Source: Nocardioides alpinus (GTDB lineage Bacteria; Actinomycetota; Actinomycetes; Propionibacteriales; Nocardioidaceae). From it: DNA of 64,000 nucleotides. This document shows positions 1-64,000 of the stretch, piece by piece (the first letter of the stretch is position 1; every line of letters begins with the position of its first letter). The stretch spans positions 124,001 through 188,000 of the forward strand of contig NZ_FOKC01000001.1 in NCBI RefSeq assembly GCF_900112035.1. The letters are read 5' to 3'. The position numbers and the translations under genes are program-made. The notes beneath the pieces were generated by a model, which was not told the DNA's origin, ran no database searches, and saw only the letters and a program-made list of their open reading frames with translations.

Positions 1-1853
1 ATCGTGTAGAACCAGCCGCGGGTCTGGCCGATGTACTCGACGATGAAGTCACCCGGGAAGTGGTGGTCGAACCAGTCCTTGTTCTCGAACGGGTAGTGCA
101 CCTGGGCGAACGACATCGAGCCCGAGTCGAACCAGACGTCCAGGACGTCGGTGACGCGGCGCATGGTGCTCTTGCCAGTGGGGTCGTCGGGGTTCGGGCG
201 CGTGAGCTCGTCGACGAACGGGCGATGCAGGTCGGGCGTGCCGTCCTTGTCCACCGGCAGCCGGCCGAAGTCGCGCTCGATGTCCTCGAAGGAGCCGTAG
301 ACGTCGATGCGCGGGTAGTGCTCGTCGTCGGACTTCCACACCGGGACGGGCGAGCCCCAGAAGCGGTTGCGGGTGATCGACCAGTCACGGGCGTTCTCCA
401 GCCACTTGCCGAACTGGCCGTCCTTGATGTGCTCGGGCACCCAGCGGATGTCCTGGTTGAGCTCGATGAGCCGCTCCTTGACCTTGGTCACCTCGACGAA
501 CCACGACGAGACGCCCTTGTAGATCAGCGGCTGCCGGCAGCGCCAGCAGTGCGGGTAGGAGTGGTCGTAGGTCTCGCGGCGCACCAGGACGGTGCCGGGG
601 GTGACGGAGCCGGTCTCCCCCTCCCCGTTGGTCGCGGCCTTGAGGTGGTCGATCACGTGCAGGTTGGCGTCGAAGACCTGCATGCCCTCGTAGTCGGTGA
701 CCGGGAAGGTGAAGCGGCCGTCCTTGCCGACCGGCATGACCGCCTCGATGCCCTCGCGGTCGGTGACGACCTTGTCGTCCTCACCGAAGGCGCCGGCGGT
801 GTGCACCAGCCCGGTGCCGTCCGTGGTGGTGACGAACTCTGCGGGCACCAGGCGGAACGCGCGCTCGTGGCCGGCGTAGTAGCTGAACGGCGGCGCGTAC
901 TCCAGGCCAACCAGCTCGGCGCCGGTGTGACGCGAGACGATCGTGGGCTCGTCGGTGTCGGGATAGAGCTCGCGCTGGTACGACGCCAGGCGGGCGTCGG
1001 CGATCAGGTAGCGCTCCGGGCTGCCGGTCGGCGCGGCGGACTCCACGACGACGTACTCGATGTCCTCGCCGACCATCACCGCGAGGTTGCTCGGCAGGGT
1101 CCAGGGGGTCGTCGTCCAGACGAGGACCTTGACTCCCTTGAGCGGCCCTTCGGTCGTGACGTCGTACCCGACGGTGACAGCCGGGTCCTGGCGCATCTGG
1201 TAGACGTCGTCGTCCATCCGCAGCTCGTGGTTGGACAGCGGGGTCTCGTCCTGCCAGCAGTAGGGCAATACGCGGAAGCCCTCGTAGACCAGGCCCTTCT
1301 CGTGCAGCTGCTTGAACGCCCACATGACCGACTCCATGAAGTCGGGGTTCATCGTGCGGTAGTCGTTGTCGAAGTCGACCCAGCGCGCCTGGCGGGTGAC
1401 GTAGTCGCGCCACTCACCGGTGTACTTCAGCACCGACTGGCGGCAGGCCTCGTTGAACTTCTCGATGCCCAGCTCGACGATCTCGTCGGTGGTCTTGATG
1501 CCGTTGAGGCGCATCGCCTCGAGCTCGGCGGGCAGTCCGTGGGTGTCCCACCCGAAGCGGCGCTCGACCTTGCGGCCGCGCATGGTCTGGTAGCGCGGGA
1601 TGAGGTCCTTGACGTAGCCGGTCAGCAGGTGGCCGTAGTGCGGCAGGCCGTTGGCGAAGGGCGGGCCGTCGTAGAAGACGAACTCGTTGCCGCCGTCGGT
1701 GCCGGCGTCACGCTGCTCGACGCTCGCGCGGAAGGTGTCGTCGGCCTCCCAGTAGGCGAGCACCGCTTCCTCGATCGCCGGGAACTTCGGGCTGCTCGCG
1801 ACGGTGGTCGCGGCCCGGTCCTGGGTGGTGTGGGAGACCTTGGGGTACGTCAT
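1..1853 (-). CDS. ileS: Isoleucyl-tRNA synthetase, N-terminal part (truncated by window edge)
   Basis: Charges tRNA-Ile with isoleucine in the cytoplasm. The reverse strand reads from ATG at 1853 ([14 protein letters not shown]) to the left edge, about 617 codons, so the C-terminal half with the KMSKS loop lies outside. The class I HIGH-type motif GLPHYGH sits near residue 70, preceded by [13 protein letters not shown], and the later block [11 protein letters not shown] is typical of IleRS. The editing domain lies between them. A T-box leader directly upstream gives both the regulation and independent support for the identity. Purine-rich GAGAGAG before the ATG is the probable ribosome-binding site. 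Confidence 0.96.
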
Positions 1854-1855
1854 GG

Positions 1856-2060
1856 CTCTCTCTCGCTGGTTGAGGAAGGACGAGGTCCTGTCTCGAAACC
1901 CGCGAGGACGCCCACCCCCGACGGGAGCTGACGCGGTACCACCTCGCTTGGAGCCCTTCGGCTCCCGCTCAAACCGGCTGTGTCGGGCCGGACCCGCCGG
2001 GTTCTAGTGAGGTGCCGGCCGGATCGCCGTACCCGTTCTTCCCGTGGCTCGCCGCTGATG
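1856..2060 (-). promoter_or_regulatory. T-box riboswitch leader of ileS, probably translational class
   Basis: The reverse strand carries the canonical T-box core GAGGTGGTACCGCG (complement of 1932-1945). It is preceded by a GGAGCC-GAAG-GGCTCC hairpin. The core is followed by GCGTCCTCGC, which can pair with GCGAGG to build the antisequestrator. The same CCTCGC strand can instead pair with GCGAGAG next to the ribosome-binding site of ileS, giving mutually exclusive helices. No U-run terminator is visible. A candidate isoleucine specifier codon ATC lies at complement 2022-2024. Known biology: uncharged tRNA-Ile binding opens the leader. The exact stem I boundary is inferred. Confidence 0.88.
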
Positions 2061-2151
2061 ACGGCTCAGACGCCTGCGGTGATCGTACGGCGCGGGCTCG
2101 TGTGCCCGCCAATCGATTGGCGCGTCGCGGCGGGAGATGGCCCGCCCCGCC

Positions 2152-2250
2152 GGGGTAGTCCAGTGAATTCTGGCTCGCGCGCCCCGGTAGTGCAGTGAGG
2201 GATGGCTGTGGATCGGCACACGGAGGGGCCATCCCTCACTGGACTACCCC
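2152..2250. repeat. Left cluster of GGTAGTCCAGTGA repeats
   Basis: Three copies of a short element lie here: direct copies at 2152-2175 (GGGGTAGTCCAGTGAATTC then TGGCT) and 2184-2212, and an inverted copy at 2227-2250. The second and third face each other and form a hairpin with 21-bp arms (2186-2206 and 2228-2248) that match at 20 of 21 positions. The same element recurs on the other side of the next gene, so it brackets that gene. The rest of 2061-2151 shows no gene; it contains the palindrome CCAATCGATTGG. Confidence 0.85.
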
Positions 2251-2277
2251 GCGCGGTTGGGGCCCGGCCACGCGCCG

Positions 2278-3312
2278 TCAGGCAGCACGCCGGTAGCGGA
2301 GGTAGCGCTTCTTCTGCCACTCGGCCAGCGCTCGCCGCCGTGCGACCGTGTCCGTGGGCGTCCACCATGACGGCGGGTCGACGGTCCATCCACGGCTCTT
2401 CCGTGTGCGGGCTCGCGCTGCTGCATCGACCAGCCTGCGAGCGACGCCACCGGGGTCGTCCCAGTCCGTCGCGAACATCGCGACCGGCTCCAGGCCGAGA
2501 GCACGGAAGTCCGCGTCCTGCCGGTTGTCCTGGGAGGCTCCGACGAGGCTGAGGTGCGAGTCACCGTGGTAGAGCCCGACCAGGCCGGTCGTCGGGTCGA
2601 TGAGGTCCGGCGTGCCGACGTGCCGGCCGTCGAGCGTGAAGACAGGGACGTTGCACCTCGGGCGCGGCAGACAGGCCAGCCGCGTCCACACGCCTCGCAT
2701 GCCCGTCTCGCGGGGCGACCACGAGTTCTCGTCGGCCTCGACCAGTGCGTCCCGGGCCTGCTGGATGCCTGTGACGGGCCCGAGCTGTTCGACGTACGCC
2801 GCCACCTCCGCCAGGGACACCAGGTCCGAATAGCAGGCCATGTCGAGCGCCTCGATCGCCGCACCCAGACAGTCGGCGTACCTCATCTCGAACGTGACTG
2901 ATCGCACGGCGTGCGTGACGGGAAGCCCGTCGACGACCACGATCTCCGCCGGGTGGAGGAACTCCTGGCTCACGTCGAAACCAGGCTGGGACCTCACGTT
3001 GCGCCGCGCCACCACAGTCACCGGCCGCGGCCGCGTCCCGTCCCAGGTGCCGTCGAACCACGCCGCGCCCAGCCAGGCCAGACCGGCCCAGCCCGTGATC
3101 GCCTCATCCGCCTTGAGCACCACACTGGCCTCCACAGCTCGCTGCGCGGGTGTCACCGGCACGTCGCTCGGAACCCACAGCCCGCAGCCCGTCTTACGCC
3201 ATCGTCGGCCACGTGCCTGACCACGCTTCGGTCCGAGCACGCCTTCAGGGTCGACCCGCACCGGTGCGACCAGGCCGGGCCGCTGCTCGTGGAAGGGCGG
3301 TGGGATGAACAC
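2278..3312 (-). CDS. AbiEi / DUF559-like endonuclease-fold protein, orphan
   Basis: About 344 aa from a GTG at 3312 (VFIPPPFHEQRPGLVAPV); the frame stays open further upstream but the extra residues run into repeat DNA, so they are not counted. The layout resembles the actinobacterial family annotated as type IV toxin-antitoxin AbiEi antitoxin or DUF559 protein: an N-terminal winged-helix-like part, then a C-terminal Vsr/DUF559-like region (GTPDLIDPTTGLVGLYHGDSHL and RQDADFRALGLEPV) with acidic residues suited to a nuclease fold. No AbiEii-type toxin gene is next to it. It is bracketed by inverted short repeats. Family placement is by recall and function is inferred. Confidence 0.7.
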   Translation of the reverse strand: MFIPPPFHEQRPGLVAPVRVDPEGVLGPKRGQARGRRWRKTGCGLWVPSDVPVTPAQRAVEASVVLKADEAITGWAGLAWLGAAWFDGTWDGTRPRPVTVVARRNVRSQPGFDVSQEFLHPAEIVVVDGLPVTHAVRSVTFEMRYADCLGAAIEALDMACYSDLVSLAEVAAYVEQLGPVTGIQQARDALVEADENSWSPRETGMRGVWTRLACLPRPRCNVPVFTLDGRHVGTPDLIDPTTGLVGLYHGDSHLSLVGASQDNRQDADFRALGLEPVAMFATDWDDPGGVARRLVDAAARARTRKSRGWTVDPPSWWTPTDTVARRRALAEWQKKRYLRYRRAA

Positions 3313-3381
3313 GTACGGAACCTGCCCCGTCAGCAGGGCCCGTACCGGTCGTCCACAGGGCAATGGGGGCCACAACCGCTT

Positions 3382-3480
3382 GGGGTAGTCCAGTGGAAAC
3401 TGGCTAGGAAATCGGCCCGGCACCAGCCAGAACTCACTGGACTACCCGAGAGGGACAGCCACAACTCACTGGACTACCCC
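3382..3480. repeat. Right cluster of GGTAGTCCAGTG repeats
   Basis: One direct copy (3382-3405, GGGGTAGTCCAGTGGAAAC) and two inverted copies (3425-3447 and 3455-3480, both ending CACTGGACTACCC) lie upstream of the AbiEi-like gene. They match the cluster at 2152-2250, so the gene sits between two sets of the same element in both orientations. Each copy also keeps a looser extension containing AGCCA or TGGCT. Confidence 0.85.
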
Positions 3481-3505
3481 GGCGGTGCCACGCTTGGGTG
3501 AGTCC

Positions 3506-4045
3506 ATGGCATACCCCGGATACGACGGCATGTGGCTCCCCTCCGACCAGGACCCGCGGATGCAGATGGGCCCGACGCGCGGCGAGCGGGAGTGCCTGGT
3601 CGGCTATCTCGAGCACTACCGCCAGACACTCGCGCTCAAGTGCGACGACCTGAGCGCCGAGCAGCTGGCCACGAAGGCCGTACCGCCGTCCAACATCTCG
3701 CTGCTGGGGCTCGTGCGCCACATGGCGCGGGTCGAGCAGAGCTGGTTCCGCCGGGTGATCGAGGCGCACATGGAGATCCCGCGCCTCTTCCAGGAGGAGG
3801 ACGCGGGCTTCGACCTCCCGGCCGTCGACGACGACCTGGTCCGCGACACGCACGCACTGTGGCAGGGGGAGATCGCCCACGCCCGCGAGGTGCTGGACCG
3901 CACCGACCTCGACACCGTGGTCGACGTGCACGGCGAACCCACCGAGGTGCGCGACATCATCGTCCACATGATCGAGGAGTACGCCCGCCACTGCGGTCAC
4001 GCGGACCTCGTGCGCGAGTGCGTGGACGGTCGCGCCGGGCAGTAG
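3506..4045 (+). CDS. DinB superfamily / DUF664 protein
   Basis: A 179-aa protein from ATG 3506 ([12 protein letters not shown]); a GTG at 3485 would add seven residues but abuts the repeat cluster. It matches the DUF664 branch of the DinB four-helix fold: [18 protein letters not shown], then [15 protein letters not shown] with a candidate metal His, and a C-terminal helix [18 protein letters not shown] supplying further His residues. In actinobacteria these proteins are thought to be mycothiol-dependent transferases; mshB is present in this window. Substrate unknown. Confidence 0.85.
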
Positions 4046-4080
4046 CGCCCGGGGTGGAACCACCTCCGTACGCTGGACCC

Positions 4081-5022
4081 GTGACTGCTGCTTCCGGCTT
4101 CGGCCTCGCCACGCTCTCCGGCGACACCGTCCTCGACGTCTGGTTCCCCTCCCCCGTGCTCGGCGCGACGGCGGGCGACGCCCCGGCTGAGCTGACGGCG
4201 CTCGAGGGCCGCGACGACGCCAGGGACGTACGCAGCGAGGTGCGGCTCGTCGAGATCGCGGACCTTGCCGACGCACCCGCCTCCACCGAGGACGTGTGGC
4301 TGCGGCTGCACCTGCTCTCGACGCGCCTCGTGCAGCCGCACGGCATGTCGATGGACGGCGTCTTCGGCCTGCTCACCAACGTGGTGTGGACCTCCGCCGG
4401 ACCCTGCGCGGTCGAGGGCTTCGAGGCCACACGGGCCCGGCTCCGCGCCACCGGGCAGCACGTCACCGTCTTCGGTGTCGACAAGTTCCCGCGCCTGGTC
4501 GACTACGTCATGCCCAGCGGCGTACGCATCGCCGACGCCGACCGCGTGCGCCTCGGCGCCCACCTGGCCGAGGGCACGACCGTGATGCACGAGGGCTTCG
4601 TGAACTTCAACGCCGGCACCCTCGGCACCTCGATGGTCGAGGGCCGCATCTCGGCCGGCGTCGTGGTCGGCGACGGCTCCGACGTCGGCGGCGGTTCCTC
4701 GATCATGGGCACCCTGTCGGGCGGCGGCAAGGAGGTCATCTCGGTCGGCCAGCGCTGCCTCCTCGGCGCCAACGCGGGCATCGGCATCTCGCTCGGCGAC
4801 GACTGCGTCGTGGAGGCCGGTTGCTACGTCACGGCCGGCACCAAGGTCACCGTCAAGGACATGGACGGCAAGCCGCAGGTCGTGAAGGCGGCCTCGCTCT
4901 CGGGCGTCGACAACATCCTCTTCCGTCGCAACTCGGTCAGCGGCGCCATCGAGGCGGTGCCGTGGAAGGGCGGGTCCGACGGGGCTGGAATCGCCCTCAA
5001 CGCCGCCCTGCACGCCAACTAG
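4081..5022 (+). CDS. dapD: 2,3,4,5-tetrahydropyridine-2,6-dicarboxylate N-succinyltransferase
   Basis: Transfers succinyl from succinyl-CoA to tetrahydrodipicolinate in the succinylase branch of lysine/meso-DAP synthesis. It is 313 aa from GTG 4081 ([15 protein letters not shown]), the usual size for the actinobacterial DapD. The C-terminal half is a left-handed beta-helix with hexapeptide turns ([37 protein letters not shown]), following the substrate region [11 protein letters not shown]. The frame is open far upstream, but that part overlaps the previous gene and is not used. dapC, the next enzyme, is encoded 1.2 kb downstream on the other strand. Confidence 0.93.
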
Positions 5023-5032
5023 CGCAGGTCCC

Positions 5033-6001
5033 GTGCCCTTCCTGCGTTCGGCGACCATCGGTGCGGTGGTCGCCCTCGGTGCGGTGGCGACCGCGCTCGT
5101 CCTGGTCGACCGCGGCGGCGTCCCGTCCATCCTCGACTCCAGCGGCTGCACCGCCGAGGTCGACGGTCACACCGTCGACATCGAGCTCGAGCAGGCCGAG
5201 AACGCCGCGCTGATCACGGCCGTCTCGATCGAGCGCGGCCTCCCCGCCAGGGCGGCGAGCATCGCCCTGGCCACCGCCTTCCAGGAGTCCAAGCTCTACA
5301 ACATCGACTACGGCGACCGCGACTCCGTCGGGCTCTTCCAGCAGCGACCGTCCCAGGGCTGGGGCACGGTCGCACAGCTGACGGACCCCGTCTACGCGAC
5401 CAATGCCTTCTACGACGCGCTGGTGAAGGTCGAGGGCTACCGCGAGATGGACATCACCGTCGCGGCACAGGAGGTGCAGCGCTCAGCGTTCCCGGACGCC
5501 TACGCCGACCACGAGGACGACGCCCGAGCCCTCGCCTCCGCGCTCACCGGCAACTCGCCCGGGACGATGTGGTGCGACGTGCCCGGCGACGCAGACGAGG
5601 CCGCGGACGACCTCGACGAGCAGGGGCTGGTCACGCGCGCCGCTGCCGTACGACGCGACCTGGAGGAGCGCTTCGGCCCCCTGTCCCTCGGCGGCTTCGA
5701 GCCCGAGGGCGTCTCGAGCGGCCACATGGAGGGATCTGCTCACTACGAGGGCCGCGCGATCGACATCTTCTTCCGCCCGATCAACGCCGAGAACCAGCAG
5801 CGGGGCTGGGCGTTGGCCACCTACCTCGTGGCCAACGCCGACCGCCTCGACATCAACACGCTCATCTTCGACGACCGGATCTGGCACGCCGGCTCGCGCT
5901 CGGACGACGGGTGGACCGACTACCGGGTCCCGTCGTCCTCCGGCGGCGACCATGCGATCCTCGAGCACCGCGACCACGTCCACGTCGACGTCATCGACTG
6001 A
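5033..6001 (+). CDS. Membrane-anchored lysozyme-like / peptidase-like exported protein
   Basis: 322 aa, starting GTG 10 nt after dapD. An N-terminal membrane anchor or signal segment (ATIGAVVALGAVATALVLV) is followed by a helical region with IALATAFQESKLYNI and DSVGLFQQRPSQGWGT, which resembles lysozyme-like wall lytic domains (catalytic Glu in FQESKL). The C-terminal third, with HYEGRAIDIFFRP and EHRDHVHVDV, resembles D,D-carboxypeptidase/VanY-like or related metal-binding His/Asp folds. Likely acts on peptidoglycan outside the membrane. The two-domain reading is from motif similarity only. It may share a transcript with dapD. Confidence 0.75.
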   Translation: MPFLRSATIGAVVALGAVATALVLVDRGGVPSILDSSGCTAEVDGHTVDIELEQAENAALITAVSIERGLPARAASIALATAFQESKLYNIDYGDRDSVGLFQQRPSQGWGTVAQLTDPVYATNAFYDALVKVEGYREMDITVAAQEVQRSAFPDAYADHEDDARALASALTGNSPGTMWCDVPGDADEAADDLDEQGLVTRAAAVRRDLEERFGPLSLGGFEPEGVSSGHMEGSAHYEGRAIDIFFRPINAENQQRGWALATYLVANADRLDINTLIFDDRIWHAGSRSDDGWTDYRVPSSSGGDHAILEHRDHVHVDVID

Positions 6002-6019
6002 GTCGATCCGGCTGGGGCG

Positions 6020-6175
6020 TCACCCCCGCGAGGCGAAGACCTCCTGCTGCATCAGCGGTCGCACCGTGTCGCGGAGCGCGCCCCCGCTGACGTAGTCGCG
6101 CAGCGAGTCACCCGTCAGCGCGTTGCCGAGGGCCGCGACGATCATGCCCTGGTCGAGCGAGAGGCACTCGCGCCG
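6020..6175 (-). pseudogene. C-terminal remnant of a glucoamylase-like exported protein
   Basis: A 52-codon open stretch on the reverse strand ends in TGA at 6020-6022 and is closed upstream by a stop at 6176-6178. It reads ECLSLDQGMIVAALGNAL and continues through GDSLRDYVSGGALRD. The SLDQGM-AALGNAL block resembles the tail of glucoamylase-type (DUF3131-like) proteins, and there is no start codon or upstream domain. The rest of 6002-6231 holds only a short hairpin. The family match is from memory. Confidence 0.5.
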
Positions 6176-6178
6176 TCA

Positions 6179-6198
6179 CAGGGGTCTGTCAACCCCTG
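6179..6198. terminator. Candidate terminator hairpin between convergent genes
   Basis: CAGGGGT and ACCCCTG form a perfect 7-bp stem with a 6-nt loop between the convergent ends of the wall-hydrolase-like gene and dapC. There is no T-tract on either side, so this is only a plausible actinobacterial-type terminator. Confidence 0.4.
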
Positions 6199-6231
6199 CG
6201 CCTGCAGGCCGGGGCTGGTGAGGCCCGTGGG

Positions 6232-7365
6232 TCAGGCGGTGAGGCGTGCGACCGCGGCGGCGACGCGCTCGTCGGTCGCGGTGAAGGCGACCCGGACGTG
6301 CTCGCGACCCGACGGCCCGTAGAACTCACCGGGGGCGACGAGGATGCCGCGCTCGGCCAGCCACGCGACGGTGTCCCAGCAGGCCTCGGCGCCCGCTCCT
6401 GTCCGGCGCTGTGCCCAGAGGTAGAGCGACGCCTCGGAATGGTCGATGCGGAAGCCCGCAGACTCCAGCGCACCGCGCAGCGCGGCCCGGCGGGTGGCGT
6501 ACCTGGCGTGCTGCTCGGCCACGTGGTCGTCGTCGTCGAGCGCGGCGATCATCGCGTGCTGCTGGGGGCCGGGCATCTGGAGGCCGAGGTTCTTGCGGAC
6601 CGCGAGCAGCTCCCCCACCACCGCCGGGTCGCCGGCGACGAAGGCGCAGCGGTAGCCCGCGAGGTTGGAGCGCTTGGAGAGCGAGTGGACGGCGAGGATG
6701 CCCGTCAGCGAGCCGCCGTTGACCCGGGGGTCGAGGACCGACAGGGGCTGCTCCCCCTCCCAGGCGCACTCGATGTAGCACTCGTCGGAGACGAGGAGCG
6801 TGCCGCGCTCGCGGCACCAGTCGACGACCTTCCGCAGGTGCTCGATCGGCAGCACCCGGCCGCTGGGGTTGGCCGGGCTGTTGAGCCACAGCAGGCGCGG
6901 CGTGCGCGGCCCGAACGCCGTGAGCGAGTCGGTGGCGAGGCTGTCGGCGCCGGCGAGCGCCGCACCCACCTCGTAGGTCGGGTAGGCCAGCGCCGGGTAG
7001 CCGATCAGGTCGCCCGGGCCGATGCCCAGGTGGACCGCCATCGAGCCGATCAGCTCCTTGGAGCCGATGACGGGGAGCACGCCGTCGAGGCCGAGGCCGG
7101 TCACGCCGTGGCGGCGCGCCAGCCAGTCGATCGCCGCCTGTCGCGTGGCTTCGAGGCCGAGGGTCGTCGGGTAGCCCGGCGCGTCGGCTGCGGCTCGCAG
7201 CGCGTCCTGGACGACGGCGGGCGTGGGGTCGACGGGTGTGCCGACCGAGAGGTCACAGACCCCGTCGGGGTGGGCGCGCGCCGTGGCCGCGAAGTGGGTG
7301 AGCCTGTCCCAGGGGAAGTCCGGGAGCCGGCCGGAGACCGGGCCCCTGGCCTGGGAGGAGGTCAC
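6232..7365 (-). CDS. dapC: Succinyldiaminopimelate transaminase
   Basis: PLP-dependent fold type I aminotransferase that makes N-succinyl-LL-DAP from N-succinyl-2-amino-6-ketopimelate. 377 aa from GTG 7365 ([19 protein letters not shown]), whose start overlaps the fdxA stop by 4 nt. [15 protein letters not shown] is the substrate-proximal NPxG loop. [11 protein letters not shown] carries the Asp that contacts the PLP pyridine nitrogen. The Schiff-base lysine is in [14 protein letters not shown]. Coupling to a 7Fe ferredoxin gene is the usual actinobacterial arrangement, as in Mycobacterium. Confidence 0.92.
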
Positions 7366-7688
7366 TCGTCGTGCTCCTGCGGGGGCAGCGCGGCGACGAG
7401 CGCGTGGTCGGCGTCGATGACGCCCATCTTGGCGGCGCCGCCGGGCGAGCCGAGGTCGTCGAAGAAGTGCACGTTGGCGTCGTAGTAGCCCTTCCACTCC
7501 TCCGGGGTGTCGTCTTCGTAGAAGATGGCCTCGACCGGGCACACCGGCTCGCAGGCACCGCAGTCGACGCACTCGTCGGGGTGGATGTAGAGCATCCGCT
7601 TGCCCTCGTAGATGCAGTCGACGGGGCACTCATCGACGCATGCGCGGTCCTTGAGGTCGACGCACGGCTGGGCGATGACGTAGGTCAC
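7362..7688 (-). CDS. fdxA: 7Fe (3Fe-4S / 4Fe-4S) ferredoxin
   Basis: Small cytoplasmic electron carrier, 108 aa from GTG 7688 ([17 protein letters not shown]). A strong AGGAGG lies 7 nt upstream, which decides this start over an ATG 39 nt earlier. Cluster-binding cysteines are in [14 protein letters not shown] (3Fe-4S site and shared Cys) and [12 protein letters not shown] (4Fe-4S site). The C-terminal tail is acidic and typical of actinobacterial FdxA/FdxC. It is co-transcribed with dapC; partner oxidoreductase unknown. Confidence 0.93.
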
Positions 7689-7742
7689 CGGATCCTCCTG
7701 AGGGGGCACGGGGTGGGACGCGGTCAACCTTAGTATCTCGAC

Positions 7743-8657
7743 ATGCCAGACGCGCCGGAACCCCAGTCACACGAGACGGGCATGGGCCGTCACGGCCTCG
7801 GTCCGCACGTCGTCGGGCAGCGGATCGTGGTGCGCCACCTGCTCCCCGACGGCTCCGCGACCGACGTCCTCGGCACCTGTACGGCGTGGGGCGACGGAGC
7901 GCTCACGCTCGACCGCGACGGCCACGGCCCGGTCGTCGTCGCGCTGTCCGACGTCGTCACCGGGAAGCCCGTCCCGCCGCGCGCGTCCGTGCGGGCCCGG
8001 GTCCCGGCCCGCGACATCGAGCTGCACACGTTCGCCGGTTGGCCCGAGGTCACCCGCGAGCCGATCGGCGAGTGGGTCGTGCGGAGCTCGCCGCCGATCG
8101 GCGGACGGTTGCTCAAGCGGGGCAACTCAGCACTCGCGATGGGCGACCCGGGCACGTCGCTCGACGAGGCGTCGACGCGCGTGCGGTCGTCGTACGAGCT
8201 CCTGGGACGTACGCCGCTCGCCCAGGTGGAGCGTGACGGCGAGGTCGAGAGCGGGCTCCGCGGACTCGGGTGGGAGGCCTTCGGCGTCGGGGACTCGGCG
8301 ACCATGCTTGCCGGTGTGGCGGGCGCGATGCGGGCGCTGCACCGAGGATCGGCCGAGGAGCCCGAGGTGATCGAGCAGGACGACCGCCTCACGGTCCGCC
8401 TGCGGGACGGGGCCGTGTCCGGCGAGGCCTCGCTGGACGGCGACTGGCTGTGCCTGCACTCGCTCCACGTCGAGCCCGCGCAGCGCCGCCGCGGGTGGGC
8501 GACGAGCGCCATCGGCGAGCTGCTGGACTGGGGTGCCTCGCGCGGCGCGCGCACCGCGTGGCTGCACGTGGAGAGCGACAACGAGGCGGCGCTGGCGCTC
8601 TACGAGCGGCTCGGGTTCAGGACCCACCACCTCAATCGCTACCTCGTCTGGCGCTGA
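7743..8657 (+). CDS. GNAT family N-acetyltransferase
   Basis: 304 aa from ATG 7743, divergent from fdxA. The N-terminal region (to about residue 85) is a small beta-barrel-like segment, as in other actinobacterial two-part GNAT proteins. The C-terminal 100 residues carry the acetyl-CoA signature [20 protein letters not shown] (motif A, Q/RxxGxA type) and [18 protein letters not shown] (motif B). The substrate cannot be read. Its 3' end overlaps the tail of the convergent DUF389 gene by 19 nt. Confidence 0.88.
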
Positions 8658-9610
8658 TCGACCCGGTTGAACAGGCGCTGAGCCGCGACGAGGGTGCGCA
8701 CCCAGAGCAGCCGCTGGAGCGCCACGACCACCATCCCGGCGACGACCATGCCCAGCAGGTTGACCGCGAGCTGCGCCGCCGAGCCGCGCATCTCCGAGGG
8801 CGCCCAGACGCCGATGGCCAGCGCGAGGTTGCCGACCGCGGGGATCGTCGTCACCGAGATGAAGACGCCGACCATCGCGTTGGCGCGGGCCGTCGTCATC
8901 GCCAGCACCCCCGCGGCGCCGGCGATGAGGGCGACGATGAACGACCACCGGTCGGGGTGCCAGATGAAGCCCGTCTGCGGACGCGGACGCGTGACCATGT
9001 CGGCGGTCACGAGGCCGGTCAGGCCGGCGAGCAGACCCAGGACCGCGACCACGACGATCGAGATGAGGATCCCGGTCGCCAGCAGCCGCAGCGCCCCGAC
9101 CACCAACCGGAACCGGCCGAAGACCAGGCCCACCGCCACCGCCGCGACGGTGCCGAACTCGGGCCCGACGACCATGGCGCCGACCACCAGCACCGCCGAG
9201 TCGGTGATCACCGCGATCGCCGCGAGGAGGGAGGCCAGGACGAAGAAGATGTAGTAGGAGACGGTCGGCCGGCTGGCGGCGTAGCACTGCTCGATCACGG
9301 TGTCCCAGATGACGGCATCGTCCGGATCGCCGGGGGCCGCGCGCTCGAGCCGTCGGGCAGCGGCGAAGGGCGTCGCCGTCGGCGTGGTGACCACGATCCC
9401 TCCGGACTCGTGGAGGCCGAGCTGCTTGAGCCGGCCGATGACCTCGCCGGCGAGCTCCCGCGCCACGTCGCACTCGATCAGGTCACCGACCGGCGACAGG
9501 GACGCGCCATGGTGGACGGTCAGGTTGGCGGACCGGTCCTCGTGGAGCAGGAGGTCGACGACGTCGGCGCTCAGTGCGGTCGGGACGTTCAGCCGCAGGT
9601 GCACCAACAT
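8639..9610 (-). CDS. DUF389 / TIGR00341 family membrane protein
   Basis: 323 aa. A soluble N-terminal region of about 110 residues starts MLVHLRLNVPTALSADVV, with a strand-helix layout. It is followed by six or so hydrophobic segments: SYYIFFVLASLLAAIAVITD, VLVVGAMVVGPEFGTVAAVA, LLATGILISIVVVAVLGLLA and others to residue 310. The GAMVVGPEFG and VFISVTTIPAVGN blocks are DUF389 hallmarks. Function is unknown; the family is a predicted integral membrane transporter-like protein. It ends inside the last codons of the convergent GNAT gene. Confidence 0.88.
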   Translation of the reverse strand: MLVHLRLNVPTALSADVVDLLLHEDRSANLTVHHGASLSPVGDLIECDVARELAGEVIGRLKQLGLHESGGIVVTTPTATPFAAARRLERAAPGDPDDAVIWDTVIEQCYAASRPTVSYYIFFVLASLLAAIAVITDSAVLVVGAMVVGPEFGTVAAVAVGLVFGRFRLVVGALRLLATGILISIVVVAVLGLLAGLTGLVTADMVTRPRPQTGFIWHPDRWSFIVALIAGAAGVLAMTTARANAMVGVFISVTTIPAVGNLALAIGVWAPSEMRGSAAQLAVNLLGMVVAGMVVVALQRLLWVRTLVAAQRLFNRVDQRQTR

Positions 9611-9629
9611 GGCGGGAGCCTAGACCGCG

Positions 9630-9742
9630 CGGGCACGTCGATCCGCCGCGGACCACCGCTCGTGGGACGTCGAGCTCGGCCGCATCGGCGACCACCGCGA
9701 CGTGCTGCGGATCCCGCGCGACCTGCCCCGGCTGACGCCGTA
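9630..9742 (+). other. Short open remnant, unidentified
   Basis: An open plus-strand stretch of about 37 codons without a convincing start reads RSAADHRSWDVELGRIGDHR and then DVLRIPRDLPRLTP before TAG at 9740-9742. It looks like the C-terminus of a lost gene because it has protein-like composition up to a clean stop, but I do not recognise the family. Confidence 0.25.
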
Positions 9743-9744
9743 GG

Positions 9745-11499
9745 TCACTCGTCGACGGCGTCGGGGTTGGTGCAGATCACCGTGTCGCTGGGGGTGTAGG
9801 TGGTGTTGAAGACCTCGTCCTCACGCGTCTCGGTGTTCTCGCCGACCGGCGTGAAGTAGCGCACCACGTCGATGTCGAAGCCGCCGTAGCCCTCGTTGGC
9901 GTGGCAGGTCAGGCTGTCGATGCGGCGCGTCTCGGGCTGGGTGAGGTTGTAGCGCTCGCCCGTGGTGGTCGTGATGTCCCACCACTTCGTGGAGTACATG
10001 CTGACCGTCGCGACGCCGGACGTCGTCGGGGTCGACGGCGTGACGTTGGCCTGGATGAGGACGCCGTAGGGCGTGTCGTTGCGGAACTGCAGGTCGACCG
10101 CACCCCAGGCGACCGTCGCCTCGCGACCGACCGGGTAGCGGTCGATGTAGAACGAGTGCGGCTTGTGCTCGACGTCCTCGAGGCCCGCGAAGAACATCGC
10201 GTTGAAGGTCGTCGTGGCCATCTGTGAGACGCCGCCGCCGAGGTCCTGGATCAGGATCCCGTCGCTGATGACGTAGCCCTTGGTGAAGCCGTTGGCCTCG
10301 GTGCGCTCGCCGACGGTGCCGTTGAGGGAGAAGGTCTCGCCGGGCTTGAGCAGGGTCCCGTTGACCAGCTCGGCGGCGCGGCCGATGTTGATGTTGCGGT
10401 ACTCGGCGTAGGGGAAGTATGTCGTGAAGCTCGAGACCTGCTCGGTGACCCGGAGCGCCCGGGCGTCCTTCGTCGTGAACGCCGGCTTGGCGACCTTCGC
10501 GGTGAGCGCGAGGGTGCGCTCGCCCTGCGGCTTGGCGACGACGCCGAGGAAGCCCGCCTCGAGCTCGGCCGGGTCGAAGGTCACGCCCGGCCTGGCCGGG
10601 ATCACCTGCGGGCGGCCACCGACGAGCGCGACGGTGGCGTCGACCGGAGCGCCGCTGGTGACCCTGGAGGCGACGACCTCGGAGAGCGCCTTCGCGTCGA
10701 GGGTGGGGACGAGCTCGCCGTCGGTCGGGACGAGGCTCAGGGCGGCGGAGTAGTCGGCCGGGAAGACCTTGACGTTCGACCCCTGGAAGCTGAGGGTCAC
10801 CGGCGCTGCGACCGCGGGAGAGGCAAAGGTGTCGAGGGCCTCCTGGACGTCCCCCTCGTCGATCGCGGGCACGACGTCGGACATCTCCAGCGCCACGGGG
10901 GACGGGTTGTCCTCGAGGAAGACCGCCTGCAGCGCGGCGAGCGTGTCGGCGGGGTCGAGTGCGGCACCGGTGCGGGCCCTCGTCGTGTCGACCTGGTTGC
11001 CGGAGAAGGCCACGGCGCCGTCGCGGGCGGGGGTGCCGTGCTGCTCGTCGAGCCCGACCACGTAGGCGTTGAAGGCGGCGGAGTCGACGGTCGTCTCGGC
11101 CTCGTAGGTGTCGCCACCGGTGAAGTAGTTCCAGAGGCGGACCGGGTCCCAGCTCTCCTCGCCGCCGGCCTCGGCGACGGAGGCCTCGTAGTCGACCGCC
11201 AGGCCGACCGCGGCGGGATCGATCGCGACCGGGGCGCCCTCGACGGTGGTCGCGATGTCGCGGGCCACCTTGTCGGCCAGCCCGGCCTGCAGCACCTGTG
11301 CGGCCTCGTCCTGGGAGTGCCCGCCGATGCGGACGCCGGAGACGGTCGTGTTGCGGGCGACCTTGTCGCCGGCGACGTAGTGCGCGGCGACGTACAGCCC
11401 TCCGAAGAGCACCACGAGCCCGAGCAGCAGCCAGACGACGACGGACGCGCCCGCCTTGTCGCGGGGCTGTCCGTCGGTGCCCTTCGGGTTCTTCGCCAC
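9745..11499 (-). CDS. VanW family exported protein
   Basis: 584 aa from ATG 11499. One N-terminal transmembrane segment (VVVWLLLGLVVLFGGLYVAA) anchors a large outside domain. Two repeated regions of the peptidoglycan-binding-like type (about residues 60-180 and 200-330) precede a VanW domain with FSLNGTVGERTEANGFTKG and the signature DLGGGVSQMATTTFNA. VanW proteins occur in glycopeptide-resistance loci and widely in Gram-positives; their exact role at the wall is not settled. Cysteines in LTCHANEG and VICTNP could form a disulfide. It is transcribed toward the DUF389 gene. Confidence 0.9.
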   Translation of the reverse strand: MAKNPKGTDGQPRDKAGASVVVWLLLGLVVLFGGLYVAAHYVAGDKVARNTTVSGVRIGGHSQDEAAQVLQAGLADKVARDIATTVEGAPVAIDPAAVGLAVDYEASVAEAGGEESWDPVRLWNYFTGGDTYEAETTVDSAAFNAYVVGLDEQHGTPARDGAVAFSGNQVDTTRARTGAALDPADTLAALQAVFLEDNPSPVALEMSDVVPAIDEGDVQEALDTFASPAVAAPVTLSFQGSNVKVFPADYSAALSLVPTDGELVPTLDAKALSEVVASRVTSGAPVDATVALVGGRPQVIPARPGVTFDPAELEAGFLGVVAKPQGERTLALTAKVAKPAFTTKDARALRVTEQVSSFTTYFPYAEYRNINIGRAAELVNGTLLKPGETFSLNGTVGERTEANGFTKGYVISDGILIQDLGGGVSQMATTTFNAMFFAGLEDVEHKPHSFYIDRYPVGREATVAWGAVDLQFRNDTPYGVLIQANVTPSTPTTSGVATVSMYSTKWWDITTTTGERYNLTQPETRRIDSLTCHANEGYGGFDIDVVRYFTPVGENTETREDEVFNTTYTPSDTVICTNPDAVDE

Positions 11500-11508
11500 G
11501 CCGCGAGT

Positions 11509-11862
11509 TTAGGTGGCCGGACCCCGAAGCCCGTGATCCTCGGCGTGGTCACGGCCGGCGAGCACGGTCGCCAGGGCGGCGACCAGCAGGACCAGCGAGC
11601 CCGCCATGAACGACCAGCCCGGAGCGTCGGCGGCGATGAGGAAGCCCCCCGCCGGACGGGCCAGCGCGCCGCGCAGCACAGCGAGGCACCACCCCACCGC
11701 GAAGGCGACGCGTACGACGCCGGGCGGGAGCCACGCGAGCACGACGAGGCCCGTGCCGAGCGCCAGCGCCAGCCCCCACCAGTGCTGGTGCAGCAGGGTG
11801 CCGGCCGCGCCGGACACCGCGCCCACCGCGAGTGCCGGCACCGCGGCCAGCAGGGTCCTCAC
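11509..11862 (-). CDS. DUF6113-type small membrane protein
   Basis: 117 aa with four hydrophobic segments (LLAAVPALAVGAVSGAAGTL, LALALGTGLVVLAWLPPGV, VAFAVGWCLAVLRGA, FMAGSLVLLVAALATVLAG). GTG at 11862 overlaps the mshB stop by 4 nt, so it is translationally coupled to mshB. Its position directly after mshB is conserved in actinobacteria, which suggests a link to mycothiol metabolism or the envelope, but no activity is known. Confidence 0.85.
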   Translation of the reverse strand: MRTLLAAVPALAVGAVSGAAGTLLHQHWWGLALALGTGLVVLAWLPPGVVRVAFAVGWCLAVLRGALARPAGGFLIAADAPGWSFMAGSLVLLVAALATVLAGRDHAEDHGLRGPAT

Positions 11863-12761
11863 AGACCGGCGAAGAGGTCCTCCTCGAACCCGTCGGCGTC
11901 AGTGGGGCCGGCGGTGCCCCTGACCAGGCGGTAGAACTCCTCGGCCCACCACGCGTGGCCGCTCTCGGCCCCGGAGAAGAAGCCCCCCTCCGTCTCGACC
12001 TGTGTGTCGTGCTTGGCGAGGGCGTCCATCTTGCGCTGGACGGTCTTGGAGCCGTCGACGCGGGCGCTGATCAGCTCGTCGGGCGTGACGAACGGCGGCA
12101 GCTTGCCGTCGGGCTCCATGCCCTTGAAGGTCTCGGTGTCGCCGGACTCCCGCAGCTCACGCAGGCTCGCGCGCATCCGCGACTCGCTCATCGCCGTCCA
12201 GTAGATCTTCGCGATGTCGTGGGGCTCGCCGAGCTCGCGCTTGTAGGAGGGCGCGGCCGCCAGCTGGGCGGCGTACATCGCGACGCGGTGGGCCTGGATG
12301 TGGTCGGGGTGCCCGTAGCCGCCGAACTGGTCGTACGTGACCAGCACCTGCGGCCGGACCTCGCGGATCACCTTCACCAGCTCGTCGGCGGCCTCGTTGA
12401 GGTCGGCCGTCCAGAAGGCGTTGTCGGGGATCTCCTCGGCCGCGACCGCGTGGCCCTCCTCGTGCCAGGCCATGCCGGAGTCGTGGAAGCGGCCGAAGCC
12501 GCCGAGGAAGCGGTGGTCGGTGACGCCGAGGACCTTCATCGCCTCCTCGAGCTCGCCGCGACGGTGCTCGCCGAGCCCGCCCTTGTCCTCGAAGGCGAGG
12601 TAGGACAACGCCGGGACGAGCACCTCGCCCATCTCACCGGCGGTGCAGGTCACGAGGGTGACGCCGACGCCTTCATCCACGTAGCGGGCCATGGTGGCTC
12701 CGGTGCCGATGCACTCGTCGTCGGGGTGGGCGTGCACGAGCAGGAGTCGGTGGTCAGACAT
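11859..12761 (-). CDS. mshB: N-acetyl-1-D-myo-inositol-2-amino-2-deoxy-alpha-D-glucopyranoside deacetylase (MshB)
   Basis: Zinc deacetylase making GlcN-Ins in mycothiol biosynthesis. 300 aa from ATG 12761 (MSDHRLLLVHAHPDDE), the usual length. Zinc ligands are in AHPDDE (His, Asp) and GYGHPDHIQAHR (His); the catalytic Asp is in the AHPDDE block. The frame continues upstream but that part overlaps the next gene. Presence of this gene places the organism among mycothiol producers and supports a mycothiol role for the DinB-like proteins at 3.5 and 60 kb. Confidence 0.95.
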   Translation of the reverse strand: MSDHRLLLVHAHPDDECIGTGATMARYVDEGVGVTLVTCTAGEMGEVLVPALSYLAFEDKGGLGEHRRGELEEAMKVLGVTDHRFLGGFGRFHDSGMAWHEEGHAVAAEEIPDNAFWTADLNEAADELVKVIREVRPQVLVTYDQFGGYGHPDHIQAHRVAMYAAQLAAAPSYKRELGEPHDIAKIYWTAMSESRMRASLRELRESGDTETFKGMEPDGKLPPFVTPDELISARVDGSKTVQRKMDALAKHDTQVETEGGFFSGAESGHAWWAEEFYRLVRGTAGPTDADGFEEDLFAGL

Positions 12762-12766
12762 GTTCC

Positions 12767-13057
12767 TCAGCCTAGGTCGGGGCGCTTGATCCGCTTGGGC
12801 GCCATCGGGAGGCGTAACGGCGGAGACGGGGCTTCCTGTTCCTCGCCCTCGTCCAGCCAGCCGTCGTGGGTGTCGACGAGGACCTCCAGCATGAAGGCCG
12901 GGGCGTCGCTCACCACCGCCCACGGGTGCCCCTCGTCGTCGTCCTCGCCCGCGAGCCGCTCCCGCTCCGCGCTCGCCTCGAAGCCGTCGGCCCGCAGCCG
13001 CGCCACGACTGCCCGGGCGTCGTCCTCGTCGAAGAAGATGGCTCTCACGGGGACCAT
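12767..13057 (-). CDS. Small conserved hypothetical protein upstream of mshB
   Basis: About 96 aa from ATG 13057 (MVPVRAIFFDEDDARAVVAR); a GTG at 13048 is equally possible. It is acidic, with a strand-helix start like ACT or SPOR-type small domains, and ends in basic PKRIKRPDLG. Codon use is typical of the region. Five nt separate its stop from the mshB start codon, so it probably shares the mshB transcript. I do not recognise a family. Confidence 0.65.
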   Translation of the reverse strand: MVPVRAIFFDEDDARAVVARLRADGFEASAERERLAGEDDDEGHPWAVVSDAPAFMLEVLVDTHDGWLDEGEEQEAPSPPLRLPMAPKRIKRPDLG

Positions 13058-13075
13058 TGTCCACCTGCCGCGGGT

Positions 13076-13122
13076 GACAGTGGAGCCCGCAGACGGACCC
13101 AGCGTCGCGGGGCTCCACTGTC
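13076..13122. repeat. Perfect 13-bp inverted repeat between divergent genes
   Basis: GACAGTGGAGCCC at 13076-13088 is mirrored by GGGCTCCACTGTC at 13110-13122, with a 21-nt spacer. It lies between the divergent starts at 13057 and 13158 and could be a regulatory site, an RNA hairpin or a dispersed palindromic repeat. There is no T-run. Confidence 0.7.
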
Positions 13123-13157
13123 GATGACGCGATCCACCCGTGGCTAGGGTCGAGCCC

Positions 13158-14261
13158 ATGTCCACCGCCTCGGAGTCGCCCTACGTCCAGGGCGTGCATC
13201 TGCAGCGCACCGACGAGAACGTCCGCGAGATCGCCGCGCTCTCGGAGGTCCTGGGCGAGCCGGCCGGGCTCGACGGGGTGCTCGCGGACCTGAAGTACGA
13301 CGTACGGCGGGCGCGGGTGCCGCGACTGCTGGGCCGGGCAGTGCGGGAGGCCTACCGCTGGGACGCCTACGACGAGCGGGACGAGCTCTGGTACCCGCAG
13401 GGCATCTCGACGAGCGCCGACGCCTCCGACACCGAGGACATCGGGGGGCGCCGCATCGTCGTGACGACCTGGTACAGCACCGGCAAGGACGGCATCAAGC
13501 GCGGGTCACGGGTCACCTTCGTCGACCTCGACTCGGGGAAGTACCGCCACGTGCTGCTCGTGTCACCGGTCTTCGACAAGGCCGGCCGGCTCACCCTGAG
13601 GCCGATGAACATCCACGCGGGCGGCATCGTCTGGGCCGGGCCCTACCTGCACATCGCGGCCACCAACCGCGGCTTCGTGACGGCGCGGGTCGACGACATC
13701 ATGCGCGTGCCCGGCGACGACGACCACCCGGACAAGCTCGGCATCGAGGGGTCGAGGCTCTACTCCTTCGGCCACCGCTACGTCCTGCCGGTCCGCTTCA
13801 CCTACCAGGCCTTCACCGACGAGGGCCACGAGAAGCTGCGCTACTCCTTCCTCTCGCTCGACCGTCGCTCCGAGCCGCCGGCCCTCGTCGCCGGTGAGTA
13901 CGCCCACCACCCGGACGCCACCACACGGCTGGCCCGCTATCCCCTCGACCCGCAGACGTGGCAGCTCGCGGTCGGGGACGACGGGTTCTCCCGGCCGCTC
14001 GCCATCGACGACGGCGGGGTGCGGCAGATGCAGGGCGCCGTGATCGCGGCCGGTCGCTTCCACGTCACCGTCTCGCACGGCCCCTGGATGCCCGGGACCA
14101 TGTGTGCCGGCGAGCCCGGCTCGATGAGGATGCGGCGCTGGGCGCTGCCGATGGGCCCCGAGGACCTCAGCTACTGGCCGTCCACCGACCGGCTCTGGTC
14201 GGTCACCGAGCACCCGCGGCGGCGCTGGATCGTGGCGATGGACCGCGCCTGGTTCGACTGA
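13158..14261 (+). CDS. Conserved hypothetical protein, possible beta-propeller
   Basis: 367 aa from ATG 13158 (MSTASESPYVQGVHLQ). No signal peptide and no membrane segment. The middle region alternates short strands and turns with repeated Trp/Tyr/Gly (WYPQGISTSADA, GIVWAGPYLHIAATNRGF, LWSVTEHPRRRWIVAMD), as in beta-propeller or carbohydrate-binding proteins. I do not recognise a named family or catalytic motif. Codon use and length suggest a real gene. Divergent from the mshB operon. Confidence 0.6.
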   Translation: MSTASESPYVQGVHLQRTDENVREIAALSEVLGEPAGLDGVLADLKYDVRRARVPRLLGRAVREAYRWDAYDERDELWYPQGISTSADASDTEDIGGRRIVVTTWYSTGKDGIKRGSRVTFVDLDSGKYRHVLLVSPVFDKAGRLTLRPMNIHAGGIVWAGPYLHIAATNRGFVTARVDDIMRVPGDDDHPDKLGIEGSRLYSFGHRYVLPVRFTYQAFTDEGHEKLRYSFLSLDRRSEPPALVAGEYAHHPDATTRLARYPLDPQTWQLAVGDDGFSRPLAIDDGGVRQMQGAVIAAGRFHVTVSHGPWMPGTMCAGEPGSMRMRRWALPMGPEDLSYWPSTDRLWSVTEHPRRRWIVAMDRAWFD

Positions 14262-14276
14262 CCTGTCACCCCGCGA

Positions 14277-15323
14277 TCACCGGGGCCGCACCCATCCGGT
14301 GACCTGCGGAAGCCCGCCGACCCAGCCCAGCGTGACGGCGTACAACGCGCGTCGTCCACGGGCACGCGGCTTGTGGTCCCACTTCCCGGAGCCCGCGCAC
14401 GGCAGGGCGCTGTCGCGGCAGGTCCAGCCGTGGAGGAAGACCACCGTGCGACCGCCGCGGTCCTCCACCAGGTCGGCGCCGCCGGGACCACAGAGTCCGG
14501 TGGTCGCCGTGTCGAGCAGGAGGCCCGACTCGGCCGCCGACCAGTCGAGCAGACTGGTGGAGCGTCGCCAGGAGGTGCGGTAGCCGCAGCGCGTCCAGTC
14601 ACCCTCGGACGCGAGCATGACGTAGCCCTCCGGCTGCCGGGTGAGGACGGGGTTCTCCAGCACCCCGGCCGAGCGCACCAGCTCGAGGCTCGTCGCGCCC
14701 GGCTGCACCGACTGCCCGTCGGGGGTGAGCGCGACGATGCGGACCGTCGAGGGGAGCCGGTCGGTCTTGTAGAGCAGGTACGCCGTCCCGTCGGCGTCGC
14801 GGAACCACGACGGGTCGATCACCCCGGCCCGCGGCAGCGTCGGGTCCCGGGGCAGCAGCGGGTCCTGCGCCGCAGGGGCCGCGGCATAGGACGGGCAGAC
14901 CAGCGGGGCCTTGCCGACCGGTCGGAACGGACCGCGCGCCGAGTCGGACCGCGCGACGCCGATGCACCGACCGTGCTCGCCCATTCCCTGCACCGGGGTC
15001 GCGTAGTAGAGCAGCCAGCGTCCCTCGACGCGCGCCACGTCGACGGCCCACACGCCGCCCTCGCGCGACCACGACGGTCGGTGGGTCAGGACGGCGGCTC
15101 CGCGCCGCCACGGACCGTCCGCGTCGCGGGCCCACGCGTGCGGCACCCGGTCACCGGTGGCGTAGGCGACCAGGCCGTTCGGCGTGTCCACCACGGCGGG
15201 GTCGGGGAAGTCGACGTCGAGCACCGGGACCGGCACCGGCTCGTCCGCCGCCGCGGGGACGGCGTACGCCAGGACGGACAGGAGCAGCAGCACGAGCAGG
15301 CGAGCTGCTCCCCGGGTCGGCAC
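14277..15323 (-). CDS. Secreted glycoside hydrolase family 43-like protein
   Basis: 348 aa with a clear Sec signal peptide (LLVLLLLSVLAYAVPAAADE; cleavage after AAA or ADE). The mature part reads as a five-bladed GH43-type propeller. The candidate catalytic base is the Asp in VDFPDPAVVD, the pKa modulator the Asp in GVIDPSWFRD, and the acid the Glu in VLENPVLTR. YATPVQGMGEHGRCIGVARS matches the blade containing sugar contacts. Likely hydrolyses arabinan or xylan-type polysaccharide outside the cell; the substrate is not deducible. Confidence 0.8.
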   Translation of the reverse strand: MPTRGAARLLVLLLLSVLAYAVPAAADEPVPVPVLDVDFPDPAVVDTPNGLVAYATGDRVPHAWARDADGPWRRGAAVLTHRPSWSREGGVWAVDVARVEGRWLLYYATPVQGMGEHGRCIGVARSDSARGPFRPVGKAPLVCPSYAAAPAAQDPLLPRDPTLPRAGVIDPSWFRDADGTAYLLYKTDRLPSTVRIVALTPDGQSVQPGATSLELVRSAGVLENPVLTRQPEGYVMLASEGDWTRCGYRTSWRRSTSLLDWSAAESGLLLDTATTGLCGPGGADLVEDRGGRTVVFLHGWTCRDSALPCAGSGKWDHKPRARGRRALYAVTLGWVGGLPQVTGWVRPR

Positions 15324-15341
15324 CGGGGGACGGTATCCCGC

Positions 15342-16628
15342 TCAGGGCCTCAGCGTGGCCGGAAGTGTCTCGAAGCCGCGCAGGATGCGGGTCTCGCGGC
15401 GTCGGGCGCCGGGATCGAGGCGCAGGTCGGGGTAGCGGTCCCAGATGGCTCGGAGGCCGACCTCGCCCTCCATCCGCGCGAGCTGGGCACCGAGGCAGTG
15501 GTGCCGCCCGGCCGAGAACGCGATGTGCTCGCGCGCGTTGGCGCGGCCGACGTCGAAGCGCAGCGGGTCGGCGAAGACGTCCGGGTCGCGGTTGGCGCCG
15601 CCGAGGATCGCGGTCACCATCGACCCGGCCCGTACGGGCTGGCCGACGAGCTCGGTGTCGCGCAGGGCCATCCGACCGGTGAGCAGGACCGGCGGGTCGA
15701 GGCGCAGTGCCTCCTCGACGACGTTGGTCCACAGGGACGGGTCGGCGACCACGCGGGCGCGCTCGTCGGGGTGGTCGTGCAGCAGCGCGATGCCGTTGCC
15801 GAGGAGGTTGACCGTGGTCTCGAAGCCGGCGGCCAGCACGAGTCCGGCCGTCGCCTTGAGCTCGGACTCGTTGAGGCCCTCGCCCTCGTCGCGCACGGTG
15901 ACGAGCTGGCTGAGCAGGTTGTCGCCCGGGTTGCGCCGCAGGTTGTCGAGATGGGTGCCGAGCCAGGCGTCGAACTGTGCGAGCGCCCGCGAGACCGACC
16001 GGTAGCGCCGCAGCCCGAGCCCCAGGTCGAGGCTGGGCGCAGCCGCCGACCCGAAGTCCAGGACGCGGCCGCGCTCGTCCTCCGGCACCCCGAGGATCTC
16101 CGCGATCACCGTCACCGGCAGCAGCGCGCAGTAGGCCTCGACGAGGTCGACGCTGCTGGTGGCACGCGCCTCGAGGGCGTCGAGCAGGTCGGCGGCGATC
16201 TCCTCGGTGCGCTCGCGCAGCTTCTCCACCGCGCGCATGGTGAAGACGCGGGTCACGAGCTTGCGGTAGCGCGTGTGGTCGGGCGGCTCGGTCACGAGCA
16301 ACGACGGCGGCTGGACGGGGTGCAGCGTGCCGGGCGCCGCCCATCGGGCGACCTTGCCGAGCATGCCCTCGTTGTTGGGCAGGCCGGTGCGGAAGTCGTC
16401 GCTGGTGAGCAGCTGGCGTACGGCGGCGTGGCTGGTCGCGACGTGACCGATCCGCGAGCGGTAGAGCGGGCCCTTGCCGCGGATCTCCTCGATCAGGTCG
16501 AAGACCTCGTCGGTGCCCTCGGCACCCACGCGGATCAGCTGCGCCTGCAGGTCGCCCTGGTCGGCGGCCCGGCGCAGGAACAGCGTCGGCAGGCCGTGGG
16601 CGATCGCCCAGTGCACCGTCGACCTCAT
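15342..16628 (-). CDS. Cytochrome P450
   Basis: 428 aa from ATG 16628 (MRSTVHWAIAHGLPT). Heme-thiolate loop FSAGRHHCLGAQLAR, K-helix EEALR (ExxR) and I-helix AGFETTVN (oxygen-activation AGxET) are intact, and the length is normal for a soluble bacterial CYP. The frame continues upstream into the next gene and is cut at this ATG. No ferredoxin is adjacent, so redox partners must come from elsewhere. Substrate unknown; distinct from the CYP153-type protein at 52 kb. Confidence 0.92.
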   Translation of the reverse strand: MRSTVHWAIAHGLPTLFLRRAADQGDLQAQLIRVGAEGTDEVFDLIEEIRGKGPLYRSRIGHVATSHAAVRQLLTSDDFRTGLPNNEGMLGKVARWAAPGTLHPVQPPSLLVTEPPDHTRYRKLVTRVFTMRAVEKLRERTEEIAADLLDALEARATSSVDLVEAYCALLPVTVIAEILGVPEDERGRVLDFGSAAAPSLDLGLGLRRYRSVSRALAQFDAWLGTHLDNLRRNPGDNLLSQLVTVRDEGEGLNESELKATAGLVLAAGFETTVNLLGNGIALLHDHPDERARVVADPSLWTNVVEEALRLDPPVLLTGRMALRDTELVGQPVRAGSMVTAILGGANRDPDVFADPLRFDVGRANAREHIAFSAGRHHCLGAQLARMEGEVGLRAIWDRYPDLRLDPGARRRETRILRGFETLPATLRP

Positions 16629-16656
16629 GCGGTGAGCGTAGACCGGTGCTGCCCGG

Positions 16657-17265
16657 TCACAGCAGTCCGTGGAGCCGGTCCTCCGTCCAGGCGGGCGACA
16701 TCCCGTCGAGCTGCGCCAGGTAGGAGATCCGGGACGTGGCATCGAGGTCGAACCCCTCGGCCAGGCCGACCAGGAAGGTGCGCACGTAGGCCTCGGACGG
16801 CGGGTTGACGCGGTGATCACGCGACGAGCTGAGGGTGAGGAGCCGATGACCGTCGAGCGTGCCCAGGTCGAGCACGACGTCATAGACCTGCGAGAGCCCG
16901 TGGAAGGTCGGTCCGGTCTCAGCGAGCACCAGGGGCAGCCCGACCGGGTGGCGCGTCTCCTGGGCGACGATGTCGATGAGCTGCTCCAGGCGTACGAGGT
17001 AGGCGCGCGCGTGCACGGCCCCGTGGGTGCCGGGGGCGTAGAAGGCCGTCCCTCCTCCCCACACGCTCGACTCGCCGGCGAACCGCACGCGACCGGGGAG
17101 GGTGATCGCGCGGTGCTCGCGGGGCGGGGTCGGGTCGCGGCAGCCCTCGTACTCGCGTGCTGTCCCTCGCGGCACCCCTCCCCTCACGTAGCAGGCGAGT
17201 CGCGCGGACGACAGGTTGGAGCCGAACGCGGCGTACCACACCAGCGTGTCGGCGGCACCGCTCAC
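16657..17265 (-). CDS. Gamma-glutamylcyclotransferase-like protein
   Basis: 202 aa from GTG 17265, overlapping the upstream stop by 4 nt. It opens with WYAAFGSNLSSARL, the YGSNL-type loop of the gamma-glutamylcyclotransferase fold. Homologues are sometimes labelled histone deacetylase in databases, which the sequence does not support. It is the last gene of an operon with a PGM1-like ligase and signalling genes, so a role in modifying a small peptide or amino-acid conjugate is possible. Catalytic Glu not assigned with confidence. Confidence 0.7.
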   Translation of the reverse strand: MSGAADTLVWYAAFGSNLSSARLACYVRGGVPRGTAREYEGCRDPTPPREHRAITLPGRVRFAGESSVWGGGTAFYAPGTHGAVHARAYLVRLEQLIDIVAQETRHPVGLPLVLAETGPTFHGLSQVYDVVLDLGTLDGHRLLTLSSSRDHRVNPPSEAYVRTFLVGLAEGFDLDATSRISYLAQLDGMSPAWTEDRLHGLL

Positions 17266-18824
17266 GTCGGCAGGGCCTCCTCGGCGGTCGCCCGCTCCCC
17301 CTCCTCCAGCAGCACGGACGTTGCGTCCTGGTAGATGCGCCATGCCTCGGCGGGACTGTCCCCGATCGCCGTCATGCCCAGCCGCCCGCACTCGGTGACA
17401 CAGCTGATGAGGTGGAAGACGACCCCGGTCTCCCGCGAGTGGTCGAAGTGCAGCCGATGCCGTGCGACGACGTCGAACACGTCCCGCGTCGTGAGGGCCC
17501 GCAACCGGTCGTCCTCCAGGTGGTCGGTGGCCACGAGGTACTTCGCGGCACCGGACGCCGTGCGATAGACACCCGCGTCGCCGTCGTACGCGCCACCGGC
17601 CAGGAACTGGAGGGTGAGGAACGGGTGCGTGGTGCCGCCCTTGCGGAGATTGAGCTCGATCGCATAGGCGTCCCACTCGCCGGTTGCGTCCTGGACGGCG
17701 ACGAAGTCGACCGCGAAGCGCCCGAGCACGCCCTTCTCGGCCAGGCTCCGGCCGATCACGAGCGCGGGCTCGGAGATCTTGCGGGAGTAGGCCGGGTCGG
17801 CGGGGAACACGCAGCCGAGGTACTGCTGGCCGCTCGCCCCGCCGAGCAGCTGGTCGTGGGTGGACAGCAGCTCGACGCTGCCGTCGGGGAGCACCCGCAT
17901 CTGCACGCTCGGGCTGGTCAGGGTCGCACCAGTGATGCGTTCCTCCACCACGCCGCCGAGCCGCTCGAAGGCAGCGAGGAAGTCAGCCACGTCGAGACCG
18001 ACCGCCTCGGGCTGCATGGCCAGGAGGCGCGTGCGAAGCACCTCTGCCTCATCGGGGCCCCCTGACGCGGGGGCGCCGGTCAGGTCCACCGACGCGTTGC
18101 CCGAGCCGGAGACCCCCTCGTTGATCTTCACGATCACCTCGGTGAGCGATGGGCGGCGGACCCGCATGTCGGTGAGGGCGCCGACCAGGTCGTCCACTGT
18201 GGCGAGGTCCTCGGACCCGACGGGCGCCCGGACGTCCAGCTCGTCGAAGAGCCGTCGGCACCCCGACTTGCTTCCGAGCGGTGCGAGCCGGGGGTCGGAC
18301 CCGTAGACAGGGACCCCAAGGGTGAGCGCCACGTCGCGTTCGAGCTCAGTGGTCGTGTAGGGGATCAGGTGGCAGAGATCGCGGTCGGGGATCAGGTCAC
18401 GGATCTCGCGCAGCACCCTGGGGCGTTCGAGCAGCTTGGCGCTGAGGGGTCGCGGTGACGCGTCTCCCACCGAGACCAGGCGCAGGCGACGGCGCGCGTG
18501 GCTCGGGATGATGCCCGGGAGCAGCCCCAGGTAGTAGTCGACGATGTCCTCCTCGATCGGCGAGGAGGTGACGTAGACGAGGGTCAGCATCGGCTGACGC
18601 AGCAGCAGGAGGAGGAAGAGCGCCCGTTCCTCCATCGCCTGCATGAGGGTGCCGCTCCCTGCCGTGGTGCGCTCGAGGCTGATCGAGGGCACCACCACGG
18701 CGGACTCCATGGCACGGTCGCGGCGCATCGCCTCCCACACCTGCGGCATCCTCTGCTGCAGCGTCTCGTAGGCGACGTAGCGCTCGCGCTCGTCGAGGTC
18801 GGACAGCGAGGTCGTCGTGGTCAT
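17262..18824 (-). CDS. PGM1-like ATP-grasp peptide ligase family protein
   Basis: 520 aa from ATG 18824 (MTTTTSLSDLDERERYV). The N-terminal half (residues 1-200) has a Rossmann-like segment with MLTLVYVTSSPIEEDI. The C-terminal half is an ATP-grasp fold: LGSKSGCRRLFDEL, EVIVKINEGVSGSGNASVDL (glycine-rich ATP loop) and YAIELNLRKGGTTHP (Mg-binding Glu/Asn). It resembles the family of the pheganomycin ligase PGM1. In this operon it lies between a response-regulator cyclase and a GGCT-like protein. Substrate unknown; may not be a peptide. Confidence 0.75.
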   Translation of the reverse strand: MTTTTSLSDLDERERYVAYETLQQRMPQVWEAMRRDRAMESAVVVPSISLERTTAGSGTLMQAMEERALFLLLLLRQPMLTLVYVTSSPIEEDIVDYYLGLLPGIIPSHARRRLRLVSVGDASPRPLSAKLLERPRVLREIRDLIPDRDLCHLIPYTTTELERDVALTLGVPVYGSDPRLAPLGSKSGCRRLFDELDVRAPVGSEDLATVDDLVGALTDMRVRRPSLTEVIVKINEGVSGSGNASVDLTGAPASGGPDEAEVLRTRLLAMQPEAVGLDVADFLAAFERLGGVVEERITGATLTSPSVQMRVLPDGSVELLSTHDQLLGGASGQQYLGCVFPADPAYSRKISEPALVIGRSLAEKGVLGRFAVDFVAVQDATGEWDAYAIELNLRKGGTTHPFLTLQFLAGGAYDGDAGVYRTASGAAKYLVATDHLEDDRLRALTTRDVFDVVARHRLHFDHSRETGVVFHLISCVTECGRLGMTAIGDSPAEAWRIYQDATSVLLEEGERATAEEALPT

Positions 18825-18828
18825 CTGC

Positions 18829-19965
18829 TCAGCTCCCTGTGCTCCGGGCCAGGACGTCGTGCACCCTGACCGGCCGACTGAATCCCTTGGGCTGCACGTC
18901 CCCGACCAGCTCGGTCGCCACCCGCTCCTCCACCTGCGCGAGGATGCGATCGGTGACCAGCACCTGCCATGCAGTGGCGTCACTGCACAGCCGCGCGGCG
19001 AGGTTCGTCACGCTGCCGATGGCGGCGTAGTCGGAACGGCCCGGATAGCCGATCCGCCCGAGTGTGGCGTAGCCCTGAGCGATGCCGATCCCCAGGGCGA
19101 GGTCGTGGCCGCGGCGTGCCCACCCGACGGACAGGCGTCGTACGTCGTCGCGCACGGCCAGCGCCATCGCGACGCCGGAGCCTGCCGGGTCGGGGTCCTC
19201 GACGGGATCGCCGAAGAAGACCATCACCCCGTCACCGGTGAAACGCTCGAGCGTCCCCCTGTGCTCGTCGATCCGCGCTCCCAGGGCCAGGTGGTACTCG
19301 GCCAGGACGTGCATGACCTCCTCGGGCTCGGAGGCCTCCGCGAACGACGTGAATCCGCGGACGTCGCAGAACACGACGACGATCTCGCGGCGGTGGCTGG
19401 CCAGCATCTCCTCGTCGTTGACGACGATGTCTGCCAGCTGCGGCGAGAGGAACCGTCGTAGTCGACCGACCCTCTCGAGCTCGGACACCTGGGCCGAGAC
19501 GCGCGCCTCGAGCTCGCGGTTCCAGCCGGCGATCTCCCCGGCCTGGCGCCGCACGGTGTCGTGGTAGGACTTGAGCCGGGCCAGGGACCGCACCCGCGCC
19601 AGCAGCTCCGCCTGGTCGAACGGCTTGGTGATGAAGTCGTCCGCACCGGCCTCCAGCCCCTCCAACCGCTGGGCGGCGGCGCCTGCGGTGATCATGACGA
19701 CGGGGAGGAACGCGGTCCGGGGGTCGCGACGGATCCTCCGGCAGACCTCGCAGCCGTCCATCCCCGGCATCTGCACGTCGAGCAGCACGACGTCGACGTT
19801 CTCCGACAGCAGCAGGTCGAGGGCCTCCTGACCGCCGGCGGCGGTGAGGACGTGGTAGCCCCGGGGCGAGAGCACGGCGTCGAGCAGACGCAGGTTCTGC
19901 GGTTGGTCGTCGACGGCCAGGACGGTCCCCTGACCTTCTGTCTCGACCGCCCGCTCCTCCGTCAC
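18829..19965 (-). CDS. Response regulator with class III adenylate/guanylate cyclase output
   Basis: 378 aa from GTG 19965, 4-nt overlap with the upstream receiver gene. Receiver domain residues 15-130: acidic pair in LAVDDQPQN, phospho-Asp in VLLDVQMPGMDG, Lys in FITKPF. A coiled linker (SYHDTVRRQAGEIAGWNREL) joins it to a class III cyclase domain: metal Asp in VVFCDVRGFTSF and RFTGDGVMVFFGDP, and transition-state Asn/Arg in AIGSVTNLAARLC. It should couple phosphorylation to cyclic nucleotide output. The nucleotide (cAMP or cGMP) is not certain. Confidence 0.9.
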   Translation of the reverse strand: MTEERAVETEGQGTVLAVDDQPQNLRLLDAVLSPRGYHVLTAAGGQEALDLLLSENVDVVLLDVQMPGMDGCEVCRRIRRDPRTAFLPVVMITAGAAAQRLEGLEAGADDFITKPFDQAELLARVRSLARLKSYHDTVRRQAGEIAGWNRELEARVSAQVSELERVGRLRRFLSPQLADIVVNDEEMLASHRREIVVVFCDVRGFTSFAEASEPEEVMHVLAEYHLALGARIDEHRGTLERFTGDGVMVFFGDPVEDPDPAGSGVAMALAVRDDVRRLSVGWARRGHDLALGIGIAQGYATLGRIGYPGRSDYAAIGSVTNLAARLCSDATAWQVLVTDRILAQVEERVATELVGDVQPKGFSRPVRVHDVLARSTGS

Positions 19966-20339
19966 TCCGCTCGCCTCCCGAGGAAGTGCTCCACGTGCGC
20001 GGGCAGCGCCCGTGGGCTGATCGGCTTCTCGAGGTAGCCGTCGAACCCGGCTCGCCGCGCGCGGTCCCGGTCCTCGGCCATCGCCAAGGCGGTCACGGCC
20101 ACGACGGGCACCCCGGCGGGAAGGACGTCCTCGCGCAGTCGGCGCAGCGTCTCGTGCCCGTCGATGCCCGGGAGCTGGAGGTCCAGCAGCACCAGGTCGG
20201 GCGGCTCGGAGGCCGCTGCCTCCACGCCGAGCTCGCCAGTGGTCGCCGACCCGACGGTGTACCCGGCATGCTCCAGGACGTCTCGCACCAGCTTGAGGTT
20301 GAGGTCGTTGTCCTCGATCACGAGCACCCGCGGGCTCAC
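19962..20339 (-). CDS. Single-domain response regulator (receiver)
   Basis: 125 aa from GTG 20339, overlapping both neighbours by 4 nt. Acidic pair VIEDNDLNLK, phospho-acceptor Asp in LVLLDLQLPGIDGHE, Thr/Ala switch VVAVTALAMAEDR and Lys in YLEKPISP are all present, so it is a complete CheY-like receiver without output domain. It probably passes phosphoryl groups between the hybrid kinase upstream and the cyclase response regulator downstream. Confidence 0.93.
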   Translation of the reverse strand: MSPRVLVIEDNDLNLKLVRDVLEHAGYTVGSATTGELGVEAAASEPPDLVLLDLQLPGIDGHETLRRLREDVLPAGVPVVAVTALAMAEDRDRARRAGFDGYLEKPISPRALPAHVEHFLGRRAE

Positions 20340-22585
20340 AGCGAAGCCCCTGCCACCGCATCGAGCCCGGGCAGCCGGAGAGCGTCGAGCAGGTCGTCGC
20401 GGCGCACCGGCTTGAGGAGGTAGGACGCCGCCCCGAGGCGCAGGCCCCTCGGTCGCTCGTCGATGATCGAGGCCACCACGACCGGGATGGCGCTCGTCGC
20501 CGGATCGGCCTTGAGCCGCGTCAGCACCTCCCAACCGTCCATCCGCGGCAACCGGATGTCGAGCACGACCGCTGCTGGGCTCGCTGTCCGGGCGAGCGCG
20601 AGTGCCTCGATCCCGTCCCTCGCACGCAGCACCCGGACCGGCGATGCCGACAGGTACGCCGTCATCAGGTCCAGGGACGCCCGGTCGTCGTCCACCAGCA
20701 GCACCGTGCTCATGCCGTCCGGCGCATGCTCGGTCGCCGACTCCACCGCCGGCAGCGGCACGCGAAAGGCGAAAACGCTTCCCACGTCCGATTCCGGTTC
20801 CAGCCACAGCGTGCCCCCGAACAGGGCCACGATGCGGCGCGAGAGGGTCAAACCGAGTCCGGTCCCCTCCTCCTTGGGCGCGTCCCGGTGCCCCTGCTGG
20901 AAGGACTCGAAGATGCGCTCCCGGTCCGCAGGCAGCACGCCGACCCCGGTGTCGGACACGCGGATGACGACGTCGGCGTCGTCGCGTGTCGCCGCCACCT
21001 CGACCTTTCCTCCGTCGGGGGTGAACTTCACCGCGTTGGAGACGAGGTTGAGCACCACCTGCTTGAAGCGCAGCTCGTCGGCCCAGACGATGCCGACCTC
21101 CTCGGAGACGTGCAGGCGGAGGTCGATGGCGTGTGCCGCGGCCCGGTCCCGGACCAGGGACAGCACGTAGTCGAGGCAGGCACGCACCGACATCAGGCTC
21201 GGTTCGAGAGTCATCCGGCCGGCCTCGACCTTCGACAGGTCCAGGATCTCGTTGAGCAGCTCGAGGAGGTGCCTCCCCGACGTCCAGATGTCCCGGAGAT
21301 ATTCTTCCTGGCGTGGGTTGAGCTCGCCGAACATCCTGTCCAGGAGCACCTCGGAGAACCCGATGACCGCGTTGAGCGGAGTCCGCAGCTCGTGCGACAT
21401 GCTGGCAAGGAACTCCGACTTGTGCCGGCTGGCGATCTCGAGCTCGGCGCGTTTGGTGTCGAGCTCGCCGAAGAGCCGGGCATTCACGATCGCCAGGCCG
21501 GACTGGTTCGCGAAGGTGCGCAGCAGCTCCGGCGTGTCGATGCCGAAGCCACCCCGCGCGCGCCGCCTGATGACCAGTGCTCCCACGAGCTGCGCCTGGC
21601 GCACGAGCGGCACCGCCAGCAGCGAGTGCCACCCGTCTGCGAGCAACACGTCGAGGTGCTCGTCCCGGGAGATGGCATCCAGGTCGGGCACCTCCAACGT
21701 CCTGCGCCCGACCGCCGCACGGCCCACAGGCGACGTGGCGCGGTGGATCTGCAGTCTGCGCAGCCGTTCGGTGAGCTCTGGGCTCCCACCAGCTGTGGCC
21801 CGGACCCGGAAGCAGTCGTCGGCAGCGTCGTACTCCATGATGGAGCCGCCGTCCGCCCCGGTCAGCCGCACGGCGCCGCTGACGATCCCGCCGAGCACCT
21901 CGTCCAGGTCCAACGTCGAGCTGACCGCGTCGCCGATCTCCCGCAGCACCTCCAGCTGGACCACCTTGGCCGCCAGCTCGTCGCTCCGGGCCCCGAGTGC
22001 CGCGACGAGCTCGACCTGGCGTACGACGATGGCCGCCTGGGCGGCGAAGGCGCTCAGGACGTCCACCTCGCCCGCGTCGAACGGGTGGGCCTCGGTGCGC
22101 CAGACCGAGAGGATCCCGATGACGTCCCCGTTGAGCAGCATCGGCGCGGACATCAGCGTGCGGAAGCCACCGAGGTTCTGGAGGTCGAACCGTCCGTAGC
22201 CCGGGTCGACCAGCACGTCGCGGATCTGCTGCGTCCGCCGGTCCCCTGCCACCCGGCCGATCAGGCTGTCGCGGGTCAGGCCGACCGGGTGGTCCTCGAC
22301 GTAGCGGCGGAACGCCTCGGGGACGTCACCGGTGATGCGGGAGAGTCGGAACGCCCCGCCCTCCAGCAGGTAGAGCTGGGCGACCTGCGCGCGGCACAGC
22401 CGGCCGGCCCGGTCGATGATGGTGTCGAGCACCTCGCCGGGATCGGCCCCGGTCCGGCCCAACGCCTCCAGGATCTCGCGGGTCGCCTCGGCCTGTCGCT
22501 GGGCGTCGAGCAGCCGGCGGTCTGCGTCCACACCGCCGTTGTCTTCCTCCGCCGGGCCCTCGCCCATCGCACCGTTCACGACCAC
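20336..22585 (-). CDS. Hybrid sensor histidine kinase (GAF-GAF-HisKA-HATPase-REC)
   Basis: 749 aa from GTG 22585; a start at ATG 22567 is an alternative. Two GAF domains (about residues 35-190 and 215-375) probably sense a small ligand or redox state. The H-box MSHELRTPLNAVIG places the phospho-His near residue 398. The ATPase has DELRFKQVVLNLVSNAVKF (N-box), DTGVGV and GTGLGLTLSR. A C-terminal receiver carries DDDRAS, VVLDIRLPRMDG and the LLKPV lysine. No membrane segment, so the sensor is cytoplasmic. First gene of a tightly overlapping operon. Confidence 0.92.
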   Translation of the reverse strand: MVVNGAMGEGPAEEDNGGVDADRRLLDAQRQAEATREILEALGRTGADPGEVLDTIIDRAGRLCRAQVAQLYLLEGGAFRLSRITGDVPEAFRRYVEDHPVGLTRDSLIGRVAGDRRTQQIRDVLVDPGYGRFDLQNLGGFRTLMSAPMLLNGDVIGILSVWRTEAHPFDAGEVDVLSAFAAQAAIVVRQVELVAALGARSDELAAKVVQLEVLREIGDAVSSTLDLDEVLGGIVSGAVRLTGADGGSIMEYDAADDCFRVRATAGGSPELTERLRRLQIHRATSPVGRAAVGRRTLEVPDLDAISRDEHLDVLLADGWHSLLAVPLVRQAQLVGALVIRRRARGGFGIDTPELLRTFANQSGLAIVNARLFGELDTKRAELEIASRHKSEFLASMSHELRTPLNAVIGFSEVLLDRMFGELNPRQEEYLRDIWTSGRHLLELLNEILDLSKVEAGRMTLEPSLMSVRACLDYVLSLVRDRAAAHAIDLRLHVSEEVGIVWADELRFKQVVLNLVSNAVKFTPDGGKVEVAATRDDADVVIRVSDTGVGVLPADRERIFESFQQGHRDAPKEEGTGLGLTLSRRIVALFGGTLWLEPESDVGSVFAFRVPLPAVESATEHAPDGMSTVLLVDDDRASLDLMTAYLSASPVRVLRARDGIEALALARTASPAAVVLDIRLPRMDGWEVLTRLKADPATSAIPVVVASIIDERPRGLRLGAASYLLKPVRRDDLLDALRLPGLDAVAGASL

Positions 22586-22682
22586 ACGTCCTTCATCGGA
22601 GTCTGCTCCGCCGCACGGTCAGTGGCAACACTGAAGTGAGGGACGTCTAGCCACCCGGACCACCCTGCCTAGGCTCGTCCCC

Positions 22683-23018
22683 ATGTGGCTGCTCATCGAT
22701 CTCCTGCTCGTCGGCGTCTTCGCGGTGATCGGCCGGCTCAGCCACTACGGCTCGCTCACCCTCGGGGGCTGGTGGACCACGGCCTGGCCGTTCCTGGTCG
22801 GCACCCTGCTCGCGTGGGCGGCACTGACCGCCACGCGGCGCAGCCCGGCGGCGATCAGCTCCGGCGTCGTCGTGTGGCTCGGCGCCCTGGTCGGCGGGAT
22901 GGTGCTGCGCCAGACCAGCGGACAGGGCACCGCGACGGCCTTCGTGGTCGTGGCGACCCTCGTCCTCGGCGCGCTGCTGGTGCTCCCTAGAGTCGGTGCA
23001 CGTGTCCGAGGCCGATGA
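22683..23018 (+). CDS. DUF3054 family membrane protein
   Basis: 111 aa with four hydrophobic segments starting MWLLIDLLLVGVFAVIGRLS. The RLSHYGS and WWTTAWPFLVG blocks are typical of DUF3054. No function known. It overlaps the start of the following transporter gene by 23 nt and is divergent from the histidine kinase operon. Confidence 0.87.
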   Translation: MWLLIDLLLVGVFAVIGRLSHYGSLTLGGWWTTAWPFLVGTLLAWAALTATRRSPAAISSGVVVWLGALVGGMVLRQTSGQGTATAFVVVATLVLGALLVLPRVGARVRGR

Positions 23019-24204
23019 CCGATCCCGCAGCCGTGTTGTCCCGTTCGGCCTGCTGCTCGCGGCGGTCGTCCTCGTCTCGATCAACCTGCGTCCCGGTGCG
23101 TCCTCCCTCGGTCCGGTCCTCGAGGAGGTGCGCGAGGGGCTGGGCATGAGCGCCGGCGTCGCGGGTGTGATGACCGGGCTGCCCGGCCTCTGCTTCGGAC
23201 TCGTCGGTGCTCTCGCCGTCGGCTTCGCCCGCCGCGTGGGGATGACGGCCGGCATCGCGATCGGCCTCGCCGTCGGCGCGGCCGGTCTCCTGCTGCGCGT
23301 CACGACCGACAGCGTCCCGACCTTCCTGGTCTTCACGGTGGTCGGCCTGGCCGGCATGGCCATCGGCAACGTCCTCGTGCCTGCCTGGATCAAGGCGCAC
23401 GGTCACGCGGTCGCCCTCATGACGGTCTACGGCACCGGCCTCGTCGTGGGCGGCACCATCGGCTCTCTGGCCACGGCGCCGGTCACCGAGGGCACGGGCT
23501 CGTGGCGGGCGGGTCTCGGCATGTGGGGCGTGCTGCTCCTGGTCTCGGTGCCGCTGTGGGCGTGGCTGGCCCTGCGCGAGCACCGCTCTCCCTCCGAGCA
23601 CGCCGTCAGCGGAGCAGCGCCCAGCGGACGCATCGTCCACTCCCCCACCGCGATCGCACTGACCGTGCTCTTCGGCGTGCAGTCGATGCATGCCTACGTC
23701 CAGTTCGGCTGGCTGCCGCAGATCTACCGCGACGCCGGCATCTCCGCCTCCTCGGCCGGCGCCCTCCAGGGACTGCTCTCGAGCGTCGGCATCATCGGTG
23801 CGCTGGCCATGCCGACGGTGATCGAGCGCGGGCGGGGCCTGCGGCCGTTGATGGTGTCGTTCGGCGTGATGCTCGCGCTCGGCTACACAGGCCTGCTGGT
23901 CGCTCCGGCCACGGCGCCGTGGCTCTGGGCCCTGATGCTCGGCTTCTCCGGGCTGGCCTTCCCGACGGCGATGGCACTCATCACCGCGCGCACCCGGCAC
24001 CCGTCCGTCACCGCACAGCTGTCGGGCTTCGTGCAGCCGGTGGGCTACGCGCTCGCCGCCACGGGCCCCTTCGTGGTCGGCCTGATCCACGAGGCCACCG
24101 GCAGCTGGTCGTTGGTCATCGTGCTGCTCGCGCTCACCGCGGTGCCGCTGACCCTCGCCGGCCTGCGCGTCGCGAACCCGACGTACGTCGACGACGAGAT
24201 CTGA
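22996..24204 (+). CDS. MFS transporter, CynX/NimT-type
   Basis: 402 aa from GTG 22996, or from GTG 23002 inside the same block. Twelve predicted membrane segments, first RVVPFGLLLAAVVLVSINLR. The motif LRPGASSLGPVLEEV matches the CynX/NimT branch of major facilitator proteins, which includes cyanate and nitroimidazole-related exporters. The start lies inside the preceding gene, so translation may be coupled. Substrate not determinable. Confidence 0.85.
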   Translation: MHVSEADDRSRSRVVPFGLLLAAVVLVSINLRPGASSLGPVLEEVREGLGMSAGVAGVMTGLPGLCFGLVGALAVGFARRVGMTAGIAIGLAVGAAGLLLRVTTDSVPTFLVFTVVGLAGMAIGNVLVPAWIKAHGHAVALMTVYGTGLVVGGTIGSLATAPVTEGTGSWRAGLGMWGVLLLVSVPLWAWLALREHRSPSEHAVSGAAPSGRIVHSPTAIALTVLFGVQSMHAYVQFGWLPQIYRDAGISASSAGALQGLLSSVGIIGALAMPTVIERGRGLRPLMVSFGVMLALGYTGLLVAPATAPWLWALMLGFSGLAFPTAMALITARTRHPSVTAQLSGFVQPVGYALAATGPFVVGLIHEATGSWSLVIVLLALTAVPLTLAGLRVANPTYVDDEI

Positions 24205-24208
24205 GCCT

Positions 24209-24970
24209 TCAGGACACCGTCTCGGCGCGGCCGTCGGCCCAGACGACGATGCCGGTGCGCAGCCGTGAGCGCAGCCAGTCCGGGCCGTCGACGCCGAGGG
24301 CCAGCGCGGTCGTGGCGTCGATGTCGACGCTGGTCAGGCGGGCGCCGATGACGGTCACCGACGCCAGCGCCTCCTGGGGGCGACCCGAGCGTGCGTCGAC
24401 CACGTGCGCGCCGCGGTGGGCCGACCCGGAGGTGGCGACCGCTCCGCGGTGGACGGGGACGCGTGCCACGAGCCGGGTCGGGTCGAGCGGGTGCTCGATG
24501 CCGATCAGCCACGGCTCCCCGTCCGGGTCGGCGACGTGGCAGACCATGTCGCCGCCGGCCGAGAGGCACACGTCGGTGTCCGCGAGGGCGAGGAGCGGGG
24601 CCACCGCGCGGTCGACGGCCCAGCCCTTCACGACGCCGCTGGGGTCGAGCCGGCGTACGCCGTCCCGGTCGGACAGGCAGACGTCGAAGGCGCCGCCCGA
24701 CGAGACCCGGGCGTCGTCGCCGAGCCGGAGCACCTCGGCCACGCTCTCGTGGCACTCGGCCAGGGTCACCTCGCCGCGGCCGAGGCGCGAGACCTGGCTG
24801 TCCGGACGCCACGTGCTGAACACCTCGTCCACCCAGCGCAGCTCGGTCAGCGCCGCCTCCCACGCCTGCTCGCCGAGCTGGTCGTCGGCGTGCCGGCCGC
24901 GGAGCGCGAGGCTGATCGGCATCCCCATCACCTGCTCGACCCGACGGGTGGGCGCCGCCACGCCGGTCAC
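24209..24970 (-). CDS. apbE: FAD:protein FMN transferase (ApbE)
   Basis: Attaches FMN covalently to a Thr/Ser of target flavoproteins outside the membrane. 253 aa from GTG 24970, overlapping the FMN-binding gene by 4 nt. Motifs: GMPISLAL near the start, LDPSGVVKGWAVDRA (FAD-binding), CLSAGGDMVCHV, VATSGSAHRGAHVVDARSG and DIDATTALALG. No signal peptide is apparent, so localisation is open. Its substrate is very likely the FMN-binding protein encoded directly upstream. Confidence 0.93.
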   Translation of the reverse strand: MTGVAAPTRRVEQVMGMPISLALRGRHADDQLGEQAWEAALTELRWVDEVFSTWRPDSQVSRLGRGEVTLAECHESVAEVLRLGDDARVSSGGAFDVCLSDRDGVRRLDPSGVVKGWAVDRAVAPLLALADTDVCLSAGGDMVCHVADPDGEPWLIGIEHPLDPTRLVARVPVHRGAVATSGSAHRGAHVVDARSGRPQEALASVTVIGARLTSVDIDATTALALGVDGPDWLRSRLRTGIVVWADGRAETVS

Positions 24971-25485
24971 AGCCCGGCCTGGTCGAGGGCGCTCTGCAGC
25001 GACTGGAGGTAGCCCTCGCTGGTGTACGTCGCCCCGCTGACCATCGCGACCGAGTCGCCCTGCGAGTCGAGGGTGTCCTGGACCAGCTGGGGCAGCGAGA
25101 AGTTGCTGATCTGGAGGTCGCGGCCGTCCTGGTCGGGATACTGCAGGACCGAGACGTTGGTGATCGTCGAGCCGCTGACCTGCAGCTGGACCTGCACCGG
25201 GCCGTAGCGGGTCTGGACAGCGTCGCCGACGACCGTGGTCGAGGCCCCGTCCGTCGTGGTGTCGGTCGGGGTGTCGGTCGGGGTGTCCGTCGGCGGGGCC
25301 GCGCCGCTGCTCGTCGTGCCGGAGCCGGAGCTCGTGCCGGAGGCGGTCTGGCCGGTCAGCGAGGTGGAGAAGGCGCCCTCGCTGCCGGTGCCGGTGGCCA
25401 TGACCGACGAGGTGGAGGTGTGGTAGCCGAAGAGGACGACCACGGCGGAGAGGGTGCTCAGCACCCAGAGGACGATGCGCTTCAC
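24967..25485 (-). CDS. FMN-binding domain protein, membrane-anchored
   Basis: 172 aa from GTG 25485 (VKRIVLWVLSTLSAVVVLF), with an N-terminal anchor and a low-complexity linker of repeated TDTP units (about residues 60-90), then a C-terminal FMN-binding domain. SGATYTSEGYLQSLQSAL contains the flavinylation motif S-G-A-T-Y-T-S, with FMN attached at the second Thr in the family. It is placed between the reductase and ApbE, so it probably carries covalent FMN outside the membrane. Confidence 0.9.
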   Translation of the reverse strand: MKRIVLWVLSTLSAVVVLFGYHTSTSSVMATGTGSEGAFSTSLTGQTASGTSSGSGTTSSGAAPPTDTPTDTPTDTTTDGASTTVVGDAVQTRYGPVQVQLQVSGSTITNVSVLQYPDQDGRDLQISNFSLPQLVQDTLDSQGDSVAMVSGATYTSEGYLQSLQSALDQAGL

Positions 25486-25489
25486 GATG

Positions 25490-26899
25490 TCACCAGCCGA
25501 AGTTCTCGAGGTGGATGTGGTGCTCGGGCACGCCGGCGGCGCGGAGGTCGCGGAGCACCAGCTCGGTCCAGGGCCGGGGGCCGCAGACATAGACGTCGCG
25601 CTCGACGACGTCGGGGACCCAGGAGGTCAGGGCGGCCAGGTCGGTCGGGGCGTCGACCCCGTGGCCGAGCCACGAGTCCGGACCGCGCCGGCGCCCGGCC
25701 AGGCCCCACACGACGAGCCCGCGCTGCCGGGTCAGCTCGGCCAGCTCGTCCACGAAGAGCGGGGCGGACGACGAGCGGTAGAGGACCAGCGCCTCGCCCG
25801 GGGCGTACTCCAAGGCCTCGGCCAGTGCCCGCAGCGGCGTGATGCCGACGCCTGCGCCGATCATCAGGAGCTTGCGCCGGCTGCGGGCGCGGGGACTGAG
25901 ACGGCCGTACGGGCCCTCGATCCAGGCGCGCGAGCCGACCACGAGGCCGGCCACCGCCGCGCTGCCGTCGCCCACGTCCTGCACGGTGATCCGCAGGGAG
26001 CGGCCGTCCGGGGCGGCAGAGAGCGAGTAGGGGTTGGCGCGGCTGCGGCCGGGGCGTCCGCCGAAGCGCCAGGTGAAGAACTGGCCGGCCTCGACCGGGA
26101 GCCGGTCGAGCGCGCGACCGGTGACGTGCACCGAGACGGTGCCGTCGCCCTCGGGCACGATCGCGGCGACGCGGAGGTCGTGGCGCAGGTTGCGCCACAC
26201 CGGCAGCCCGACCCGCCACACCAGCACGCTGCCGGCAGCGGCGATCCACGCGGACCACCAGAAGACCTGGCGTCCTGTCGAGGACGTGAAGTCGGCGCCG
26301 GTCCAGAGCTGGTGCGGGATGGCGAGGCCGACGCCGAGGTAGGCGTAGAGGTGCATGAGGTGCCACGACTCGTAGCGCAGCCGGCGCCGGGCCGCCTTGA
26401 TGCTCGTCACCACGACCATGACCAGGCAGACCGTGGCTGCCGTGGCGAGCAGCATGCCGGGGTAGTTGACGACGAGGTCCCACAGGGTGCGCGGCATCGA
26501 GGTCAGCGACCCGCCGGCGTAGCCCCACGTGATGGTGACGATGTGGGCGAGCATGAGGTTGAACGACGTGAAGCCGACGAGGCGGTGGATCCGGGCGAGC
26601 TCGTCCTGGCCGAAGGCCCGCTCCAGCACCGGCACCCGCGCCATCAGCACGACCTGCGCGAGGAGCAGCACCGCCGAGGCCAGGCCGGTGATCCGGCCCA
26701 CGGACTCGAGGCCGGAGGCCCACCCGCCGAGGTCGCCGATGCCGCCGCCGGTCACCCACCACCAGGTCACCAGGAGGAGCGACAGCCACAGCGCGCTGCC
26801 GGCCAGGAGGCGGGTGACCGCGTCACGGCGGGCACGCACGCCCAGACGTCGTACGACGTGCGGCTGCGGAGTGGCGGTCGGGGCCTGGGCCAGGGTCAT
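25490..26899 (-). CDS. Ferric-reductase-like membrane flavocytochrome with ferredoxin reductase domain
   Basis: 469 aa from ATG 26899. Six membrane segments with heme-ligand-type His residues (ELARIHRLVGFTSFNLMLAH and RYESWHLMHLYAYLG), then a cytosolic FAD/NAD(P)H domain: NPYSLSAAPDGRSLR (FAD RxYS), MIGAGVGITPLRAL and DVYVCGPRPW (NAD-binding). It moves electrons across the membrane, here plausibly to the FMN-bearing partner downstream. Operon order is reductase, FMN-binding protein, ApbE. Confidence 0.9.
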   Translation of the reverse strand: MTLAQAPTATPQPHVVRRLGVRARRDAVTRLLAGSALWLSLLLVTWWWVTGGGIGDLGGWASGLESVGRITGLASAVLLLAQVVLMARVPVLERAFGQDELARIHRLVGFTSFNLMLAHIVTITWGYAGGSLTSMPRTLWDLVVNYPGMLLATAATVCLVMVVVTSIKAARRRLRYESWHLMHLYAYLGVGLAIPHQLWTGADFTSSTGRQVFWWSAWIAAAGSVLVWRVGLPVWRNLRHDLRVAAIVPEGDGTVSVHVTGRALDRLPVEAGQFFTWRFGGRPGRSRANPYSLSAAPDGRSLRITVQDVGDGSAAVAGLVVGSRAWIEGPYGRLSPRARSRRKLLMIGAGVGITPLRALAEALEYAPGEALVLYRSSSAPLFVDELAELTRQRGLVVWGLAGRRRGPDSWLGHGVDAPTDLAALTSWVPDVVERDVYVCGPRPWTELVLRDLRAAGVPEHHIHLENFGW

Positions 26900-26993
26900 G
26901 GGTCGAGAGTCGTCGTCCCGGCTGGCACCGGCGTGGGGATGACCTGTGCGGATCCTGTGAGTGCGTCGGACACCCCTCTGTCAGGATCTGCCC

Positions 26994-27908
26994 GTGGAGC
27001 AGTGGGTGGTCGTCGTCGGTGGGACCAACATGGACGTGGTCGCCCGCACGTCCGCGCCGCTCGTCGGCGCGACCAGCAACCCCGGCCACACCCGCATCTC
27101 CCCCGGCGGCGTCGGTCGCAACATCGCCGCCTGCCTCGGCCTGCTCGGTGCGCCGGTGCGGCTGGTGTCGGCCGTGGGCGACGACGCGTTCGGCGACGCG
27201 GCGCTGCGGGTGACCGCGGCGTGCGGCGTCGACATCGGTGCCGTACGTCGCGTGCCGGGGGCCACCGGGACCTACACCGCGATCCTCGACGACCGAGGCG
27301 AGATGGTGGCCGCGGTGTCCGACATGGAGGTCATCGACCGGCTCGAGCTCGACACCCTCCACCTCGACGACGCGGCACTGGTCGTCGTCGACGGCAACCT
27401 CGCCCACGCTCAGGCGGCCCAGGCCGTGGCCGCCGCGGCGCACGCCGCGGCTCCGGTCGCCTTCGAGCCGGTGTCGGTCGCCAAGGCCGCGCGGCTGGCC
27501 GACCTCGTGCGCGACCTCTTCCTCGTCACGCCCAACACCGACGAGCTCGCCGCCCTCACCGGACGGCCCACTGCGGACTGGCCCGCCGGTGTCGCCGACC
27601 TGCACGACCGCGGCATCGAGCACGTCTGGCTGCGCTCCGGTGCCGAGGGGTCGTGGATGTGCAGCCGCGGTCTCGACCCCGTCCACCTGCCGTCCGTGCC
27701 GGCCACCGTCGTCGACGTCACCGGTGCCGGCGACGCGATGCTCGCCGCCTGGATCGCGGCCTGGCTGCGCGGCGCCGACCCCGTCGCCGCCGCCCGCGAG
27801 GGCCACCGGGCAGCAGCCGCCACCATCGAGAGCCCCCACACCGTCCGGCCCGACCTCGCGGCCGTACTCGCCGCCGACGCCCACGACCACGACCACCAGG
27901 AGTCCTGA
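26994..27908 (+). CDS. psuK: Pseudouridine kinase (PfkB family)
   Basis: Phosphorylates pseudouridine for catabolism. 304 aa from GTG 26994 (VEQWVVVVGGTNMDVV), with AGGA 8 nt upstream deciding the start. The ribokinase fold shows GGTNMDVVARTSAPL, GGVGRNIAACLGLLG and the catalytic signature DVTGAGDAMLAAWIAAW. Function follows from the adjacent psuG, whose start overlaps this stop (TGATG). Confidence 0.9.
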   Translation: MEQWVVVVGGTNMDVVARTSAPLVGATSNPGHTRISPGGVGRNIAACLGLLGAPVRLVSAVGDDAFGDAALRVTAACGVDIGAVRRVPGATGTYTAILDDRGEMVAAVSDMEVIDRLELDTLHLDDAALVVVDGNLAHAQAAQAVAAAAHAAAPVAFEPVSVAKAARLADLVRDLFLVTPNTDELAALTGRPTADWPAGVADLHDRGIEHVWLRSGAEGSWMCSRGLDPVHLPSVPATVVDVTGAGDAMLAAWIAAWLRGADPVAAAREGHRAAAATIESPHTVRPDLAAVLAADAHDHDHQES

Positions 27909-28810
27909 TGCTGACCATCACCGACGAGGTCCGCGACGCACTCGCGTCCGGACAGCCCGTCGTCGCGCTGGAGAGCACGATCATCAGCCACGGCATGCCC
28001 TACCCGCAGAACGTCGAGATGGCGCGCACCGTCGAGGGCATCGTCCGCGAGGGCGGCGCAGTGCCGGCGACGATCGCGGTGCTGCACGGCAGGCCCACGA
28101 TCGGGCTGTCGCCCGACGACCTGGAGCTGCTGGCCTCCGACGACTCGGTCATCAAGGTCTCCCTCCGCGACCTGCCCTACGTCGTGTCGCGCGGCCTGCA
28201 CGGCGCGACGACCGTCGCCTCGACGATGCGGCTCGCGGCCCTCGCCGGCATCGGCGTCTTCGTCACCGGTGGGCTGGGCGGCGTGCACCGCGGTGCGGAG
28301 ACGTCGTACGACGTGTCGGCCGACCTCACCGAGCTCTCCACGACGTCCGTCGCCGTGGTCTGCGCGGGCGTGAAGAGCATCCTCGACATCGGGCTGACGC
28401 TGGAGAAGCTCGAGACCCTGGGCGTGCCGGTGCTCGGCTACGGCACCGACGAGTTCCCGTCGTTCTTCTCCCGCTCGTCGGGCTTCGGCGCGCCGATGCG
28501 GGTCGACTCACCGGCCGAGGTGGCGGCCCTGATGGCCGCGAAGTGGGAGCTCGGCCTGAGCGGTGGCGTCGTCGTCGCCAATCCCATCCCGGCCGAGTCG
28601 GAGATCCCCGCCGACGAGATCGGCGCGATCATCGACCGCGCGCTCGCCGACATGGACGCCCTGGGCATCCGAGGCAAGGACGCGACGCCCTACCTGCTCG
28701 GACGCATCGTCGAGATCACCGACGGCACCTCGCTCATCGCCAACATCGCGCTCGTGGAGCACAACGCGCAGCTCGGTGCCGCGATCGCACGGGAGTACGC
28801 GGCTCGCTGA
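27908..28810 (+). CDS. psuG: Pseudouridine-5'-phosphate glycosidase
   Basis: Cleaves pseudouridine 5'-phosphate to uracil and ribose 5-phosphate. 300 aa from ATG 27908 with AGGAG upstream. Conserved blocks ALESTIISHGMPYPQNVEMA, KVSLRDLPYV, GGLGGVHRGAETSYDVSADL, ELSTTSVAVVCAGVKSILDI and VVVANPIPAESEI match PsuG; the Lys in AGVKSILD is the catalytic Schiff-base lysine in the family. Forms a two-gene salvage operon with psuK. Confidence 0.95.
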   Translation: MLTITDEVRDALASGQPVVALESTIISHGMPYPQNVEMARTVEGIVREGGAVPATIAVLHGRPTIGLSPDDLELLASDDSVIKVSLRDLPYVVSRGLHGATTVASTMRLAALAGIGVFVTGGLGGVHRGAETSYDVSADLTELSTTSVAVVCAGVKSILDIGLTLEKLETLGVPVLGYGTDEFPSFFSRSSGFGAPMRVDSPAEVAALMAAKWELGLSGGVVVANPIPAESEIPADEIGAIIDRALADMDALGIRGKDATPYLLGRIVEITDGTSLIANIALVEHNAQLGAAIAREYAAR

Positions 28811-28884
28811 GCGTGATCGCCGCACCAACACGCCGACACAAGATGTGGTCCCCCACTTGTCGACGAGCCCTACATATGGTGGTG

Positions 28885-29083
28885 CACGCAGCTGGTTCGG
28901 TGCGTCATCCAGACGTGTCGAGGCAAGAGGGAACCCGGTGTGAGTCCGGGACTGCCCCGCAGCGGTGAGTGGGAACGACCGCCGTCACACAGCACTGGAT
29001 CACCCGATCTGGGAAGCGACGGCCAGTAGGGGTCGAACGGATCAGTCCGTGAGGCGTGCCCATGAGTCCGAAGACCTGCCAGC
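28885..29083 (+). ncRNA. Cobalamin (B12) riboswitch upstream of nrdAB
   Basis: The plus strand has the AdoCbl aptamer landmarks in order: GCTGGTTCGGTGCGTCATCC near 28891, GAGGGAACCCGGTGTGAGTC and CGGGACTGCCCCGCAGCGGT in the P3-P6 core, and the B12-box-like end GAGTCCGAAGACCTGCC at 29064-29080. It precedes the class I ribonucleotide reductase genes, as for nrdABS in Streptomyces coelicolor. High B12 should switch off nrdAB, implying a B12-dependent class II reductase elsewhere in the genome. 28811-28884 holds no gene. Confidence 0.9.
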
Positions 29084-29084
29084 G

Positions 29085-29108
29085 CACCGCACCCGTCCGG
29101 GTGCGGTG
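29085..29108 (+). terminator. Expression-platform hairpin after the B12 aptamer
   Basis: CACCGCACCC and GGGTGCGGTG form a perfect 10-bp stem with a 4-nt GTCC loop starting 4 nt after the aptamer end. No U-tract follows, so it may act as an actinobacterial terminator, or as part of a translational switch with the 130-nt leader before the GTG at 29236. 29109-29235 is untranslated leader. Confidence 0.5.
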
Positions 29109-29235
29109 GTCCGAGGCCTCGTGGGAAGGCCGGTGGGCACGTACGACCCTGCCCGGGCCCCGCCCGTCGGCAGCGGCGTACCTTCCCTCCTCCTCCTGCG
29201 ACCCCGGACCCCGTCCGTCTCGCGAGGAGAGAGAA

Positions 29236-31632
29236 GTGACCATCACCGAGTCACCGGTGCGCACCGCCATGCAGGTGCGCAAGAGGAACGGCGACGGCGA
29301 GCCCGTCGACGTCAACAAGATCGTCCGCGCCGTCGACCGGGTCAGCGCCGACCTGGCCGACGTGGACCCGATGCGCGTCGCGACCCGCACCATCAGCGGG
29401 TTGTACGACGGCGCCACCACCGCCGAGCTGGACCGGCTGTCGATCCAGACGGCCGCGGAGATGATCGGCGAGGAGCCGCAGTACTCACGGCTCGCCGCGC
29501 GCCTCCTGGCGGGCTACATCGACAAGGAGGTCCGCAACCAGGGCGTCATGTCGTTCAGCCAGTCGGTGGCGCTCGGCCACGCGGAGGGGCTCATCGGCGA
29601 CGACACCGCCAGGTTCGTCAAGGACAACGCCCGCAAGCTCGACTTCGCGATCGACGACGACGCCGAGCGCCGCTTCGAGTACTTCGGGCTGCGCACCGTC
29701 TACGACCGCTACCTGCTGCGCCACCCGTCCAGCCGCCTGGTCGTGGAGACGCCTCAGTACTTCCTGCTGCGCGTCGCCACCGGCCTCGCGCAGAGCCCCG
29801 GGGAGGCGATCCGCTTCTACCGGCTGATGTCGTCGCTGGCCTACCTGCCGAGCAGCCCGACGCTCTTCAACTCCGGCACCCGCCACACGCAGATGTCGTC
29901 GTGCTACCTCGTCGACTCCCCCGTCGACGACCTCGACTCGATCTACTCGCGCTACGCGCAGGTCGCCAAGCTGTCGAAGTTCGCCGGCGGCATCGGCATC
30001 GCCTTCTCGCGGGTCCGCTCGCGCGGGGCGCTGATCCGCGGCACCAACGGGCAGTCCAACGGGATCGTGCCGTTCCTGCGCACGCTCGACTCCTCGGTGT
30101 CGGCGGTCAACCAGGGCGGGCGCCGCAAGGGCGCCGCGTGCGTCTACCTCGAGCCCTGGCACCCGGACGTCGAGGAGTTCCTCGAGCTGCGCGACAACAC
30201 CGGTGAGGACGCCCGGCGCACCCACAACCTCAACCTCGCCCACTGGATCCCCGACGAGTTCATGCGGCGCGTCGAGGCCGACGCCGACTGGTCGCTGATC
30301 GACCCCGACCAGGCACCCGAGCTCCCCGACCTGTGGGGCGCCGCCTTCGACGAGGCCTATCGCCGCGCCGAGGAGGAGGGCCGCTACGTCCGGCAGGTCA
30401 AGGCGCGCGAGCTCTACGGCAAGATGATGCGCACCCTCGCGCAGACCGGCAACGGCTGGATGACCTTCAAGGACGCCAGCAACCGCACCTGCAACCAGAC
30501 GCGCGACACCCCGGGCGGCCCGGTCGTCCACCTCTCCAACCTCTGCACCGAGATCATCGAGGTGTCCTCCGACGGCGAGACGGCCGTGTGCAACCTCGGC
30601 TCGATCAACCTGGCGCAGCACCTGGTTGCGACAAGCTCGACCGACCGGGCTCGTATCGACTGGGACAAGCTGCGCGAGACCGTGCGCACAGCGGTGCCGC
30701 TGCTGGACCGCGTCATCGACGTCAACTTCTACCCCAGCGTCGAGTCGGCGGCCTCCAACCCGCGCTGGCGCCCCGTGGGACTGGGCCTGATGGGCCTGCA
30801 GGACGCCCTCTTCGCGATGCGCCTGCCCTTCGACTCGGCCGAGGCGCGCGAGCTCTCGACCCGGGTGCAGGAGGAGATCTACCTGACGGCGCTCGAGGTG
30901 TCGGTCGACCTGGCGCGGCGCCACGGCCCGCACCCGGCGTACGACGAGACGCGCGCCGCCGCGGGCGTCCTCCAGCCCGACCACTGGGGCGTGACGCCGA
31001 CCCAGACCGAGCGGTGGGCCACGCTCCGCGCCGACATCGCCGAGCACGGTCTGCGCAACTCGCTCCTGGTCGCCATCGCGCCGACGGCGACCATCGCGTC
31101 GATCGCGGGCTGCTACGAGTGCATCGAGCCGCAGGTGTCCAACCTGTTCAAGCGCGAGACGCTCTCGGGCGAGTTCCTCCAGGTCAACGCGGCCCTCACC
31201 CGCGAGCTCAAGGCCCGCGGGTTGTGGACGCCGGAGGTGCGTGAGGCGATCAAGCGCGCCGAGGGCTCGGTGCAGGGAGTCACGGAGCTGCCTGCGGACG
31301 TGCGCGAGCTCTTCCGTACGGCGTGGGAGCTGCCGCAGCGGGCGCTGATCGACATGGCGGCCGAGCGGTCGGCCTACATCGACCAGAGCCAGTCGCTCAA
31401 CCTCTTCATCGCCGGGCCGTCGATCGGGAAGCTCTCCTCGATGTACCTCCACGCCTGGAAGGCCGGCCTGAAGACGACCTACTACCTGCGCTCGCGACCG
31501 GCGACGCGGATCCAGCAGACGACCACGTCCGTCAACGCACCCGTCGAGACCACTCCCCTGACCACCCTCTCCGACGACGAGGCGCTCGCCTGCTCGCTGG
31601 AGAACCCCGAGAACTGCGAGGCCTGCCAGTGA
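29236..31632 (+). CDS. nrdA: Class I ribonucleoside-diphosphate reductase, alpha subunit
   Basis: 798 aa from GTG 29236 with GAGGAGAGAG upstream. An N-terminal ATP-cone (MQVRKRNGDGEPVDVNKIVR and following, residues 10-95) gives allosteric control. Catalytic residues: first redox Cys in MSSCYLVDSP, NLCTEI (Asn, active-site Cys, Glu) and the second redox Cys in VCNLGSINLAQ. The C-terminal CEACQ region provides the reducing cysteines. The GTG replaces a longer in-frame extension that would overlap the riboswitch. Makes dNDPs with NrdB. Confidence 0.94.
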   Translation: MTITESPVRTAMQVRKRNGDGEPVDVNKIVRAVDRVSADLADVDPMRVATRTISGLYDGATTAELDRLSIQTAAEMIGEEPQYSRLAARLLAGYIDKEVRNQGVMSFSQSVALGHAEGLIGDDTARFVKDNARKLDFAIDDDAERRFEYFGLRTVYDRYLLRHPSSRLVVETPQYFLLRVATGLAQSPGEAIRFYRLMSSLAYLPSSPTLFNSGTRHTQMSSCYLVDSPVDDLDSIYSRYAQVAKLSKFAGGIGIAFSRVRSRGALIRGTNGQSNGIVPFLRTLDSSVSAVNQGGRRKGAACVYLEPWHPDVEEFLELRDNTGEDARRTHNLNLAHWIPDEFMRRVEADADWSLIDPDQAPELPDLWGAAFDEAYRRAEEEGRYVRQVKARELYGKMMRTLAQTGNGWMTFKDASNRTCNQTRDTPGGPVVHLSNLCTEIIEVSSDGETAVCNLGSINLAQHLVATSSTDRARIDWDKLRETVRTAVPLLDRVIDVNFYPSVESAASNPRWRPVGLGLMGLQDALFAMRLPFDSAEARELSTRVQEEIYLTALEVSVDLARRHGPHPAYDETRAAAGVLQPDHWGVTPTQTERWATLRADIAEHGLRNSLLVAIAPTATIASIAGCYECIEPQVSNLFKRETLSGEFLQVNAALTRELKARGLWTPEVREAIKRAEGSVQGVTELPADVRELFRTAWELPQRALIDMAAERSAYIDQSQSLNLFIAGPSIGKLSSMYLHAWKAGLKTTYYLRSRPATRIQQTTTSVNAPVETTPLTTLSDDEALACSLENPENCEACQ

Positions 31633-32636
31633 GTACGACCCACCTGCTCGACCCCGGGATGAACCTCACCCTGCGTCCGATGCGCTACCCGCACTTCTAC
31701 GACCGCTACCGCGACGCGATCAAGAACACCTGGACCGTCGAGGAGGTCGACCTGCACTCCGACCTCAAGGACCTCCAGCGGCTCAGCGAGGCCGAGCGCC
31801 ACCTGGTGTCGCGACTCGTCGCCTTCTTCGCCACCGGCGACACGATCGTGGCCAACAACCTCGTGCTCAACCTCTACCAGCACATCAACTCGCCGGAGGG
31901 TCGGCTCTACCTCTCGCGCCAGCTCTTCGAGGAGGCGGTGCACGTGCAGTTCTACCTGACCCTGCTCGACACCTACGTCCCCGACGAGACGGAGCGTCAC
32001 GAGGCGTTCGCGGCGGTCGACAACATCCCGTCGATCAAGGCCAAGGCGGACTTCTGCTTCCAGTGGATCGACTCGGTCTTCGACCTCGACCAGCTCGAGA
32101 CACGGGAGCACCGCCGGAAGTTCCTGCTCAACCTGATCTGCTTCGCCGCGGTCATCGAGGGGCTGTTCTTCTACGGCGCGTTCGCCTACGTCTACTTCCT
32201 GCGCTCGCGCGGCTTCCTCAACGGCCTCGCCTCCGGCACCAACTGGGTCTTCCGCGACGAGTCGATGCACATGGCCTTCGCCTTCGACGTGGTCGACACC
32301 GTGCGCGCCGAGGAGCCGGAGCTCTTCGACGACGAGATGGCCGCGCAGGTGCGGCAGATGCTGATCGACGGCGTCGACGCCGAGGCACAGTTCGCCGAGG
32401 ACCTCCTCGCCGGCGGGGTCGCGGGACTGTCGACGGCGGACATGCGCTCCTACCTGGAGTACGTCGCCGACCGCCGGATGGAGCGCCTCGACCTGCCGAT
32501 CATCTACGGCTCGAAGAACCCGCTGGCCTTCATGGAGCTGCAGGACGTCCAGGAGGTGTCGAACTTCTTCGAGCGGAAGGTGTCGGCCTACCAGGTCGGC
32601 GTCACCGGGGCGGTGGGGTTCGACGAGGAGTTCTGA
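31629..32636 (+). CDS. nrdB: Class I ribonucleoside-diphosphate reductase, beta subunit
   Basis: 335 aa from GTG 31629, overlapping nrdA by 4 nt. Ferritin-like helices with metal ligands: Asp in FATGDTIVANN, Glu and His in EEAVHVQFY (the final Tyr fits the radical tyrosine), Glu in AVIEGLFFYGAF, and Glu and His in RDESMHMAF. The tail GFDEEF is the short C-terminal peptide that docks to NrdA. Metal (Fe or Mn) not assignable. No nrdS regulator gene follows, unlike S. coelicolor. Confidence 0.94.
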   Translation: MSTTHLLDPGMNLTLRPMRYPHFYDRYRDAIKNTWTVEEVDLHSDLKDLQRLSEAERHLVSRLVAFFATGDTIVANNLVLNLYQHINSPEGRLYLSRQLFEEAVHVQFYLTLLDTYVPDETERHEAFAAVDNIPSIKAKADFCFQWIDSVFDLDQLETREHRRKFLLNLICFAAVIEGLFFYGAFAYVYFLRSRGFLNGLASGTNWVFRDESMHMAFAFDVVDTVRAEEPELFDDEMAAQVRQMLIDGVDAEAQFAEDLLAGGVAGLSTADMRSYLEYVADRRMERLDLPIIYGSKNPLAFMELQDVQEVSNFFERKVSAYQVGVTGAVGFDEEF

Positions 32637-32687
32637 CCGGCGCGCGTGCGGCGGTGGTGGCCCCGGACCCCTGCGGTCCGAGGGCCA

Positions 32688-33065
32688 CTACTGCGGCACG
32701 GGCACGATGTCCTTGCCGAGCGGGGCGAGCGAGATCGGCACCATCTTGAGGTCGGCGATCGCGAGCGGGATCCCGATGATGGTGATCGCCAGCACGATGG
32801 CCGACCCGATGTGGGCGAGGGCCAGCCACCAGCCGGCCAGGACGAACCAGATCACGTTGCCGAGGAACGATCCGACGCCCGCCGACTCCTTGGCCACGAT
32901 CGTGCGGCCGAACGGCCACAGCGCGTAGGTCGCGATCCGGAACGACGCGAGCGCCCACGGGATGGTGATGATCGGCAGGCACAGCAGGAGTCCGGCCACG
33001 ATGTAGCCGAGGAACAACCAGAAGCCGCCGAAGACCAGCCAGATGACGTTGAGGATCAGGCGCAC
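32688..33065 (-). CDS. YccF domain membrane protein
   Basis: 125 aa from GTG 33065 (VRLILNVIWLVFGGFWLFLG); a TTG at 33077 is less likely. Two YccF-type hydrophobic repeats each contain IWLVFGG or IWFVLAG then WPFG or LAPLG, the family signature. Small inner-membrane protein of unknown role. The frame is open well upstream but overlaps the divergent VOC gene and is not used. Confidence 0.85.
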   Translation of the reverse strand: MRLILNVIWLVFGGFWLFLGYIVAGLLLCLPIITIPWALASFRIATYALWPFGRTIVAKESAGVGSFLGNVIWFVLAGWWLALAHIGSAIVLAITIIGIPLAIADLKMVPISLAPLGKDIVPVPQ

Positions 33066-33153
33066 GACCTGATTCAACCAGAGCCCGATGGCCGCGGCAC
33101 GAGTCAGCCGCGGTGGAGCACGTGAGAAGTGTGCGCGTGCTTGGATCGACTCC

Positions 33154-33570
33154 ATGGCCTCCCGACTGACCGAGATCTCGCTCGACTGCCACGACCCCGA
33201 CCTCCTGGCTGCCTTCTGGACCGCCGCGCTCGACTGGGTCGTCCTCGACGCCGAGGACGGCCTGGTCGAGATCGGTCCGGTCCGCTCCGACGACAGCGCC
33301 CTCCTCGACGCCGTCCGCTCGGGGCCTGTCGCGCCGACGATGTTCCTGGCCGCGGTCGAGGAGGGCAAGGAGGTGAAGAACCGGATGCACCTCGACCTGT
33401 CCCCGATCGACCGGACCCGCGACGAGGAGGTCGAGCGGCTGCTGGCGCTCGGCGCCTCGCGGACCGACGTCGGGCAGACCGGCGAGGAGTCGTGGGTGGT
33501 CCTCGCCGACCCCGAGGGCAACGAGTTCTGCGTGCTGCGCAGCCTCGCGCCCGGCCACTTCTCGTTGTGA
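33154..33570 (+). CDS. VOC / glyoxalase-like domain protein
   Basis: 138 aa from ATG 33154 (MASRLTEISLDCHDPDLLAA). One vicinal oxygen chelate module pair with the pattern FWTAALDW, KNRMHLDLSPIDR (candidate metal His) and DPEGNEFCVLRS. The family includes glyoxalases, dioxygenases and resistance proteins; the reaction is not deducible. Its stop overlaps the next start by 4 nt. Confidence 0.88.
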   Translation: MASRLTEISLDCHDPDLLAAFWTAALDWVVLDAEDGLVEIGPVRSDDSALLDAVRSGPVAPTMFLAAVEEGKEVKNRMHLDLSPIDRTRDEEVERLLALGASRTDVGQTGEESWVVLADPEGNEFCVLRSLAPGHFSL

Positions 33571-33866
33571 CCAGCCGAACGACCGCCGACCTCGTCTCGT
33601 CGTACGTCCGCAGCCTGCGGTGGCAGGTCCCGCTGGCCCTCGTCGCCGTGCTCGCGCTCTGGGCCTTCGACGTGGGTGGCGTGCGCGACGTCGGACCCGG
33701 CCGGATCCTGCTCCTCGGCATCGGCTGCCTCGTGGTCCTGAGCCCGCTGCTGTGGCTGCGCTACGAGTTCACGTGGGAGCGCGACCGGCAGCTGGCCGTC
33801 CTGCTCGGGTGGTCGATCGCGTGGCTCGTCGTCGGGACCGTGGTGATGCTGGCGCTGGCCGGCTGA
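33567..33866 (+). CDS. Small hypothetical membrane protein
   Basis: 99 aa from GTG 33567, translationally coupled to the VOC gene by a 4-nt overlap. Three hydrophobic stretches (VPLALVAVLALWAFDVGG, ILLLGIGCLVVLSPLLWL, LGWSIAWLVVGTVVMLALAG) separated by short charged turns. No recognised family. Confidence 0.7.
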   Translation: MTSRTTADLVSSYVRSLRWQVPLALVAVLALWAFDVGGVRDVGPGRILLLGIGCLVVLSPLLWLRYEFTWERDRQLAVLLGWSIAWLVVGTVVMLALAG

Positions 33867-33870
33867 GCGA

Positions 33871-34725
33871 TCAGGCGCCCGCGTCGTGCGCCATGAAGTC
33901 GCGCAGCACCCGCGCGAACCGGTCGGGATCGTCGAGGTGCGGGAAGTGGCCGGCACCCTCGAACAGCTCGACGCGGCACCCGGGCACGGCGCGCTGGGCG
34001 CTGATCGCGTGCCACGCGGGGATCATCCGGTCCTTGGAGCCCCACACGATCAGGGTCGGTGGCGGGGTCACGGCCCCGAGGTGGTCGTGCGCGCTGATGC
34101 TCTGGCCGCCGAAGTCGATCACGGCACGCGTGGTGGCGAGGAAGGCGCGGCGGCTCTCCCGGTCACCCAGGGACGTGAAGCCGCGCCAGATCGCGCCGAT
34201 GTCGGCGCCGGGCTTCCACCCGACCTTCTGCGCCCCCCGTCCCAGCGCCTCGACCTTCTCGAGGACGGGCGCGGACGCGATGACACTGAGCACCTGCTCC
34301 GCGCCGGGGAGGGTCGCCGAGCGCAGCACCAGGTTGACCTCACGCCCGAGGCCGCCGCTCGAGACCAGCACGAGGCGGTCCACCCGGTCGGGGAACAGGT
34401 AGTAGAACTGCATCGCGATCCCACCGCCGAGCGAGTGCCCGACGAGGGTGACCCGCTCGATGCCGAGGTGGTCGAGGAGGTCGCGGAGCGTGGCCGCGTG
34501 CGAGCTGAGCGAGTAGTCGCCGGTCGGCTTGGCCGACTCCCCGTGACCGAAGAGGTCGGGCACGACGACGCGGTGGTCGTCGTCGACCCGGTCGACGAGC
34601 TCGGCCCACTGGCCCTGCGACCCCAGGATGCCGTGGATGAACAGCACGACGGGGCCGGAGCCACTGTCGACGTACGACAGCTCGTGGCCGTGGAGCGCGA
34701 CCGTCTGCGGGGCCAGGCGAACCAT
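33871..34725 (-). CDS. Alpha/beta hydrolase
   Basis: 284 aa from ATG 34725. Oxyanion block LFIHGILGSQGQW, nucleophile elbow GHSLGGG (Ser), acid Asp in IVWGSKDRMIP and His in GAGHFPHLDD complete the triad. FGHGESAKP is typical of the epoxide hydrolase / C-C bond hydrolase-like branch. Convergent with the VOC gene pair. Substrate unknown. Confidence 0.9.
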   Translation of the reverse strand: MVRLAPQTVALHGHELSYVDSGSGPVVLFIHGILGSQGQWAELVDRVDDDHRVVVPDLFGHGESAKPTGDYSLSSHAATLRDLLDHLGIERVTLVGHSLGGGIAMQFYYLFPDRVDRLVLVSSGGLGREVNLVLRSATLPGAEQVLSVIASAPVLEKVEALGRGAQKVGWKPGADIGAIWRGFTSLGDRESRRAFLATTRAVIDFGGQSISAHDHLGAVTPPPTLIVWGSKDRMIPAWHAISAQRAVPGCRVELFEGAGHFPHLDDPDRFARVLRDFMAHDAGA

Positions 34726-34869
34726 CGTCGTCCTCGGGGTGGTGGGGGTGGTTACCCCACGGTAGTCCCGCCCGGACCACCTCGGGCCGCACTGGGGCGA
34801 AGATCACCCACCCGTGGGCTGCTGCGCGCGCCGTGCTCCTCGGCCGTGGCTCGCGCAGCAGCCGAGCGG

Positions 34870-35979
34870 TCAGCCGCGCAGCCTGGACAGGTTGTCGTAG
34901 CTGGACTGGGCGTACGCCAGCGACTGACCGGGGTTGGTGGGGCTCCCGGCGTTGTCCTGCTCCCACATGGGGTTGTGGTAGCCCTTGGCGCCGACCCCGC
35001 CGAGGAACGCCCGGTAGTCGATGTCACCGGCGCCGAAGGGCACGATCTCGTAGCCGTTGGGCGTGCCCGGGCGTGCGTCGCCGTCCTTGGCGTGGAACAG
35101 CGGGTACCGCATGGGGCCGTAGGAGTTGACGGTGCCCAGCGGGTCGAAGATGTCCTGCACCGACGAGCCGTCGGGCGCGGTGTAGGTGTGGTGCTGGTAC
35201 TGCGCGACGTGCGCCCAGAAGATGTCCATCTCCAGGAAGACATAGCGGGAGTCGGTGTTGTCCAGGAACCACTCGAGGCGACGGACGCCCGACGAGCGGG
35301 TCGGACGGCCGTTGGCGTCGAGCGGTCCGCTGTCGAGCAGGAAGCTGTAGGCCGGCGAGTGGTTGTGGGTGTAGAGCTTGAGTCCGTGCATCGTCATCGC
35401 GCGCTCGCCGAGGATGTTCCACCGCTCGGCCGCGGCCTGCCAGTCGGCCAGGTAGGCCGAGCTGGTCGGGTCGCTGCCCGTGCCGATGTGTGCCATGCCG
35501 AGGATGTTGGCCGCCTCGCAGGCGGCGTCGAAGCTCGCCAGGGTGGCGTCGGTGAGGGTGCTCGGGATGCTGCCGTGGTTGCCCTCGGCCTCCAGCCCGC
35601 TGTCGTCCAGCCACTGCTTCAGCAGGGCCGGGGCGGGCGTACGTCCACCTTCCGCGTTCACGTTCTGGGTGTAGCCGGCGAACTCGATCTGCTTGTAGCC
35701 GATCCGGGACAGCTCGGCGAGGACCTCCTTGAACCCTGAGGCCAGGTCGGTGGTGCTGGGATCGCGGTTGATCGCGTCGCGGACGGTGTAGAGGATGATG
35801 CCGAGCTTGCCCGGCGGGATCAGGCGCCCGTTGCCGGCTGCGGCGGCCGGGGAGCTCAGCGGGCCTGCCAGCGACGCCGCCGCGACGCCGGTCGAGGCCG
35901 CCATGAACTGGCGCCTGCTGAGGCCGAGCCTGCGGATCAGTGCGGGTGTCTCGATGGACCTGACGTCAGGGGTGTTCAT
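34870..35979 (-). CDS. Tat-exported sugar phosphate isomerase/epimerase family (TIM barrel) protein
   Basis: 369 aa from ATG 35979 (MNTPDVRSIETPALIRR) with GGAGGAGCC upstream, preferred over an ATG 39 nt earlier. Twin-arginine signal SRRQFMAAS, then an AP-endonuclease-2-type barrel: LGIILYTVRDAINRD, GYKQIEFAGY, MHGLKLYTHNH, FLEMDIFWAHV and PLFHAKDGDA, which carry the Glu/His/Asp metal ligands expected of the family. Exported forms often act on sugars outside the cytoplasm. An unusual dyad lies upstream. Confidence 0.85.
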   Translation of the reverse strand: MNTPDVRSIETPALIRRLGLSRRQFMAASTGVAAASLAGPLSSPAAAAGNGRLIPPGKLGIILYTVRDAINRDPSTTDLASGFKEVLAELSRIGYKQIEFAGYTQNVNAEGGRTPAPALLKQWLDDSGLEAEGNHGSIPSTLTDATLASFDAACEAANILGMAHIGTGSDPTSSAYLADWQAAAERWNILGERAMTMHGLKLYTHNHSPAYSFLLDSGPLDANGRPTRSSGVRRLEWFLDNTDSRYVFLEMDIFWAHVAQYQHHTYTAPDGSSVQDIFDPLGTVNSYGPMRYPLFHAKDGDARPGTPNGYEIVPFGAGDIDYRAFLGGVGAKGYHNPMWEQDNAGSPTNPGQSLAYAQSSYDNLSRLRG

Positions 35980-36061
35980 GAGGCTCCTCCGGGGGTGGAT
36001 CACGGGCGACGAGGCCACGTGTGGCGCACGTCACAGGGTCATCCTGCGAAGCTACGGAGTT

Positions 36062-36118
36062 ATGCCCTCGGACGTCAACCTTTTGCTCGTAGTTCGACAA
36101 AAGTCGTCATGAGGGCAT
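36062..36118. promoter_or_regulatory. Nested dyad upstream of the Tat sugar isomerase gene
   Basis: ATGCCCTC (36062-36069) pairs with GAGGGCAT (36111-36118), and nested inside, CTTTTG (36080-36085) pairs with CAAAAG (36098-36103). It lies 83-139 nt upstream of the start at 35979 and may be an operator or a structured leader. No matching regulator gene is adjacent. Confidence 0.5.
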
Positions 36119-36515
36119 GCCAGCAGGCCCGTACGCCAGCGTCGCCGGCGAGCGGGTGTGGAGACCGGGCGTCACGCCCGTGATGTCCGACGTCAGACGT
36201 TGAAGCGGAACGATCATGCGGGGTTTCGGCGGTAGTTGGGCATCGTTGGCGACGACCGGAAACGTGGGCTGACCTGCAGAAACGCGCTCGCGCGACCGTT
36301 GGACGTCATCGACCAGAATCGGTCTTAGCCGGACTTCTTGCGGACTATTTGCGGACTCACGCGACCTCGAGCCAGCGCCGTCGCTCGCGCGAGACTGCGG
36401 GATCGTCACGGACGTATTCCTGACGACCTCCGCGTGCTCTGCTGCCGAGGTCCCGATGCGTAAGTCACTCGGAAGTCCCCTCCGCTCCATCGCCTGCGTC
36501 ACTGTGACGGCTCTG
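36119..36515. other. Non-coding stretch with integrase-arm-like repeats
   Basis: I see no supported gene in this 397-nt stretch. It holds two direct copies of TTGCGGAC at 36338-36345 and 36349-36356 (11-bp spacing), a motif repeated near the integrase gene at 38212. An 11-bp GCTGACCTGCA at 36268-36278 also recurs at 38165-38175. These could be arm-type integrase sites or fragments of an attachment region split by the IS30 insertion. Confidence 0.45.
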
Positions 36516-38022
36516 CACAGGGCGAAATCAACCGGTCGTCGCAACACCTCGATCACGGAGGAGTTCGGCGATGGCAACGGCAGACTGGAGCAAGAAGACC
36601 AGCGACGTACCTGAGGGTCTTCGCCGGCAGTGGCGCGCTGACCGGGCGCTGCGGCCAGCTATGCGCTCGCCCGGGCGTCCGGATCCGTCCCGGGTGGTGC
36701 AGCGGCAGTTCTGGCGGCTGATCGCTACGGGCATCACGTCGGCAGAGGCGGCGCTGGCGGTTGGCGTGTCAGTGCCGGTCGGGACCCGCTGGTTTCGCCA
36801 CGCTGGCGGTATGCCGCCTATCTCACTGGCCGAGCCCACCGGCCGCTACCTGAGCTTCGAGGAACGCGAGGAGATCGCGATCCTGCATGCCCGGGACCAA
36901 GGTGTGCGCCCGATCGCCCGCGCGATCGGGCGTGACCCCGCGACGATCTCACGCGAGCTACGCCGCAACGCTGCAACTCGTGGCGGGAAGCAGGAGTACC
37001 GGGCCACGGTGGCCCAGTGGAAGGCGCAGCAGGCGGCCAAGCGCCCCAAGACCGCGAAGCTGGTTGAGAACCCGCGACTGCGTGAGTATGTCCAAGATCG
37101 GCTCGCTGGCGACGTTCGTCGTCCTGACGGCACGATCGTTCCCGGTCCGACGCCGCCTGCGTGGAAGGGCCTGAACAAGCCACATCGGCAGGATCGACGG
37201 TGGTCGACAGCGTGGAGTCCGGAGCAGATCGCGCATCGGCTGAAGGTGGAGTTCCCCGATGATGAGTCCATGCGCATCAGCCACGAGGCGATCTACCAAT
37301 CGCTGTTCATCGAGGGCCGTGGCGCGCTCAGACGCGAACTGGTCACGTGTCTGCGCACCGGCCGTGCGCTTCGGCAGCCGAGGGCCAGGTCGCAGAACAA
37401 GCCCGGTGGGCATGTCACGACCGACGTGGTTCTCAGCGAGCGTCCTGCCGAAGCCGAGGATCGCGCCGTCCCCGGTCACTGGGAGGGCGATTTGATCATC
37501 GGAACCGGGAGGTCGGCGATCGGCACCATCGTCGAGCGCAGTAGCCGCTCAACGCTCCTGGTTCACCTGCCACGGATCGAGGGGTGGGGCGAGAAGCCGT
37601 ACGTGAAGAACGGACCATCGCTCGGCGGCTACGGGGCAATCGCGATGAACGCCGCGCTGACAGCGTCAATGACCAAGCTGCCCGAGCAGCTACGAAAGAC
37701 CCTGACGTGGGACCGCGGCAAGGAGCTCTCGGGCCACGCACAGTTCGCGTTGGAGACCGGCACGAAGGTGTTCTTCGCCGACCCCCACTCGCCCTGGCAG
37801 CGGCCAACGAACGAGAACACCAACGGTCTGCTGCGCCAGTACTTCCCCAAGGGAACCGACCTGTCCCGCTGGTCTGCTGAAGACCTCGAGGCCGTAGCTC
37901 ACGCGCTCAACAACCGGCCCCGCAAGATCCTCGGATGGAGGACACCTGCCGAGGTCTTCGAGGAGCAACTACGCTCCCTCCAACAGCCCGGTGTTGCTAC
38001 GAGCGGTTGAACTGGCCCAGTG
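36516..38022 (+). mobile_element. Complete IS30-family insertion sequence
   Basis: Terminal inverted repeats at 36516-36548 (CACAGGGCGAAATCAACCGG start) and 37990-38022 match at 27 of 33 positions. They enclose one full transposase gene. A clear target duplication is not visible. The element sits between two groups of TTGCGGAC repeats, as if it had inserted into the control region of the neighbouring integrase. Confidence 0.85.
36571..38010 (+). CDS. IS30 family transposase
   Basis: 479 aa from ATG 36571, full length. The N-terminal helix-turn-helix contains GRYLSFEEREEIAILHARDQ and IGRDPATISRELRRNA (HTH_38). The catalytic core has Asp in GHWEGDLIIGT, Asp in TWDRGKELSGH, and Glu in TNENTNGLLRQYFPKGTDLS, the DDE triad with the N-E-N context typical of IS30. 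Extra N-terminal residues before the HTH (about 90) are longer than in classical IS30. No frameshift, so it may be active. Confidence 0.93.
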   Translation: MATADWSKKTSDVPEGLRRQWRADRALRPAMRSPGRPDPSRVVQRQFWRLIATGITSAEAALAVGVSVPVGTRWFRHAGGMPPISLAEPTGRYLSFEEREEIAILHARDQGVRPIARAIGRDPATISRELRRNAATRGGKQEYRATVAQWKAQQAAKRPKTAKLVENPRLREYVQDRLAGDVRRPDGTIVPGPTPPAWKGLNKPHRQDRRWSTAWSPEQIAHRLKVEFPDDESMRISHEAIYQSLFIEGRGALRRELVTCLRTGRALRQPRARSQNKPGGHVTTDVVLSERPAEAEDRAVPGHWEGDLIIGTGRSAIGTIVERSSRSTLLVHLPRIEGWGEKPYVKNGPSLGGYGAIAMNAALTASMTKLPEQLRKTLTWDRGKELSGHAQFALETGTKVFFADPHSPWQRPTNENTNGLLRQYFPKGTDLSRWSAEDLEAVAHALNNRPRKILGWRTPAEVFEEQLRSLQQPGVATSG

Positions 38023-38260
38023 AACGAACGCGAGGGTCACCGAGCGGGCTGCGTGCTCCGAGATGTGTGCACATGAGTCAGGATGCCACTTCACGAGGCG
38101 ATACTGGCTTCGAACCAGTCCGCCCGCACTTCGGCGACATGTGCTCTGACCAGCATTCTAGGGCGCTGACCTGCAAGTTTACGCGTTTCCGCCTCAGTCG
38201 CTGGCGGACTCTTGCGGACACGAATACCCTTCTGGTGGACACGAACTCGAGGGAACGCCT
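38023..38260. other. Integrase upstream region with tRNA T-arm-like and arm-type motifs
   Basis: Non-coding, 238 nt. On the reverse strand a T-arm-like hairpin (ACTGG-TTCGAAG-CCAGT, around 38103-38119) is followed by CGCCTCG, as in the 3' end of a tRNA, but no complete tRNA can be built. TTGCGGAC recurs at 38212-38219, with TGGCGGACT at 38202-38210. Together these look like part of an attachment region upstream of the integrase. Confidence 0.4.
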
Positions 38261-39511
38261 GTGGCGCAAAGTTCCGACCGACGTAAGTTCGGACAGATCA
38301 CGAAGCTGCCCAGCGGACGCTATCGGGCTCGCTACGCAGACCCCGATAGCCGCGAGACCGCCGTCGGAGAACCGCTTCGTTACAACGCGCCTCACACCTT
38401 CGAGTCCAAGGACGATGCAGAGGCGTGGCTGGTGGATGAGCGACGCATGATCACCGCGGGGTCGTGGAATCCCCCGTTGGCGCGACGGGCAAGCAGGCTT
38501 GCCGCGCCGGTGACAGTCGGCGACTACGCACCGCGCTGGCTTGCGGGCCGGAAGGTGAAGGGGCGCCCGCTCGCCGAGCGCACTCGCGACCATTACCAGG
38601 ACCTGCTCGATCGCTTCATCCTGCCGACCTTCGCCGACGTCGGGCTCAAGGATGTCAGTCCTGAGGCGGTCGCCGAGTGGTATGACACTGCCGCCGACAC
38701 GCCTACGTACCAGGCGCACGCCTACTCGCTCTTGCGCGCGATGATGCGCACCGTAGCCGACCCAACCAGGAACTGTGGCGCCGCGCTGATCCCATTCAAC
38801 CCATGCGGCATCTCTGGCGGCGGCTCGTCCGGAACCAAGCGACGCATCCGCCCGGCCACCGCCCAAGAAGTAGCCGCCATCGTGGCGGCCATGCTGGAGC
38901 GTCACAGGCTGATGGAGCTGCTCGCCGACGGCTGCGCGCTCCGCTTCGGCGAATTGGCTGAGCTTCGCCGCTCGGACATCGACATTCCCCAAGGAGTTAT
39001 CCGGGTCCGCCGCGGCGTCGTCCGCTCTAGGTCCGCCGGTGTCATCGCCAAGGCTCCCAAGAGCGAGGCTGGCATCCGCGACGTCCCGATCCCACCACAC
39101 ATCATCGAGGCGGTGCGGGAACACACGAGGCATCACGCCGCGCCTGGCGCTCAGGGGTTGATCTTTCCCGGGCGCAACACTGAGCACCTGTCCCCCAGCG
39201 CCTTCTACGGCAAGGTCTCCAAGAAGCGTCGTGGCAAACTATCGACGAGGGGATGGGGCTGGTACGAAGCTCGTCGCGTCGCTGGCCGCGAGGACCTTCG
39301 CTTCCATGACCTCAGGCATGGAGCCCTGACCGAAGCCGCCCGGCACGGCGCCACTCTCGCCGAACTCATGGCACTCGGTGGACACTCGACCAACCAAGCG
39401 GCCATGCGCTACCAGCAGGCCGCGTCCAGTCGGCTTGCCGAGTTGGCGCGCAAACGTGCGGAAGCTCGCGGCTGGACCGCCAGCGAAGCAGCGGCAGCAG
39501 ACGAGATTTGA
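38261..39511 (+). CDS. Tyrosine recombinase / phage-type integrase
   Basis: 416 aa from GTG 38261. N-terminal arm-binding domain (KFGQITKLPSGRYRARYADP), core-binding domain (TVGDYAPRWLAGRKV to about residue 190), then a catalytic domain with Arg in ALRFGELAELRRSD, HDLRH, GGHST (H-x-T) and Tyr in MRYQQAAS. All catalytic residues are present. It is transcribed into the following cassette, so it likely mobilised or once mobilised the neighbouring accessory genes. No excisionase gene is seen next to it. Confidence 0.92.
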   Translation: MAQSSDRRKFGQITKLPSGRYRARYADPDSRETAVGEPLRYNAPHTFESKDDAEAWLVDERRMITAGSWNPPLARRASRLAAPVTVGDYAPRWLAGRKVKGRPLAERTRDHYQDLLDRFILPTFADVGLKDVSPEAVAEWYDTAADTPTYQAHAYSLLRAMMRTVADPTRNCGAALIPFNPCGISGGGSSGTKRRIRPATAQEVAAIVAAMLERHRLMELLADGCALRFGELAELRRSDIDIPQGVIRVRRGVVRSRSAGVIAKAPKSEAGIRDVPIPPHIIEAVREHTRHHAAPGAQGLIFPGRNTEHLSPSAFYGKVSKKRRGKLSTRGWGWYEARRVAGREDLRFHDLRHGALTEAARHGATLAELMALGGHSTNQAAMRYQQAASSRLAELARKRAEARGWTASEAAAADEI

Positions 39512-39902
39512 ATCCGAATCCACTACTAGGCGAAAGATCGCGACTTCGACTCTCGATGGGCACGCAAGCGCAGATGTCATGCGACGTCTGGCCTGACCTG
39601 ACCAGCAGACTTACCCGGTACTCCCTCGGCTTCGAGCGCGAAGCGGCCTCTCAGCTACCGACTGCGCGCCTCGCATCCCTCAGGTAATGCAAGATGCTGC
39701 ACATCCCCTTCCCATGTTGTCCCCCGCCAACACCCGATAGGGAGGGTGCAAACTGCAGGGGCCCGCCGTCCACAGCCTCAGGCTCTGGCTGTCAGCGGAT
39801 CATGCGGCAGACCCGTTCCTGTCGGAGAGGTCAACTAGGATCCTGCCATCGGGCAGGCGAGTGCCGTTGTCACATGTGAGACCAACCGAGAGGGGGACGC
39901 AG
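39512..39902. other. Non-coding stretch between integrase and sigma-like gene
   Basis: 391 nt without a supported gene. It should hold the promoter for the cassette. GAGGGGGACG immediately before GTG 39903 is the ribosome-binding site. I see no att core that repeats cleanly elsewhere in the window. Confidence 0.4.
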
Positions 39903-40586
39903 GTGCCATCGGTGAGTCCGCTGCACGACTTCGCCGAACGTGCGACCGCGTTGCTCGTGCGCATGGCCAGTGATCCCGACCCGGCGTTGGCAAGCGCATA
40001 CGACGAGCTTCTCTTCGAGCCCCTGTACCGAGTGATTCGGCAAAGGGGCACGAGCCTGGCAATGCAGGCGGCAAAGCGGATCGGCCCAGACGTGACCGTT
40101 CCGGCCGTCCAACCGGGCGACCTAGACGCCATCGCGATCGAGACCACGGTGTCGGCACTGGAACGAGCCCGGAACTCGGCGGGACGGTTCGTGGCCGAAC
40201 GTGGTGATGGGGCGAGCTGGGCGTTGGGTGCCGCTGGGACCGCCTACATCGATGTGGTGCGCGACTTCTACGGTGTCCGGCGCAAGCTGCAGGCCGTCCC
40301 CGTCGACCCGCAGTCCATGACGGAGGTGGCGGACACACACCGCACGGCGGTCAGTCCGGAGCAGGTGGTCGAGACTCGTGCCGCGTTGGAAGCGGCATTG
40401 AGCCGGCTCACCCCCGAGGAGCGGTATGTCGTCCTGGCCCGGAAGCAGTTCGGTCTCAGCTATGCGGAAATCGCGACGTACCTGTTCGGTCAACCCGATG
40501 CCACCCGACGAGTCGACAACCTGTGGCAGTCTGCGCGCCGCAAGCTGACTGAGGCGGAGCGCGCGTGGAACGCGGCTGATGAGTGA
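39903..40586 (+). CDS. ECF-like sigma factor / sigma-70 family protein
   Basis: 227 aa from GTG 39903 (VPSVSPLHDFAERATALLV) with a strong GAGGGGG upstream. The N-terminal half has region-2-like helices (FEPLYRVIRQRGTSLAM) and the C-terminal part a region 4: LTPEERYVVLARKQFGLSYA, then EIATYLFGQPDATRRVDNLW, a clear HTH. Proteins of this type may direct RNA polymerase to the following cassette. No anti-sigma gene is adjacent. It overlaps the next gene by 8 nt. Confidence 0.75.
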   Translation: MPSVSPLHDFAERATALLVRMASDPDPALASAYDELLFEPLYRVIRQRGTSLAMQAAKRIGPDVTVPAVQPGDLDAIAIETTVSALERARNSAGRFVAERGDGASWALGAAGTAYIDVVRDFYGVRRKLQAVPVDPQSMTEVADTHRTAVSPEQVVETRAALEAALSRLTPEERYVVLARKQFGLSYAEIATYLFGQPDATRRVDNLWQSARRKLTEAERAWNAADE

Positions 40587-41673
40587 CCGGGATCCGTCCT
40601 CGGAGCAGGCCGCAGGCCTGACCGCGGCGGATGGGAGCGCCGGACGACCTCTGCCGGCCCAGCCGGCCACGGGTCCCTCTCAACGATGGCGATCGCTGGC
40701 CGAGCTCGAACGAGCGACCGTCCTCTACCGTCCCACGTGGTGGCGCACTGACATCGATGCCATGGCGTTGCTCACGAGCGGGACGGCCCCGGGTCGCCTT
40801 GGTCTGGTGTCGGCGAGGGCGGCTTCCGGCATCGTGACGACTACGGACGTCTACGGCGACGGTCGCGGCGCCGGTGGCTACCTTGCGCTCCGGCGGCCCG
40901 TGCACGCCGCCATCCTGGCGGACTGCGTACCGGGGGTGTCGACCGATCCGTTTACGCGTGTGCCGGATCGCACGTCGCCGGAGAGCCGACGACCGATGGC
41001 CTTCTTCACGATCGGGGCACCCGGTGCCGGGAAGACGTCCATTTTGCGCAGCATGGTCGAGGCGTTCCGCGTCGACGTTTTCCGCAACGCCGGGGACGCA
41101 TCCCCGTTTCCGGAAACCGGCGACCTTGGGGCCGACGCCGGCGACCGCGCCACCTCCCTCCCGGTGCTTGCGCCGTACAGCGTCATCGATGCGGACCGCG
41201 TGCGCCAGGCACTGCCCGAATACGCGTACGGACTGGGGTCGCTGGTGGTGCAGCAGGAGTGTTTCGACGTCACCTACGACCTGGTACTTCCCGCCGCCAT
41301 CGACCGCGGTGAAGACATCGTCTACGACACGATCGGCCGACCGGCTTCGATGGACGCGGCCGTGGACCGGCTTGCAGACGCCGGGTACGACGTGCATCTG
41401 ATCCACGCGGCGTGTCCCGAGGACGTGTGCCGTTCGCGCACGGAGCACCGCGCGCTGCGCGACGGTCGCCTCGTGGACCCCGCGATGCTGGCCGAGGCGA
41501 TCCAGGACGCCCGGGAGTCGCTTGCGTCTTTGACGCGAACGGGCCAGCTGGCCGGATGGCTCGACGTGGAGACGTCGGACGGCGACTCGCCGCGACGTGC
41601 CGGCGGTTCGCCACCGTGGGAGTCCGCTTTCGACCTCTGGCTTCAGGAGCGCCCCCGTGGCTTACCCGCTTGA
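40579..41673 (+). CDS. Zeta-toxin-type P-loop kinase
   Basis: 364 aa from ATG 40579. The N-terminal 140 residues are unassigned. Walker A GAPGAGKTS is at residues 146-154, followed by SVIDADRVRQALPEY (the Asp/Arg block of zeta toxins and polynucleotide-kinase-like folds) and GEDIVYDTIGRPASM. Zeta toxins phosphorylate UDP-N-acetylglucosamine; others phosphorylate different small substrates. No epsilon-type antitoxin is seen. It overlaps the sigma-like gene and is followed by a 119-nt gap. Confidence 0.75.
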   Translation: MSDRDPSSEQAAGLTAADGSAGRPLPAQPATGPSQRWRSLAELERATVLYRPTWWRTDIDAMALLTSGTAPGRLGLVSARAASGIVTTTDVYGDGRGAGGYLALRRPVHAAILADCVPGVSTDPFTRVPDRTSPESRRPMAFFTIGAPGAGKTSILRSMVEAFRVDVFRNAGDASPFPETGDLGADAGDRATSLPVLAPYSVIDADRVRQALPEYAYGLGSLVVQQECFDVTYDLVLPAAIDRGEDIVYDTIGRPASMDAAVDRLADAGYDVHLIHAACPEDVCRSRTEHRALRDGRLVDPAMLAEAIQDARESLASLTRTGQLAGWLDVETSDGDSPRRAGGSPPWESAFDLWLQERPRGLPA

Positions 41674-41792
41674 GGGGCAATTGTCGGGTACCAGTGACTC
41701 GGTGCGCACCGGTATGCCACTATGCGATTTCCCAAGTCTTCCAATTTGTGTGCCGAGTCCTCGGCGCGCACACTTGATCAATGGGGGTCGAG

Positions 41793-42341
41793 ATGAGCGG
41801 CATTCGCGGAACCTCGGACGGTGGCGACACAGTCCGTGCCGATCCGGCGGTCCGAGACGCGCTCGCTCGGGCCTCCTATGCGTATGACCGCACCCTCCTC
41901 GAATACGAGGACGCACTGGTGACCCAGGACCAGACCCGACGCACTTTCGCGTCCGCGCGCTTGGCTGAAGCCACCCGAGACCTCGCCGCAGCGCAAGCCG
42001 CACTCGCTGCCGCGCGCGTCGCGCCGGAACACACCAGGGACGCCCGCGCATCAAAAGACCGCGAAGGCCGACTCACCTTTGACGAGCTGTTGAGCGATCC
42101 GACCCAGCAGCTCGACTCCACGAGTGCAGTCCTCGAAAGCATCCTGAGGTATCAGATCGCGCCGCAAGCCACCGCGTCGGCCGCAGGGAACTGGGTGCCG
42201 CAGGCGCCCTCCGAGGTCCGCACTGCAGAGTACGTGCGGCAGCGCCTAGGGGCTTCCACAGCTGCATCCACGGCCGGGCGTCCGGCCCGCTACGCGCGTC
42301 ACGGCCACTTCACTCCGGGCCGTCAAGCCGCGGCCGGCTGA
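41793..42341 (+). CDS. Ala-rich helical protein of unknown function in the Ub-like cassette
   Basis: 182 aa from ATG 41793 (MSGIRGTSDGGDTV); ATG 41781 would add four residues, but GGGGGTCGAG lies well for 41793. The middle part (DRTLLEYEDALVTQDQTRRT, then ARLAEATRDLAAAQAALAA) has long helices with heptad-like Ala/Leu spacing, probably a coiled coil. The tail is basic (RPARYARHGHFTPGRQ). No cysteines or enzyme motifs and no recognised family. Its location between the kinase and the Ub-like gene suggests an accessory or structural role. Confidence 0.6.
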   Translation: MSGIRGTSDGGDTVRADPAVRDALARASYAYDRTLLEYEDALVTQDQTRRTFASARLAEATRDLAAAQAALAAARVAPEHTRDARASKDREGRLTFDELLSDPTQQLDSTSAVLESILRYQIAPQATASAAGNWVPQAPSEVRTAEYVRQRLGASTAASTAGRPARYARHGHFTPGRQAAAG

Positions 42342-42516
42342 ACAGAAGCCTTACCTCCTCTCCCCGAGCCTGGCGTGGCCGGTGCCGTCGCGCACCGACC
42401 CTCTCCCCGCTCGGACGACTGCGCCGAAGAAAGTTCGAACGCGACCTAGGGAATGTTCGTCCTCGTTGCCTATGACCTAGTGACGGGGCAAACACGAACA
42501 CTTCATGGGAGGCATC
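42342..42516. promoter_or_regulatory. Leader region before the ubiquitin-like gene
   Basis: 175 nt, no gene. Contains a GGGAGG ribosome-binding site 5 nt before ATG 42517. A separate promoter for the four conjugation genes is plausible here because this is the longest gap inside the cassette, but I cannot assign -35/-10 boxes with confidence. Confidence 0.4.
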
Positions 42517-42780
42517 ATGCCGAAGCCGGACAACCACCTGGACCTGGTCGTCGTCGTATCGGGCGCGGTGCAGAACGTCCGCATCAACATGCGTGAGCGA
42601 CTCGAGCACGCTGTTCGCGAAGCCCTCCGCGAATCCGGGAATGAAGGACAGCCGCCCGGCGAGTGGGAGCTGCGCAGCGAGGCCGGGGAGCTACTCGACC
42701 TGGAGATGACTGGAGAACAAGCTCGACTGCAGGACGGGGCCACGCTGTTCCTCAGCCCCCGCGCCGGCGCGGGAGGGTAA
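42517..42780 (+). CDS. Ubiquitin-like protein with C-terminal Gly-Gly
   Basis: 87 aa from ATG 42517 (MPKPDNHLDLVVVVSGAVQN), chosen because GGGAGG is 5 nt upstream; ATG 42505 would place the start on the SD itself. Strand-helix-strand layout fits a beta-grasp fold: LDLVVVVSG, NVRINM, a helix RERLEHAVREALRES, then GEWELRSEAGELLDLEM and GATLFLSPRAGAGG. It ends in exposed GG, as needed for adenylation and conjugation by E1. Member of the bacterial Ub-like group (Prok_Ub/DUF2604-like). First of four conjugation genes. Confidence 0.85.
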   Translation: MPKPDNHLDLVVVVSGAVQNVRINMRERLEHAVREALRESGNEGQPPGEWELRSEAGELLDLEMTGEQARLQDGATLFLSPRAGAGG

Positions 42781-42833
42781 TTGCGCCCGGCGTCCATCTG
42801 CTTGTCAGCCCCGCATCGACCTTGGAGAGCCGC

Positions 42834-43661
42834 ATGACGATCGAAGAGGCCGACACATCGAGTGCTTCCGCCCAGAGCGTCGACACTTCGCGTGGACCAC
42901 TGCTCGTGCCGCACGAGGTGTCGCGAGCCAAGTTCCACCAGCAGCTGGAACGGTTCGAGACCAATCGGAACGCCTTTGCCCGGCGAGGCTGGCTGCTCCT
43001 TGACCACGGCGACTTGTGGGTCGAGGTGGGGTTCTTGCACCAGGTGCCGATGGCGTCACTGTCCGTGCCGGTGATGACCGCGTGCGTGCGCATCGACTAC
43101 TGGAACTTCGACCTGTGGCCGCCGTCAGTGATGTTCGTGGACCCGCTGACCCGTGAACCTGCGCCGCCATTGGTGAGGGCGCCGGACAAGGTGTCCGACA
43201 CCGAAGTCCGCGATGCTCTGATCGACGGCCATCCCGAGACTGGGATGGCTTTCTTGTGCATCCCCGGCATTCGGGAGTACCACTCTCACCCGCAGCACAA
43301 CGGAGACGACTGGTTGTTGCATCGTGGGCTTCACGAAGGCGATCTCGCCGTGCTGTGCGACCGCATCTGGCGCCGGATGGCACGTAACGTCGTGGGTCTG
43401 GACATCGCCGTCAAGCTCCTTCCGGTCGGCAGCCGCCTCGACTTGACGTTGCTTCAAGGGGACCCCGATGCGCTGCAGCGACAGATGCAAGCCATCCAAG
43501 GTGACGCTGTCGCGGCAGCGCCTCCGATGTCGCCCGCCGCCGCCGAAGAGCCTGCGCACGATGCCTCGATCGGACCCCTCCCCTCCGCGGTCGACCTTCC
43601 GGGCGACGACTTGGCGGCTGCGCCGGCGCCAGAACCCATCCAGGAGGGCGAACAGGCGTGA
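42834..43661 (+). CDS. CEHH-motif protein, possibly E2-like conjugating factor
   Basis: 275 aa from ATG 42834 with GGAGA upstream. Residues C142, E148, H150 and H152 in LCIPGIREYHSHPQHNGDDW fit the predicted metal-binding CEHH domain found in bacterial Ub-like loci. The same stretch also reads like an E2: YWNFDLWPPSVMFVDP (YP-x-PP-x-V-x-F block, W95 P96 P97), H133-P134 and C142 nine residues on, near the HPN-to-Cys spacing of E2 enzymes. The C-terminal third (from about 225) is Pro/Ala-rich and disordered. The stop overlaps the JAB start by 4 nt. Role is inferred. Confidence 0.72.
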   Translation: MTIEEADTSSASAQSVDTSRGPLLVPHEVSRAKFHQQLERFETNRNAFARRGWLLLDHGDLWVEVGFLHQVPMASLSVPVMTACVRIDYWNFDLWPPSVMFVDPLTREPAPPLVRAPDKVSDTEVRDALIDGHPETGMAFLCIPGIREYHSHPQHNGDDWLLHRGLHEGDLAVLCDRIWRRMARNVVGLDIAVKLLPVGSRLDLTLLQGDPDALQRQMQAIQGDAVAAAPPMSPAAAEEPAHDASIGPLPSAVDLPGDDLAAAPAPEPIQEGEQA

Positions 43662-44152
43662 AGCTGACTTCAGTAGAACGAGTCCTCATATCCATGCGGG
43701 TGCTGCAACCGACCCTCGACTTCCTCGCCGAGCGTGGCGCACAAGGACATGAGGGGTTTGTGGTCTGGGGCGCGCGACTACGCGACCAAGGAACCACCCT
43801 CGAATTCACCAGCCCCTACGTTCCTCATCAGACGGCCCACACGACGACCAAGGGCCTGCTGGTCACCGTTGACGGCGCCGCACTCGACCGGATGAACAGG
43901 GCGTTCTATGCACGCGGCGAAATAGCCGCCGGTCAGGTGCACTCCCACCCGACGGACGCCTACCACTCCGAGACCGATGACCACTTCCCCCTGGTAACCC
44001 TGCGCGGCGCGATCAGCCTGGTCGTCCCCGACTTCGCCCAGCACGGGCTCGCCTCGTCGGACCGGTGGGCCTGGTATCGCCTCCTCGGACTCGGTGAATG
44101 GGAGAGCCTGCCCCCTCACGTGCAAGTCGCGATCACGGAAGAGGACGCTTAG
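43658..44152 (+). CDS. JAB/JAMM metalloprotease (deconjugating or processing isopeptidase)
   Basis: 164 aa from GTG 43658, overlapping the preceding stop. JAMM motif H95-S-H97-P with S104 and D107 in AYHSETDDHF binds zinc; the catalytic Glu is likely in HEGFVVWGAR (E32). Acts like Rpn11/JAB domains: trimming the Ub-like tail or cutting its conjugates. The Ub-like protein already ends in GG, so conjugate removal is the more likely job. Confidence 0.9.
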   Translation: MKLTSVERVLISMRVLQPTLDFLAERGAQGHEGFVVWGARLRDQGTTLEFTSPYVPHQTAHTTTKGLLVTVDGAALDRMNRAFYARGEIAAGQVHSHPTDAYHSETDDHFPLVTLRGAISLVVPDFAQHGLASSDRWAWYRLLGLGEWESLPPHVQVAITEEDA

Positions 44153-44154
44153 CC

Positions 44155-45921
44155 ATGGGACTTCCCCCGTTCTTCTCCCGCGTCGCCGACGCGCTGCGCC
44201 CGGTCACGGACGTCGACCCCGCCGTGCTGGCGAGCAAGCTGTCCGACGTCACCGTCGAACTGCACCTCCCGGACATGACCGACACCTCGGCTGTTCGCGA
44301 CGCCGCGTTGATGGCCGGCAACCTGCTTGCACGCCTCTATCCGACGCTCGAGGTGCACGCCGCCCCGGCCAGCAGCCTCGCACGTGAGGTTGCCGCGCTC
44401 GCCAAGACCATCAACCCGGACATCGGGCTCATTATCGTCGATGCGTCCGGCACCGCAGACGTCGAGTTCGAGGACGCATCTGCGACGTCGAGCTCGCAAA
44501 CAGACGCCGGCGCGCTCGGACGGCAGACATCTGCCACGAATGGGACAAGGGTCGCCCTCGTCATCGGGTGGCGCGCCCAGGTCCAGAGCAACGAAGACGA
44601 GCGGCCACGTACTGGCGTGCCTCCCCAGGTCCCGAGCGGTCGCGTGGTCCACGTCAACGCGTCGGGATGGGTGGCAACGGTCGACCATGCCGAGGACGAG
44701 AGTGTCGAGGCGTCCCCAGTGCCAGGGACTCCCCTGGCCTGGCTTGCCGCGGCTGCCCTCGGGGTCGGCGAAATGTTCCGAGCCGTCTTCGCCGACGAGC
44801 TCGGCAGCCGCGGGCGACACCACGCGCAGCCAGGCCGGTTGTCCATGCTGCCCGGCACGGCTGCCACCGCCGTTCCCGATGGCGGCCCGCCTCAAAGCGA
44901 AGACCCTCGCCTCAGTGCGCGAGGAATCGACATCGGTCACGTCCATCTGGCCGGAGCTGGTGCTATCGGCGAAGCATTCGCGCTGGCTCTGCGCGCCTCG
45001 GAAGCTACCGGGCGTCTCACCGTGGTGGAGCCGGAAACGGTCACGCTGTCGAACCTTCAGCGTTACGTGCTCACCGATGCTGCATCCGTCGACGTGCCCA
45101 AGGGCGAGATCATCAGGAACCTGTTCGCCGGCTCTGACGTGTCAGTGGAGATCGAGGAGGCACGGTGGGGTGATCGCTCCAGTCATCTTGGTGTGCAGAA
45201 GGTCGCGGTAGCGCTCGACTCGGCACGGGATCGCATCGCCGTTACGTCTACCTTGCCGCAGGCCGCGTACAACGCTTGGACTCAGGTCGCCGACCTGGGT
45301 TGGTCACGACACGAAGACTTCGGCACCGCTCCATGCCTCGCGTGCCTGTACTACCCCACAACGGCGCGACCTAGCGACCATGAACTGATCGCAGCAGCCA
45401 TCGGGCAGCCGACTCTCCGCGTGCTGGGATATCTGGTCTACAACCAGCCCATCGGCTTCCCGCTTCCGCACGTGCCAGCCATTCCGGACCTCCCCGCCAA
45501 TCAAGAAGACGTACTGCATTGGATCCAGGTCCCGTTGATCGACGACCTCTTGGCGGCAGGTGTCATTAACGAGGAGGAACGGGACCGTTGGGCTGCCAGC
45601 ACCGTGGGTGCGCTGTATCGCGACGGTGTGTGCGCCGGGGGTGTTCTGCCCGTTGGGAACCTGCCAGGCGAGGTGTTGGTGCCGTTGGCACACCAGTCAG
45701 CCTTGGCTGGCTTCATGCTGGCGGCGGAAGTGCTAACCGCCTCGGAAGAACTGCGCGGCGAGCGCGACGCAGCAGTCGAGCGCCGCTTCGATGTCCTTCG
45801 CGGCTTCCCGCAGGTAATCGCCCGTCCACGAGAGCGGACCCCCGGGTGCCTGTGTTCCGACCCGGACTACGTACGTGGCGCCATCCGACTACGGAGGCCA
45901 CCGCAGACAACCGACAGTTAA
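44155..45921 (+). CDS. E1-like (ThiF family) activating enzyme with N-terminal extension
   Basis: 588 aa from ATG 44155, three nt after the JAB stop. Residues 1-260 are an unassigned alpha/beta extension (VALVIGWRAQV, VVHVNASGWVATVDH). The adenylating domain starts at HLAGAGAIGEAFALALRA (267-272 GAGAIG), then VVEPETVTLSNLQRYVLTD and ALDSARDRI. C394-x-x-C397 (CLAC) and C565/C567 (CLCSD) may bind zinc. A Cys in DGVCAGGVLPVGNLPG is a candidate thioester site. Activates the Gly-Gly tail of the Ub-like protein with ATP. Confidence 0.85.
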   Translation: MGLPPFFSRVADALRPVTDVDPAVLASKLSDVTVELHLPDMTDTSAVRDAALMAGNLLARLYPTLEVHAAPASSLAREVAALAKTINPDIGLIIVDASGTADVEFEDASATSSSQTDAGALGRQTSATNGTRVALVIGWRAQVQSNEDERPRTGVPPQVPSGRVVHVNASGWVATVDHAEDESVEASPVPGTPLAWLAAAALGVGEMFRAVFADELGSRGRHHAQPGRLSMLPGTAATAVPDGGPPQSEDPRLSARGIDIGHVHLAGAGAIGEAFALALRASEATGRLTVVEPETVTLSNLQRYVLTDAASVDVPKGEIIRNLFAGSDVSVEIEEARWGDRSSHLGVQKVAVALDSARDRIAVTSTLPQAAYNAWTQVADLGWSRHEDFGTAPCLACLYYPTTARPSDHELIAAAIGQPTLRVLGYLVYNQPIGFPLPHVPAIPDLPANQEDVLHWIQVPLIDDLLAAGVINEEERDRWAASTVGALYRDGVCAGGVLPVGNLPGEVLVPLAHQSALAGFMLAAEVLTASEELRGERDAAVERRFDVLRGFPQVIARPRERTPGCLCSDPDYVRGAIRLRRPPQTTDS

Positions 45922-46218
45922 GCCGCCTGAGCCCACTGTTCGATCTCAGCGATGGCCGTCGGGCCTGCTGCACGGATCGGTGCCATGGTGTCCGTGCCGG
46001 AGCGGTTCTGTACCAACAAGGGCAATGTGCACCTTCACGCTCAAAGCGCCTTGGTAGACCTCGCCTGCGAACACAGAATAGGGAGTGTGCACGAGCTCGG
46101 CCGGCGGTCTATCAAACCGATCCAGGAGGCTGGCGGTTCCGCAATTGCGGTTCGTCCACTCGGTGTGCACGTTGCGTGAGATTGTTGCGCGAACATTCCC
46201 TCAGCCCGAAGGCCGCCC
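45922..46218. other. Non-coding stretch after the E1 gene
   Basis: 297 nt, no gene. At 46027-46065 it carries GTGCAC and GCTCAAAGCGC in a layout about 72 percent identical to 47099-47137 at the IS3 remnant. A promoter for the following lipoprotein gene is likely here. Confidence 0.35.
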
Positions 46219-46887
46219 GTGAAGCACGCACCAACCGTCCTGCTCGTGCTGCTGGCGACAAGCCTGGCCGCGTGCGCCGCTAACGAGCACCGCACCGCTG
46301 ACTCGACCGAAAGCGCCATGGAGAAGTCTGATTCGGGTCCGGCCGATGAGGCTAGGGGCGCCGACCCGGATGAGAACTCGCCTCAAAGCGAACCGGAGCC
46401 GGCGGCTAACTGTCCCGTCGGCACGTGGCTGGCTGGTGACGACGACCTCGACGACTACTTCGACTCCGCCGCGCTAGCGATGGCGAAGTCGATGCCCAGC
46501 GAAGCCGAAGTCGTTACGCCTACCGATGCAGACACAGAAGCCAGCGGCAACCTCACGATCACCTTTCGAGCCGACCACACCTACCAGGTTGAGATCGACA
46601 AGCTCGTCAACGCCGCGCCCGCAGTCGGATACTCCAGCAGCTTCACGGGGACCGAGACGGGAAAGTGGACTGGTGACGCATCCGCGATCACGATGACGTC
46701 CACTGGTGTGACCGTCGAGGAGGCCACGCAAACCGTCGGAGGGAAGACTCAGCCGATGGACCCAGACCTGCTCGGACCGAATGGGGGCTCGGGGCTCAGC
46801 TGGGGGGAGTTCAACATCATCTGCGAAGGGTCAAACCTGACGTCTTCTAGCAAGGGTGGTGCCGTGCTGACCATCCACGCCAGTTAG
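46219..46887 (+). CDS. Lipoprotein of unknown function
   Basis: 222 aa from GTG 46219. Signal peptide with lipobox: HAPTVLLVLLATSLAACAAN (cleaved before Cys, which is then lipidated). After a charged linker (SEPEPAANCPVG) the mature domain has beta-rich sequence (NLTITFRADHTYQVEI, GTETGKWTGDASAITMTS). No recognised family. It follows the Ub-like cassette in the same orientation but with its own gap, so linkage is uncertain. Confidence 0.65.
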   Translation: MKHAPTVLLVLLATSLAACAANEHRTADSTESAMEKSDSGPADEARGADPDENSPQSEPEPAANCPVGTWLAGDDDLDDYFDSAALAMAKSMPSEAEVVTPTDADTEASGNLTITFRADHTYQVEIDKLVNAAPAVGYSSSFTGTETGKWTGDASAITMTSTGVTVEEATQTVGGKTQPMDPDLLGPNGGSGLSWGEFNIICEGSNLTSSSKGGAVLTIHAS

Positions 46888-47098
46888 GCAGGTAGCCGGC
46901 CGACGCCAGGAGCGACCTGCGGCCTGGGCGCCCGCAACTGCAACCTCCACCCGGAGGAACGCGCCTCGCGGTTCCCGCAAGCGCCCGCCGCCAGCGGCCC
47001 CCGCGCCGACAGATTGGCCTCACTCGGCGGGCCGGGCGACCTGCTCTTGCGGGAGTTGCGTCGAGATCACGTCGTCCGCCGATACCAACATCGGGACG
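46888..47098. other. Non-coding stretch before the IS3 remnant
   Basis: 211 nt without a supported gene; probably debris around the insertion-sequence remnant. Confidence 0.3.
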
Positions 47099-47461
47099 GT
47101 GCACTCCCCCGCTCAAAGCGCGCCCGTAGATGGCGCCGGTCAGTACCTCGTCGTGAGGTACACCCAGCGGCTGGCCGAGGCTGGCGCTGTCGCGTCCGTC
47201 GGGTGCACGGGCGACTCCTACGACAACGCCCTGGCCGAGGCCTTCAACTCGCTGTTCAAGGCCGAACTGGTCCGCAACAAGGGGCCGTGGAAGAGCATCG
47301 ACGACCTCGAGATCGCCGTCGCGGAGTACATCGACTGGTTCAACCACCGCAGGCTCCACGGCGAGATCGGACTCGTCCCACCCGCTGAGCACGAGGGCAA
47401 GTACTACCGGCACAACCCCGCACCGGCTACCGTCGGCGCGTCAGTTCAGAGCCTCCACTGA
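47099..47461 (+). pseudogene. IS3-family transposase, C-terminal remnant
   Basis: About 120 codons ending in TGA at 47459-47461. From about 47137 it reads QYLVVRYTQRLAEAGAVASV, CTGDSYDNALAEAFNSLFKA and YIDWFNHRRLHGEIGLVPPA, the C-terminal DDE part of IS3/IS150-type OrfB (including the catalytic Glu context). Residues before QYLV do not match and the N-terminal half is missing, so the gene is 5'-truncated. Confidence 0.85.
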
Positions 47462-47527
47462 ACCCGGCACGCGACAAGCCTCGCGGTGGTGCTCGCGTGC
47501 TGCGGTCGCTGACTTGCCTACGATTGG

Positions 47528-48621
47528 TCACCCATCTCTGAGTTCGCCCGCCGCTTTGCGCATCCGAGAGATGGCATGGTTTTCGTCGCTGGGGATCGTC
47601 GCGGCGAGCTCAATCACCCGTCGCCAGCGGTCGAACGTCGCTCCGTCGCTACGGCCGGCCGCAGCGAGAGCCGACCACGTGTCCGCGTAGCGCAGGAGCG
47701 CGGTGCCGGCCTCCGCGATCTCAGCGGACCCAGTTAGCCGGGCCACGTCGGCACAGAACTGTGCCTGCAACCGGCGGAACAGGCCGCCGCCGGTCCCTGC
47801 CTTCTCCACAAAGGCGTGGAGCGATCGCAGTGCGACGCCCAGTTCCGGTTCGGGCATGAGCCCCGGCCACCGGTCGACATCCTCGGCAAACACCGCGACT
47901 CCACTGATCCCCGCAGCAGCAACGGCATCCGGCGGCAGCGCCGACGAATCCGGGATAATCGCGGTTAGCGCCGCTTGCATGCTCTCGACCGAGGCGACGA
48001 GGGCCGAGGCCGCGGTCGGGCGGAGATCGGGCAGGATCTGGGGCCAGTTCACGAAGTACGTGGTGTGCCTTGTGGGCACGGTGGAACGAACGTGACGCGC
48101 GCGCCCGCGCAAGAGCCTCGTAGGGGACTTCCTGCACCTCGGCTCGGTCGTTGTCCACCACGAAAGCCGTCTCGGTCTCGTCGTAACCGATCACGACGAT
48201 GTCATGCCGAGTCATCTGAAGGCGGACATTGAGGTAGGGCAGCTCAGCAATGTCCGCCCACATCAGCACGGGACGGCCTTGCTGGAGCTCCCCGCGGACC
48301 CAGCCCCAACCGATCACGGGGTCGTCGGTGCCACAGACGTAGGCCTTTACCCAGCCTCGTAAGAAGGTCGACCTCAAGGTCGCTGCTATGCCCCACAAGA
48401 TAGATCGGCGGGGCAAGCCCGGGTACCCGGAGGAAGGTGAAACCCAGACCACCGCCCATCCCGAAGACCAGACCTTCGCTCGGTACCTCCTCCCAGCCGA
48501 GACCGGCCCACTCTAGGAGGTCTCTCAGCGCTCCGGAACCGCAATGACCGGCCTCACGGTGGGGATAGTCCAGCAGGACCCGCCGCGGCTCCGGCTGTCG
48601 GGGTAGGAACTCAGCTGACAT
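47528..48621 (-). pseudogene. BtrH-like (BtrH N-terminal / DUF4872) gene broken by two frameshifts
   Basis: The reverse strand has a good start at ATG 48621 (MSAEFLPRQPEPRRVLLDYP) with AGGAG upstream, but the protein continues in three frames. HREAGHCGSGALRDLLEWAG gives the Cys/His-type N-terminal domain. After a shift near 48352 (CTGGGTAAAGGCC) it goes on as VKAYVCGTDDPVIGWGWVRG. After a second shift near 48090 it goes on as TVPTRHTTYFVNWPQILPD to the TGA at 47528-47530. BtrH-type proteins are acyltransferase or peptidase-like. Either pseudogene or sequence error. A TetR gene follows upstream. Confidence 0.8.
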
Positions 48622-48754
48622 GGCAACTCCTGGATCGGCTCGCAGCGCTCTGTGCGTACGCCGGTGGGTCGGGCGCGGCGGGTTCCGCGACTCTACATTT
48701 CGCTGAGGCACGCAGGGGCTCGCGGTCGACGGCGGTCGTGACGGCTGGTGCAGG

Positions 48755-49366
48755 TCACGATTCGAGGGACAGGAACCGGACGGCGACTTCGGAGATCTTG
48801 CGCGCCGTCGCGGTGCGGTCCCACTTGGGGAGCGCCAGATGACTGACCGTCAGGCGCACCATGGTGTCGGCCGCGTCGATGACGTCGTCTGGGGGAAGAC
48901 TCGGGTAGCTCTCCGCCACCCATGCGGCTAGGGTGTCGGAGGCGAGGTCGTGAAGCCGCGCGGATGTCGTTAGCAGCGGGAGCATCCCTGTGGACGCCTG
49001 ACTGCCCGCATCCAGGTCGCGGTTGGAGATGAGCACTGCCTTGAGCAGGGGGCTGCGTTCGGCCTCGTTCAAGGTGTAGTCGACGGCTGCTGCGATGCCG
49101 CGTTTCGCATCGCCGATGTGTGCCTCCAGCGCCTTCTGGATGCCCTCCAGGAAGCGCGAGGCCTCGCGGAGCACGAGGGCTTCTCCAAGGCCGGCCTTGT
49201 CACCGAACTCCTTGTAGAGCGCCGCTCGCGACACCCCGGCACGATCCGCCACCTCCCCCATGCGCACCCGGTCCCAGCCGCGGTCGACGATCAGGTCGTG
49301 GGCAGCCTCGAGGACAGCTGCGCGCATATGCTCCCTGAACCGTTCGCGCATGGAGGGTCCCCGCAT
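48755..49366 (-). CDS. TetR family transcriptional regulator
   Basis: 203 aa from ATG 49366 (MRGPSMRERFREHMRAAV); ATG 49351 is an alternative. HTH: RVRMGEVADRAGVSRAALYK, then EFGDKAGLGEALV, a normal TetR DNA-binding segment. The C-terminal ligand domain includes TLNEAERSPLLKAVLIS and LDAGSQASTGMLPLLTTS. Sits between the broken BtrH-like gene and the acyltransferase, and may control the lipid/hydrocarbon genes to its right. Confidence 0.9.
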   Translation of the reverse strand: MRGPSMRERFREHMRAAVLEAAHDLIVDRGWDRVRMGEVADRAGVSRAALYKEFGDKAGLGEALVLREASRFLEGIQKALEAHIGDAKRGIAAAVDYTLNEAERSPLLKAVLISNRDLDAGSQASTGMLPLLTTSARLHDLASDTLAAWVAESYPSLPPDDVIDAADTMVRLTVSHLALPKWDRTATARKISEVAVRFLSLES

Positions 49367-49432
49367 GTCAGAGAGGTTAGCGATTCGTGTCTAGCGACCG
49401 ACTCGCGTCACTGACCTGGACACGCCCGCACG

Positions 49433-50200
49433 CTACTTAGCGTGCTCGTCGGCCAGTTGGTCGACCATGACGGCGAGGGTGTCCTGAAGCCTCTGCACCC
49501 CTACAGCGACTGCCGTCGCCCTCGGCAACTCTCGGAGGTCCTCGAGTTGCACCGGGTCCCCGACCAGCAGGGTGACCCGACGGCGGCGGCGGCCCAGCAC
49601 CACCCTCCCTTCGTAGGCTGGCACGATCGTCTGCACCCCCCATTGAGCAACGGGAATCAATGGAGCCGACGTCTCGAGTGCGATGCGCACGGCCCCGGGC
49701 TTGAGCGACATCAGACGTCCATCCGGTCGCTTCGTGATCGATCCTTCTGGGTAGATGACGACAAGGGCGCCACGGTGTACGGCTTCGATCGCGGCATAGA
49801 TCCCAGCTCGGCCGTTGGAGCGATCGACCTCGACGTGGCCGGCCGACCGGAACCACCAGCCGACTGCTCTACTGTGAAACAGGCTCGCCTTGGCCATGAA
49901 CCGGGGGGTCCGGCCCTGGGCGAGGATCATCTCCCCCAGGAACAGCGGGTCGGCCTGGGAGACATGGTTGGCCGCCAGCACCGCGCCTCCCGACCCGGGC
50001 AGGCGCTCCGTACCGCGCCAGTCCGCTCTCCTGCCCAGCAGCAGCAGCAGCGGTTTGCAGACGAGCAACGCCAGCCACCACGCAGGCCCGCGGGCGTCTC
50101 TGGGGACGCGTCTCACGCCCGCGGACCGACCCGAGTCACGCAAGTCCGGAACGATAGGCAGGACTCCCATCGCCGTCCAGACCGTCGACCTCCAAGCCAT
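49433..50200 (-). CDS. 1-acyl-sn-glycerol-3-phosphate acyltransferase-type protein (PlsC)
   Basis: 255 aa from ATG 50200; ATG 50167 (MGVLPIV) also possible. Motif I NHVSQAD (H(X)4D catalytic pair), motif III-type YPEGSITKRPDG, and PVAQWG near the end are PlsC signatures. Transfers an acyl chain to a glycerophosphate or similar acceptor. Lies between a TetR gene and the ferredoxin reductase of the CYP153 set, so it may add acyl groups derived from the oxidised hydrocarbon; inference. Confidence 0.85.
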   Translation of the reverse strand: MAWRSTVWTAMGVLPIVPDLRDSGRSAGVRRVPRDARGPAWWLALLVCKPLLLLLGRRADWRGTERLPGSGGAVLAANHVSQADPLFLGEMILAQGRTPRFMAKASLFHSRAVGWWFRSAGHVEVDRSNGRAGIYAAIEAVHRGALVVIYPEGSITKRPDGRLMSLKPGAVRIALETSAPLIPVAQWGVQTIVPAYEGRVVLGRRRRRVTLLVGDPVQLEDLRELPRATAVAVGVQRLQDTLAVMVDQLADEHAK

Positions 50201-50262
50201 CCTTGCTCACCTCGGCGGGCAATGGCTCGATGGTGACCACGACCAGCGGTCACTGCGGCTTC

Positions 50263-51465
50263 TCACACCGCCACCTCCGCTGTCAGGGCGGCCATGTCGA
50301 CCGCGGTCGCCTGGGTGAGCATGCGTTTGGTGGTCATGAAGTCTCGGGGACGGTTGACACAGTCAGCGGCTATCGGCTCGCCCTTCCGGAGGTAGTAGCA
50401 GGTGAAGTCGCGGTCACGGGTCAGGTCACCGCTTAGGGCGATGTCGTCATAGCCGGTGTTGAGTCCCGCGATCTGGAGCTTGAGGTCATACTGGTCCGAC
50501 CAGAACCACGGGAGCGCCGCCACCTCCTTGTCATGTCTACAGATGGTCGCCGCTGCCACCTTGGCCTGCTCCACTGCACTCGGGACCGACTCCAGCCTGA
50601 TTCGTCGGCCGTAGCGGGGGATGTCCTGCGACGTACAGTCCCCGGCCGCCACGATGTCAGGGTCGCTGGTGCGGGCGTGGGCGTCGATGACGATGCCGTC
50701 GTCCACGACCAGGCCGGCTGCCTCGGCGATTTCGATGGTGGGCTCGATCCCGATCCCGACGATCACAAAATCCGCTCGGACCGACTCGCCACTGGCCAGC
50801 ACCACCTCTCGCACGCGGGTGTCGCCGACCAGGGCCTCCACCGAGGCGTTCGTCCTCACGTCGACGCCCTCTTGTTGGTGGATCCGCGTAAAGAAGGCCG
50901 ACACCTCAGGGGCAGTGACCCGCTCGAGGACCCGGTCTGCGGCCTCGAGGACTGTGACGTGGAGGCCCAACGAGCGCAGCGAGGCGGCGGTCTCCAGCCC
51001 GATGTACCCACCACCCACGATGACGGCGTTGCGCCCGGGGATCGCGTCCTCGCGGATCCGCTCCACGTCCGACGACCGACGCAGGGAGTGCACCCCGTCG
51101 AGCTCGGCACCCTCGGCGCGGAGACGTCGGGGGTGCGCTCCCGTGCACAGAGCAAGAGCGTCATAGGACAAGCGGTTCCCGGTGCGGAGCACGAGCTCTC
51201 CCGCCGACCGGTCGATCTCCTGCACGCTGGCAGTCACGCGCTCGACGTCCTGCTTGACGTAGAAGTCCTCCGACCGGATGGCCAGCTCCTTCAGCGAGCA
51301 CTTCCCGGCCAGATATGCCTTCGACAACGGAGGCCTTTGGTACGGCAGCGCCGACTCGTCACCGACCAGCACGATCTCACCCGACCAACCCTCTCGGCGG
51401 AGGCTGGTGACCAGCTGCACCCCGGCATGGCTGGCGCCGACCACCACCGCGCGCCCTGAGCTCAT
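50263..51465 (-). CDS. Ferredoxin reductase (NAD(P)H:rubredoxin/ferredoxin type)
   Basis: 400 aa from ATG 51465 overlapping the P450 stop by 4 nt. FAD-binding GASHAGVQLVTSLRREGW, second dinucleotide loop VIVGGGYIGLETAASLR, and C-terminal FAD block DIVAAGDCTSQDIP. Accepts electrons from NAD(P)H and passes them to the ferredoxin encoded at 52.9 kb for the CYP153-type P450. Tight order P450, reductase fits one transcript. Confidence 0.92.
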   Translation of the reverse strand: MSSGRAVVVGASHAGVQLVTSLRREGWSGEIVLVGDESALPYQRPPLSKAYLAGKCSLKELAIRSEDFYVKQDVERVTASVQEIDRSAGELVLRTGNRLSYDALALCTGAHPRRLRAEGAELDGVHSLRRSSDVERIREDAIPGRNAVIVGGGYIGLETAASLRSLGLHVTVLEAADRVLERVTAPEVSAFFTRIHQQEGVDVRTNASVEALVGDTRVREVVLASGESVRADFVIVGIGIEPTIEIAEAAGLVVDDGIVIDAHARTSDPDIVAAGDCTSQDIPRYGRRIRLESVPSAVEQAKVAAATICRHDKEVAALPWFWSDQYDLKLQIAGLNTGYDDIALSGDLTRDRDFTCYYLRKGEPIAADCVNRPRDFMTTKRMLTQATAVDMAALTAEVAV

Positions 51466-52868
51466 CCGCTGCCCTTGGGGGTGAGCTCGACCATCAGCTT
51501 GCTGATGCCGCGAACAAAGTTGGACTGCACGTACTGCGGCTCCCCGACCACGTCGATCCTCTCGAAGCGCGGGAGCAGCTCCTCCCAGAGGATCCGCAGC
51601 TGCAGCTCGGCCAACCGGTTGCCCATGCACCGATGCACGCCGAAGCCGAAAGCGATGTGGTTGCGGGCGTTGCGACGGTCGATGATCAGCTCGTCCGGCC
51701 GCTCGAACACCGTCTCGTCGCGGTTGCCAGACGCGTACCACATCACCACCTTGTCGCCCTTGCGGATGAACTGACCGTTCAGCATGGTGTCGGTCTTCGC
51801 GATCCGCCGCATGTACGCGAGCGGCGTCTGCCAGCGGATGATCTCCGAGACCATGTTCGGGATCAGGTCCGGATTGGCCTTCAGCTTCTCGAACTGGTCG
51901 GGGAACTGATTGAGTGCAAGAACTCCGCCGCTCATCGAGTTGCGTGTGGTGTCGTTGCCGCCCACGATCAGCAGAACAAAGTTGCCGATGAACTCCATCG
52001 GACGCTTGATCAGGTCCTTGGTGCTCTCATCGCTCTGCAGCATCGTGACCAGGTCGAACCCGGGCTCTTCGCCGACCGCGAGCCGGGCGGCCTTGTCGTG
52101 CCAGAGTTCAGTGAGTCCTCGCGCCATCTCGAGCATGCCCCGGAACAGCTCGTCAGTGTCGGTAGTGGCGGGGCCGCCGTTGGTCTGCTCCATCGAGGTT
52201 GCCAGGTCCGACCACTCGACGAGCTTGTGGCGCTCCTCGAAGGGGAAGTCCAACAGCGTGGCCAGCATGCGGGCGGTCAGATCGATCGACACCGTGCTCA
52301 CCCAGTCGAACGGTTCGTTGACGGGCAGGTTGTCCAGGACGTCCCTGACGCGCTCGCGAATGAGGTCCTCCATCTCGTGGAGGTTCTTCGGTGCGACGAC
52401 ACCTTGTACGGCGCGCCGCTGTATGTCGTGCTTGGGTGGGTCCATGGCGATGAACATCGCGACGTCCATGAACCGCGGGGGTGTTCCGATGACGATGAGA
52501 GGCTCGGCGGAGAAGACCTCGTGGTTCTTGTCCACCGCCATGATGTCGGCGTGACGCGTCACCGACCAGAACGGGCCGAAGGGACTGTGGGGCTGGTAGT
52601 GGACCGGAGCCTCGTTGCGCAGACGTTCGAAGTAGGACGCCCACCGCCCCTGTCGGTAGAGGAACGGGTTGCTGAGGTCGATCTCGGCGAGGGGGACCTC
52701 TTCGACCGGCGGGATCCGGGCCTCGACGAACATCGGCCCGTTCGCGCCGGTGAGCCAACGCCGGCCCTTGTCGTAGAGGCGCGCGCCCTGGATCTGTCGC
52801 TCCAGGGGGATGGCGGACTCGACCTTCGTTTTCACTGTTTCTGGGATCTTCACTTCTGGGAACTTCAT
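51462..52868 (-). CDS. Cytochrome P450, CYP153-type alkane hydroxylase
   Basis: 468 aa from ATG 52868 (MKFPEVKIPETVKTKVESAI) with AGGAGG upstream. I-helix LLIVGGNDTTRNSMSGG, K-helix SEIIRW, and heme loop FGFGVHRCMGNRLAELQ. The YASGNRDETVFERPDEL and LIVGGNDTTRNSM blocks fit CYP153, which hydroxylates terminal carbons of medium-chain alkanes and related molecules. Ferredoxin upstream and reductase downstream form the usual three-part system. Confidence 0.88.
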   Translation of the reverse strand: MKFPEVKIPETVKTKVESAIPLERQIQGARLYDKGRRWLTGANGPMFVEARIPPVEEVPLAEIDLSNPFLYRQGRWASYFERLRNEAPVHYQPHSPFGPFWSVTRHADIMAVDKNHEVFSAEPLIVIGTPPRFMDVAMFIAMDPPKHDIQRRAVQGVVAPKNLHEMEDLIRERVRDVLDNLPVNEPFDWVSTVSIDLTARMLATLLDFPFEERHKLVEWSDLATSMEQTNGGPATTDTDELFRGMLEMARGLTELWHDKAARLAVGEEPGFDLVTMLQSDESTKDLIKRPMEFIGNFVLLIVGGNDTTRNSMSGGVLALNQFPDQFEKLKANPDLIPNMVSEIIRWQTPLAYMRRIAKTDTMLNGQFIRKGDKVVMWYASGNRDETVFERPDELIIDRRNARNHIAFGFGVHRCMGNRLAELQLRILWEELLPRFERIDVVGEPQYVQSNFVRGISKLMVELTPKGSG

Positions 52869-52885
52869 CGGGCTTGACCCTCCTG

Positions 52886-53206
52886 CTACATCTGGAACTC
52901 GGGCAACTGCACCGTCAAGCCGTCCCACGATTCGCAGACCTTGACTTGGCACGACAGGCGAGACGTCGGCTGTCGCTCGGGGTTCATCGACAGCATCTCC
53001 TCCTCCTCGGGACCGGACCGGCCGACCTTGTCGGCCCAGGCGGGATCAACGATCACGTGGCAGGTGCCGCATGCGGCCTCGCCGCCGCAGTCGGCATCGA
53101 TGCCCGGGATGGCGTTGTTCGTCGCCACCTGCATCAGCGAGCTGCCCTCCTCGAGCGGGGCCTCGTGCTGCTCCCCATCGTGCGACATGAAGGTGACCAT
53201 TGCCAT
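52886..53206 (-). CDS. 2Fe-2S ferredoxin (CYP153 partner)
   Basis: 106 aa from ATG 53206 (MAMVTFMSHDGEQHEAPLEE); AGGAGA 8 nt upstream rules out the TTG 6 nt earlier. Cluster cysteines in DCGGEAACGTCHVIV and the fourth in SRLSCQVKV fit the putidaredoxin-like group used by class I bacterial P450s. First gene of the leftward operon; divergent from the AraC gene. Confidence 0.92.
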   Translation of the reverse strand: MAMVTFMSHDGEQHEAPLEEGSSLMQVATNNAIPGIDADCGGEAACGTCHVIVDPAWADKVGRSGPEEEEMLSMNPERQPTSRLSCQVKVCESWDGLTVQLPEFQM

Positions 53207-53331
53207 CGACAATTCTCCTGCCTTTGCCTACCGAATAGACGTTTCGATGATGATTGTTGTCGACTGTCCACGGCAAAGCCATGTCGTATCGTGTCAGTAT
53301 GTTGTGAATTCGGATCACGTGAGGATTGCCT

Positions 53332-54342
53332 GTGAGGACAGACGAGCCAGGCGTCCCGTCGCTGGCCTTCGTGCAATTGCTAAGCAGTCCGGCGATCGAC
53401 GCGGACGCCGTCGAGCGTTTTCGCGTCATCATGGCGCGCGAGGGAACCGGTGAGCTGGCTCTCATCCAGACCCAGGGCGAGGCACCGCTGCGGTGGTTCC
53501 GCGAGGTCTATCCCGACCTCGACGTCGAGCAGGCCACCCGGCTCGGGATCGCCTGCGCAGAACACGCGCAGCTCACATCCTTCGGACCGTTGAGTGTCCC
53601 GATGGTTAGCGCGTGCACCGTCGAAGAAGTCGTGGAGCTGCTGGCCTATCTGCCCTTGATCACCAACGCGGTCACCACGCAGTTCCAACCGCAGCAGGAC
53701 GACCTGACGATCCGGCTGTCGGGGAACGCAGGCGATCCCGATCTCGACTGTCTGGTCGTCACCTACTGCGGACTGGCACTCATACGTTTGATCGACCTGG
53801 TGGTCGTCGAGGCCTCGGAGGCAACCATGCACAGTCACTGGCCGGAGCCGAGCGTGCTACCCCGAGAGGCCGAGAGCCGGTCCCGGCTCGACTTCGACGC
53901 CCCCTTCTCCTACCTGCACATGCCCGCGAGGACGCTTCAGGCTGCCTGCCGCTTTCCCGACCCGATCTCCTACGGACTCGCCGTCACCGAGCTCCAGCAG
54001 GCGCTCGCGCGCCGAGCCGACACCCCGGAGTTCACCCGCAGAGTCTGGGCGTTGCTCGACGACGGGTCCGGGGCAAGGACGATTCAGTCCGTCGCGGACG
54101 AGTTCTCGATGTCCTCGAGCACCCTGAAACGGCGCCTCGCCGCTGAGGGGACCAGTTTCCGCGAGCTGCTGCAGCAGTCGATGGTCGACCGCGCCAGGAA
54201 GCGGCTTCTCGACCCCTCCACGTCGGTCGGCGAGGTCGCCAACGAGCTCGGCTACAGCGATCTCACCAACTTCTCGCACGCCTTCAAGAAATGGACCGGC
54301 AGCTCACCGAGCCACTTTCGTCGTGAGCACGAGGTCCGTTGA
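53332..54342 (+). CDS. AraC family transcriptional regulator
   Basis: 336 aa from GTG 53332 (VRTDEPGVPSLAFVQLL); GAGGA 6 nt upstream favours it over TTG 53326. N-terminal ligand domain of the AraC_binding_2/arabinose-like type (QFQPQQDDLTIRLSGNAGDP). C-terminal double HTH: RTIQSVADEFSMSSSTLKRR and VGEVANELGYSDLTNFSHAF. Divergent from the ferredoxin/CYP153 operon across 125 nt, the usual place for an alkane-responsive activator. Confidence 0.9.
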   Translation: MRTDEPGVPSLAFVQLLSSPAIDADAVERFRVIMAREGTGELALIQTQGEAPLRWFREVYPDLDVEQATRLGIACAEHAQLTSFGPLSVPMVSACTVEEVVELLAYLPLITNAVTTQFQPQQDDLTIRLSGNAGDPDLDCLVVTYCGLALIRLIDLVVVEASEATMHSHWPEPSVLPREAESRSRLDFDAPFSYLHMPARTLQAACRFPDPISYGLAVTELQQALARRADTPEFTRRVWALLDDGSGARTIQSVADEFSMSSSTLKRRLAAEGTSFRELLQQSMVDRARKRLLDPSTSVGEVANELGYSDLTNFSHAFKKWTGSSPSHFRREHEVR

Positions 54343-54353
54343 GGCGAGAGTGC

Positions 54354-55115
54354 TCAGTCCGAGCTCCCTGACGGGTCCACGGGTGCATGCTCGGTGGCCT
54401 CTCTGGCGTCGGCAGGAGCAATGAAGGCGTCGTCGGCAACCCCGACGCCGGGGGCCATGCGGCCGTAGGTCAGGTCGAGCGCCGTCAGGATCCGGTCCAG
54501 CGGGAGGTCGTCGAAGCTGCCGTGGTCCCGCACGTACTCCATGTGCCGGGTGCCGTCGGACGTGAAGGCGTGCATGAGCGCGTCGCTCTGTCCGTCGAAG
54601 TCCACCGGGGGCACATCGAAGCGCTCGCACAGCTCGACATCGAAGGCCGGCGTCGCCTTCAACCATCGCCCGTCCAGGTGGACGCTGCAGTACCCGTGGT
54701 ACACGAAAAGGTCCGTGCCACCCATGACGGCCCGCAAGGTATCGGTCTGCAGGTGGTTGCGGACGTCGGCGAAGCCCAGCCGGGCAGGGATGCCCGCGGC
54801 CCGCAGCGCCGCGGTCAGCAGCACCGCCTTGGGAACGCAGTAGGCGCGGCCCGTCTCGAGCACGTAGCTGGCCCGGTAGTGCTCACGATCTCGGGCAACC
54901 GAGTAGGGGTCGTACCAGACTCTGTCCCGAACGGCCGCGAAGAGCAGGCTCGCCCGCTCACGCGGGCTCGACGCGCCGGCGATCACGTGCTGTGTGAAGT
55001 CGCGCACCGGAGCGCTGTCGTGATCGAGGAAGAAGGTCGCCTCGAGGTGCGGTCCCGCCGTCGGCGTCATCGCCGCCGCCAGGCGGTCGTCGGCCTTCCC
55101 GACTTCGACGTCCAT
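54354..55115 (-). CDS. Transglutaminase-like cysteine protease family protein
   Basis: 253 aa from ATG 55115 (MDVEVGKADDRLAAAMTP) with GGAGG upstream; the longer frame is not used. Cys in TGRAYCVPKAVLLTAALRAA, His in HGYCSVHLDGRWLKA and Asp in TPAFDVE make the Cys-His-Asp triad of the transglutaminase-like fold. Cytoplasmic, no signal peptide. Substrate unknown. Convergent with the AraC gene. Confidence 0.82.
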   Translation of the reverse strand: MDVEVGKADDRLAAAMTPTAGPHLEATFFLDHDSAPVRDFTQHVIAGASSPRERASLLFAAVRDRVWYDPYSVARDREHYRASYVLETGRAYCVPKAVLLTAALRAAGIPARLGFADVRNHLQTDTLRAVMGGTDLFVYHGYCSVHLDGRWLKATPAFDVELCERFDVPPVDFDGQSDALMHAFTSDGTRHMEYVRDHGSFDDLPLDRILTALDLTYGRMAPGVGVADDAFIAPADAREATEHAPVDPSGSSD

Positions 55116-55179
55116 GCTTCGGCCTCCTCTACCCACGCGGCTGCGCACGGTGCGCGCCGTCCACACGCTGGAGCGGTCC

Positions 55180-55851
55180 TCATCGGACGCTCAAGTAACT
55201 GTCGTCGTCGATGCCGAGCCCGACGCTGTCAGCGAGATCGCGCAGGATCAACCAAACTTGGTGCGCGATCCGCGCAACGACCTCGTCCTGCGACTCGTCG
55301 TGGTGGTCGAGCCACCAGATGATCCCGGCATCGACCATACCCATCAGCCCGGCCATGACCCCGTCCGGAAGGTCGACCTCGACCTCGGGGGTGCGCAGGT
55401 ACGCCGACGCGGCGGCCACCACCTCCCCCAGGAACCGCGTGCGCCCCAGCCTGGCCCGATGCGTCTCCTTGTCCTGCTGGCGCACAGCCATGAAGCGATA
55501 GAGGTTCGGATGCTCGGCCGCCCACCCGAGTGCAGCCCCGATCACACCCCGGATGATGGCAGGGGCGGTGCCACTGACCTGCATCGCGGGCCGAACGGTG
55601 TCGATGAGTTGGTCCGCCGCGAACCGCAGCACCTCGCCGGCGAGATCCGCTTTGCTGTCGAAGTGGCGGTAGACGTGAGGCCGCGCCACGCCTGCGTGTT
55701 CGGCGATCTGAGCGGTGCCGACCCCGGCGCCGTACTTCTCAATCGCGTCAGCCGCCGCCACCACTATCTGTTCGCGCCGCGGAGCTCGATGGGAGTCGTG
55801 CGCAGTGGACCGGCGCACGACGGCCGTGTCCACCCACCTCGCGAGATCCAC
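55180..55851 (-). CDS. TetR family regulator of the divergent acyl-CoA dehydrogenase
   Basis: 223 aa from GTG 55851; GTG 55833 is close in quality. HTH: GVGTAQIAEHAGVARPHVYR, then HFDSKADLAGEVLRF. The ligand domain has LIDTVRPAMQVSGTAPAIIR and WWLDHHDESQDEVVARIAHQ. Divergent from an acyl-CoA dehydrogenase with two GTAC-type palindromes between, so it probably represses both genes until an acyl-CoA or steroid-like ligand binds. Confidence 0.88.
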   Translation of the reverse strand: MDLARWVDTAVVRRSTAHDSHRAPRREQIVVAAADAIEKYGAGVGTAQIAEHAGVARPHVYRHFDSKADLAGEVLRFAADQLIDTVRPAMQVSGTAPAIIRGVIGAALGWAAEHPNLYRFMAVRQQDKETHRARLGRTRFLGEVVAAASAYLRTPEVEVDLPDGVMAGLMGMVDAGIIWWLDHHDESQDEVVARIAHQVWLILRDLADSVGLGIDDDSYLSVR

Positions 55852-55880
55852 GACCGCAACATAACTCACGGCGCTGGCGC

Positions 55881-55929
55881 GGGTACAGGACGTACCCGTA
55901 ACCTGCGGTACAGGTTGTACCCGGTACCC
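55881..55929. promoter_or_regulatory. Tandem palindromic operators for the TetR regulator
   Basis: GGGTACAGGACGTACCC at 55881-55897 and GGTACAGGTTGTACC at 55907-55921 are palindromes with arms GGGTAC/GTACCC and GGTAC/GTACC. Their left edges are 26 bp apart. A further CGGTACCC half lies at 55922-55929. They fill the space between the divergent TetR and acyl-CoA dehydrogenase starts. Confidence 0.75.
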
Positions 55930-55947
55930 ATTAGCTCTGGAGGACCC

Positions 55948-57105
55948 ATGCCCGGCCGCCGTTCGCCCTGGATGACCCAGGATCTCGACGACTTCCGCCA
56001 GCTCGCCCGCACGTTCTGCGAGAAGGAGATCAAGCCCAACATCGAGCGGTTCATCGACCAGAAGCGCGTCGACCGCGAGCTGTGGATCCGCGCCGGCGAG
56101 CTGGGCCTGTTGTGTACGTCGATCCCGGAGGAGTACGGCGGGGGCGGCGGCACGTTCTTCCATGAGGCGATCCTCATCGAGGAGCAGGCTCGCATCGGTG
56201 ACAGCAGCTGGGGAGCAGCGCTGCACAGCGGCATCGTCGCGCACTACCTGCTGCACTACGGCACCGAGGAGCAGAAGCAGCAGTGGCTGCCCAAGATGGC
56301 CTCCGGCGAGGTCGTGACCGCCATCGCGATGACCGAGCCCGGCACCGGTTCCGACCTCCAGGGGATCAAGACCAAGGCAGTCCGAGAAGGCGATGACTAC
56401 GTCGTCCACGGCGCGAAGACCTTCATCACCAACGGCTATCACGCCGACATGGTGCTGGTCGCCTGCAAGACCACCCCCGATCAGGCCGCTGCCGGCGTCT
56501 CGTTGGTCATCGTGCCGAGCAGCTCCGAGGGCTTTCGGCGCGGTCGGGTCCTGGACAAGATCGGCCTGAAGGGCCAGGACACCTGCGAGCTGTTCTTCGA
56601 TGACGTACGCGTGCCTGCCGGCAACCTGCTCGGCACCGAGGAGGGTCAGGGCTTCATCCAGCTCATGATGCAGCTGCCGCAGGAGCGGCTCATCGTCGCC
56701 GTGAGCTGCGCCGCGTCGATGGACTTGATGCTGGACCTGACGCATGAGTACACCCTCACGCGCGAGGCGTTCGGCAAGCCGATCTTCGGATTCCAGAACA
56801 CCAAGTTCAAGCTCGCCGAGGTCGCCACCGAAGCCCGCGTCACCCGCGCCTTCATCGACGAGTGTCTCGACCTGCACGTCAAGGGCGAGCTGGACATCCC
56901 GACCGCCGCGATGGCGAAGTACTGGTCCTCGGAACGGGCTCAGCAGGTCGCTGACACGTGTCTGCAGCTCCACGGCGGCTACGGCTACATGGAGGAGTAT
57001 CCGATCGCGCGCGCGTGGACAGACCTGCGGATCAGTCAGATCTACGCCGGCACCACCGAGATCATGAAGGAGATCATCGCCCGGTCCCTGCCGAAGCCCG
57101 GCTGA
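55948..57105 (+). CDS. Acyl-CoA dehydrogenase
   Basis: 385 aa from ATG 55948 with GGAGG upstream. FAD/substrate blocks IAMTEPGTGSDLQGIKTKAV and FITNGYHADMVLVACKTTP, and the catalytic base Glu in AGTTEIMKEI near the C-terminus. Oxidises an acyl-CoA to the trans-2-enoyl-CoA. Regulated in all likelihood by the divergent TetR protein. A G/C-rich tandem repeat follows its stop immediately. Confidence 0.93.
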   Translation: MPGRRSPWMTQDLDDFRQLARTFCEKEIKPNIERFIDQKRVDRELWIRAGELGLLCTSIPEEYGGGGGTFFHEAILIEEQARIGDSSWGAALHSGIVAHYLLHYGTEEQKQQWLPKMASGEVVTAIAMTEPGTGSDLQGIKTKAVREGDDYVVHGAKTFITNGYHADMVLVACKTTPDQAAAGVSLVIVPSSSEGFRRGRVLDKIGLKGQDTCELFFDDVRVPAGNLLGTEEGQGFIQLMMQLPQERLIVAVSCAASMDLMLDLTHEYTLTREAFGKPIFGFQNTKFKLAEVATEARVTRAFIDECLDLHVKGELDIPTAAMAKYWSSERAQQVADTCLQLHGGYGYMEEYPIARAWTDLRISQIYAGTTEIMKEIIARSLPKPG

Positions 57106-57150
57106 GCCGCCGGGCCGCCGGGCCGCCGGGCCGCCGGGCCGCCGGGCCGC
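57106..57150. repeat. 8-bp tandem repeat (GCCGCCGG)
   Basis: Five full copies of GCCGCCGG plus a partial GCCGC begin directly after the stop codon of the acyl-CoA dehydrogenase gene. Slippage-prone. Confidence 0.85.
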
Positions 57151-57205
57151 TCGGTCAGAGACACAGGGGCCGGATCGGGGCGAAGACCAACGACGGATCG
57201 GCGAG

Positions 57206-57612
57206 TCACTCCTCGGTCGCCATCACGTCGACGTAGAACTCGATCTGGTGCCCGTCGGGGTCGGCGATGTAGAGCGAGTGGGTGACCGTGTGGTCGCTGG
57301 CCCGCTGGATCGGCACCCCGTGCTCGGTCAGGTGACGCACGACCTCGCGCAGGTCGTCGTCGCTGTCGGCGACCTTCAGCCCGAACTGGTACAGCCCCAC
57401 ACAGCGCCCCGGAGGCATCGGCGCCGCCGCCGAGCCCACCTCGATCAGCAACAGCTCGTGGTGGGTGCGTCCGGAGGAGAACGCCGCCGCGGGGACCGGC
57501 AGTGGCACTCCCCGCGGATCTCGTTCCACCCGAGCACGTCTCGGTAGAACCGCCGGGACCGATCCAGGTCGCGGACATAGAGCAGCGGGTGGCCGAACTC
57601 GTGGATGCGCAT
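57206..57612 (-). pseudogene. VOC / glyoxalase-dioxygenase-like gene with one frameshift
   Basis: A start at ATG 57612 reads MRIHEFGHPLLYVRDLDRSR and RRFYRDVLGWNEIRGE, then loses frame. Near 57510 the sequence resumes in another frame as PRGVPLPVPAAAFSSGRTHH and runs through LYQFGLKVADSDDD and YIADPDGHQIEFYVDV to TGA at 57206-57208. Together the parts make a normal two-module VOC protein of about 135 residues, so one indel has broken it or one base is wrong. Confidence 0.8.
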
Positions 57613-57639
57613 GATGGTCGGCTCCGATCTCTCGGCCGG

Positions 57640-58125
57640 TCAGGCCGGACCGCTCCGTGCGTACTCGAACGATGCGGTCACGATCCGGGAGACCAGCTCT
57701 GCCTCCTCCTCATCGCGGGGTGCGTAGACCAGCACCGCGCCCGAGGTGATCAGGCCGCGGCGGGCGACCGGGTGTTGCTCCGCCCACCCTGCCTCGACCA
57801 CGCGGGAGGCGACAGCGGGCGGCAGCACCAGGTGAAGTGAGTGGTCCAGGGCGGGGTGCAGGTGAGCGAACTCGGTGCCCACCATGAAGGCCTCGGGCGG
57901 GCCCTGCGCGGCATCTGCCGGCAGGGTCATGGCGCGCGCTCCGGGGACCGAGATCATGCTGGGGCGCCAGACCACTCCCGGCAGCAGCTGGGCGAGCCTC
58001 TCCTCCAGGAGACGGCGCGGCCGATCGTCGTCAGGTTGCTGGTCGAGCTGGGTGTGCGGATTGCTCGGAGTGGTGCGCGGCCTGGCCCCGGCGCGGGCGG
58101 GCAGGTCGACCAGCGAGCCGGTCAC
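57640..58125 (-). CDS. Luciferase-domain / DUF5519-type protein
   Basis: 161 aa, starting at GTG 58125 and overlapping the next gene's stop by 4 nt. RPSMISVPGARAMTLPADAA, EFAHLHPALDHSLHLVLPP and EAGWAEQHPVARRGLITSGA match the DUF5519 family, whose actinobacterial members are small proteins annotated luciferase-like or phosphoribosyltransferase-like. Function unknown; coupled to the DoxX-like gene. Confidence 0.75.
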   Translation of the reverse strand: MTGSLVDLPARAGARPRTTPSNPHTQLDQQPDDDRPRRLLEERLAQLLPGVVWRPSMISVPGARAMTLPADAAQGPPEAFMVGTEFAHLHPALDHSLHLVLPPAVASRVVEAGWAEQHPVARRGLITSGAVLVYAPRDEEEAELVSRIVTASFEYARSGPA

Positions 58126-58459
58126 AGCGTGAGCACCGGGCCGAGCACCCGGCCGAACTCGCCACCCGCGGAGGCGAAGAAGGCAAACAGGGCCAGCGCG
58201 GCGCCCGCGAGGGATAGCTCCTTGAGGAACTGGGTTTGCCCGTTCACCTTGCTCACCGGGTCGGTCTCGCGCCAGGCTCCCAGGTCGGGCCAGACGCCGA
58301 CGGACGCCATGAGGCCACGCAGGATGATCACGGCACCGGTGAAGGGCACCATCAGCCCAGCCGCCGGCACACCCCTGCTCACCGCGTGGTCGGTCATCAT
58401 CTCCCGGCGCCCAGGAACATCAGCGCGAAAGGGTCCGGCCGATGGGGACGAACGTCCAC
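58122..58459 (-). pseudogene. Degenerate DoxX-like membrane gene
   Basis: GTG at 58459 has GAGGAGG upstream and reads VDVRPHRPDPFALMFLGAG before the frame ends. A second frame opens at ATG 58400 (MMTDHAVSRGVPAAGLMVPF). The continuing 92 codons match the later part of DoxX (TGAVIILRGLMASVGVWPDL, QTQFLKELSLAGAALALFAF), but one membrane segment expected between GVWPDLGA and RETDP is missing. So there is at least one frameshift and one in-frame deletion. The ATG 58400 frame may still be translated. Confidence 0.6.
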
Positions 58460-58581
58460 GAGACCCTCCTCGTATGGAAGTATGCCTTACTCTGTGGTAA
58501 GCGACTCTAGGGTTCCTTCCCAGTCACGTCGTGGCAAGGGTCGAGGGGTCCGGCGACTCGTGGGTCGCGGAGGTTGGCTGC
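58460..58581. other. Divergent intergenic region
   Basis: 122 nt between the DoxX-like start and the HxlR remnant. It contains AT-richer TATGCCTTACTCTGTGGTAA (58484-58501), which may be the original operator/promoter for the divergent pair. Confidence 0.35.
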
Positions 58582-58872
58582 ATGGACGAGAGGGAGAGCT
58601 ACTGACCGATCTTCCACCGCGCGGTCGAGTTGATCAGGGGGCGCTGGAACGGCACGATCATCCGCGCACTGCCGACGGCGTGGAGCGCCTCGGCGAGATC
58701 CGCTCGAGAGTTCCCGGGCTCACTCACCGGCTCGTCGCCCAGCGGCTTCGGGAGCTCGAGCGCGAGGGCGCGGTGGAACGTGCCTACACCGCCGCCACTA
58801 CACGCTGACGGCCGGGGGCCACTCACTGGCGCCGGTGATCGAGTCGATAGCCCCGTGGGCTGTCACGTGGGG
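58582..58872 (+). pseudogene. HxlR family regulator, decayed
   Basis: ATG 58582 with GGAGG upstream begins MDERESY followed by TGA where HxlR proteins usually have Cys (SYCPIFHRAVELI). The rest persists in shifting frames: PIFHRAVELIRGRWNGTIIR, then DGVERLGEIRSRVPGLTHRL and VAQRLRELEREGAVERAY, then HYTLTAGGHSLAPVIESIA. One nonsense change and at least two frameshifts are visible, and the 3' end runs into IS3 debris. Confidence 0.85.
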
Positions 58873-58876
58873 GGCC

Positions 58877-59081
58877 TCCCAGATCCGCGGCGCACGGCGA
58901 ACAGCCGCCGACAACGCAGCCATAGAGTCGTTCTTCGCGCTGCTGCAGAAGAACGTCCTCAACCGACGAGCATGGCCGACGCGTGAGGAGCTGCGGATCG
59001 CCATCGTGACCCCGCCCCGGACGTTTGACCCCGGTCGAATACGAGCTGATGATGAAGCCCTACGCGACCCAAGCGGCCTAA
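58877..59081 (+). pseudogene. IS3-family transposase remnant with internal deletion
   Basis: ADNAAIESFFALLQKNVLNR and RAWPTREELRIAIVT match the C-terminal DDE region of an IS3-type OrfB. After a deletion and frame change it resumes as PVEYELMMKPYATQAA and ends in TAA at 59079-59081. It abuts the HxlR remnant, so the insertion probably damaged that gene. Confidence 0.8.
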
Positions 59082-59158
59082 CCGACACTCTCCACCCCAT
59101 CGTGCAGCAGTCCCTACCGTCTAATGGTGACGCCGCGCCCGGCCGTGCCGATCCCAGG

Positions 59159-59611
59159 TCAAGCGAAGAGAAGGACGAGATGCCCCGCGACACACGCCGG
59201 CTTACCATGACCCTCAATCTCGACTGTGTGCTCGACGACGAGCTGCTTGCCCGTCGGGAGATCGCGGATTTCGCCGAATCGCACGTGCGAGCGTAGGCGA
59301 CTATCGACCGGGACCGGTGCCGGAAACCTCACCCTTTCGAGTCCGTAGTTCAGTCGGGCACCCGGCGTCTCGAGCGCGAACACCTGCGACGCGAAGTGGG
59401 AGAGCAGGCTCAGGGTGAGAAAGCCGTGCGCGATCGTCTTCCCGAAGGGCCCCGCAGCGGCCGCGTCCGCATCGACGTGGATCCACTGGTAGTCCAGCGT
59501 GGCGTCGGCGAAGGCGTCAATGCGGGCCTGATCGACCACGAACCATTCGCTGGTGCCGATGTCGGTAGCAGCAGCCGCGGCGACGTCGTCCAGCGTGGTG
59601 AAGATGCGCAT
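59159..59611 (-). CDS. MaoC-like (R)-enoyl-CoA hydratase
   Basis: 150 aa from ATG 59611 (MRIFTTLDDVAAAAATDIG). Hotdog fold with the hydratase motif DYQWIHVDADAAAAGPFGKT followed by IAHGFLTLSLL, giving catalytic Asp and His. Fits the acyl-CoA degradation genes to its right but faces left alone beside IS debris. Confidence 0.9.
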   Translation of the reverse strand: MRIFTTLDDVAAAAATDIGTSEWFVVDQARIDAFADATLDYQWIHVDADAAAAGPFGKTIAHGFLTLSLLSHFASQVFALETPGARLNYGLERVRFPAPVPVDSRLRSHVRFGEIRDLPTGKQLVVEHTVEIEGHGKPACVAGHLVLLFA

Positions 59612-59876
59612 GCCACTACGATAGTCGGAACCTCGGGTGGCGCTGGCAGGTCTCCAAGCCGCGGACGCCCAACCATACGGGATCCACCTTCGCCCGGTGC
59701 AGGGAAGGAACTCAGTAGTGGTGTTTCACCTCAGCCTGACGCACCGGGATCCGCCACCGGGCCCGACCCAACCTGTCACCTGATCGTGCGGCAGACCCTC
59801 CCCCCGGCGCTATCAATCTGTCCTTCCCCGACAGTGGTCTAGGGCCGGGCACCGGCGGGCGTAGTCCGGTTCTTCA
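59612..59876. other. Non-coding stretch
   Basis: 265 nt between the MaoC gene and the end of the TIGR03084 gene. I see no gene; it should hold the MaoC promoter. Confidence 0.35.
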
Positions 59877-60758
59877 TCAGTCGTGCCGTTCATCCCCAAG
59901 GGCGGCTGCCTGTTCTGCGGGACGCCCAAAGAATTGGCCCGCGCGCCGGCCGGCGCCGGGGGGGCCAGCGAAGGCTTGCGCCATTGACATCCACTCCGCC
60001 GCGACCGCGCCCTCGGCTGATACGTCAGTGTCGCCAGGGTGACGCCTCTGCGTGACGACGAGACAGAAATCGAGTGCTGACCCGGTGACGCGGTTCTTCG
60101 CTCCCCGTTCACCCCATACCCACAACTCTCCAGAAGGGCCGGTGATCTCGACCCGGACAGGGACCGCAGGGATCGGTCGCCCGTGCGCCCGAAAGCTGTT
60201 CGGCAGGGTCCGAACTCCGATGTCCGCAATATGTCTGAGCCTATCGGTCGCGACCGTCTCCGCACCGAGCGCGTCGCGCACGTCCTGCCCATGTGCCCAT
60301 GTCTCCATCAGCCGAGCAGTGACGAAGGAGAGCACGCTCATGGGTGGCCCGAACCAAGGAACCCGAGTCTGCCGATCGACTGCACGCAGTGAGTGCACCA
60401 TCTGCACCCGCGCCTGAACGAAGCCGCTGAGCAGCTCAGGTACACCGATCGTCTGCCCGGGCATGTTCGCACGGTCTACGAAAGCGATCGGATCCGGCTG
60501 TGCCTCCGCGAGCAACTGGGTAAACGCCGCCCGGTCGGTGAGTGCGAGATACGCGGCGTTGTCTGAGAACGTCAGGTGGCTCACCTGATCTCGAACCGTC
60601 CACCCTTCCGCGGGCGTCGCCTTCTCCCAGGCAACGACCGGCAGAGGCAGCAGCATGCTCATCAAGCAGCCCGTTTCGGCGGCGACATCACGCAGCAGAA
60701 GGTCGAGCTGCACGCAATTGTCGTCGACACCACCGGCGCTCGGACGGCCCGTGCTCAT
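59877..60758 (-). CDS. TIGR03084 family metal-binding / DinB-like protein
   Basis: 293 aa from ATG 60758 (MSTGRPSAGGVDDNCVQLDL), chosen because it overlaps the upstream stop by 4 nt; ATG 60770 is longer. DQVSHLTFSDNAAYLALTD and METWAHGQDVRDALGAE hold the His/Asp residues of the DinB-like metal site (maleylpyruvate-isomerase-type). Family members sit in acyl-CoA degradation clusters of actinobacteria; mycothiol dependence is plausible. Co-transcribed with the hydratase and dehydrogenase. Confidence 0.87.
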   Translation of the reverse strand: MSTGRPSAGGVDDNCVQLDLLLRDVAAETGCLMSMLLPLPVVAWEKATPAEGWTVRDQVSHLTFSDNAAYLALTDRAAFTQLLAEAQPDPIAFVDRANMPGQTIGVPELLSGFVQARVQMVHSLRAVDRQTRVPWFGPPMSVLSFVTARLMETWAHGQDVRDALGAETVATDRLRHIADIGVRTLPNSFRAHGRPIPAVPVRVEITGPSGELWVWGERGAKNRVTGSALDFCLVVTQRRHPGDTDVSAEGAVAAEWMSMAQAFAGPPGAGRRAGQFFGRPAEQAAALGDERHD

Positions 60759-61531
60759 CGGCCCTGCCATTGCGGTGGGCGCTTCTCGCGGAACGCCCGT
60801 GGACCTTCCTGTGCATCAGCGCTCAGATAGACAGGCTCCCAGATCCGGTCCGCCTCATCGAGTGCGTCATGCCAACCACGATCTGCTGATGCATACACCA
60901 TCGCCTTCGATGCAGCGACGGACAGCGGGGCGTTGGCGGCGATCCGCTCAGCCAGCTCCTGAGCCGCCTCGCGCAGCTGTGCGGCAGGGACCACTTCGTT
61001 GACCAGCCCCACCTCCCGCGCTCTCACAGCGTCGATGGGATCGCCCGTCATAAGAAGCTGCATGGCCACGCGGGGTGGGATCAGCCACGGCAAGGGAGCC
61101 GCCCAGGGCGACCCGCGGCCAACTTTCACTTCCGTCACGGCGAAGCGCGCGTTTGCGGCGGCGACTACCAGGTCGCACATCTGCGCCATGAGGAAGCCAC
61201 CCGCGTAGGCCACACCATTAACGGCCGCGATGGTGGGTTTGTCGACAGCAACGGTGCGGCCGAAGTATGGAATGAAGTCCGGCGGAGGCGGCCCCAGCCT
61301 CTGCTCGGCCATCTCCTTGAGGTCCCCTCCGGCGCAGAAGGCCGCGTCACCTGCTCCGGTAAGAATCATGACCTTCGCTTCAACATCGGAGTTGAAACGG
61401 GCGACGGCCTCGAACAAGCCGGCGCGGATAGCGGAGTTGATGGCGTTTCGTGCGTCTGGGCGGTTCAGCGTCACCCAGGCGGCTCCGTTGACGACTTCGT
61501 AGGTGACAGCGTCATCGTGCGGGTTGGTCAT
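60755..61531 (-). CDS. Enoyl-CoA hydratase/isomerase family protein
   Basis: 258 aa from ATG 61531. Crotonase fold: ARNAINSAIRAGLFEAVARF, oxyanion-loop block GAGDAAFCAGGDLKEMAEQ, VNGVAYAGGFLMAQMCDLVV and ARFAVTEVKVGRGSPWAAPL. The usual catalytic Glu pair is not both obvious, so hydratase, isomerase or related activity is open. Ten nt after the acyl-CoA dehydrogenase gene in the same operon. Confidence 0.9.
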   Translation of the reverse strand: MTNPHDDAVTYEVVNGAAWVTLNRPDARNAINSAIRAGLFEAVARFNSDVEAKVMILTGAGDAAFCAGGDLKEMAEQRLGPPPPDFIPYFGRTVAVDKPTIAAVNGVAYAGGFLMAQMCDLVVAAANARFAVTEVKVGRGSPWAAPLPWLIPPRVAMQLLMTGDPIDAVRAREVGLVNEVVPAAQLREAAQELAERIAANAPLSVAASKAMVYASADRGWHDALDEADRIWEPVYLSADAQEGPRAFREKRPPQWQGR

Positions 61532-61540
61532 CGTGAACCC

Positions 61541-62695
61541 CTAGTAGGAACTGGGCAGGCCGAGACTGTGCCTGGCGATATAGTTGAGGATCATTTCTCG
61601 GCTGATCGGCGCGGTCCGCATGAGTCTCATCGAGCCCCATAAGGTGGCCAACCCGTACTCTGTGGACAACCCGTTCCCGCCGTGGGTCTGGATGGCCTGG
61701 TCCAATGCTGCCATGCCTGCTTCGGCAGCCGCGAACTTCGCCATGTTGGCGGCCTCTCCGGCCAGGGGGTCTCCCTCGTCGTGCAGCCAGGCGGCCCGCT
61801 GCGTCATCAGGCGAGCAAGATCCGCGTTGATCTTCGCAAGCGCCAAAGGGTGCGCGACGCCCTGGTGTGTGCCGATCGGAACGCCCCACACCTGGCGTCC
61901 TCGGGCGTACTCCGCCGCCTTGGCCAGGGCATATCGAGCGATGCCGTTGCCCATAGCTGCCCCCATGATCCGCTCGGGGTTCAGGCCTTGGAAGACCTGG
62001 CGTAGACCGTCGCCCTCTTCCCCGATCAGGCTCTCAGCAGGAAGGCGGACATCGTCGAAGAAGAGGGTGAACTGCTTGTCCGGTGCCGTCATCTCCACCG
62101 GAATGAGCGTCTTGGTAAGGCCGGCGGCATCGGTGGGTACCACCAGGAGGCTCAGCTTCCCGCGGCCCCTGTGGTCCGTGCCCGTTCGTGCGACGACGAG
62201 GATGGCGTCAGCCTCGTCCACACCCGAGATGTAGTACTTGGTGCCGGACAACACGTAATCGGTACCGTCGCGACGGGCCACTGTCGAGATGTTGTGCGAG
62301 TTCGAGCCTGCGTCCGGTTCGGTGATGGCGAACGACATGATGGACTCGCCGGTGGCCAGACGTCGGAGCCATCGCTCTTTCTGCTCCTCCGTGCCGAAAG
62401 TCTGAATCACCGAGCCGCAGATCGCAGGGGACACCACCATCATGAGGAGTGGGCAGCCGGCAGCGGTCAGCTCCTCGGCCACGATCTGCAGCTCGTAAAC
62501 GCCGGCGCCCCCGCCGCCGTACTCCTCTGCCAGATTCACCCCCAAGAAGCCGTGCTGTCCCGCAGCCTTCCAAAGGTCCGTACTCTTGGCTCCGGACTTC
62601 GAGGTTTCGACGAAGTACTCGTGACCGAACGACCGTCCAAGCTTCGCCACGGCCTCTCGGAGAGCGGTGTGCTCACCGGTTTCACGCAAGTCCAT
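61541..62695 (-). CDS. Acyl-CoA dehydrogenase
   Basis: 384 aa from ATG 62695 (MDLRETGEHTALREAVAKLG) with AGGAG upstream; a longer start at 62740 lacks this. FAD/substrate region FAITEPDAGSNSHNISTVAR and GTKYYISGVDEADAILVVAR. The C-terminal segment ending QTHGGNGLSTEYGLATLWGS and LMRTAPISREMILNYIARH supplies the FAD contact. The Glu base is not obvious in this variant. Works with the hydratase gene downstream. Confidence 0.9.
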   Translation of the reverse strand: MDLRETGEHTALREAVAKLGRSFGHEYFVETSKSGAKSTDLWKAAGQHGFLGVNLAEEYGGGGAGVYELQIVAEELTAAGCPLLMMVVSPAICGSVIQTFGTEEQKERWLRRLATGESIMSFAITEPDAGSNSHNISTVARRDGTDYVLSGTKYYISGVDEADAILVVARTGTDHRGRGKLSLLVVPTDAAGLTKTLIPVEMTAPDKQFTLFFDDVRLPAESLIGEEGDGLRQVFQGLNPERIMGAAMGNGIARYALAKAAEYARGRQVWGVPIGTHQGVAHPLALAKINADLARLMTQRAAWLHDEGDPLAGEAANMAKFAAAEAGMAALDQAIQTHGGNGLSTEYGLATLWGSMRLMRTAPISREMILNYIARHSLGLPSSY

Positions 62696-62757
62696 CTGGT
62701 GCTCCTTGTTGACATCGGTTAGTGGGTGCAGAAAGCGCACGTCTGCGGCGAGGCCGC

Positions 62758-64000
62758 CTAGTTCTCGTTCTCCTCGATCACCACGAGCACCTCGCCGTCA
62801 TGCACTGCTGACCCCTGCTCAACCGTGACTTCGCGGACGACGCCCTGATGCGGACTCGTCATGGTGTGCTCCATCTTCATGGCCTCAAGGACCAACAGCG
62901 GTTCTCCAGCAGCGACGTCGTCGCCGACAGCAACGAGCACCCTCGCGACGGTGCCCGGCATCGGCGCCATGAGGGAGCCGCCGGGGGCGGCTGACGCCGT
63001 GGAGGGGAAGCGCGGTGTCCGGGTGAAGGAGGTGTGGCCGAGGCGGCCATCCACATGGACGGTCGGTGAGTCCCCGTGACCGGAGATCTCGACGTGGAAG
63101 GTTTCGCGGAGACCGTCAACCTCGAGAACAACTCGTTGGGGCGTGAGCACACTGACGGCCAGCTCAGGTAGGTCGTCATCGTTGACGTGTGCGCGAACAG
63201 TTCCACGGTCCAGTACGTAGGCGACCCGGTACTGTGCTTCTTCGGCCTCAAAGCTGATGGTCTGCGGCTGCGAGCGGTTGTTCCGCCACCCGGAGGGAAC
63301 GGTGCGCTGTACCGACGCCGCCGCCCGTTTGCGCTCAACCAGAGCCAGGGTCGCCACGACCGCATGCAGGCGCTGAGCGTCCGGTCCGGCCAGTGGTCGG
63401 CCCAGGTCGACGGCGGGGTGCCGGGTCAAGAATCCAGTGTCAGTGTGACCGGCCACGAACTCGGGATGCCGCAGGATGCGGACCAGGAGATCCCGGTTCG
63501 TGACCAAGCCATGGATGCGGGCGTTGGCGAGTGCCGCACTGAGCTTGCGTATCGCCTCCTGCCGGTCCGGCGCCCAGGCAATGACCTTGGCCACCATGGG
63601 GTCGTAGTACTGACTGACCGACGATCCGACTTCCACGCCACTGTCGATCCGGACCCCCGGAACCTGCCCGAGGTCGAAGGTGTCGAGCGTTCCGGTCTGT
63701 GGCAAGAATTGCTGCAGCGGGTCCTCGGCGTAGAGTCTTGCCTCGACCGCATGGCCGGTGATGACAGCGTTCGACACCTCGGCGGGAAGCGGTTCGTGTT
63801 GGGCGACCATGAGCTGCAGGCGGACCAGGTCGAGCCCGGTGACCAGCTCGGTGACCGGATGTTCGACCTGGAGCCGTGTGTTCATCTCGAGGAAGTAGTA
63901 CTCACCTTGACCGTCCATCACGAATTCCACGGTCCCGGCACCGACATAGCCAACGGCCTTGGCCGCCGCCACAGCGTCCCTGCCCAGACGCTCGCGTAGG
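62758..64000 (-). CDS. Biotin-dependent acyl-CoA carboxylase alpha subunit (truncated by window edge)
   Basis: The reverse strand reads from the right edge to the stop at 62758. Visible: biotin carboxylase ATP-grasp end (EFVMDGQGEYYFLEMNTRLQ, then VEHPVTELVTGLDLVRLQLM; EMNTRLQVEH is the signature), biotin carboxylase C-terminal domain (GHAVEARLYAEDP), a middle domain, and the BCCP with biotinyl Lys in EAMKMEHTM near the C-terminus. The start lies beyond 64000. Probably acetyl-, propionyl- or 3-methylcrotonyl-CoA carboxylase; its neighbours fit branched or odd acyl-CoA breakdown. Confidence 0.92.
   Translation of the reverse strand, partial: LRERLGRDAVAAAKAVGYVGAGTVEFVMDGQGEYYFLEMNTRLQVEHPVTELVTGLDLVRLQLMVAQHEPLPAEVSNAVITGHAVEARLYAEDPLQQFLPQTGTLDTFDLGQVPGVRIDSGVEVGSSVSQYYDPMVAKVIAWAPDRQEAIRKLSAALANARIHGLVTNRDLLVRILRHPEFVAGHTDTGFLTRHPAVDLGRPLAGPDAQRLHAVVATLALVERKRAAASVQRTVPSGWRNNRSQPQTISFEAEEAQYRVAYVLDRGTVRAHVNDDDLPELAVSVLTPQRVVLEVDGLRETFHVEISGHGDSPTVHVDGRLGHTSFTRTPRFPSTASAAPGGSLMAPMPGTVARVLVAVGDDVAAGEPLLVLEAMKMEHTMTSPHQGVVREVTVEQGSAVHDGEVLVVIEENEN

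What the first reader, a model, noticed from the sequence alone, without database searches (positions are those of the whole stretch)
42517..45921. A four-gene bacterial ubiquitin-like conjugation locus (Ub-like GG, CEHH/E2-like, JAB, E1)
Seen: a beta-grasp-like 87-aa protein ending in Gly-Gly, a CEHH protein, a JAMM protease (H95-S-H97, S104, D107) and a ThiF-like E1 (GAGAIG 267-272). The last three are coupled by a 4-nt overlap and a 2-nt gap. Known: such sets were predicted computationally in bacteria and some relatives act against phages. Inferred: this is a complete activate-conjugate-cleave module on accessory DNA, and few of this gene arrangement have been studied.
Basis: partly seen in the sequence, partly recalled or inferred. 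Interest (0 to 1): 0.88.

Follow-up and report, generated by a model that had tools for sequence, protein, structure and literature searches.

The report
Bacterial ubiquitin-like antiphage gene cassette
An actinobacterium carries a complete gene set for tagging proteins with a ubiquitin-like protein, of a kind already known to protect bacteria against viruses, and here it travels in one block with three extra genes, among them a toxin-like kinase.

Summary
The four genes are bilABCD, the BIL (bacterial ISG15-like) conjugation system: each protein matches the solved Bil proteins, the catalytic residues are present, and BilA is predicted as a beta-grasp whose best structural matches are BilA. 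'CEHH' is the E2 active site of BilB, not a metal site. So the core is a new member of a known kind. What was missed: the unit is larger. Three upstream genes on the same strand (ECF-sigma-like, zeta-toxin-family kinase, helical-looking protein) keep their order with bilABCD in a second, diverged lineage; of 215 genomes of the genus, the sigma and helical genes match only in the three that carry canonical bil. Two species (one with a broken bilD frame) share, within the 17-20 kb compared, one 6.3-kb block of these seven genes and a 180-bp piece. The block is bracketed by direct copies of a ~76-bp repeat that also borders other accessory blocks in the genus. Most likely an antiphage conjugation system with its own regulator and a linked toxin-like kinase; activity, target and the role of the extra genes are untested.

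The parts
39714..39750 (+). upstream partial copy (model positions 40-76) of the ~76-bp direct repeat; upstream border of the block
39861..40586 (+). ECF-sigma-like protein, 241 aa (sigma region 4); likely regulator
   Evidence: Pfam Sigma70_r4_2 7.8e-8, above cut-off; 62.6% identical homologue in the same place in L041/L042, 47% in L011; match in 3 of 215 genus genomes
40579..41673 (+). zeta-toxin-family kinase, 364 aa, 8-nt overlap with the sigma gene
   Evidence: Pfam Zeta_toxin 4.7e-18, above cut-off; Walker-A-like GAPGAGKTS; homologues 44% in L041/L042, none at 1e-3 in L011; match at 1e-10 in 1 of 386 phylum genomes, our own
41781..42341 (+). helical-looking protein of unknown family, 186 aa (helical by eye, not modelled)
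   Evidence: homologues beside bil in L041/L042 (46-47%) and, over 48 residues, in L011; match in 3 of 215 genus genomes; no Pfam family above cut-off
42517..42780 (+). bilA: ubiquitin-like modifier, 87 aa, ends Gly-Gly without a tail
   Evidence: DUF2604 5.3e-19; PDB BilA 1.2e-10; predicted beta-grasp, best fold match BilA 8tyx_A
42834..43661 (+). bilB: E2, C142/E148/H150/H155, with about 80 residues of C-terminal extension
   Evidence: Metal_CEHH 2.2e-30; PDB BilB 3.2e-26; alignment
43658..44152 (+). bilC: JAMM deconjugase, E32/H95/H97/S104/D107
   Evidence: PADLOC BilC 1.4e-13; PDB BilC 2.1e-20
44155..45921 (+). bilD: E1, GAGAIG 267-272, catalytic C493, four further Cys 394/397/565/567
   Evidence: PDB BilD 4.6e-42; ThiF 7.5e-9
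46016..46091 (+). full copy of the ~76-bp repeat; downstream border of the block
47088..47149 (+). partial copy (model positions 1-62) of the repeat, beyond a one-gene segment

Best explanation
A BIL conjugation system. BilD (E1) adenylates Gly87 of BilA and takes it onto C493; BilA passes to C142 of BilB (E2) and is joined to a target, by analogy a phage tail protein; BilC removes it. Because BilA is made already ending in Gly, BilC should be needed for deconjugation, not for maturation. The operon forms a seven-gene mobile block with a sigma-like protein, a zeta-family kinase and a helical-looking protein; I infer that the sigma-like protein (perhaps with the helical one) controls expression and that the kinase is a linked second-line effector or an addiction element. 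Shown by sequence: identity of the four parts, conserved catalytic residues, predicted fold of BilA, the seven genes shared as one block. Inferred: chemistry at this locus, target, defence role, role of the three extra genes.
For: PDB, Pfam and PADLOC matches to Bil proteins (PADLOC has a match for C and D only). Catalytic residues unchanged in BilB (36 of 36 rows) and BilC (34 of 34); E1 Cys in 33 of 37 rows, the other four being 2 Leu and 2 gaps (rows include the window, two genomes read twice, and fragments). BilA fold. E1 tree of 30 rows puts the window in a 4-row clade, 100/100. Same seven-gene order in L041 and L042; L042 proteins 44-71% identical to the window's. L041 and L042 share one 6.3-kb block of these genes plus a 180-bp piece. 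Sparse distribution: PF14455 in 2 of 58 relatives, 3 of 396 phylum genomes, 4 of 294 family genomes, one of the last below the cut-off (the window's genome is counted each time). Action of a BIL system on the phage central tail fibre: passage in PMC11364771.
Against: No expression, conjugation or phage data. No sigma-70-type promoter pattern, and terminator-like sites no more than in shuffles (2 against a mean of 2.6), in 39400-46300; weak evidence either way, since actinobacterial promoters may differ. The seven-gene order rests on two lineages only (L041 and L042 are 96% identical over the block), and L041 has a broken bilD frame, so that copy may be inactive. L011 has the sigma and helical genes on the other strand and no zeta match, so zeta is not a fixed part; 31 of 35 other loci searched show no match to the three genes (some loci are short). 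BilA also has a weak, below-cut-off match to the non-conjugated YukD family (4.4e-5).
Confidence: 0.82

Rival explanations
1. The four bil genes are an independent BIL operon and the three upstream genes are an unrelated passenger (for example a toxin-antitoxin-like module) that was picked up once and hitch-hikes.
For: Gaps of 107 and 175 nt before the helical gene and bilA; zeta not found in L011, and 31 of 35 loci searched show no match to any of the three genes.
Against: Order kept across two lineages at 44-71% identity; sigma and helical genes kept in a third lineage; none of the other 212 genus genomes matches the sigma or the helical gene.
Confidence: 0.4
2. BilA acts as a sulphur carrier in biosynthesis (ThiS/MoaD-like) with a ThiF-like E1 and a JAB protease.
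For: The E1 also matches MoeB/ThiF models, far below their cut-offs.
Against: A separate E2 with its active site, an E1 with the Bil catalytic Cys, best matches to Bil proteins; no biosynthetic family among the five neighbouring proteins scanned.
Confidence: 0.03
3. A conjugation system with a housekeeping or stress role rather than phage defence.
For: Bub, a related pathway, has not been demonstrated to protect against phage (passage of PMC13373217).
Against: Sparse, mobile distribution; a BIL system tested by others acts on phage (passage).
Confidence: 0.15

Closest known systems
BIL system, bilABCD (PDB 8tyx, 8tyy, 8tyz, 8tz0; Collimonas member in the literature)
   Same: all four proteins, gene order, catalytic residues, predicted beta-grasp fold of BilA, Gly C-terminus
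   Different: small clade of mostly actinobacterial records; BilB with a longer C-terminal extension than the two actinobacterial relatives L004 and L005; BilA without a C-terminal tail, as in 11 of 33 loci; three extra genes in the same block
Sinorhizobium NGR234 plasmid operon (DUF2604, 'metal-binding', Mov34, E2-family-C E1), prototype of type 6c of Iyer 2006 (passages)
   Same: same four genes in the same order; BilA 38% and E1 28% identical
   Different: no sigma, zeta or helical gene in the annotation of the 10.5 kb read (that gene table is incomplete)
CBASS type II Cap2/Cap3
   Same: E1, E2 and JAB activities
   Different: there the E2 is fused to the E1 (passage of PMC12355090) and a nucleotidyltransferase is present (recalled); here the E2 is separate and no nucleotidyltransferase family appears among the five neighbours scanned
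zeta/PezT toxin family
   Same: Pfam Zeta_toxin above cut-off, Walker-A-like lysine, conserved Asp and Arg columns in four sequences
   Different: no epsilon antitoxin recognised by Pfam among the neighbours; only a weak profile match to the zeta structure (0.057)

Membership tests
BIL (bilABCD) | beta-grasp modifier BilA ending in Gly | tested here: met
   (fold is a prediction)
BIL (bilABCD) | E2 BilB with Cys-Glu-His-His active site | tested here: met
   meaning of the motif from a passage of PMC11354881
BIL (bilABCD) | JAMM protease BilC | tested here: met
BIL (bilABCD) | E1 BilD with glycine-rich ATP site and catalytic Cys equivalent to C417 of the solved BilD | tested here: met
   C493 aligns with chain residue 417; C417 named in a passage of PMC11354881
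BIL (bilABCD) | N-terminal inactive adenylation domain in the E1 | tested here: inconclusive
   N-terminal stretch aligns weakly to 8tyz_A 2-100; not modelled
BIL (bilABCD) | gene order A-B-C-D | tested here: met
BIL (bilABCD) | covalent conjugation and phage protection | not testable with these tools
   needs bench work
CBASS type II | CD-NTase gene and E1-E2 fusion | tested here: not met
   separate E2; no nucleotidyltransferase family among the five neighbouring proteins scanned
zeta toxin (40579-41673) | family score above Pfam cut-off and Walker A | tested here: met
   65.8 bits against 22.3
zeta toxin (40579-41673) | paired epsilon/PezA antitoxin | tested here: inconclusive
   upstream sigma-like gene overlaps by 8 nt but matches sigma families, not an antitoxin family, by Pfam
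zeta toxin (40579-41673) | zeta fold | tested here: inconclusive
   two-row alignment, mean pLDDT 52; not searched further

The most novel reading that the evidence does not exclude
In this clade ubiquitin-like conjugation is wired to a zeta-family kinase: the sigma-like and helical proteins sense or relay infection, and BilA conjugation (or its failure) controls the kinase, giving a second, self-limiting layer of defence. The whole seven-gene unit is one gene cassette of an undescribed integron-like cassette system of Nocardioides whose ~76-bp sites sit in direct orientation between accessory and defence modules.
Probability: 0.2. Interest if true: 0.78.

Novelty: new variant of a known kind. 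Interest (0 to 1): 0.47.

Why it matters
It gives a BIL clade with a linked regulator-like gene and toxin-like kinase, so the questions of how BIL is switched on and what follows if tagging fails become testable in one block. The repeat-bounded blocks, if a real cassette system, would explain how such modules spread in a genus of actinobacteria.

Tried and rejected
Viral contigs for BilB and for the zeta protein: no relatives by the peptide patterns used. Phage records for BilB: none. Plasmids for the sigma-like protein: none. A zeta homologue on two Rhodococcus plasmids; on the one read it lies near BREX-2 genes and its neighbours do not match our helical protein. No tRNA in the window that would mark an integration site. 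A consensus fold of the repeat as a single strand: no pairs predicted, though single copies fold on their own (no shuffles), so likeness to attC is by arrangement only. The repeat as the end of the neighbouring IS3-type element was considered and not favoured: its position relative to that element differs between L041, L090 and the window (my reading). No recombinase family shared by three or more genomes was seen in the clusters printed, apart from transposases. The zeta structure model was too poor to use. No paper in the held library has both 'zeta toxin' and 'ubiquitin-like'; the main BIL papers are not held, so this is not proof of absence in print. Searches for Nocardioides with integron, attC, tadA or defence island gave nothing that bears on the repeat in the 15 of 21 listed (listing only).
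Full report
What was checked. My own first start for bilB was one base off; the right start is 42834. The host is taken to be Nocardioides, because two genomes that the tools call 'same genus' have contigs with the lengths and bil genes of N. glacieisoli and N. oceani records.

What the four genes are. Pfam: DUF2604 (5.3e-19, with a weak YukD match below cut-off), Metal_CEHH (2.2e-30), Prok-JAB (8.5e-4, below its cut-off), ThiF (7.5e-9) and a weak Prok-E2_C. PADLOC: BilC 1.4e-13 and BilD 5.4e-8; no PADLOC match for the first two proteins. PDB sequence search: BilA 1.2e-10, BilB 3.2e-26, BilC 2.1e-20, BilD 4.6e-42 (alignments in 20-23). The E1 Cys of the solved BilD, C417 (named in PMC11354881, passages read), aligns with C493. 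The same passages say that the CEHH residues of BilB belong to the E2 active site, Cys and the last His directly, Glu and the other His in a structural role. BilA was modelled with 16 sequences (mean pLDDT 88.1, order beta-beta-alpha-beta-beta); the best matches in the PDB are two BilA chains, then designed or natural ubiquitin, SUMO, NEDD8 and ISG15 entries.

How general. A scan of genome contigs with an alignment of four BilB sequences gave 31 loci. Among the ORF rows aligned, BilB C142, E148, H150, H152 and H155 are the same in 36 of 36, the five JAMM residues in 34 of 34, and the E1 Cys in 33 of 37 with two Leu (L039, L040) and two gaps (rows include the window, two genomes read twice, and fragments). 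The E1 tree of 30 rows (L014, L041, L042, L044 left out as broken or repeated; L034 and L037 hold no bilD) puts the window with N. glacieisoli, L011 and L012 (100/100); L011's record is titled Bacillus but 'unverified'. BilA in 33 distinct loci: 11 end at the last Gly, 18 have tails of 1-14 residues, 3 are fused in frame to BilB, 1 is the divergent type; 20 of the 33, one a partial frame, have at most 30 residues before the domain even by the longest reading. The Ub-like gene of L040 was found by eye and is not in that count. A one-domain BilA without tail is therefore not special; NGR234 BilA is also about one domain long (98 aa). In six loci bilC lies on the other strand.

The larger unit. 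Upstream on the same strand are an ECF-sigma-like gene, a zeta-toxin-family kinase gene that overlaps it by 8 nt, and a gene for a 186-aa helical-looking protein. In G022 (L041) and N. glacieisoli (L042, the same genome as L010) the same three stand in the same order and strand before bilABCD: sigma 62.6%, zeta 44%, helical 46-47% identical to ours. In L011 the sigma and helical genes are there on the opposite strand and zeta gives no match at 1e-3; 31 of the 35 loci searched show none of the three. Of 215 genomes of the genus, 3 match the sigma gene and the same 3 the helical gene; these are the three genus genomes in which canonical bil was found, a fourth having the divergent type (the genome sets were drawn separately, so not each of the 215 need have been tested for bil). 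In 210 genomes of the order the sigma gene again matches in those 3 only, at 1e-6. In a phylum sample of 386 only our own genome matches the zeta gene at 1e-10; G022 and G587 were evidently not in that sample. L041 and L042 share one stretch of 6292 columns at 96% that begins and ends 85-146 bases outside the seven genes, and a 180-bp piece, and nothing else at E 1e-5 in the 17 and 20 kb compared. The seven genes thus appear to have moved as one block. L041 has bilD in two overlapping frames, so that copy may be inactive.

The borders. The block is bracketed by direct copies of a ~76-bp sequence (window 39714-39750 partial, 46016-46091 full; a further partial at 47088-47149). The core pattern with up to 3 mismatches occurs twice in the own genome and in none of 100 shuffles of the window. 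A sequence-only model made from 9 copies, window copies included, matches 26 of 209 genus genomes at E 1e-4. I read 20 stretches around a choice of these matches. On them and on L041, L042 and the window, 18 of 18 neighbouring pairs closer than 20 kb have the same strand; the one further pair on a contig, 36.6 kb apart in G735, is on opposite strands. Segments between copies hold SIR2 and AbiV proteins, a RelA/SpoT protein, and an IrrE-type peptidase with the divergent bil set (families), but also what look like metabolic blocks (my reading of ORF starts, not searched). Partial copies tend to be of two kinds, positions about 25-41 to 76 at one end and 1 to about 62 at the other, not without exceptions. 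This looks like site-specific insertion of blocks, but no recombinase was tied to it and no excision is shown.

Mechanism. From the known family: E1 adenylation of the BilA Gly, thioester on BilD then BilB, transfer to a target. The reported target of a Collimonas BIL is the phage central tail fibre (passage of PMC11364771 citing Hor 2024). For this locus target and activity are inferred. Regulators in front of BIL operons are known in other bacteria (CapK and CapS upstream of five Bil operons, PMC13373217 passages), which makes a regulatory role of the sigma-like gene plausible. No paper of the held library holds both 'zeta toxin' and 'ubiquitin-like', and the main BIL papers could not be read.

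Verdict. Core: a clear BIL member. New here: the seven-gene block and its borders. I call it a new variant of a known kind because the extra genes share the block; someone who counts only bilABCD would call it a new member.

Noticed in passing
window 39714-39750, 46016-46091, 47088-47149; L040-L042, L086-L105: A ~76-bp direct repeat borders accessory blocks in Nocardioides: 26 of 209 genomes match the model; 18 of 18 neighbouring pairs under 20 kb are on the same strand, one pair 36.6 kb apart is not. Possible cassette system without a known recombinase.
   Followed up: partly
L041 13489-13800, L092 14138-14497, L088 14185-14622: In three genomes a partial copy of the repeat lies at the start of an ORF reading VLAGDNISARFVVPTV..., which by recall resembles the C-terminal part of a CpaF/TadA pilus ATPase, followed by genes that by recall look Tad-like; the gene may be an insertion target.
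   Followed up: partly
L039 9483-12575 (Knoellia koreensis), L040 9537-12431 (Nocardioides oceani): A diverged bil-like set on a long branch: the E1 has Leu where the catalytic Cys stands and the Ub-like protein ends in QDG, not GG. Works by other chemistry, or does not conjugate.
   Followed up: partly
L016 9254-10600, L017 3191-4357, L022 9338-10567: BilA and BilB in one open frame, Ub-like domain first: possible polyproteins that BilC would have to cut after the Gly.
   Followed up: partly
L041 6865-8756: bilD of G022 is in two overlapping frames: pseudogene or sequencing error.
   Followed up: no
window 46219-46887: A lipoprotein-like gene alone between two repeat copies, as a one-gene segment; no Pfam family above cut-off.
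   Followed up: no
window 36571-39511 and 47099-47461: An IS30-type transposase-like ORF (by recall) and a tyrosine integrase (Pfam) upstream of the block, and a cut IS3-type transposase piece (by recall) running into the last repeat copy.
   Followed up: no
L052 7950-8852: A zeta-family homologue (31%) on a Rhodococcus opacus plasmid lies near BREX-2 genes and, by eye, an HTH-like and an IrrE-like ORF.
   Followed up: partly
L024, L026, L027, L031, L033, L036: bilC lies on the opposite strand beyond bilD in these six loci, so deconjugation may be expressed apart from conjugation there.
   Followed up: no
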